Source of the DNA: a virus
Virus record (IMG/VR): IMGVR_UViG_3300010413_000294
Span: 1 to 21,001 of that record
Reading direction: 5' to 3' (one strand)
DNA: 21,001 nucleotides
In this document: one piece after another, positions 1 to 21,001 of the stretch
How positions within the stretch are numbered: the stretch's first letter is position 1
Layout of the letters: each line of letters opens with the position of its first letter
Position numbers and translations under genes: made by a program
The notes under the pieces: model-generated
Told to the model about the DNA's origin: nothing
Database searches by the model: none
What the model saw: the letters and a program-made list of their open reading frames with translations, nothing else

Positions 1-393
1 CAAGGTTACGGTCACGTTACCCGCGCTCGAAGCGGAGGTGTGACTTTTGATCTTGTAGTGATACCCCAGACCATCGCTCAGGTTGGAGTAGACCCAGCCC
101 TCAGCGTACTCATTGGCTGTCACTGCGGTAGCGCCAACGGTGATTATAACCGATTTGTCACCAACAGAGGCAGTACCAAGAGCAGTACACTCAAGGTGGT
201 TAGCCTGTGCAGCCTTGGAAACACAGAGCTTGCCAACTGCTAGGGTAGAAGCGCCGTTCAAGAAGTAATAGAACACGCGACCATCAGCAAGCTGCATCCG
301 GGTTCCGATTTTGTGGTTAGCCGTTGAGGACTCACTGAACAGTCCCTGTTGGATAACCAGACCAGTTGTTACTTCAAAACCTCTTCCTGTCAT
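1..393 (-). CDS. Putative head decoration/accessory head protein (3' end off window)
   Basis: The reading frame is open for 131 codons from an ATG at 391-393 to the left edge, so the C-terminus is missing. A strong AAGGAGG sits 7 nt upstream of the ATG. The protein begins MTGRGFEVTTGLVIQQGLF and continues with IGTRMQLADGRVFYYFLNGAS, then a Thr/Val/Ala-rich stretch suggesting beta structure. This N-terminal pattern (a short tag, then a 'GTRMQLADGRVFYY' segment) is one I associate with genes placed directly after the major capsid gene in environmental phages, where a decoration or head-stabilising role is usually guessed. That role is inference from position. The gene is separated from the capsid gene by about 80 nt holding two hairpins, so its dosage may be set separately. 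Confidence 0.75.
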   Translation of the reverse strand, partial: MTGRGFEVTTGLVIQQGLFSESSTANHKIGTRMQLADGRVFYYFLNGASTLAVGKLCVSKAAQANHLECTALGTASVGDKSVIITVGATAVTANEYAEGWVYSNLSDGLGYHYKIKSHTSASSAGNVTVTL

Positions 394-416
394 GATTTTT
401 CCTCCTTACCGCGCTA

Positions 417-432
417 TCCCCTTCGTGGGGGA
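417..432 (-). other. Small hairpin in the leader of the decoration-candidate gene
   Basis: TCCCC and GGGGA arms (5 bp) enclose a 6-nt loop, 24 nt upstream of the start codon at 391-393. There is no following T-tract, so it does not look like a terminator. It could stabilise the 5' end of a processed message or be chance. Seen directly; the function is unknown. Confidence 0.3.
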
Positions 433-447
433 CAGTCAGGGTTAAAT

Positions 448-464
448 GGGGGGCTAGGCCCCCC
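448..464 (-). terminator. G/C hairpin after the capsid gene, possible weak terminator
   Basis: GGGGGGC and GCCCCCC are separated by TAG, giving a 7-bp pure G/C stem that starts 12 nt past the capsid stop codon (476-478). On the minus strand only ATTTAA follows, a poor U-tract. It is therefore better read as a partial terminator, pause site or 3'-end stabiliser of the capsid message than as a full stop, since the next head gene lies just downstream with no obvious promoter. Confidence 0.45.
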
Positions 465-475
465 TCCGGTTGATA

Positions 476-1426
476 TTAGGTGGTTAGAGCGGACATGTAG
501 TAGTGGGCATTACGCCTGGTACAAACCATGTTACCCTTCCACAGAATCTGCATGACTTTGACCGTCTGGTTGGTAGGAACCTTCCAGGGAGTCCGGGCGA
601 AGTTGCCTTTCTTGTGGACCACGAAACCCCAGTGCCGTGAGTTCAAGAAGAACCCAGCGCCTGAAGGACATTTGCCATCAGGCCAAACCTCAGCCTGATC
701 CAACATGAAGACGCCATCAAACCCAGCCTTTGCAGCCTGAGGAGATACCATCCGCTGAGCCTGTTGGAGTTGGTTCAGCCAAGCATCACACAGAGCATCC
801 GTAAGGATGATCATGTCGGGCTTGTCTTTCTTTGAGTCGCCAATCTTGACCGCAGTTCTAGCAGTACGAAGAACCGCAGAGGTGATCGGGGTGCTGGTTG
901 AGCTAGCATTGGCTTTCCACTTGCTCATGTCGGATTCAGCTATCCCGCCGTAAGCAGTTGTGGTGGTCGTGCCAAACAGCGCCAGGAGACCATCAAGGTC
1001 CTTGTTGCTGTTGCCAGTGCCATCAGAGTACAAGCCATCCGCCAAGTCCCACTGGATTGACATCTGGGCGTTCTCCAACTTGGTGATCAACATGTCAACT
1101 TCCTCTTCCGGGCCTGCATTCTCAAGCTCTTCGTCCCAGGTGATGGTGACGTTGACGTAGTAGTTCCTCCAGTTGAAGATTGCGGAGTTGGCTATCGTCT
1201 GGTGACTGGTGTCCAACTGGTCGGAACCGTAGAAGGAACCACCAACCATACGATCATAGGTCAAGGGGATTTTGATCTCTCGACCACCGGAGGGCTGGCG
1301 AAGGGGCTTTTTCAGCCCGCGCCGCAGGAGATAGTTCGAGTCAAAGTATTGATCGAACGCTTTCCCGCCATCAGCCATCCAGAAGGAGCGAGTCAAACTT
1401 TCGAGTTCAGTTCTGCTTAGTGCCAT
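476..1426 (-). CDS. Major capsid protein, HK97-fold type
   Basis: A 316-residue protein starting MALSRTELESLTRSFW at an ATG with AGGAGG 7 nt upstream. Recognisable features of the HK97-fold capsid family used by many environmental phages: an N-terminal helical segment ending in 'FDSNYLLRRG', the 'GGREIKIPLTYDR' segment, the 'ANSAIFNWRNYYVNVTITWDEELEN' region (E-loop to spine helix), a central 'LADGLYSDGTGN' stretch, and a C-terminal 'GFVVHKKGNFAR.PWKVP' strand region. No long N-terminal delta domain is seen, consistent with a separate scaffold gene just upstream (1476-2438). It is the subunit of the icosahedral shell. A hairpin overlapping its ribosome site and another after its stop suggest control of its very high expression. 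The family assignment is by motif reading. Confidence 0.93.
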   Translation of the reverse strand: MALSRTELESLTRSFWMADGGKAFDQYFDSNYLLRRGLKKPLRQPSGGREIKIPLTYDRMVGGSFYGSDQLDTSHQTIANSAIFNWRNYYVNVTITWDEELENAGPEEEVDMLITKLENAQMSIQWDLADGLYSDGTGNSNKDLDGLLALFGTTTTTAYGGIAESDMSKWKANASSTSTPITSAVLRTARTAVKIGDSKKDKPDMIILTDALCDAWLNQLQQAQRMVSPQAAKAGFDGVFMLDQAEVWPDGKCPSGAGFFLNSRHWGFVVHKKGNFARTPWKVPTNQTVKVMQILWKGNMVCTRRNAHYYMSALTT

Positions 1427-1433
1427 TGTATTT

Positions 1434-1451
1434 CCTCCTAATAGGATTAGG
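1434..1451 (-). promoter_or_regulatory. Hairpin overlapping the capsid gene ribosome site
   Basis: On the minus strand CCTAAT-CCT-ATTAGG (1437-1451) forms a 6-bp stem with a 3-nt loop. Its 3' arm includes the first three bases of the AGGAGG Shine-Dalgarno (1434-1439) of the capsid gene. The structure could partly hide the site until a ribosome arrives, or simply protect the leader. The sequence is seen; the regulatory effect is inferred and the stem is A/T-rich. Confidence 0.35.
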
Positions 1452-1475
1452 CGTCATGACACTAAGGGTTGATTA

Positions 1476-2438
1476 TTAAACAACACCTTGTGCCTTACGC
1501 CGTTCGAGTAGTTGTCTGGTAAGAACGTTTCGTGTTCCTCCAGCCTCATCGGTGTTGTCGAGTTCAGAGTCGGGGGTAGGTGCTTCACCACCGTGTGAAC
1601 CGTCCAATGTTGCCGCGAGACCTTTGGCACGAACAGCCTCTATTGCCTCTTTGCGGCCCTGCTTTACACCCTCGGTCCTAGCTGACTCTATCTTGCTCTG
1701 CAGATCAGTGATCTGTGCCTCAAGAGCGGGCATCTTCACAACCTCATAATAGGCAGAGATAGCATTGTGAATTGGATTGTCTCCTAGAGTCTTGCTGAGT
1801 TGGGGGATAGCAGGAATGAAATCTTCATGCCTAGCCGCAAACTCGTCAAGCCTGGACTTCAGCGCCTTGGTCTGCTCTTCCTCTTCCCGCATCTGCTCAT
1901 ACTTCATAGCATTCCTAGCTTCTATCCTAGCCTCAAGGTTAGAAAGAAACTCATGCGGATTTTCGGTAAAGGCATCAACAACTTGCTGTGGGTCTCCACT
2001 TGACAGTAGGTCGTCCAAAGGTAATGACTTGGGTTCAGGCTCTTTTGTTCGCACAGAACTAGCTTCGAGCTTTGCCAATCTCTCTTCCAGAGTGGAAAGC
2101 TTTGTCTCAGCTATAAGACGTGCCTCTTTCTCAGCCTCTCGCTGGCTTATTACTTCATCCAGGCGAGTCTTTGGGATGCGAGCATCATCCTTGTCATCGT
2201 CCTTGGTTCCCGGAGCATCATCCTTAGATTTACCTTCCGGTTCGTCAGTCTTTTCCGCCGCTCCCGGCGAGTCCCCCTCAGGTTCTTCATCAGCCTCTAG
2301 CTCTTTGAGTATGGCATCATACTCATCTATGTCGGGGTTGTGGGTTTCGAGTTCTTCGTCAGATGAGGCGAAGTCGTTCAGGTCTTCGATGACTTCATCG
2401 TGACCATCACTGGTGTTTACATCTTTTTCCTTAGCCAT
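1476..2438 (-). CDS. Capsid scaffolding protein (probable)
   Basis: A 320-residue, strongly acidic protein. The N-terminal third is rich in Asp, Glu, Gly and Pro (about residues 8-85) and probably disordered. Residues about 88-125 form a heptad-like coiled coil (REAEKEARLIAETKLSTLEE), and further helical segments follow, ending in a basic tail (LTRQLLERRKAQGVV). Acidic, helical proteins encoded immediately upstream of the major capsid gene are typically internal scaffolds, whose basic C-terminus binds the inner shell. No Ser/His protease motif is visible, so a maturation-protease fusion is unlikely. Start: ATG at 2438 with AAGGAG 6 nt upstream. The gene lies between the small basic protein at 2455 and the capsid gene, all in one direction. 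The role is inferred from composition and position. Confidence 0.82.
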   Translation of the reverse strand: MAKEKDVNTSDGHDEVIEDLNDFASSDEELETHNPDIDEYDAILKELEADEEPEGDSPGAAEKTDEPEGKSKDDAPGTKDDDKDDARIPKTRLDEVISQREAEKEARLIAETKLSTLEERLAKLEASSVRTKEPEPKSLPLDDLLSSGDPQQVVDAFTENPHEFLSNLEARIEARNAMKYEQMREEEEQTKALKSRLDEFAARHEDFIPAIPQLSKTLGDNPIHNAISAYYEVVKMPALEAQITDLQSKIESARTEGVKQGRKEAIEAVRAKGLAATLDGSHGGEAPTPDSELDNTDEAGGTRNVLTRQLLERRKAQGVV

Positions 2439-2454
2439 AATTTACTCCTTTTTG

Positions 2455-2637
2455 TTAGTCGTTTGGGAAAAGTTCCTTATAAACCTCTTCTGTCTTTTTC
2501 TTGCGCTTCTTTACTGATCCCTCCTTTCCTATAACTTCTTTACCGTAACCGTAGTAAGTCTGCTTCCCACCAGTGGTGGGCTTAATCTTACCTCTAATCT
2601 TGTTGAGCATACCCATCATCTTTTCGTGTATAGCCAT
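2455..2637 (-). CDS. Small basic protein of unknown function
   Basis: A 60-residue protein starting MAIHEKMMGMLNKIRGKIKP. I prefer this ATG over an in-frame upstream one because AGGAGG lies just before it and the upstream codons belong to the preceding gene (stop at 2639-2641). It is rich in Lys/Arg with a Gly/Tyr patch (TYYGYGKE) and a KKRKKKTEE segment, then ends ELFPND. A DNA-binding or internal-virion role is possible given the charge and the place next to the scaffold, but no family is recognised. Confidence 0.75.
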   Translation of the reverse strand: MAIHEKMMGMLNKIRGKIKPTTGGKQTYYGYGKEVIGKEGSVKKRKKKTEEVYKELFPND

Positions 2638-2638
2638 C

Positions 2639-2806
2639 TTAATCCTCCTTCTTCTCCTTTGGTTTACCGGAACCGCCGTGTTCTCCCCTCCACATGCCAA
2701 GGCACTTACCAAGACGATGTTTCATCTCAAGCCCTTCCTCCTTGGTGTCGTGCATACACTGTTGCATGAAGGAGTCTCTGTCTTTGAATGATTTTGGATC
2801 AGGCAT
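2639..2806 (-). CDS. Micro-protein with paired Cys and a CLGMW motif (unknown)
   Basis: A 55-residue protein: MPDPKSFKDRDSFMQQCMHD, then a charged helix and KCLGMWRGEHGG, ending in a Lys-rich tail. It has AGGAGG 6 nt upstream of the ATG at 2804-2806 and stops 1 nt before the next gene's ATG. The spacing of 'F..xCM' and 'CLxMWR' resembles a widespread family of small phage head-region proteins (a Cys near the start of one helix and C-x-x-x-W near the end of the second). I know no defined function for it. It is short enough to be missed by default gene calling. Confidence 0.72.
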   Translation of the reverse strand: MPDPKSFKDRDSFMQQCMHDTKEEGLEMKHRLGKCLGMWRGEHGGSGKPKEKKED

Positions 2807-2815
2807 ATCTCCCTC

Positions 2816-3502
2816 CTAGAAATCACTACACGGCGCTTCGTTCCTTTTGTTACATTCGCAGCGTGGAAGAGTCGGATCAAAATAAGGCCAGCGCCGCTGT
2901 GGTATGTTGAATCCGTAAACCAAACCATTGTGTGTGGACATGATGTCTGAGTGCCTGAGACCACCAGCATGATGAAACTTAATCTTGATACCACGGCCCA
3001 AACAAAACCCTATCCAGAAGTTGTTGGAAGGAACCTGGTAATCGTACAGTGACGCCCAGTTAGCTCCAGACCCAAACACATCAATCTTCCTATATCCACA
3101 TGCTACGGCAAGGGCTATCATAGAATCCAACGTACAGCCGATGAAATCAGTCTGTAGCTCCTCGAACACTTCCTCCCTTGGATAAACTATCTGGTGGAGG
3201 TGTGGAAGGAACTCCCAGTACTCTCTAACCACATAGGGTACGTTCCATTCCTGCGCTTGCCTTATGGCTTGTCTGTGAACATAACTTCCTCGGAGCCTGT
3301 TAAGCTTCTCCTTGAAGTCGTGAATCTCGAAAACAACGTCAACCGGGCGTCTGTTGAGTATGTTGTTCACTCCCCATATATCAACACCGCATCCCCTTGG
3401 GGGACAGGTTGACCACCCAGGACCAAGACCACATATAAAGAGGTGGTCCCTATCAGGGTTATCCAACTGATACAAGTCACCACCGTAGAAATGTCCTATC
3501 AT
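2816..3502 (-). CDS. Rossmann-like phage protein, DUF115/MptE-like pattern (unknown role)
   Basis: A 228-residue protein. The start is ATG at 3500-3502 with TAGGAGG 6 nt upstream; a longer frame to 3661 only overlaps the previous gene. It opens with a Gly-rich turn after a strand (HLFICGLGPGWS, about residues 20-31). Later it carries 'CTLDSMIALAVACGYRKIDVFGSGAN' (helix, then strand ending in G), then 'LYDYQ' and 'FWIGFCLGRGIKIKFHH'. This succession (S/T-x-x-M-hydrophobic helix, G-Y/F-x-x-I-x-hydrophobic-G, a Y-x-Q segment, then an IG..x-GRGI-K strand) is one I recognise from phage proteins near head genes, reminiscent of DUF115/MptE-like or sialyltransferase-type Rossmann folds. The C-terminus carries three Cys (CECN..C). 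A nucleotide- or sugar-nucleotide-using role is only a guess. Confidence 0.8.
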   Translation of the reverse strand: MIGHFYGGDLYQLDNPDRDHLFICGLGPGWSTCPPRGCGVDIWGVNNILNRRPVDVVFEIHDFKEKLNRLRGSYVHRQAIRQAQEWNVPYVVREYWEFLPHLHQIVYPREEVFEELQTDFIGCTLDSMIALAVACGYRKIDVFGSGANWASLYDYQVPSNNFWIGFCLGRGIKIKFHHAGGLRHSDIMSTHNGLVYGFNIPQRRWPYFDPTLPRCECNKRNEAPCSDF

Positions 3503-3512
3503 TAAACACCTC

Positions 3513-3848
3513 CTACATCTGTGTCTGGATGTCTTCTGGGTTAGTAATGATAGCGCCCTCAAGTTCCTTGTTCTTGTACTCGTTCTCGACAGTTGAACTG
3601 ACCGGGGTCTTGACAAACGCCTGATATTCAGCGCTGTAAAGATACATGTGATCAGGATCAAGCTGTCTTACAAGGTCGTGCAGGCAGACGTTTTCTACCG
3701 TCATGTCAAGCAACTTCCTCTGTAGGAAGTGTGAGTTAACAATGTCAAGTGATGTTTCTGAGAGCCTTATTAGCTCTATGTCTGGGCGCATGAGGTCTTC
3801 GGGTCTTAGCCTAATGTTCTTCTCTCCAAAGATGTTTTTCTTTCTCAT
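3513..3848 (-). CDS. Head-region protein of unknown function
   Basis: A 111-residue protein starting MRKKNIFGEKNIRLRPEDLM. The ATG at 3846-3848 overlaps the stop of the upstream zinc-ribbon gene as ATGA, with AGAGAGG ahead of it. A longer frame to 3911 would only run inside that upstream gene. The protein looks soluble, helical and mixed in charge (LIRLSETSLDIVNSHFLQRKLLDM), with no metal or catalytic motif I can name. It sits between the FmdB-like ribbon and the Rossmann-like gene, downstream of portal, so it may be a virion accessory component. Confidence 0.75.
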   Translation of the reverse strand: MRKKNIFGEKNIRLRPEDLMRPDIELIRLSETSLDIVNSHFLQRKLLDMTVENVCLHDLVRQLDPDHMYLYSAEYQAFVKTPVSSTVENEYKNKELEGAIITNPEDIQTQM

Positions 3849-4204
3849 TTGAACCTCTCTTTGTAACGTGTCCTGTAGTTTGCCATCCTCTTGTTCTCTG
3901 TCTTCTGCCATTCATAGACAGGCTCTGGATGGGGCTCGGCGTACATCTCATCAATCTTCCTGACCATCTGCTCCCTTGTTTCTATCCTTTCCTCCCTCCC
4001 CCGGTTGACTAATTCAAGGTCGTTGACGATGCCGTTCATGTCCCTAATAAAGGCAGCATCTTGCCTCTTAACGAATGGGGCCGATACCAATCTCTCCATG
4101 TCCTTGTTGCACTTAGGACATTTAGGGATACAGTAATCGTTCATTTTGTGGAAAAACTCTTCCATTACCTCGCAAGCATGACAAACATAATCATACAGCG
4201 GCAT
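3845..4204 (-). CDS. FmdB-like zinc-ribbon protein (head-module copy)
   Basis: A 119-residue protein starting MPLYDYVCHACE at ATG 4202-4204, preceded by AGGAGG; it overlaps the end of the portal gene by 14 nt. The first 45 residues match the FmdB/CxxC-CxxC-SSSS pattern: M-P-x-Y-x-Y-x-C-x-x-C (Cys8, Cys11), then a CPKC pair (around 33-36) followed by MERLVSAP. The remaining 75 residues are a charged, helical tail (VNRGREERIETREQM...) unlike the short classical FmdB. Zinc binding is well supported; the partner and role in phage are not known. A second FmdB-like gene lies at 16376-16663. Confidence 0.85.
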   Translation of the reverse strand: MPLYDYVCHACEVMEEFFHKMNDYCIPKCPKCNKDMERLVSAPFVKRQDAAFIRDMNGIVNDLELVNRGREERIETREQMVRKIDEMYAEPHPEPVYEWQKTENKRMANYRTRYKERFK

Positions 4205-6188
4205 TAGGACCTCCTGCCTTGGCTGCATCAGCCTGGGCCTTTTTCATTTGGTTCACTGCGGCGTTGTACTCGCTCTCATCCATGTTGGCGATTTCCTGCA
4301 CCATCTGGATTACCTGAGGCGAGACCCCAAGGGCTTCCATCCTCTCAATGGTTGCACCAACAACACCCATTTCCATCCTCTTGATAACCTCAAGTCTGTC
4401 GGGCCAATCAAGTCTGATGAGTAATTCTCTGGTGTCGATAGCTCCTTGAGCATGGAGTTCCTTGGCCTCTTCTCTCTGTTGCATCCTGGAGGTTGGCATG
4501 GTAGAACCAGATACCACCGTGAAGTGGATGGGTATCATCATTTGAGCACTGGTAATGCTGTCAACCTCGGTGACCCCAGCCTCGGTCTTGGAGAACATGA
4601 TCCTGTCCTCTGTGTACCAGTTCTGTGCATGAGACAACCACATCCTACCACGATCTCTTAGCATCCTGCCGTAGCTCCTGATCTTTCCACGCAACATGGT
4701 GTGCATAGATTCGATGATGGTAGCAACGGTCTTGTATGCCATCCTACCTTTAGCGATACTCGGATCAGTCATATCAAACACCCCAGAGATTTTGTCGAAC
4801 ATTTCTCTGTAGATGTTTAACACTAACTCAATATCCCTCTGCGGCGGAGGGGGTTTCATGAATCCAATAGCACCAGCAACCACATGGTTTTTCGGTCTCA
4901 CAACTTGGGCAACTTGATTTGTAAAGTGGCTGTTTGGTATCCCCGAATCTTTCGGGTTTATCACAGGACTTCTTACTGCCTTGTCCTTCATTACGTTTAG
5001 CTGGCTTAGACATTTGTCAATCTCGAAGTTGAGCATCTCCAGTTGTTCTATGGAGCTAAACCCCCAAGGACTGACTACGTCCTTGTTGGATGGGGTTAGG
5101 GTGAATGGAAACTTATCCCAGAGATAGGTCTTTGATGCCATCTCAGGTGGCAGCATTGGGTTAATCGATGGGTTCTTTCTGTCACTGAGAACAACGTCAC
5201 CCATGTTACAGGTTGTGATACATCTCACATTGCCCGGATACTTGTTACGCATCTCGTATTGGGCTTGCTGCCTCATAACCTCTCCGGTTACTTGGTCTAT
5301 GTTTATTTGCTCAGGACTGATAAGAACTCTCTCCTGGGTATAGTCCTTGACCCACAACTCCAGGACTAGGACCTCATCCTCCTTACCCATCATCTTAGCA
5401 ACCTTATCAACGTTGCCCTCAAACGAAGCGTGATCTACCCCATAATCTCCGGTTTCGCCAGGTACTGCGCGAGTGGTTCCACCGTACACCTCATGCCTAC
5501 CCTCTCCAAGCTCTTTCCTCCAGGACCTGTCTGACTTTATACGGTCTGCCATGTCGGGCCATCTGCGTCTTGCCTGGTTGACTGGTATGGTGTAGTAGTA
5601 TAGTGCTGCTTCCCACTTGTGGGGACGCTTCTCATGCAAAGGCCAAAAGCCGAAGTAGTGTGGATCAATAGATATTGTCTCAACCTCACCAAGTCCGTTA
5701 TTGAGCATGGGGTTGAAGATAACCTTCTCAACTACACACCCACACACCTCCGCAGTTAACACTGAGTCTGCGTAAATATCTTGCTGCTCTGTCTCGGCCC
5801 ACCAATAAGTGGATGCCTTGTTGATTAACCGGGCGGGCTCATCAGCTTCTGACTGTATATCAAAGGTAGGGTTCTGATCTGTCAGAAGATTACATGTCCT
5901 GGAGATGTAAGTCCAGATCATGTTAACCGTAGAGAGCCTTGCGTTTCCTTTTGATCTCCAGTGTCTGGCCCGGAACAGTTCGTAGTTCCTAAACCACTTC
6001 TGAGGGAGTTTCTTTCTGCTCTTGTCTTCTATTACTTTTGCGAGAATGTTAAAGCAATGATGCCCAACATTCTCATCTCCCTCCACTGGGATGATGCACT
6101 TTATGGCTCTCTTCTCTTCCTTCTGCAGAGGCTCTTTCTCCTTGGTTGCAAAAGCCCCACCTTCCCCGGTCTTCTCAATCTCTGCCAT
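4191..6188 (-). CDS. Portal protein
   Basis: A 665-residue protein in the size range of large, P22-like portals. Diagnostic stretches: an early 'WFRNYELFRARHWRSKGNARLSTVNMIWTYI' region, 'ISIDPHYFGFWP', the central 'KFPFTLTPSNKDVVSPWGFSSIEQLEMLNFEIDKCLSQ' segment (a small-ligand-like loop followed by the long helix found in portal families), and 'SGVFDMTDPSIAKGRMAYKTVATIIESMHTMLRGKIRSYGRMLRDRGRMW', the crown-side helices. The C-terminal 60 residues are helical and Gln/Ala-rich. It forms the dodecameric ring at one vertex through which terminase pumps DNA. Start ATG 6188 has CGGAG about 8 nt upstream, immediately after the previous stop (6190). Its place after terminase and before scaffold/capsid is the classic order. 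Confidence 0.93.
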   Translation of the reverse strand: MAEIEKTGEGGAFATKEKEPLQKEEKRAIKCIIPVEGDENVGHHCFNILAKVIEDKSRKKLPQKWFRNYELFRARHWRSKGNARLSTVNMIWTYISRTCNLLTDQNPTFDIQSEADEPARLINKASTYWWAETEQQDIYADSVLTAEVCGCVVEKVIFNPMLNNGLGEVETISIDPHYFGFWPLHEKRPHKWEAALYYYTIPVNQARRRWPDMADRIKSDRSWRKELGEGRHEVYGGTTRAVPGETGDYGVDHASFEGNVDKVAKMMGKEDEVLVLELWVKDYTQERVLISPEQINIDQVTGEVMRQQAQYEMRNKYPGNVRCITTCNMGDVVLSDRKNPSINPMLPPEMASKTYLWDKFPFTLTPSNKDVVSPWGFSSIEQLEMLNFEIDKCLSQLNVMKDKAVRSPVINPKDSGIPNSHFTNQVAQVVRPKNHVVAGAIGFMKPPPPQRDIELVLNIYREMFDKISGVFDMTDPSIAKGRMAYKTVATIIESMHTMLRGKIRSYGRMLRDRGRMWLSHAQNWYTEDRIMFSKTEAGVTEVDSITSAQMMIPIHFTVVSGSTMPTSRMQQREEAKELHAQGAIDTRELLIRLDWPDRLEVIKRMEMGVVGATIERMEALGVSPQVIQMVQEIANMDESEYNAAVNQMKKAQADAAKAGGPNAAV

Positions 6189-6189
6189 C

Positions 6190-6645
6190 TTATTTCTCCG
6201 TCTGTCTCATCCTGTTGTAGCATCGTATCCCATCAGCAAATTTGTTCCCCTTTGGAACAACCCTACCACAGCCACAGGGACAGTCACCGATGATGCTCTT
6301 TACATCAAACAGTTTGTGATTCTCCAGCATCAACAGGCTCGACTCTTCAGGGTTATTGTTTAGAAGAGGAATAAAGAGGTGCTTGTCTCCACCCTCATCA
6401 AAAGCATGGGGACACACGAACTCCTGTGGGGGATCAAACTTGTTTGGCAAGGGCCAGCTTTCACATCCCTTGTGGGGATGAATCATTGATCCATTCATCG
6501 GAACCTCAAGCTCATTGGCCTTGACAAACCCAACACGATCCCTGCAGTTAAAGCAAATGATGTTCATCTCATTGGGGATGGCGTCATCCACCACCTCTTC
6601 CTCTACCTCATTCATCTCATCCCAATACTTTACATAAGGTCTCAT
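6190..6645 (-). CDS. Cys-rich, probable zinc-binding protein between terminase and portal
   Basis: A 151-residue protein. The start ATG overlaps the previous stop as TAATG, with GGGGGT upstream. The N-terminus is acidic (MNEVEEEVVDDAIPNE). Likely metal ligands are ICFNCRDR (about residues 31-34), HPHKGC (57-61), VCPHAF, and a C-terminal CPCGCGR...CYNR cluster that resembles a tight zinc knuckle. The length and four Cys/His clusters suggest two zinc sites. No family is recognised. The position between large terminase and portal suggests a packaging or head role, but that is inference only. Confidence 0.75.
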   Translation of the reverse strand: MRPYVKYWDEMNEVEEEVVDDAIPNEMNIICFNCRDRVGFVKANELEVPMNGSMIHPHKGCESWPLPNKFDPPQEFVCPHAFDEGGDKHLFIPLLNNNPEESSLLMLENHKLFDVKSIIGDCPCGCGRVVPKGNKFADGIRCYNRMRQTEK

Positions 6646-6977
6646 TAGAAATACCCCCTAAGTTGGTCCGCTCTTGCGGCGTTTGCGTCAAAGTCTCTCG
6701 GTCTTTCCTGACCTGTCTGGTTGTATAGTTCCTCCAGTGCTTCGTCACTAAAGTCCGCAGGGAACTTATGACCACCCTGATCAGGAGACTGTAGAGCCAA
6801 GTCGAAGTATTCCTCGCTGACCTCATGTGGTATGAACTCGCTCTCTTCATGTGGTATGAAGAACCTACCACCTTCTGATGTTCTTGATCCTAGCCATACA
6901 CCGCCGAAGAGTATTAGTCCCCCGGCAAAAACACCTAACACAAAAGCCCCAAAACATGCTAGTATTAGTTCTACCAT
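6645..6977 (-). CDS. Membrane-anchored small protein (unknown)
   Basis: A 110-residue protein. Residues about 3-31 form a very hydrophobic, Gly-rich segment (ELILACFGAFVLGVFAGGLI...) that should span the membrane or act as an uncleaved signal anchor; the rest is acidic and soluble, with PHEESEFIPHEVSEE holding a short PHE repeat. The start overlaps the terminase stop by 7 nt, with GGAGG about 9 nt upstream. A membrane protein between large terminase and portal is unusual; possible roles are a virion-associated or injection-linked protein or a misplaced holin-like gene. No family is recognised. Confidence 0.7.
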   Translation of the reverse strand: MVELILACFGAFVLGVFAGGLILFGGVWLGSRTSEGGRFFIPHEESEFIPHEVSEEYFDLALQSPDQGGHKFPADFSDEALEELYNQTGQERPRDFDANAARADQLRGYF

Positions 6978-8602
6978 CGGTAATCTTCCTCCGGGTCTTC
7001 TACAGGATAACGTGACATCCTGTAAAATTCGTTTGCAAATTCCTCATACTGATCCTGGTACTCACCACCTGGTTGCTCTAGCCTGTCTGACCACTTATGC
7101 AGTGTTGTCTTTGGTGGTTCCTTGAATAACTCAGGATCATACTCTGAAAAGCCAAGCATCAAAGCGTCAGCGAAGTCGGGTGATTTAATCCCCTCTCTAC
7201 GCATCTTCTCCTTGGTCCATATCGCTATCTTCTGGCTACTGTTGTATTCGTACCTTAGGTTAGATAGCTGTTCCACTAACTGAACCATCGCCGTCTTCGA
7301 TAGCTTGTCAGCTATCGGTTTCAGCGAGATGCTTCCCTCTTCAAACCTTGACCTTAAATCCCAATAATACTCTGCTCTCAGGTTGGCGAACTTGTCTGGC
7401 TGGGTTGACTTCCTACTAACATCAACCCCTGTAACGTTGTGGCCTAGTTCCCATAGTCTGTCAACTACACCGCCACCAACGCCAGCCTCGTCTATCCTGA
7501 TGTCATCGGCATCCATGTAGGCAGTAAGCTTTGAAATCTTACCCGCCGTGACCATGGTGCTCTGTCTTGGGTACTGCCAAACAGCTACAACGCTTACCCC
7601 TCTGATCAGGACAAATACCGTCTTGTTCTCTCCATACCTGGCAATGTCAACACCACATGAGTCGAACTTCTTTCTCATTAAACGTTTAGGGTAAGATACT
7701 TCCCTCTTCATCGCAGCAACTATCCAATCCTTGGGGATCAGGGTGTAGTCGCTCTCAAGGGGAAACTCTCCCTTGACTCGAACACGATATACGTCAGATT
7801 CCTCTCCGTACTCAACAGCTATTTCCCGGATAAACCTTTCACTAACAAGCGGCGATTTTTCGCCGTTGAAGGTAAGGCAGTTCCATGGCTCTCCGTCCCA
7901 TAGCTCATGAGAGTTGTAGAAGAACCCAACTGTTCTGGTCGGGTTCGATGTCATCACGCAACGGTTATTGACATCAGTTAAAGCACCTCGAACAACTGTG
8001 AATACTTCCTCAGCCACACCCGAAGCTTCCTCAATTATGAACAACAAGTGCTCGCCGTGGAAGCCCTGTAGTGCTTCGGGCTTTTCCTTCCTGGCTGTTC
8101 TAGCAACGGCAAACCATGTCTTGTCGTGATCCTTGTGGTAGAACCTGTCACTGGTCATGACGAAGTAGCTCTTAAAGAATGGATCAAGCTTGTTCCACCA
8201 CTTGGCAAGTTCTGACCAGAGAACGTCTTTTAACTGTGCCTCGGTTGGTGCGGTACAGGGACACTTTGAGTGCTCCCTGGTATACATCCACCAGAGGATT
8301 ATCCAGGCATCAAACGCAGTCTTGCCAGTACCGTGACCAGACTTAATGGTCACATGGGTGTTGCTGGCTATTGCCTCAAGAGCTTTCCTTTGTTGATCTG
8401 TTGGGTCTGCGCCCAACATTTCTATTACGAATCGGTAAGGATTGTTCACGAACGGAGCCATCTTCCAAGACCAGTACCTCAAAGGATTCTGGCGCTTCAT
8501 CTCTTCCTCTATCAGTGCCAGTTCCAAGTCGTTCAGGCTCTTGTCCGCTTGTGATTCGCTCTTGAGCGCTTCTAATTTCTCTTGCTCTTTGTTCAAGGAC
8601 AT
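6971..8602 (-). CDS. terL: Terminase large subunit
   Basis: A 543-residue packaging motor. ATPase half: Walker A SGHGTGKT (about 88-95), Walker B LLFIIEEAS (about 186-194, Glu catalytic), coupling motif SNPTR (about 219-223). Nuclease half (RNase H-like): Asp at GVDIARYG (about 319), Asp at IRIDEAGVGGG (about 371) and SPDFADA (about 476-479), giving the usual acidic triad. It cuts concatemers and pumps DNA through the portal. The start is ATG at 8600-8602 with AGGAG 9 nt upstream; an in-frame TTG one codon earlier is less likely. The first 76 residues are encoded in DNA that also encodes the end of the upstream gene in another frame. Conserved sequence begins near residue 40 (NPLRYWSWKMAPF), so this overlap cannot be explained by choosing a later start. 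Confidence 0.96.
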   Translation of the reverse strand: MSLNKEQEKLEALKSESQADKSLNDLELALIEEEMKRQNPLRYWSWKMAPFVNNPYRFVIEMLGADPTDQQRKALEAIASNTHVTIKSGHGTGKTAFDAWIILWWMYTREHSKCPCTAPTEAQLKDVLWSELAKWWNKLDPFFKSYFVMTSDRFYHKDHDKTWFAVARTARKEKPEALQGFHGEHLLFIIEEASGVAEEVFTVVRGALTDVNNRCVMTSNPTRTVGFFYNSHELWDGEPWNCLTFNGEKSPLVSERFIREIAVEYGEESDVYRVRVKGEFPLESDYTLIPKDWIVAAMKREVSYPKRLMRKKFDSCGVDIARYGENKTVFVLIRGVSVVAVWQYPRQSTMVTAGKISKLTAYMDADDIRIDEAGVGGGVVDRLWELGHNVTGVDVSRKSTQPDKFANLRAEYYWDLRSRFEEGSISLKPIADKLSKTAMVQLVEQLSNLRYEYNSSQKIAIWTKEKMRREGIKSPDFADALMLGFSEYDPELFKEPPKTTLHKWSDRLEQPGGEYQDQYEEFANEFYRMSRYPVEDPEEDYRW

Positions 8603-8957
8603 CAAACGGTACTCCTGTAACCTCAGCCATCAGAATCTCTATTCTCTCGTTGAATGTGAAGTCCGCTCGTACTTCCTGCTTCTTTGATTCTGTAAGGTTG
8701 AGTATCTGGGTTGATAGGTAGTTAGCTCGGTCAATGTGGCCTAGCTCAAGAGCCTCAAGCAGGATACCCTTCTTTATTGTCCATGAAGCAGAGTTGAGAG
8801 CTTTCTTGAGTTGGGCTGCGGAGTTACAGTTCATGATCAGGTCGTATGCTTCTCCAAGTATCTCCTTGACCCTGATGCTTTCTACAACCCTAGACTCCGT
8901 AGCACCGCCGTCCTTCCTTTTCCTCTTTGGATTCTTTCGGCTGTAGTTTCTAGCCAT
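8376..8957 (-). CDS. Putative terminase small subunit
   Basis: A 193-residue protein immediately upstream of the large terminase, starting at ATG 8957 with AAGGAA upstream. It has a basic N-terminus (RKNPKRKRKDGG) and then an all-helical region (VKEILGEAYDLIMNCNSAAQLKKALNSASWTIKKGILLEALELG), as expected for a DNA-recognition/oligomerisation small subunit. The last 75 residues, from PFDVLEQRAREIRSAQ onward, are read in a different frame from the first 76 residues of the large subunit and look low in complexity (TSGQEPERLGTGTDRGRDEAPES). The identification rests mainly on position and helical content; the sequence family is not one I can name. Its position fits a packaging-initiation (cos/pac recognition) role. 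Confidence 0.65.
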   Translation of the reverse strand: MARNYSRKNPKRKRKDGGATESRVVESIRVKEILGEAYDLIMNCNSAAQLKKALNSASWTIKKGILLEALELGHIDRANYLSTQILNLTESKKQEVRADFTFNERIEILMAEVTGVPFDVLEQRAREIRSAQERITSGQEPERLGTGTDRGRDEAPESFEVLVLEDGSVREQSLPIRNRNVGRRPNRSTKESS

Positions 8958-8966
8958 TACAGTTCC

Positions 8967-9146
8967 TTACGAAGCTGAGTTGTGAACGATAATCGCGGTG
9001 ATATAGTTGTTATCCCCTACGATGTCAACCGAAATGATTGCTTCATTAGTGCTATCCAGAGCTTCAATGTACGCCTGAATAACAGCCATCGTAGCATCGT
9101 TGTTGATACCGCGAAGTCTCTTGACTACTGCGTTATATGCTGCCAT
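8967..9146 (-). CDS. Small protein upstream of terminase (unknown)
   Basis: A 59-residue protein starting MAAYNAVVKRLRGINNDATM; ATG at 9144-9146 with AGGAGG 5 nt upstream. An in-frame GTG directly before the ATG is a less likely start. A helical N-terminal half is followed by ISVDIVGDNNYITAIIVHN, which looks like beta strands. No motif is recognised. It is followed after 9 nt by the putative small terminase gene, and a promoter-like sequence lies inside it (9000-9028). Confidence 0.7.
   Translation of the reverse strand: MAAYNAVVKRLRGINNDATMAVIQAYIEALDSTNEAIISVDIVGDNNYITAIIVHNSAS
9000..9028 (-). promoter_or_regulatory. Possible internal sigma70-like promoter ahead of the terminase genes
   Basis: TTGACA (9023-9028), 17-bp spacer, TATATC (9000-9005) on the minus strand, inside the small gene at 8967-9146 and about 45 nt upstream of the small-terminase ATG. 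The -35 is perfect and the spacing ideal, but the -10 matches only TATA of TATAAT. It may be chance within coding sequence. Confidence 0.3.
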
Positions 9147-9155
9147 CACGTCCTC

Positions 9156-9410
9156 CTATAGTATTTTAATTGTTACTCTTTTGAAGTCCTCAATGGTGTC
9201 GTAGAAAGCGTGTCTCAGAGCCTGGAGTATTTCGGCCTTGCTGTACTTGGGCTCCAGGTATTTCTTCGACCTCTTTTCTATTAGACGTTTCTCAGTATGT
9301 GCGAGAAGAGTTTCTATGACCTCAGCCTCATCTTCTTCGTACACAACATCCTGCATGAACTCACCAACGTGAGTCTTGGCATGACGTATGATTGCGAACC
9401 TGAGAGCCAT
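9156..9410 (-). CDS. Small helical protein (unknown)
   Basis: An 84-residue protein starting MALRFAIIRHAKTHVGEFMQ; its ATG overlaps the upstream stop as TAATG, with GGAGG 7 nt ahead. The middle is charged and helical (EDEAEVIETLLAHTEKRLIEKRSKKYL), followed by a second helix. It shows no Cys and no recognised motif. It belongs to a run of four small unknown genes between fibre and terminase, a place where tail-assembly or head-completion factors can occur, but nothing in the sequence shows this. Confidence 0.7.
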   Translation of the reverse strand: MALRFAIIRHAKTHVGEFMQDVVYEEDEAEVIETLLAHTEKRLIEKRSKKYLEPKYSKAEILQALRHAFYDTIEDFKRVTIKIL

Positions 9411-9721
9411 TACTTTACCTCCATGAATAAGTCGCAGAGTTCTAGGTCGTGAAGGGAAAGCTCTTTCTTTCCGTCAAGGTCTTCCAACATCTTCTTGATG
9501 ATGCCCTTACCGTGATCACCTAGCTCAATGCTCTTTGGTTTTGCCTTGTCACTCCATGTTATGGCATTTTTCCCTACCTTGATGTCATCCTTTTTGATCT
9601 CCTTCTCGTCAAAGCCAAGCTGATCCGAAAGCTCCTTAACCACCTTGAGATCAACTAGGCTACCCTTAAAGTTTTGTAACATACCTAATAGCCTGATTCT
9701 TTGGGGAATACTGAACTTCAT
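9410..9721 (-). CDS. Small soluble protein (unknown)
   Basis: A 103-residue Lys/Asp/Leu-rich protein beginning MKFSIPQRIRLLGMLQNFKG. It reads as helix, then a short beta hairpin (KVGKNAITWSD), then two helices. AAGGAGG lies 5 nt before the ATG and its stop overlaps the next start by 1 nt. The shape recalls phage proteins of about 100 residues beginning with an 'R..LL.ML' helix and predicted to be all-alpha, but I cannot attach a family name or function. Confidence 0.75.
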   Translation of the reverse strand: MKFSIPQRIRLLGMLQNFKGSLVDLKVVKELSDQLGFDEKEIKKDDIKVGKNAITWSDKAKPKSIELGDHGKGIIKKMLEDLDGKKELSLHDLELCDLFMEVK

Positions 9722-9730
9722 AAGACCTCC

Positions 9731-10024
9731 TTATTCAGTTGTGTAGTTTGCAAGTACCTGATTGTACTTAGCTTTTATCTGTGCAGATATTGTAATCATA
9801 TCTGCCTCAAAACTGTCTGCGTCCCAGTCGTTTGGACCTGGTGAACCAACGTTGAATTTTCTATTGATCTTCTCAAGCACAGCCCCATCCTCGTCAATGG
9901 CTTCCCCCATAACGACAGCGTATGTCTGCCACTGCTCGACATCGTCAATCATTTGTAGCTTCCTTGACACCTGGAGGGTTACTATCCTGATGTCAACACA
10001 CGGTTTGGTTAGGTACTTAGACAT
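9731..10024 (-). CDS. Small protein downstream of the fibre gene (unknown)
   Basis: A 97-residue protein beginning MSKYLTKPCVDIRIVTLQVS; ATG 10022-10024 with TGGAGG 6 nt upstream, the site spanning the end of the fibre gene (stop 10026-10028). Predicted beta-rich start and a helical end (EADMITISAQIKAKYNQVLANYTTE). No motif recognised. The tight spacing suggests co-translation with the fibre; a fibre-linked chaperone or attachment role is a guess. Confidence 0.7.
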   Translation of the reverse strand: MSKYLTKPCVDIRIVTLQVSRKLQMIDDVEQWQTYAVVMGEAIDEDGAVLEKINRKFNVGSPGPNDWDADSFEADMITISAQIKAKYNQVLANYTTE

Positions 10025-10025
10025 G

Positions 10026-13000
10026 TTATACCTCCAATAATTTTAGTTTAGCCTGTAGGTCCTCAATCATTTTCTCTTGATACTCTAGCCTCTCATAGAG
10101 TTGCCAAATGGCTCCATTGTGTAGGCGCTGTAGCTGTGCGCCGTTGATAAGTCCACCCTCGCTTGTCGGAGCACCAAGTATTCCAGCTTCTACCAGGGAA
10201 TCTTCATTGTACTTAATATGCTCATCAAACTTTGATCTGATAAAGTTCTTAGACGTTGACAGTGTCAATGCCCTGACAAGTTGTGCATCATCATACTCGT
10301 CAAACGCTGACCCGGTTCCATCGTAGAAGTAATCGCCCTCTGCATCAACTATAAACTTTGTACTAGAACCAGACCTAACGATAAAGATGTTGGCATTCGC
10401 TCCAGGTGTGGTAACGCCAGTTCCACTTTTAATCCACGCTCCCATCATTGTTGGTGCTGTCCCAGCCGTTGTCTTCGTTGTGTTCTCAACGGTATACATA
10501 GCAGTTATTGAGAGGGCTAAGTTGTCTTCGGTGTACGCCCTTAGACCAAGTCCACCAAGGGTTGCGCTTGCCTTAAGGAACTCAGCATAGGTTGAGGTAA
10601 CAACATAGTCAGTAATTCCATGAGCAACATCAGAACTCTGGAATTGCATAATCAGGGTGTCATTAGCTCCCTGATTTATGGTAAGGCTATCAAGAATCCT
10701 GGAGGGTGCGTTATGGTTTGAGTAAATAGCCCACTCAGATGTTACCGTTGCCCCATTATCTACCCTTGCTGTTATGTAAATTGAAGACATACTGGTTATG
10801 GTCCCAGCCGCATAACTGTATGGATAGATAAGTAAACCGTATGCGTTGTCAATCGTACCAGTACCTCCGGTGTAGAGACCGTAGGTAATAGCTTCAGCCG
10901 CTAAAGTTGCTAGGTCTCCAGCACCCTGTAGCATTGATTCAACATACAACCCCCTAGCATATCCATCATTGTCAATGCCAGAACCCTGAGTCTGTGTGGA
11001 AATAAATCCACCTCCTACATTGTAGTACGTTCCACTGGACGTGTGGGCCGAAGTTACGTTGCATTGCACCCCATAGTTTGTGGCGTTAATGTGATCTGTC
11101 TCGTATACCTTTATTCCTGCAGTGGCAGATACTGTTGCCCCTCCTACTGTAAGGTGACCAGCAAGCCACATATCACCGTCTTCGTCAAGGTGTAGCCTTG
11201 TTGTGATTGAGCCGCTAACATTGGCCCTGATTGAGAAGATATTTCCATCAGCCGTTACGTTGGCAAGGTTACCAGCACCATCATGTTCGTACACATCAAA
11301 GTTTATTAGCCCATATCCAGCGCTAGTCTTTGTGGTATCTGCCGTACCACCTATGGAGACAACGTTCCAGTTTATCCTATGTGAGGCATCGTCCTCACCA
11401 AGGGCGTAGATGTCGAGACCACCGTATGCCGCAGCTACCTTCCTCATGAAGCAGTAGGCAGAGGTAAGGCTAAGACCACTATACATTCCAGTGCTCACAT
11501 CGGAAGAGTAAAGTACTATAGCTCCATCATCAGCCGCTCCCTGGTCTATCCCCAATCCTGCGGTTGTAAATGAGGATGTTGTTGTGCCTATCAATACTGG
11601 TCCAGCCATGTAGTTGTAGGCCCCAGGAGTACCGGAGTTTGTGGTTATGTATCCACTCTGCCATAGGTCCCCATCTTCGTCAAAGAGAAACACCGTTGTG
11701 TTTACGCCACCCTTGCGACATTGAATACTAAGTATATTACCATCGGCAACAACGTTGTCCACCCCAGTGCCTGTTAGCTGGGCTATATACATATTTAATA
11801 TCCCATACCCAGCCCAGGTTTTAGTGGTATTGGCATTCTCGGCAAGGTACGCATTAAACGTCATAGCCAACGGTATACCATCGGCATCCTTATATGCGCT
11901 TAGCCTTAGTCCGCCAGATGCACCTTCGTGCGGTTTGAATGACGCATAGGTGTCAGTTTCTGCAAGGGTGGTAGCGCCATGGGCAACGTTGGTGTTCTTA
12001 AAGGCTAAAATTTCATCATCGTTTGCTCCCTGGTGTATGGTGAGACCAAGTGACATGTTGGCGTTTGAAGTTTCGTTTATGTAAATAGTATTGGAGAAGA
12101 TAGCACCACCACTCTGCCAAGTATCACCATCCTCATCGACAAGCCAAACCGTTGACAGTGCTCCACTCTTATACGCTCTGAAAGCTACTATGTTACCATC
12201 TGCAGCAATATCAGCCAGAGCACCGAAACCATCTTGTTGATAGACGTTTATCGAAACAAGGCCAAGACCCGCAGTTGACTTAGTGGTATCTGCGGTTCCA
12301 CCGTATGAGTCGAGAGTAAATACACCCTGTATGGCTGCAGCCTCAGCAATGGCTTCCATCCTTATCCCACCATTGCCAACCACTGCTTTCTGTAGGGTAA
12401 AGAAAGTATCAGTCTCGGTTATACCTGTTAAGCCATGAGAAACGTTTGTTGAATCCTTGAGTGCAAAAACCTCTGCGGTTGTCGCGGGTGCGTTGATAGT
12501 GATTCCATACTGCATCGCGGCGTTAGCGCTGTCATGGACGAAGTAAATGTCATTGGTCCAGTAGTGCTTATTTGTCCCACCATCTGCAAGCGCTGAATAT
12601 GTGGTGTGAAGAAGTAATTTATGTAATGGGTTTGGCACTACCTGAAAACAGAATGTGGAATTGGTAACATCATAGATAAAGAACCCATCATCAGTACCAC
12701 AACCCATACCGTAGTTCTGGGCATCGTTCTTGAAAACTGCGGTTGCTGCCTCATTTGTCCCAGCCGTCAGTTCAATCTTGCACGAACCTGTACTTGTTAT
12801 TAAGATATTATTTATAAGACTCATAATTCCAGCGCCATCGAATCCCATAAGCTGGACCCAGGCCCCAGATGAATAACTCTTAAATGAAAACGTGTCATCT
12901 ATGTTGGCGTTAAAACTCCACTTATCCGGGTTGTCATCTCCCTGATCTGCGTACATAAAAAAGTTTGCCGGGTTCGACTCTCCACCCTTGAGGTACATGT

Positions 13001-14156
13001 CTCCACCACTAACCGTTAGGTCAAGGTTAATCCCAACGTTGCCGTAAAAGGTAACCGTTGAGGAGGAGACATTCATTGCAAATGAGCCGCTAGCATAGAC
13101 ATAGAAACTACTCGTTCCAGAGCCTATGGAAGGAACTGAACCAGCAACCATGAACATCTCAGTATTATTGTTGGTTTCTCTGGCTATGAACCCAGGAACA
13201 CCCCCAGCATCGAAAACCTTAACCCCTATGTTTACTGACTGGGTTGTAGTCTCTGCGGTCCCAAGTATCATGTTCCCAGGAATGATTACGTTCCCGGAGG
13301 TGTCTAGGTCAAACTTGTCAACCCATGCTCCACTGGCATAGGATTGAAACGTAAGATGATTGTCTATGTGCGAAGAACAAATCCTCCAATAATCAGGGTT
13401 CTCTGATGCGTTGTCTGCATAGAGGTACAAGCTGGCAGTAGCGTCCTCTGCGGCCTTAATCATTATAAAGTTCGCATCTACTTCGAGTGCTCCGGTCATC
13501 ACCCTACTGCCATCAACCAACAGGTACTGGGTATGATCATCCTCCGATAAGCCAGAAATTGCTCCATGCCAGATATGTTGAGACAGGGCTGATGGTTTGA
13601 TCTCAAAATGAACTGTCCCAGACGCAGCCACTTTAGTTATGATCCCTACTCTCTGTATGCGTGTAGTAGCATCTACTGTTGGCTCTGTTGCCGTCCATGC
13701 CCCTGCGGAAGTTGCAGACAGATAAACCTCATCACCTTCGTTAAGCCCTAGTGTGTTCTGTGTTACTTCGCGGGTATGAGCGGCTAGACCAAAACCGTTA
13801 TTTGCAATAGATTCAATGATAACCATGTCGGCCCGGTCATGCCCTGTATCAGCCTGAGCCTTTTGAACCGTAGGCCAATTACCAGTTGATCCGCTAATAT
13901 ACACAAGGGTCCCAGCGGCAAGGGTGTCTCCTGTCTTGTTCTGCACAACCATCACCTGGTCATGCGCTATGTTGATCTCAACCCCAGAGTCATCTACACA
14001 AAATGGAAGAGAGCGCCCGGCTCGGTCCTTGCAATAGATGTCTATCTCAGTAGCACCAGGAGTGGGTGCGGCGGACTGGTCTTTAAGCGTCACCTGATCA
14101 AACTGGTGCTCTGCTATGACGTTAAAGTCAGCGTCTGATAGTAACATCCATGCCAT
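10026..14156 (-). CDS. Large modular tail fibre/virion appendage protein
   Basis: A 1376-residue protein. The N-terminal 210 residues hold a phage fibre-type region including 'HDQVMVVQNKTGDTLAAGTLVYISGSTGNWPTVQKA' and 'GDEVYLSATSAGAW'. Next comes 'GLSEDDHTQYLLVDGSRVMTGALEVDA', a linker typical of phage tail fibres. The middle is Gly/Ser/Thr-rich beta sequence with internal repeats: two related 'YAD...NPD.W...SYxSGAWV' blocks (about residues 240-460) and four longer modules (about 549-1275) each ending in a DEDGD- or DAEGD-type motif. The C-terminus has 'FDEYDDAQLVRAL...LQRLHNGAIWQLYERLEYQEKMIEDLQAKLKLLEV', ending in a coiled coil suited to trimerisation. Start ATG 14156 has a modest AGGA site. 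It probably contacts the host surface. Confidence 0.85.
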   Translation of the reverse strand: MAWMLLSDADFNVIAEHQFDQVTLKDQSAAPTPGATEIDIYCKDRAGRSLPFCVDDSGVEINIAHDQVMVVQNKTGDTLAAGTLVYISGSTGNWPTVQKAQADTGHDRADMVIIESIANNGFGLAAHTREVTQNTLGLNEGDEVYLSATSAGAWTATEPTVDATTRIQRVGIITKVAASGTVHFEIKPSALSQHIWHGAISGLSEDDHTQYLLVDGSRVMTGALEVDANFIMIKAAEDATASLYLYADNASENPDYWRICSSHIDNHLTFQSYASGAWVDKFDLDTSGNVIIPGNMILGTAETTTQSVNIGVKVFDAGGVPGFIARETNNNTEMFMVAGSVPSIGSGTSSFYVYASGSFAMNVSSSTVTFYGNVGINLDLTVSGGDMYLKGGESNPANFFMYADQGDDNPDKWSFNANIDDTFSFKSYSSGAWVQLMGFDGAGIMSLINNILITSTGSCKIELTAGTNEAATAVFKNDAQNYGMGCGTDDGFFIYDVTNSTFCFQVVPNPLHKLLLHTTYSALADGGTNKHYWTNDIYFVHDSANAAMQYGITINAPATTAEVFALKDSTNVSHGLTGITETDTFFTLQKAVVGNGGIRMEAIAEAAAIQGVFTLDSYGGTADTTKSTAGLGLVSINVYQQDGFGALADIAADGNIVAFRAYKSGALSTVWLVDEDGDTWQSGGAIFSNTIYINETSNANMSLGLTIHQGANDDEILAFKNTNVAHGATTLAETDTYASFKPHEGASGGLRLSAYKDADGIPLAMTFNAYLAENANTTKTWAGYGILNMYIAQLTGTGVDNVVADGNILSIQCRKGGVNTTVFLFDEDGDLWQSGYITTNSGTPGAYNYMAGPVLIGTTTSSFTTAGLGIDQGAADDGAIVLYSSDVSTGMYSGLSLTSAYCFMRKVAAAYGGLDIYALGEDDASHRINWNVVSIGGTADTTKTSAGYGLINFDVYEHDGAGNLANVTADGNIFSIRANVSGSITTRLHLDEDGDMWLAGHLTVGGATVSATAGIKVYETDHINATNYGVQCNVTSAHTSSGTYYNVGGGFISTQTQGSGIDNDGYARGLYVESMLQGAGDLATLAAEAITYGLYTGGTGTIDNAYGLLIYPYSYAAGTITSMSSIYITARVDNGATVTSEWAIYSNHNAPSRILDSLTINQGANDTLIMQFQSSDVAHGITDYVVTSTYAEFLKASATLGGLGLRAYTEDNLALSITAMYTVENTTKTTAGTAPTMMGAWIKSGTGVTTPGANANIFIVRSGSSTKFIVDAEGDYFYDGTGSAFDEYDDAQLVRALTLSTSKNFIRSKFDEHIKYNEDSLVEAGILGAPTSEGGLINGAQLQRLHNGAIWQLYERLEYQEKMIEDLQAKLKLLEV
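10321..12510 (-). repeat. Four diverged protein-coding modules within the fibre gene
   Basis: Four units of about 370-405 nt: about 12111-12510, 11650-12055, 11160-11562 and 10321-10688. Each begins with an N/D-Q-G-A-x-D-type phrase or its diverged form, passes through 'VAHG/VSHG', an 'ETDT' or 'TSTYAEF' phrase, a 'GGxxxxA' strand, 'ADTTKTSAG' or 'NTTKTxAG', 'ADGNIxSI' and ends in DEDGD-W (DAEGD-Y in the last). Between units three and four lie about 120 unrelated residues. The similarity is at protein level; DNA copies have diverged, indicating old duplications. Confidence 0.7.
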
Positions 14157-14165
14157 GGCTTTATC

Positions 14166-14600
14166 CTAGAAAGTGGTGGCGAATGAGGCATAAGATTCGG
14201 TTGCCCTGTTCGTCCACGCTGTTGAGTATCCGCTTGTACCCTTAGTAAACGTTATTGCTCCAGTGGTGGTATCAATCTTCTTAATGAAGTACAGACCGTC
14301 CTTGTCCTCATACCCAAGATAGATGGTTGTAGTAGACGTGTCATAATTAGATAGCTTGTACTGGTCGAGCTTATCAAGGACGTACTGCTCAAGGTCATCA
14401 ACCGCGACATACAGGTCTCCAGCCTCAATGACTGGTTGAACCATCTTCTCCCACTGTAGGGTAGACGTGTTCCAAACGTACATCTGGGAAGCGAGCCCTG
14501 ATACTGTGGCGTCACCCTTGATCTCTCCGGTGTCGGGATCAAGTAAACCTATTAGCTGGTACTTATCAGTGTGTGCCTGTATGTTTGTTGACTTACCCAT
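14166..14600 (-). CDS. Tail-associated structural protein (probable)
   Basis: A 144-residue protein, first in the virion module after the central terminator. Start ATG 14598-14600 with AGGAGA 5 nt upstream. It has 'DDLEQYVLDKLDQYKLSNYD', then 'TSTTTIYLGYEDKDGLYFIKKIDTTTGAITFTKGTSGYSTAWTNRA', ending in an aromatic tail. The 'Y.GY.DKDG.xYI...TTG...FxKGxSxYxxxWTNR' pattern is one I recognise from phage tail or baseplate-associated proteins encoded beside fibre genes. It stops 10 nt before the fibre ATG, so the two are probably co-translated partners. Exact location in the virion is unknown. Confidence 0.75.
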   Translation of the reverse strand: MGKSTNIQAHTDKYQLIGLLDPDTGEIKGDATVSGLASQMYVWNTSTLQWEKMVQPVIEAGDLYVAVDDLEQYVLDKLDQYKLSNYDTSTTTIYLGYEDKDGLYFIKKIDTTTGAITFTKGTSGYSTAWTNRATESYASFATTF

Positions 14601-14610
14601 CTTGTCTCCT

Positions 14611-14665
14611 AAAAACTAAAGGGGTATAGGAGTGTAGTATTTATACTACATCCTAATACCCCTTT
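14611..14665 (-). terminator. Strong intrinsic terminator upstream of the virion operon
   Basis: A 23/23-nt imperfect inverted repeat (14618-14665), AAAGGGGTAT-AGGA-TGTAGTAT arms with two single-nt bulges and a tiny loop, followed on the minus strand by TTTAGTTTTT (ending at 14611). The stem directly precedes the AGGAGA ribosome site of the 14600 gene. On the plus strand the trailing sequence is A-rich, so only the minus strand gives a terminator. It would end transcripts coming from the small-protein array and the structured RNA, unless read-through or antitermination applies. Confidence 0.75.
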
Positions 14666-14676
14666 AATAAAAGTCA

Positions 14677-14807
14677 GCCACACCGTTCCGCGAGAGACCT
14701 TCCCCTATTCTAGTCTCCCTGACGCAGGCCCCTGATCAGCAAGCCCTCGCTGTCGCAAAGGCTAAGCCCACTCCTTCGACACGAAGTCGTAAGGGGATTG
14801 GTGTGGC
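14677..14807 (-). ncRNA. Candidate structured noncoding RNA, class not recognised
   Basis: A non-coding 131-nt element closed by a perfect 8-bp stem, GCCACACC/GGTGTGGC. Within it, read on the minus strand: a hairpin CCTT-A-CGAC/GTCG-AAGG (14773-14794); a 9-bp hairpin with a GACA loop (14742-14763); a hairpin CTGA..CAG-GGGC-CTG..TCAG (14719-14739); and a 7-bp stem GGGAGAC/GTCTCTC around a 14-nt loop (14692-14719; its last pair shares base 14719 with the previous hairpin). At least three pairs are G-U on the minus strand and would be A-C mismatches on the plus strand, which favours a minus-strand RNA. AGGGGA in the last loop can pair with TCCCCT just inside the closing stem, a possible pseudoknot. 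The terminator follows 12 nt later. No tRNA, tmRNA, hammerhead or riboswitch consensus was seen. Confidence 0.65.
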
Positions 14808-14814
14808 GGGGAAG

Positions 14815-15159
14815 CTATTGACTATTTACCCATGCTTGTATTTCCTCATTTGATGGTATTTTGTTCCTTGGTAGCTGACCAACTCCATGACACCACTTGC
14901 AAGGTCGCGGGTACATCCACCCTTCGACCATAACTTTACCATGACCATCACACGCACTGCATACTGTGTGGTTCTCAATGAATGCACAGTACCTAGTGTC
15001 TGTGAGGACTAACTTCGATTGCTGGGCCGAAATCAGCCTCTTTATCTCCTCCGTAAATTCGTTTGATTCCTTCTGAGATGTACTCGAAGCATTTTTCGAT
15101 TCTTTCCTTCTCTTCAGCATCTGGAGGATTTGTCGGATCAAAGGCAAGTTCGATAACAT
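14815..15159 (-). CDS. DnaJ-type zinc-finger small protein
   Basis: A 114-residue frame whose C-terminal third has two C-x-x-C-x-G-x-G knuckles: CSACDGHG and CKWCHGVG, as in the zinc domain of DnaJ and in many phage small proteins. The best start is ATG 15157-15159 with AGGTGG upstream, an in-frame ATG 12 codons earlier having no good site. The first 55 residues are read over DNA that also encodes the previous gene in another frame, so the true N-terminus is uncertain; a non-ATG start nearer the fingers or a frameshift product are alternatives. It ends 7 nt before the structured RNA element. One zinc ion is expected; the partner is unknown. Confidence 0.7.
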   Translation of the reverse strand: MLSNLPLIRQILQMLKRRKESKNASSTSQKESNEFTEEIKRLISAQQSKLVLTDTRYCAFIENHTVCSACDGHGKVMVEGWMYPRPCKWCHGVGQLPRNKIPSNEEIQAWVNSQ

Positions 15160-15295
15160 AATTCCACCTTTCCTCTTCTTTGGCAAATGGGTCATAGAAT
15201 ACTAAACTGAATCCAACACACGGTGCTTCCTTCTTGCTACATATCCTTCTCACAGCCTGTGCAGTCTTCTCTATCCATTTCGTCAATGTCATCAT
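14993..15295 (-). CDS. Small acidic/amphipathic protein (unknown)
   Basis: A 100-residue protein starting MMTLTKWIEKTAQAV; ATG 15293-15295 with AAGGA about 9 nt upstream. The core 'CVGFSLVFYDPFAKEEERWNYVIELAFDPTNPPDAEEKERIEKCFEYISEGIKRIYGG' looks like a folded alpha/beta domain. It overlaps the upstream zinc gene by 59 nt and the downstream zinc gene by 167 nt, both in other frames. No family is recognised; three Cys residues are not arranged as a zinc site. Confidence 0.6.
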   Translation of the reverse strand: MMTLTKWIEKTAQAVRRICSKKEAPCVGFSLVFYDPFAKEEERWNYVIELAFDPTNPPDAEEKERIEKCFEYISEGIKRIYGGDKEADFGPAIEVSPHRH

Positions 15296-15443
15296 CGTCT
15301 TTTTTCCTTGGCTTGAAACCACATCGCTTAGTGCATGTTAGGCACTTATCACACGGATGCTGGGTTATGTCAGACGTTTCATAGAAATCACACTGGGTGC
15401 AATCTACCCATGCCTGAGGTTCCGGTGCGTAAGCATGGCTCAC
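15237..15443 (-). CDS. Cys-rich small protein, GTG start
   Basis: A 68-residue protein. The start is GTG at 15441-15443, overlapping the upstream TGA as GTGA, with AGGAG 5 nt ahead. Ligand-like Cys: DCTQCDFYE, HPCDKCLTCTKRCGF and near the end DCTGCEKDM, that is, up to eight Cys in three clusters, separated by a DDDDIDEMD acidic stretch. The pattern suggests two zinc sites or a ferredoxin-like cluster; zinc is more likely in this setting. Function unknown. Confidence 0.7.
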   Translation of the reverse strand: MSHAYAPEPQAWVDCTQCDFYETSDITQHPCDKCLTCTKRCGFKPRKKDDDDIDEMDREDCTGCEKDM

Positions 15444-15715
15444 ATCATCTCCTCTCTTTGGTATCTACGATAACCAAAGAATCCGCCACATGCCTTGCAT
15501 ATCATGACGCTTCTCTGCTCATCTTCCCTGAAGTTCTTGCAGTGACATGGTTTACCATTAACTATGTGCTGACAAAGGGCTCCGTATTGTCTTTCCGTTG
15601 TGGGGTCTGCAGCGCCCGAAGAAGTGACGGTACACACAACAACAAAGACCTCTGAGCTAAGGAGATTGCCAGCTTCATCGTATTCGTAATTTAGTGTTTC
15701 GTCCCTACTTGGCAT
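15440..15715 (-). CDS. Zinc-ribbon small protein
   Basis: A 91-residue protein starting MPSRDETLNYEYDEAGNLLS. ATG 15713-15715 has AAGGA 4 nt upstream; an upstream in-frame TTG is less likely. A beta-rich N-terminal half (EVFVVVCTVTSSGA) is followed by ALCQHIVNGKPCHCKNF and MICKACGGFFGYRR, giving a probable four-Cys zinc site. It overlaps its upstream neighbour by 25 nt and its downstream neighbour by 4 nt. No named family. Confidence 0.7.
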   Translation of the reverse strand: MPSRDETLNYEYDEAGNLLSSEVFVVVCTVTSSGAADPTTERQYGALCQHIVNGKPCHCKNFREDEQRSVMICKACGGFFGYRRYQREEMM

Positions 15716-15930
15716 TGTATCCTTATCCTCCAACTATTTCCACAGCATAGACACTTGATCTTTGTTGTTACAAATTTCTCAAGACATGGGAACCATGTGT
15801 CAAAGGACTGTGGTGTCCTTCCGCAAGTACATTTCCAATTCCAGCCTAGAGCGAACCGTTTCGCGTCCTTTACAATAGAGAACGTGCTTGGGCGCGGTTC
15901 TGGTAGGCAATACCCTTCTGATTGTTCCAT
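15691..15930 (-). CDS. Zinc-ribbon small protein
   Basis: A 79-residue protein starting MEQSEGYCLPEPRPS; ATG 15928-15930 with a GAGGCAGG region upstream. Cys pairs KCTCGR and IKCLCCGNSW, plus single Cys in WFPCLEKF and RIQCQVG, fit a zinc ribbon with knuckles about 25 residues apart. An aromatic WNW segment precedes the first knuckle. It overlaps both neighbours out of frame. Unknown role. Confidence 0.65.
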   Translation of the reverse strand: MEQSEGYCLPEPRPSTFSIVKDAKRFALGWNWKCTCGRTPQSFDTWFPCLEKFVTTKIKCLCCGNSWRIRIQCQVGTKH

Positions 15931-16085
15931 TTTCGCGCCTGCCTCTTTGTAGGTTTAGTATTACTAAACTCGCAAGCGGCTAGGAATATAGGGTCAATCA
16001 TGCGACTCTCTCGCTTCTTGAACCTTTCCCCAGCCACAACATCTAGTGGTGTGGTATTATGAATCCTGATCCATTGTCTCGGCAC
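15870..16085 (-). CDS. Small basic protein, GTG start (unknown)
   Basis: A 71-residue protein read as MPRQWIRIHNTTPLDVVAGERF from a GTG at 16083-16085, with AGGAGG 9 nt upstream inside the preceding gene. It is rich in Arg/Lys (KKRESR, KPTKRQARKWNNQKG) and contains one Cys; it has no zinc pattern, unlike most neighbours. A nucleic-acid-binding role would suit the charge but is not shown. It overlaps the upstream gene by 29 nt and the downstream one by 61 nt. Confidence 0.6.
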   Translation of the reverse strand: MPRQWIRIHNTTPLDVVAGERFKKRESRMIDPIFLAACEFSNTKPTKRQARKWNNQKGIAYQNRAQARSLL

Positions 16086-16374
16086 TAGACATTTCCTCCT
16101 GTTTCTGGGTTAGTAGCTCCTGGGTCTCAATGTCGGGTGAATACATACCGCAGAATCTTTCATCCTTGCTTGTAACAGGACGAAGCATCTGGGGGATGAA
16201 ATTCAACGGCTGGCCCTGGTTTCCCATGGCAACCCTTGACATCTCGCCTGGCATTAGGATTACAGTTGGAACAGAGCCAAAGCAGAATCCTCTGCCACCG
16301 GGGTTTCCAGTCTTTGGATTGGTCTGTTCTTCCCAGTAAATACAGTTACCGCAAGTAAGTCTAAGTTCTGACAT
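16057..16374 (-). CDS. CGxCxYW-type Cys protein
   Basis: A 105-residue protein starting MSELRLTCGNCIYWEEQ. ATG 16372-16374, with AAAGGGA spanning the upstream stop. Ligands: CGNC (8-11), FCFG (about 31-32) and FCGMYSP (about 74-75), with PVTSKDERFCG matching the phage small-protein pattern 'CGxCxFW ... C ... P.T..D.WCG'. I recognise this as a common environmental-phage family, thought to bind one zinc, role unknown. A Met-rich middle (VILMPGEMSRVAMGNQ) is unusual. Confidence 0.78.
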   Translation of the reverse strand: MSELRLTCGNCIYWEEQTNPKTGNPGGRGFCFGSVPTVILMPGEMSRVAMGNQGQPLNFIPQMLRPVTSKDERFCGMYSPDIETQELLTQKQEEMSSAETMDQDS

Positions 16375-16375
16375 G

Positions 16376-16663
16376 CTATCCCTTTCTGTTTGGATTGATT
16401 GGGTTTTCTGGATGGTCTGGTCCCTTTACATCTACCACTCTCGAACCACCCTGGTGCTGCATGGTGTATCCATCCCTCGCCCAGCATGTACCCTTCAGGG
16501 AGAAGTTGGTGGGGGACATAACCCTGCGGAATGTACCACCAGTCTCGCCGCAAATACGACATGCACTTACTATGGTTTCGGGGATAAACCTTGGGACAGA
16601 CTGATAGAAGAGTTCTTCTCTCCACTGTCCACATGACTCACACTCATACTCATAAATCGGCAT
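16376..16663 (-). CDS. FmdB-like zinc-ribbon protein (array copy)
   Basis: A 95-residue protein starting MPIYEYECESCGQWREELF; ATG 16661-16663 with AAGGAGG 4 nt upstream. It has the classical FmdB opening M-P-x-Y-E-Y-x-C-x-x-C-G and a second pair ACRICG followed by GTFRRVMSP, then a basic tail with KGTCWARDGY. It is a paralogue of the head-module gene at 3845-4204 at fold level but differs elsewhere. Zinc binding is well supported; function in phages unknown. Confidence 0.85.
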   Translation of the reverse strand: MPIYEYECESCGQWREELFYQSVPRFIPETIVSACRICGETGGTFRRVMSPTNFSLKGTCWARDGYTMQHQGGSRVVDVKGPDHPENPINPNRKG

Positions 16664-16835
16664 CTTTCCTCCTTGCTAGCTTTCTGATCATCCTACCTAG
16701 CCAGCTAGGTTTCTTGATTGAACACCTACATGGAGATACCCGGATGAATGTGTTTCGGACTTCGGCTACTATCTTTTCGCCGCACCTAGCACACTCTATC
16801 CATTTGATGATCCCCATGTAGCTCACTCCTGTCAT
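16650..16835 (-). CDS. Zinc-binding small protein
   Basis: A 61-residue protein starting MTGVSYMGIIKWIECARCGEK; the ATG overlaps the previous TGA as ATGA. An alternative ATG six codons later has AGGAG 8 nt upstream and is a fair rival start. Cys ligands are ECARCG and SPCRCS, followed by a basic, helical C-terminus (MIRKLARRKD). It overlaps the FmdB-like gene by 14 nt. Unknown role. Confidence 0.68.
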   Translation of the reverse strand: MTGVSYMGIIKWIECARCGEKIVAEVRNTFIRVSPCRCSIKKPSWLGRMIRKLARRKDADL

Positions 16836-16999
16836 GGCATAGTCCTCACCAGGCAGTGAATACACATGCCATCCTTCAGAGCGATGCAGCCGCATTTGCA
16901 GCTTTCTTTGTCTCGCTCATTCTCTTCTATCTTCCTCAAGATAGAATCGGTTCTCACATGGTCGATCTGACCTGATGCGTAACTTCTGTCTTCGCTCAT
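16832..16999 (-). CDS. Cys-rich micro-protein
   Basis: A 55-residue protein starting MSEDRSYASGQIDHVRTDSI. ATG 16997-16999 overlaps the upstream stop as ATGA, and its own stop overlaps the next start as ATGA. A helical charged N-terminal half (ILRKIEENERDKE) is followed by SCKCGCIAL and CIHCLVR, giving five Cys arranged as a compact zinc site. Its double ATGA coupling and clean Cys pattern make it convincing despite the small size. Confidence 0.7.
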   Translation of the reverse strand: MSEDRSYASGQIDHVRTDSILRKIEENERDKESCKCGCIALKDGMCIHCLVRTMP

Positions 17000-17184
17000 A
17001 TTGCTGGCAATCCTCTCCGTCCCTTAAGCGTTTGGTACATGTATCGCTTCTCATCTGAGATAACAGTACCGGGATACTTATGACGGTATTGGTTAGGACA
17101 TGCAACCATTTGATACTTAACATCTCTTGGGTCATGGTTGCCATAAGCTATCCTCCTCAACATCTTTGCTCTTTTACCGTTCAT
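16996..17184 (-). CDS. Small basic protein (unknown)
   Basis: A 62-residue protein starting MNGKRAKMLRRIAYGNHDPRD. ATG 17182-17184 with AGGAG 6-7 nt upstream. Contents: an Arg-rich first helix, 'YMYQTLKGRRG' near the end and one Cys (VACPNQYRHKY). The 'KxLRRxxYGxxxPR...K..MYQxLK' layout is one I have seen in small phage proteins beside zinc-ribbon genes; no function is known to me. Nucleic-acid contact is possible from charge. Confidence 0.7.
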   Translation of the reverse strand: MNGKRAKMLRRIAYGNHDPRDVKYQMVACPNQYRHKYPGTVISDEKRYMYQTLKGRRGLPAI

Positions 17185-17192
17185 TCAAACTC

Positions 17193-17393
17193 CTAGTCTA
17201 AGTTGTTCATCGGGCAATCTGTTAGGGTATTTATGTCTACACCTTTTCCTGATTTTGCCAAGAAGATTACCTTCCAGAAGCAGTAGCGTTTCTCTGTTTG
17301 TTCCAGAGCCGGGCATTCGAGACAGTCTGAAGTTGAACTCCAGTTGCCTTTCCATCCTTCTCCGAACACCTTCTGTTTTCTCTTCTTCCTCAT
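17193..17393 (-). CDS. Four-Cys small protein
   Basis: A 66-residue protein starting MRKKRKQKVFGEGWKGNWSS. Cys pattern: DCLECPALEQTEKRYCFWKV then TDCPM. This coherent pattern is my reason for preferring this frame over an overlapping one at 17185-17406. The ATG at 17391-17393 lacks a well-spaced ribosome site (GGGAAGGG lies 13-14 nt upstream), and a GTG nine codons later is possible. The stop codon region (TAGGAG) supplies the ribosome site of the next gene. Probable zinc or structural disulfide-free Cys site; unknown role. Confidence 0.58.
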   Translation of the reverse strand: MRKKRKQKVFGEGWKGNWSSTSDCLECPALEQTEKRYCFWKVIFLAKSGKGVDINTLTDCPMNNLD

Positions 17394-17427
17394 ATAAATG
17401 TAACATACCCTTCCCAGAGTACCCCTT

Positions 17428-17919
17428 TTAGATAGATCGTATCAGAGATTCATTCAGTTTCACTGAGTCTAAAAGAGATTCATTGAGCTTATTTCTACGT
17501 CCTTCTATATCGGGGTTCAGAGTCGTTATCCCGATTGACTTATTCTCTGTCTCCCCATCAAGAACTTTGCCACCGTTTCTCGGTGATACATTCTTACCCC
17601 GGTTGCCAGGGCTATGTACGGAAGCCCACGGTGTCGTATAGAGGTAAGTTGCTTTAAGCTCATGTTCAAGAACTCTAATAGCTGCGCTTCGTTTACGAAG
17701 TCTGTCAGGTCTAGCTTCTTTTCTGACACTTAACACCTCCAAGGTTATCGGGCTGTCACACCCTTTAAGTTTTGCCGAACCCATCTTAGTACAGACTTTA
17801 CAAAAGTGACCACCAACGTAGCATCTCATGTGGTCACAGTACTTGCTTAAAAGAGGCTTAGTTGATACGGTTCCCTCTTCTTCTCTTGCTTTGGCTTTGG
17901 TGGGGGGTCTACTTGCCAT
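17428..17919 (-). CDS. Cys-rich protein with a nested HTH gene in another frame
   Basis: A 163-residue frame starting MASRPPTKAKAREEEG; ATG 17917-17919 with AAGGAGG 4 nt upstream. Residues 28-54 carry YCDHMRC, HFCKVC and KGCDS, a likely zinc site. From about residue 64 to 131 the same DNA encodes an HTH protein in a different frame, and this frame there is basic and less structured (RPDRLRKRSAA, SPGNRGKNVSPRNGG). The tail contains a short repeat, KLNESLLDSVKLNESL. The N-terminal Cys domain is convincing; the C-terminal two-thirds are translated unless a frameshift intervenes, because no stop occurs. Confidence 0.62.
   Translation of the reverse strand: MASRPPTKAKAREEEGTVSTKPLLSKYCDHMRCYVGGHFCKVCTKMGSAKLKGCDSPITLEVLSVRKEARPDRLRKRSAAIRVLEHELKATYLYTTPWASVHSPGNRGKNVSPRNGGKVLDGETENKSIGITTLNPDIEGRRNKLNESLLDSVKLNESLIRSI
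17526..17729 (-). CDS. HTH DNA-binding protein (excisionase/MerR-like helix-turn-helix), GTG start
   Basis: A 67-residue protein from a GTG at 17727-17729 with GGAGGTG about 6 nt upstream. After an acidic lead (SEKKLDLTDF) comes the HTH_17-like pattern: LLEFLNMSLKQLTSIRHRGLPYIALATGVRMYHRETVAKFLM, with the 'S.kqL..iR..GLP' recognition turn, 'R.Y' wing and 'V..FL' closing helix. It is likely a small regulator or recombination-directionality-type protein that binds phage DNA. It lies wholly inside the 17428-17919 frame. As the only transcription-factor-like protein in the window, it is a candidate controller of the array or the virion operon (inference). Confidence 0.75.
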   Translation of the reverse strand: MSEKKLDLTDFVNEAQLLEFLNMSLKQLTSIRHRGLPYIALATGVRMYHRETVAKFLMGRQRISQSG

Positions 17920-18050
17920 TCTCCCTCCTTATACTCGTACAGCCGATTGCACAGCCCGCAGTATGGATTGCCAAGATTGGTCCTCTGTTTCATTCTGATC
18001 TCGACTCTCTTCCACCTTGAGCAATGGTAACATATTGGGTCCTCTAGCAA
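17847..18050 (-). CDS. Zinc-ribbon small protein, TTG start
   Basis: A 67-residue protein. The likely start is TTG at 18048-18050, with AGGTGG 4-5 nt upstream; the first in-frame ATG would remove the first Cys pair. Ligands CYHC (residues 7-10) and CGLC (about 31-34) form a standard ribbon, followed by a Pro/Lys linker (DPPPKPKQEKKRE) and a C-terminal YQLSLF. It overlaps its upstream gene by 7 nt and the next by 73 nt. Unknown role. Confidence 0.65.
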   Translation of the reverse strand: MLEDPICYHCSRWKRVEIRMKQRTNLGNPYCGLCNRLYEYKEGEWQVDPPPKPKQEKKREPYQLSLF

Positions 18051-18283
18051 AATACCACCTGGTGTTTGATGTTGTGTCGTTTGATGGTCCCAGGTCCCTT
18101 GAGCCCCTTTTCACCAAGCTCGTAGTACAGCTTGTTGATGCTCGTCCCGGTAACCATGAGGTCAATGACCTCTTCCGGTGTGAATCTGGGAAGGTCAATC
18201 TTGAGAATCGTTGTTTTCCGGTTTCGCTTGACAACAGTTCCCAGAACCCTCGCGGCACTTACCCTCGCAACTGCATACTCCAT
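18044..18283 (-). CDS. Small basic protein (unknown)
   Basis: A 79-residue protein starting MEYAVARVSAARVLGTVVKR; ATG 18281-18283 with AAGGGAGA 5 nt upstream. It has beta-like KTTILKIDLPRFTPEEVIDLMV followed by TGTSINKLYYELGEKGLKGPGTIKRHNIKHQ. The middle 'FTPEEVIDLMVTGTSINKLYYELG' could be a small helix-turn-helix-like element but is not diagnostic. Its first 30 codons overlap the upstream Cys-rich gene out of frame. Confidence 0.65.
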   Translation of the reverse strand: MEYAVARVSAARVLGTVVKRNRKTTILKIDLPRFTPEEVIDLMVTGTSINKLYYELGEKGLKGPGTIKRHNIKHQVVFC

Positions 18284-18539
18284 GTATTCTCCCTTCAAAG
18301 CTTATAGGAATAGGTTGTGATTCCATGATGTAGATTCTCCCACACTCAATACAGTAGGGATCACCACTCTCATCATAGTAGGATTTTAGTCCGCAGCCTG
18401 GACAGATTTCGATGTCTCTCATCTCTGATTCCCTTTCAAGAGTGTAGCTTTCGCCGCACTCAATACAGTGGGGTCCTTTCTCAGCGCTGTAATGGACTGG
18501 CTTTCCACAGCCGCGACATGTGTTGACTACACCCATCAT
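18195..18539 (-). CDS. Tandem zinc-ribbon protein
   Basis: A 114-residue protein starting MMGVVNTCRGCGKPVHYSAE; the ATG at 18537-18539 overlaps the upstream TGA as ATGA. It has two similar ribbons: CRGCGKP...HCIECGESYTLE and CPGCGLKS...YCIECGRIYIME, about 40 residues apart, with related DNA (ACTCAATACAGT twice on the plus strand), so the unit duplicated internally. A further Cys cluster, CSCEGKCREGSGNCC, lies near the C-terminus, in DNA shared with the next gene. At least two zinc ions are expected; the partner may be RNA, DNA or host RNA polymerase, none shown. Confidence 0.72.
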   Translation of the reverse strand: MMGVVNTCRGCGKPVHYSAEKGPHCIECGESYTLERESEMRDIEICPGCGLKSYYDESGDPYCIECGRIYIMESQPIPISFEGRIHGVCSCEGKCREGSGNCCQAKPENNDSQD

Positions 18540-18694
18540 TTCTTCTTCCACGTTTTGTATGCCGGGCAATGTACCCAACAGTTGTTTTGTCGGTCAACAA
18601 AGAATGGATGCTTACCTTGCTTCTTTCTCTCTGCCACTGTCATTCCAATGCACTTGGTACATGGGTGCGTTGGATCAGCGTTTCTTGATAACAA
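18536..18694 (-). CDS. Cys micro-protein with a TTG start
   Basis: A 52-residue protein read from TTG at 18692-18694, with a perfect AGGAGG 5 nt upstream; the only internal ATG would discard the first Cys pair. Ligands: HPCTKCIGM, then CWVHCPAYKTWKKK at the end, the second pair spaced C-x3-C. The stop overlaps the next start as ATGA. It is the first gene after the best promoter of the window, about 33 nt from the predicted transcript start. Unknown role; zinc binding inferred. Confidence 0.68.
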   Translation of the reverse strand: MLSRNADPTHPCTKCIGMTVAERKKQGKHPFFVDRQNNCWVHCPAYKTWKKK

Positions 18695-18733
18695 GTTTCC
18701 CTCCTGGTTAGTGTCCGTTCCATGTTAACTACC

Positions 18734-18761
18734 ACTATAGCGCTTGCTGGGAATTTGTCAA
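18734..18761 (-). promoter_or_regulatory. Sigma70-like promoter of the small-protein array
   Basis: TTGACA (18756-18761), 16-bp spacer and TATAGT (18734-18739) on the minus strand, a consensus -35 and a 5/6 -10. The -35 overlaps the TGA stop of the lipoprotein gene. Predicted transcription starts near 18727 and would read leftward into the micro-protein array. It is the best match I found in the window. Confidence 0.7.
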
Positions 18762-19126
18762 GAATTTTGTTTGTTGAGGGGCTCAACCCAGATGTCAACC
18801 TCCTCATCATACAGGGTAGGAACGTGCTCCTCTCCAACACTGAACGACAGACAGTCAAGAGCTAACGTGCTCATCTCCTGCCAACAGAAGAGGAACTTCC
18901 CAGGTCCAACTTCTGCGTCACAAGCCTGCTTGATCTCAAGCGGCTCGAAAAGCTCAACGAAGAAGAACTCTCCGTTCTCCCTGCACAGTGCCAACCGCAT
19001 TGTCTGGTTGGTTCTGTTCTCAAGGGTGAAGCATCTTTCCCTCTCCACCGGGGTCTCTGACTTCGCGCTCGCTCCAGCGCACCCCAGTGATACCATCAGC
19101 GCAATGATTAGTAGTAAACGTTTCAT
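18758..19126 (-). CDS. Exported protein, possible lipoprotein
   Basis: A 122-residue protein starting MKRLLLIIALMVSLGCAGAS. ATG 19124-19126 with AAAGGA upstream. It has a positive start, hydrophobic core and then SLGC (Cys16), a weak lipobox because the -3 residue is Ser, or an ASA-K site for signal peptidase I. The mature part (TMRLALCRENGEFFFVELFEPLEIKQACDAE...) has several Cys that could pair after export. It follows two TM genes, so it could serve as an outer-membrane partner in lysis, a superinfection-exclusion lipoprotein, or something else. No family recognised. Confidence 0.75.
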   Translation of the reverse strand: MKRLLLIIALMVSLGCAGASAKSETPVERERCFTLENRTNQTMRLALCRENGEFFFVELFEPLEIKQACDAEVGPGKFLFCWQEMSTLALDCLSFSVGEEHVPTLYDEEVDIWVEPLNKQNS

Positions 19127-19137
19127 GAGATTCCTTT

Positions 19138-19266
19138 CTATCCCAAAAAGTAAACGCCAAAGACGATGAGCGCCACCAAAGCGCCAGCGCCTGCCAAAAA
19201 GTAAACTGGATAAGTCCTTGCATAAGCCTGGAACATGTCAACGTATTCTTTAATTTTTGCCATCAT
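19138..19266 (-). CDS. Single-TM micro-protein, holin-like shape
   Basis: A 42-residue protein starting MMAKIKEYVDMFQAYARTYP, then a Gly/Ala/Val-rich TM segment (YFLAGAGALVALIVFGVYFLG) to the end. GGAGG lies 6 nt before the first ATG; the second ATG one codon later is equally possible. It overlaps its upstream neighbour by 17 nt. Tiny single-TM proteins like this occur as holins or membrane accessory proteins, but the sequence does not decide. Confidence 0.68.
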   Translation of the reverse strand: MMAKIKEYVDMFQAYARTYPVYFLAGAGALVALIVFGVYFLG

Positions 19267-19513
19267 GATCTCCCTCCATTAGCTTAGATTCTAGCCTAAA
19301 CACCCTGTCCTCCATGTTTCCCAATTTCTCCTGGTACTCAGCCTTGATCTCCTGCTTGGTGGCTGTGATCCTGTGATGAAGGACCTTCTCCACCTCGCTA
19401 AGACTTGAGCCAGATACTGCAGCCAGCGATACCCATGCTCCCCAAGCAAGTACGAATGGCAGTAGTAGCTTGGCCCAGTTTGCTATAAGGTAGTCTTTAG
19501 TCCTCTGTGTCAT
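19250..19513 (-). CDS. TM plus coiled-coil protein (i-spanin/Rz-like topology)
   Basis: An 87-residue protein starting MTQRTKDYLIANWAKLLLPF. A TM segment (about 12-35; LLLPFVLAWGAWVSLAAV) is followed by a coiled coil (about 39-78; EVEKVLHHRITATKQEIKAEYQEKLGNMEDRVFRLESKL) and an Asp/Lys tail. This N-in TM with a C-terminal helical rod is the layout of inner-membrane spanins and some holin-associated proteins. ATG 19511-19513 has GGGAGAG upstream; it overlaps the previous gene by 17 nt. The function is inferred from topology alone. Confidence 0.72.
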   Translation of the reverse strand: MTQRTKDYLIANWAKLLLPFVLAWGAWVSLAAVSGSSLSEVEKVLHHRITATKQEIKAEYQEKLGNMEDRVFRLESKLMEGDHDGKN

Positions 19514-19712
19514 CTAATATCTCTCCCGGAATTAGACCTAAGCGCTTCAACATGTTAAACTCTCCAACCAGGCCGAAATCTTCGGCTAGGTCATCGGGTC
19601 CAACAAAAGGATTGAAGTCTCTAGGAAAACCTCTCCCTTTTAGCTTCCTCACGCTTTTTTCTGCGGCTTTCTTTCTTCGATAATCCTCTAGGTTTATAAC
19701 TGTGGCAGACAC
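19497..19712 (-). CDS. Small soluble protein, GTG start (unknown)
   Basis: A 71-residue protein from a GTG at 19710-19712, AAGGAG 7 nt upstream, beginning MSATVINLEDYRRKKAAEKS. The 'VINLEDYRRKK' opening is common to small phage and bacterial proteins of unknown function. The rest (FPRDFNPFVGPDDLAEDFGLVGEFNMLKRLGL) is mixed charge with no metal motif. The first 30 codons overlap the upstream Cys-rich gene out of frame. Confidence 0.68.
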   Translation of the reverse strand: MSATVINLEDYRRKKAAEKSVRKLKGRGFPRDFNPFVGPDDLAEDFGLVGEFNMLKRLGLIPGEILDDTED

Positions 19713-19845
19713 CGCAAAGCTCCTTTCTCAGTGAAAGAGCGGGATTACAAGCTGCGGGGCAAGTCTCAGAGTGTGACTTAGCACAGGACCCCGCGCAGGG
19801 CTTACAGTCGATTGAGCAGTAAACTCTATTTGAACTCATCCTCAT
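19621..19845 (-). CDS. Cys-rich small protein
   Basis: A 74-residue protein starting MRMSSNRVYCSIDCKPCAGSC. ATG 19843-19845 with AGGA about 4 nt upstream, 20 nt inside the end of the sulfotransferase-like gene. Eight Cys (YCSIDCKPCAGSC, TCPAAC, LCGVC) in the first 48 residues, more densely packed than in the other array genes and including a plausible CGVC pair. The C-terminus is very basic (SKKESRRKKREEAKRER), in DNA shared with the next gene. Metal binding is likely; unknown role. Confidence 0.58.
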   Translation of the reverse strand: MRMSSNRVYCSIDCKPCAGSCAKSHSETCPAACNPALSLRKELCGVCHSYKPRGLSKKESRRKKREEAKRERFS

Positions 19846-20479
19846 CCGTTCCTATCTTTGGGTTATATGCACTTATCCACTTCCTGTCTCTTCTTCGATC
19901 CTCCTTTATCTGCTTAGCCCGGTCATGCCTGAGGTTCGTCCTTGGCATACCGTACACATGATCCTCTTCGGGGATGCCAAGCCAATTCAAAAAAGCTCTT
20001 TGAGCTTCTTCTTTGTTAAGCTCCTTCATCTCCCAGTACGCCATGATGTCACCGAACTGTTGCTCGGCACAATCACAAAGCCAGTCCACTAACTCCACTG
20101 TCCTTAGCACTGCGTCCCGCGAGTACTTCTTTTCGTGGACTGGGTAGGAACCAAAGGCTCCGTTTTTGTGGTAGACATCGAATCGCTTATAGTGGTCAAA
20201 TGATGTGGCGATTTGATCATTGTTACCCCGGTCAAGCCAAAGAATACGCACATTGGCTCGTCCAAGATCACGCACGATCCTGTCGAGATACATGACCCAG
20301 AATGGCGCGATGTCTCCAACAATCTTCCCCTCACGCTTTTTAAGCTCATTCAATGCTCCTGGGTATGTGTCGAATATGGGCCAGAACCCAATGCGACAAC
20401 CCTCATGGGTAAAGCTGAACTGTGCGAAGGATTGACTACCAGAGCGGCCCGGCGTAATGCCGATTAGGTATTTCTTCAT
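19826..20479 (-). CDS. Sulfotransferase-like protein
   Basis: A 217-residue protein starting MKKYLIGITPGRSGSQSFAQ. ATG 20477-20479, with AAGGGG upstream and ATGA overlap with the upstream stop. 'TPGRSGSQS' fits the 5'-phosphosulfate loop of PAPS-dependent sulfotransferases (usual form GxxRSGT), and 'RILWLDRGNNDQIATSFDHY' (about residues 78-97) fits the 3'-phosphate motif with Arg and Ser spaced as expected. 'GDIAPFWVMYLDRIV' lies between, as in phage and marine members. It could sulfate a host glycan, lipid or other acceptor in the cytoplasm. The acceptor and activity are unknown; the fold assignment is by motif. Confidence 0.75.
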   Translation of the reverse strand: MKKYLIGITPGRSGSQSFAQFSFTHEGCRIGFWPIFDTYPGALNELKKREGKIVGDIAPFWVMYLDRIVRDLGRANVRILWLDRGNNDQIATSFDHYKRFDVYHKNGAFGSYPVHEKKYSRDAVLRTVELVDWLCDCAEQQFGDIMAYWEMKELNKEEAQRAFLNWLGIPEEDHVYGMPRTNLRHDRAKQIKEDRRRDRKWISAYNPKIGTDEDEFK

Positions 20480-20625
20480 AATCCCCTTACCCCGCGCTTT
20501 CGCGCTTTGTCAATTACTTCCTTGTCAAAGCAGTCACGCTTTGCCAGTATCTGGTCAAATCCTGCGCTAGTCCTCTCTTTGCAACACGCACAGGTAACCT
20601 CTCTTATGTGATACTCTAAACCCAT
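20476..20625 (-). CDS. Cys micro-protein overlapping the methyltransferase end (unknown)
   Basis: A 49-residue protein starting MGLEYHIREVTCACCKERTS and ending DKARKRGVRGL. The stop overlaps the next ATG as ATGA. CACC plus one later Cys suggest a partial metal site. The start at 20625 lacks a clear ribosome site; the frame stays open upstream in the methyltransferase region, where it looks non-coding, so coupling to the methyltransferase stop (20567) is likely. Unknown role. Confidence 0.58.
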   Translation of the reverse strand: MGLEYHIREVTCACCKERTSAGFDQILAKRDCFDKEVIDKARKRGVRGL

Positions 20626-21001
20626 CGAATCGCACAGCTTCTTCAGCGACTCTAGCGACTCCGGGCCAGTTAGGTTTACCGTAATCGTGAAACGCAATGT
20701 AGCCCCCTTTTGGCACGAACCTACCAAAGTAGCTGTATTCATGCAGGACGTTGAGTTGTAGGTGTGAACCGTCAATCATCAAGAAGGGGATTGACAGTTC
20801 TCTGGGCCAGATGATGTCTTCTGACAAGCCATCCAGCCTTACTATCTTGTGATCCACTTTATGTCTCTTGAAATTATCCGTTACCTCCTTGACCCTCTCT
20901 TGCTGTATGGGACCCCTTGCTTCCGGTGTGCCACAGAAGAATTTGCAGTTAGGGTCTATGGTTACCACGTCAAAAATCCCATACTTGGCTAGCAGTATGG
21001 C
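20567..21001 (-). CDS. Class I SAM-dependent methyltransferase fragment (5' end off window)
   Basis: Open to the right edge, 144 codons visible. Near the edge comes 'YGIFDVVTIDPNC', a motif-II-like strand ending in an acidic residue; further on are 'SIPFLMIDGSHLQLNVLHEYSYFGRFVPKGGYIAFHDYGKPNWPGVARVAEEAV', the hallmark of the Methyltransf_24-type family (strand 4 Asp, 'D.SH....V..D......L..GG.i..HDY'). The glycine-rich motif I lies outside the window. Such phage enzymes often sit beside glycan-modifying genes and use sugar or other small acceptors; the substrate is unknown. The neighbouring sulfotransferase-like gene suggests a surface- or metabolite-modification pair (inference). Confidence 0.85.
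   Translation of the reverse strand, partial: AILLAKYGIFDVVTIDPNCKFFCGTPEARGPIQQERVKEVTDNFKRHKVDHKIVRLDGLSEDIIWPRELSIPFLMIDGSHLQLNVLHEYSYFGRFVPKGGYIAFHDYGKPNWPGVARVAEEAVRFDGFRVSHKRGYLCVLQRED

Follow-up and report, generated by a model that had tools for sequence, protein, structure and literature searches.

The minus strand of the analysed stretch of DNA (the window, which is the whole IMG/VR record IMGVR_UViG_3300010413_000294 of 21,001 bases, a tailed-phage genome fragment) carries the main genes, running from an array of small-protein genes into the virion operon, and harbors a GC-rich block of 138 nt at the junction of the two. The block is a real sequence feature, and that it forms a structured RNA is plausible but unproven. 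Our tentative interpretation is that of an optional RNA domain in the leader of the virion operon, where it would most likely influence termination or read-through in cis. The TAG stop codon of the 126-aa gene that closes the array, of which several members resemble zinc ribbons, directly precedes the block (Table 1). An intrinsic terminator right after the RNA had been noticed in a sequence-only reading of this DNA, and its hairpin and T-tract (14665-14611) are found 11 nt past the block. The same reading had taken the block as noncoding, with which the open frames agree: on the plus strand a single frame is open (P0001, 59 codons; no match in Pfam or among phages), and the other two hold stops.

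Table 1. Position of the candidate RNA, its predicted helices and the neighboring genes in the window.
Feature	Position	Strand	Remarks
Last small-protein-array gene	14815..15195	-	126 aa; DnaJ-type CxxC zinc motif, weak match
Whole candidate RNA block	14677..14814	-	138 nt, 61% G+C; begins right behind the upstream stop codon, ends with P1
Pseudoknot 5' strand CUUCCCC	14808..14814	-	abuts closing stem; unpaired in nested ensemble
Closing stem P1, 5' arm GCCACACC	14800..14807	-	8 bp
Helix P2, 5' arm UCC	14795..14797	-	weak, 3 bp, MFE
Hairpin P3	14773..14794	-	8 bp, one bulged A, loop UUCGU
Hairpin P4	14724..14771	-	composite: 9 bp capped by GACA and 8 bp below 10-nt bulge
Hairpin P5	14692..14719	-	7-8 bp; loop holds pseudoknot strand
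Pseudoknot 3' strand GGGGAAG	14699..14705	-	in P5 loop; last G paired in nested fold
Helix P2, 3' arm GGA	14687..14689	-	weak, 3 bp, MFE
Closing stem P1, 3' arm GGUGUGGC	14677..14684	-	8 bp
Intrinsic terminator	14611..14665	-	bulged hairpin and GTTTTT
Shine-Dalgarno AGGAG of first virion-operon gene	14606..14610	-	adjoins terminator T-tract; from sequence
First virion-operon gene	14166..14600	-	144 aa, synteny-conserved
1376-aa protein gene	10026-14156	-	follows first virion-operon gene
Terminase	6971-8605	-	
P22-like portal	4191-6188	-	
Major head protein	476-1426	-	

A perfect 8-bp closing stem and four further helices had been described for the RNA, and both descriptions hold. The P1 pairing of GCCACACC with GGTGTGGC (14800-14807/14677-14684) is exact over 8 bp, and P2 (weak), P3, P4 and P5 occur in the MFE as well as the centroid structure. 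The lower part of P4 is replaced in several suboptimal folds, and its 10-nt bulge contains the palindrome CUGAUCAG. In addition, a pseudoknot of 7 bp between CUUCCCC (14814-14808) and GGGGAAG (14705-14699) is predicted from this one sequence, with a duplex energy of -11.2 kcal/mol. Its formation barely alters the nested fold (-59.0 vs -60.8 kcal/mol), and P5, the pseudoknot and P1 are placed such that they could stack end to end. The 5' strand of the pseudoknot fills the space from the stop codon to the closing stem, which lengthens the element to 14814; of the 131 nt delimited originally (14677-14807) the stem stands, whereas the end has to be moved. The minus strand reaches an MFE of -61.9 kcal/mol (137 nt; z -3.05, 200 shuffles) and the plus strand folds less well (-48.9 kcal/mol, z -1.71), in line with the earlier argument from G-U pairs for a minus-strand RNA.

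The surroundings of the block are conserved in four viral contigs (L005, L012, L013 and L014), which keep the gene order on both sides of the junction. In these and the window phage (five of five) the terminator is located at the same place and abuts the virion ribosome-binding site; its stems differ in sequence among the five phages, with the pairing kept. In the window, the 71-nt stretch that holds it folds with -30.8 kcal/mol (z -6.5). Only 10-15 nt separate the T-tract from the start codon in the five phages. Therefore, there would be no room for a promoter between them, and thus the virion operon would be reached at least partly by read-through of the terminator, which would make the terminator an attenuator. 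Most likely, it is passed by some polymerases. A promoter inside the terminator hairpin was also considered and rejected, as the TATAAA in the loop of the window's hairpin has a poor -35 and is not shared by L012-L014.

The block itself is present only in the window phage among the five compared: the gap between stop codon and terminator measures 149 nt there vs 27-33 nt, with a small hairpin, in the four syntenic relatives. The tree of terminases, whose root is uncertain, joins the window to L008, the closest to it by terminase (82%), and sets the syntenic loci apart on the opposite side. As L008 ends short of the region, either a gain of the block in the window lineage or its loss in the syntenic loci would fit.

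Promoter-like sites in the coding sequence upstream of the junction do not exceed those in shuffles. As the upstream stop codon immediately precedes the block, any promoter of its own would sit inside coding sequence, and the 'stand-alone' small RNA of the sequence-only reading is unsupported. Most likely, the block belongs to the transcript of the small-protein array. A promoter-like site (11/12) is found at the head of the array (18761-18734, minus strand), with a similar one in the matching part of L018 (4498-4525, plus strand), and the nearest good promoter-like site is ~3.9 kb from the candidate RNA. Both 11/12 sites are followed by TTAACATGG and by an ATG ~10 nt past the -10 box, which suggests that the mRNA from these sites might be nearly leaderless.

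Most likely, the block acts in cis. The minus-strand RNA domain is flanked by the last array gene and by the terminator closing the array; it would emerge just ahead of this terminator and influence the termination decision, and RNA polymerase reading through would reach the virion genes. Potentially, the domain influences the elongation complex in the manner of put, EAR or LoaP, or it might stabilize the terminated transcript at its 3' end. That the RNA regulates the virion operon had been among the earlier ideas, and of these it is the best fit to the position. The RNA block and the terminator fold side by side as independent modules; CCCC of the block (14811-14808) can form four G-C pairs with GGGG of the terminator in truncated transcripts only, and these are lost once the terminator is complete. 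As the two fold together without a competing antiterminator, a classical riboswitch switch is unsupported, as is a metabolite riboswitch, there being no mutually exclusive antiterminator and at most these four alternative pairs in truncated transcripts. The cis role is supported by the terminators of five phages and the gene order conserved on both sides, by the 11/12 site at the array head together with no supported promoter at the junction, by the independence of the two modules, the minus-strand bias and the rarity of stem plus pseudoknot in shuffles, and by the precedents of HK022 put and the LoaP-bound dfn hairpin (PMC9378689; PMC12691694). It is weakened because four relatives have this boundary and lack the block, because no strong antiterminator pairing is predicted, and because there is no homologue for covariation and the z-score is unexceptional in the window.

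The EAR (epsC) RNA, an antitermination element of exopolysaccharide operons, is a leader RNA sized like the block. A pseudoknot was predicted for EAR as well (PMC2864571), and the position of the block would fit, its own 7-bp pseudoknot being predicted from one sequence only. However, the block gave no match to the epsC covariance model (Rfam, gathering threshold and up to E 10), lies among other genes and has no covariation support. HK022 put (putL/putR) is a phage RNA that acts in cis and, with no protein partner, enables RNA polymerase to pass terminators (PMC9378689); for the block, such a role in read-through is proposed only. The put RNA has ~70 nt and two stem-loops (PMC9378689) and is found near early promoters, whereas the block has 138 nt, a closing stem with four helices and a predicted pseudoknot, stands immediately ahead of a single terminator and has its nearest good promoter ~3.9 kb away. 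The LoaP-bound dfn hairpin is likewise an RNA structure upstream of a leader terminator and is required for read-through (PMC12691694), but it is a single UNCG-type hairpin recognized by a NusG-like protein. That the block represents a new phage RNA class, namely a knotted element with a multi-way junction, acquired or lost as a whole at the conserved attenuator ahead of the virion operon, that lets polymerase pass in a put-like manner with a different fold, is improbable, and any claim to a new class rests on one sequence. If the block controls read-through, the phage would possess a virion-gene switch with an architecture unlike HK022 put, and the relatives without the block would offer a natural comparison of the two states. 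Otherwise, the conserved terminator abutting the virion operon in five phages is a clear testable attenuator.

Alternatively, termination at 14611 and processing could release a small RNA of ~140-200 nt that acts in trans by binding a host or phage protein or RNA, which we consider rather unlikely but a serious rival. The compact, GC-rich and knotted predicted fold and the strong terminator behind it would suit such an RNA, and the palindrome exposed in the P4 bulge could let two copies pair. However, a promoter of its own is unsupported, such that processing from the array mRNA would be needed, and the 50,697 phage records and related viral contigs searched contained no homologue. No known class had been recognized in the RNA before, and Rfam 15 confirms this with no gathering match in the window and none over 14677-14814 up to E 10. 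The block found nothing by blastn in the 50,697 phage records, in plasmids or in E. coli genomes, a result that speaks also against its being a piece of tRNA or rRNA; the window contains no tRNA. Exact 21-mers of the block are absent from 84,980 species genomes, and exact-pattern matches (2 and 27) in viral and genome contigs were discarded, as they share ~16-18 bases only and give no model match at E < 1. A single-sequence covariance model, run on related loci and whole records (26 sources and 7 records), recovered only the block itself. Six related records, some being fragments, gave it no match, and the records of L005 (54.9 kb) and L012 (47.6 kb) are negative over their full length. Relatives collected via the terminase, the 144-aa and the 126-aa proteins show synteny and lack the RNA. 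Thus, with no homologue among the compared relatives, the fold has no covariation backing. A diversity-generating template was rejected, there being no second copy within the window.

The strength of the fold bears on the question whether the block is an RNA element at all. No other stretch of 138 nt in the window is as GC-rich as the block (61% vs 48%), and the high absolute stability of the block is mostly due to G+C. The folding statistics are modest and not exceptional within the window (z -2.1 to -3.05): in a coarse sliding-window fold scan with 25 shuffles the block has a z of only -2.1, and several coding windows score below it (z -3 to -4.7). Coding stretches at 20701-20838 (minus strand) and 16837-16974 (plus strand) show a z of -4.7, lower than the candidate RNA. 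An 8-bp stem near both ends of the block appeared in 590 of 100,000 shuffles (0.6%), and the stem with an abutting 7-bp pseudoknot in 7 of 100,000, a test named after the pairing had been seen. A looser stem-plus-pseudoknot pattern occurs ~20 times in 750 kb of strands, so that one such pattern in the window is no surprise; what matters is its location in the sole GC-rich noncoding block. The fold at this position is unlikely by chance, but not overwhelmingly so. A GC-rich insert that has no function or acts at the DNA level (debris of a mobile element, a palindromic element or an acquired fragment), with a partly fortuitous fold, is likewise rather unlikely but a serious rival. The block is private to one contig and an outlier in composition, and its stability and the chance frequency of the looser pattern are in keeping with an insert. 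Against it speak the exact fit between stop codon and terminator, the better folding of the transcribed strand, the abutting of pseudoknot and closing stem, the absence of copies from E. coli genomes, plasmids, phages and, as exact 21-mers, the species genomes, and the fact that no clear target duplication was seen.

It is very improbable that the block is a 3' end protection element of the array mRNA that leaves the terminator unaffected. Its place behind the last array gene and ahead of the terminator would suit this, and a knotted, stacked fold could resist exonucleases; however, the terminator hairpin alone should suffice against 3' exonucleases, and the relatives do without the block. The pRNA of phi29 is a structured phage RNA of comparable length, and a packaging RNA of this kind, proposed earlier and in agreement with size and multi-helix shape, is barely credible, since relatives that share the terminase (62-67%), portal and capsid have no block here and no model match in their records, and the block matches no Rfam family.

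A noncoding region common to four other relatives (L034:18350-18700, minus strand; L017:93-445; L015:1155-1510; L016:2215-2530) has no similarity to the block and was rejected as a homologue. Three of them are 77-80% identical there, and in the fourth the similarity is patchy; the region has a TATAAT box that follows TG or GG, and its GAGAGTGGCACACTCTC hairpin is perfectly conserved. In L034 and L032 a cluster of tRNAs lies nearby, and the counterpart of the region in the window phage would fall past the window end. Within the small-protein array, an 11-bp inverted repeat spans 132 bases (15638-15769). Several parts of the 1376-aa protein, which has no match in Pfam or PHROGs, match the same regions of the relatives' proteins, and this points to probable internal repeats. 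Four other viral contigs (L003, L004, L006 and L007) carry, in proteins that otherwise differ, the C-terminal half of the 144-aa protein (GTSGYSTAWTNRA), which, judged from these sequences, would be an exchangeable module.
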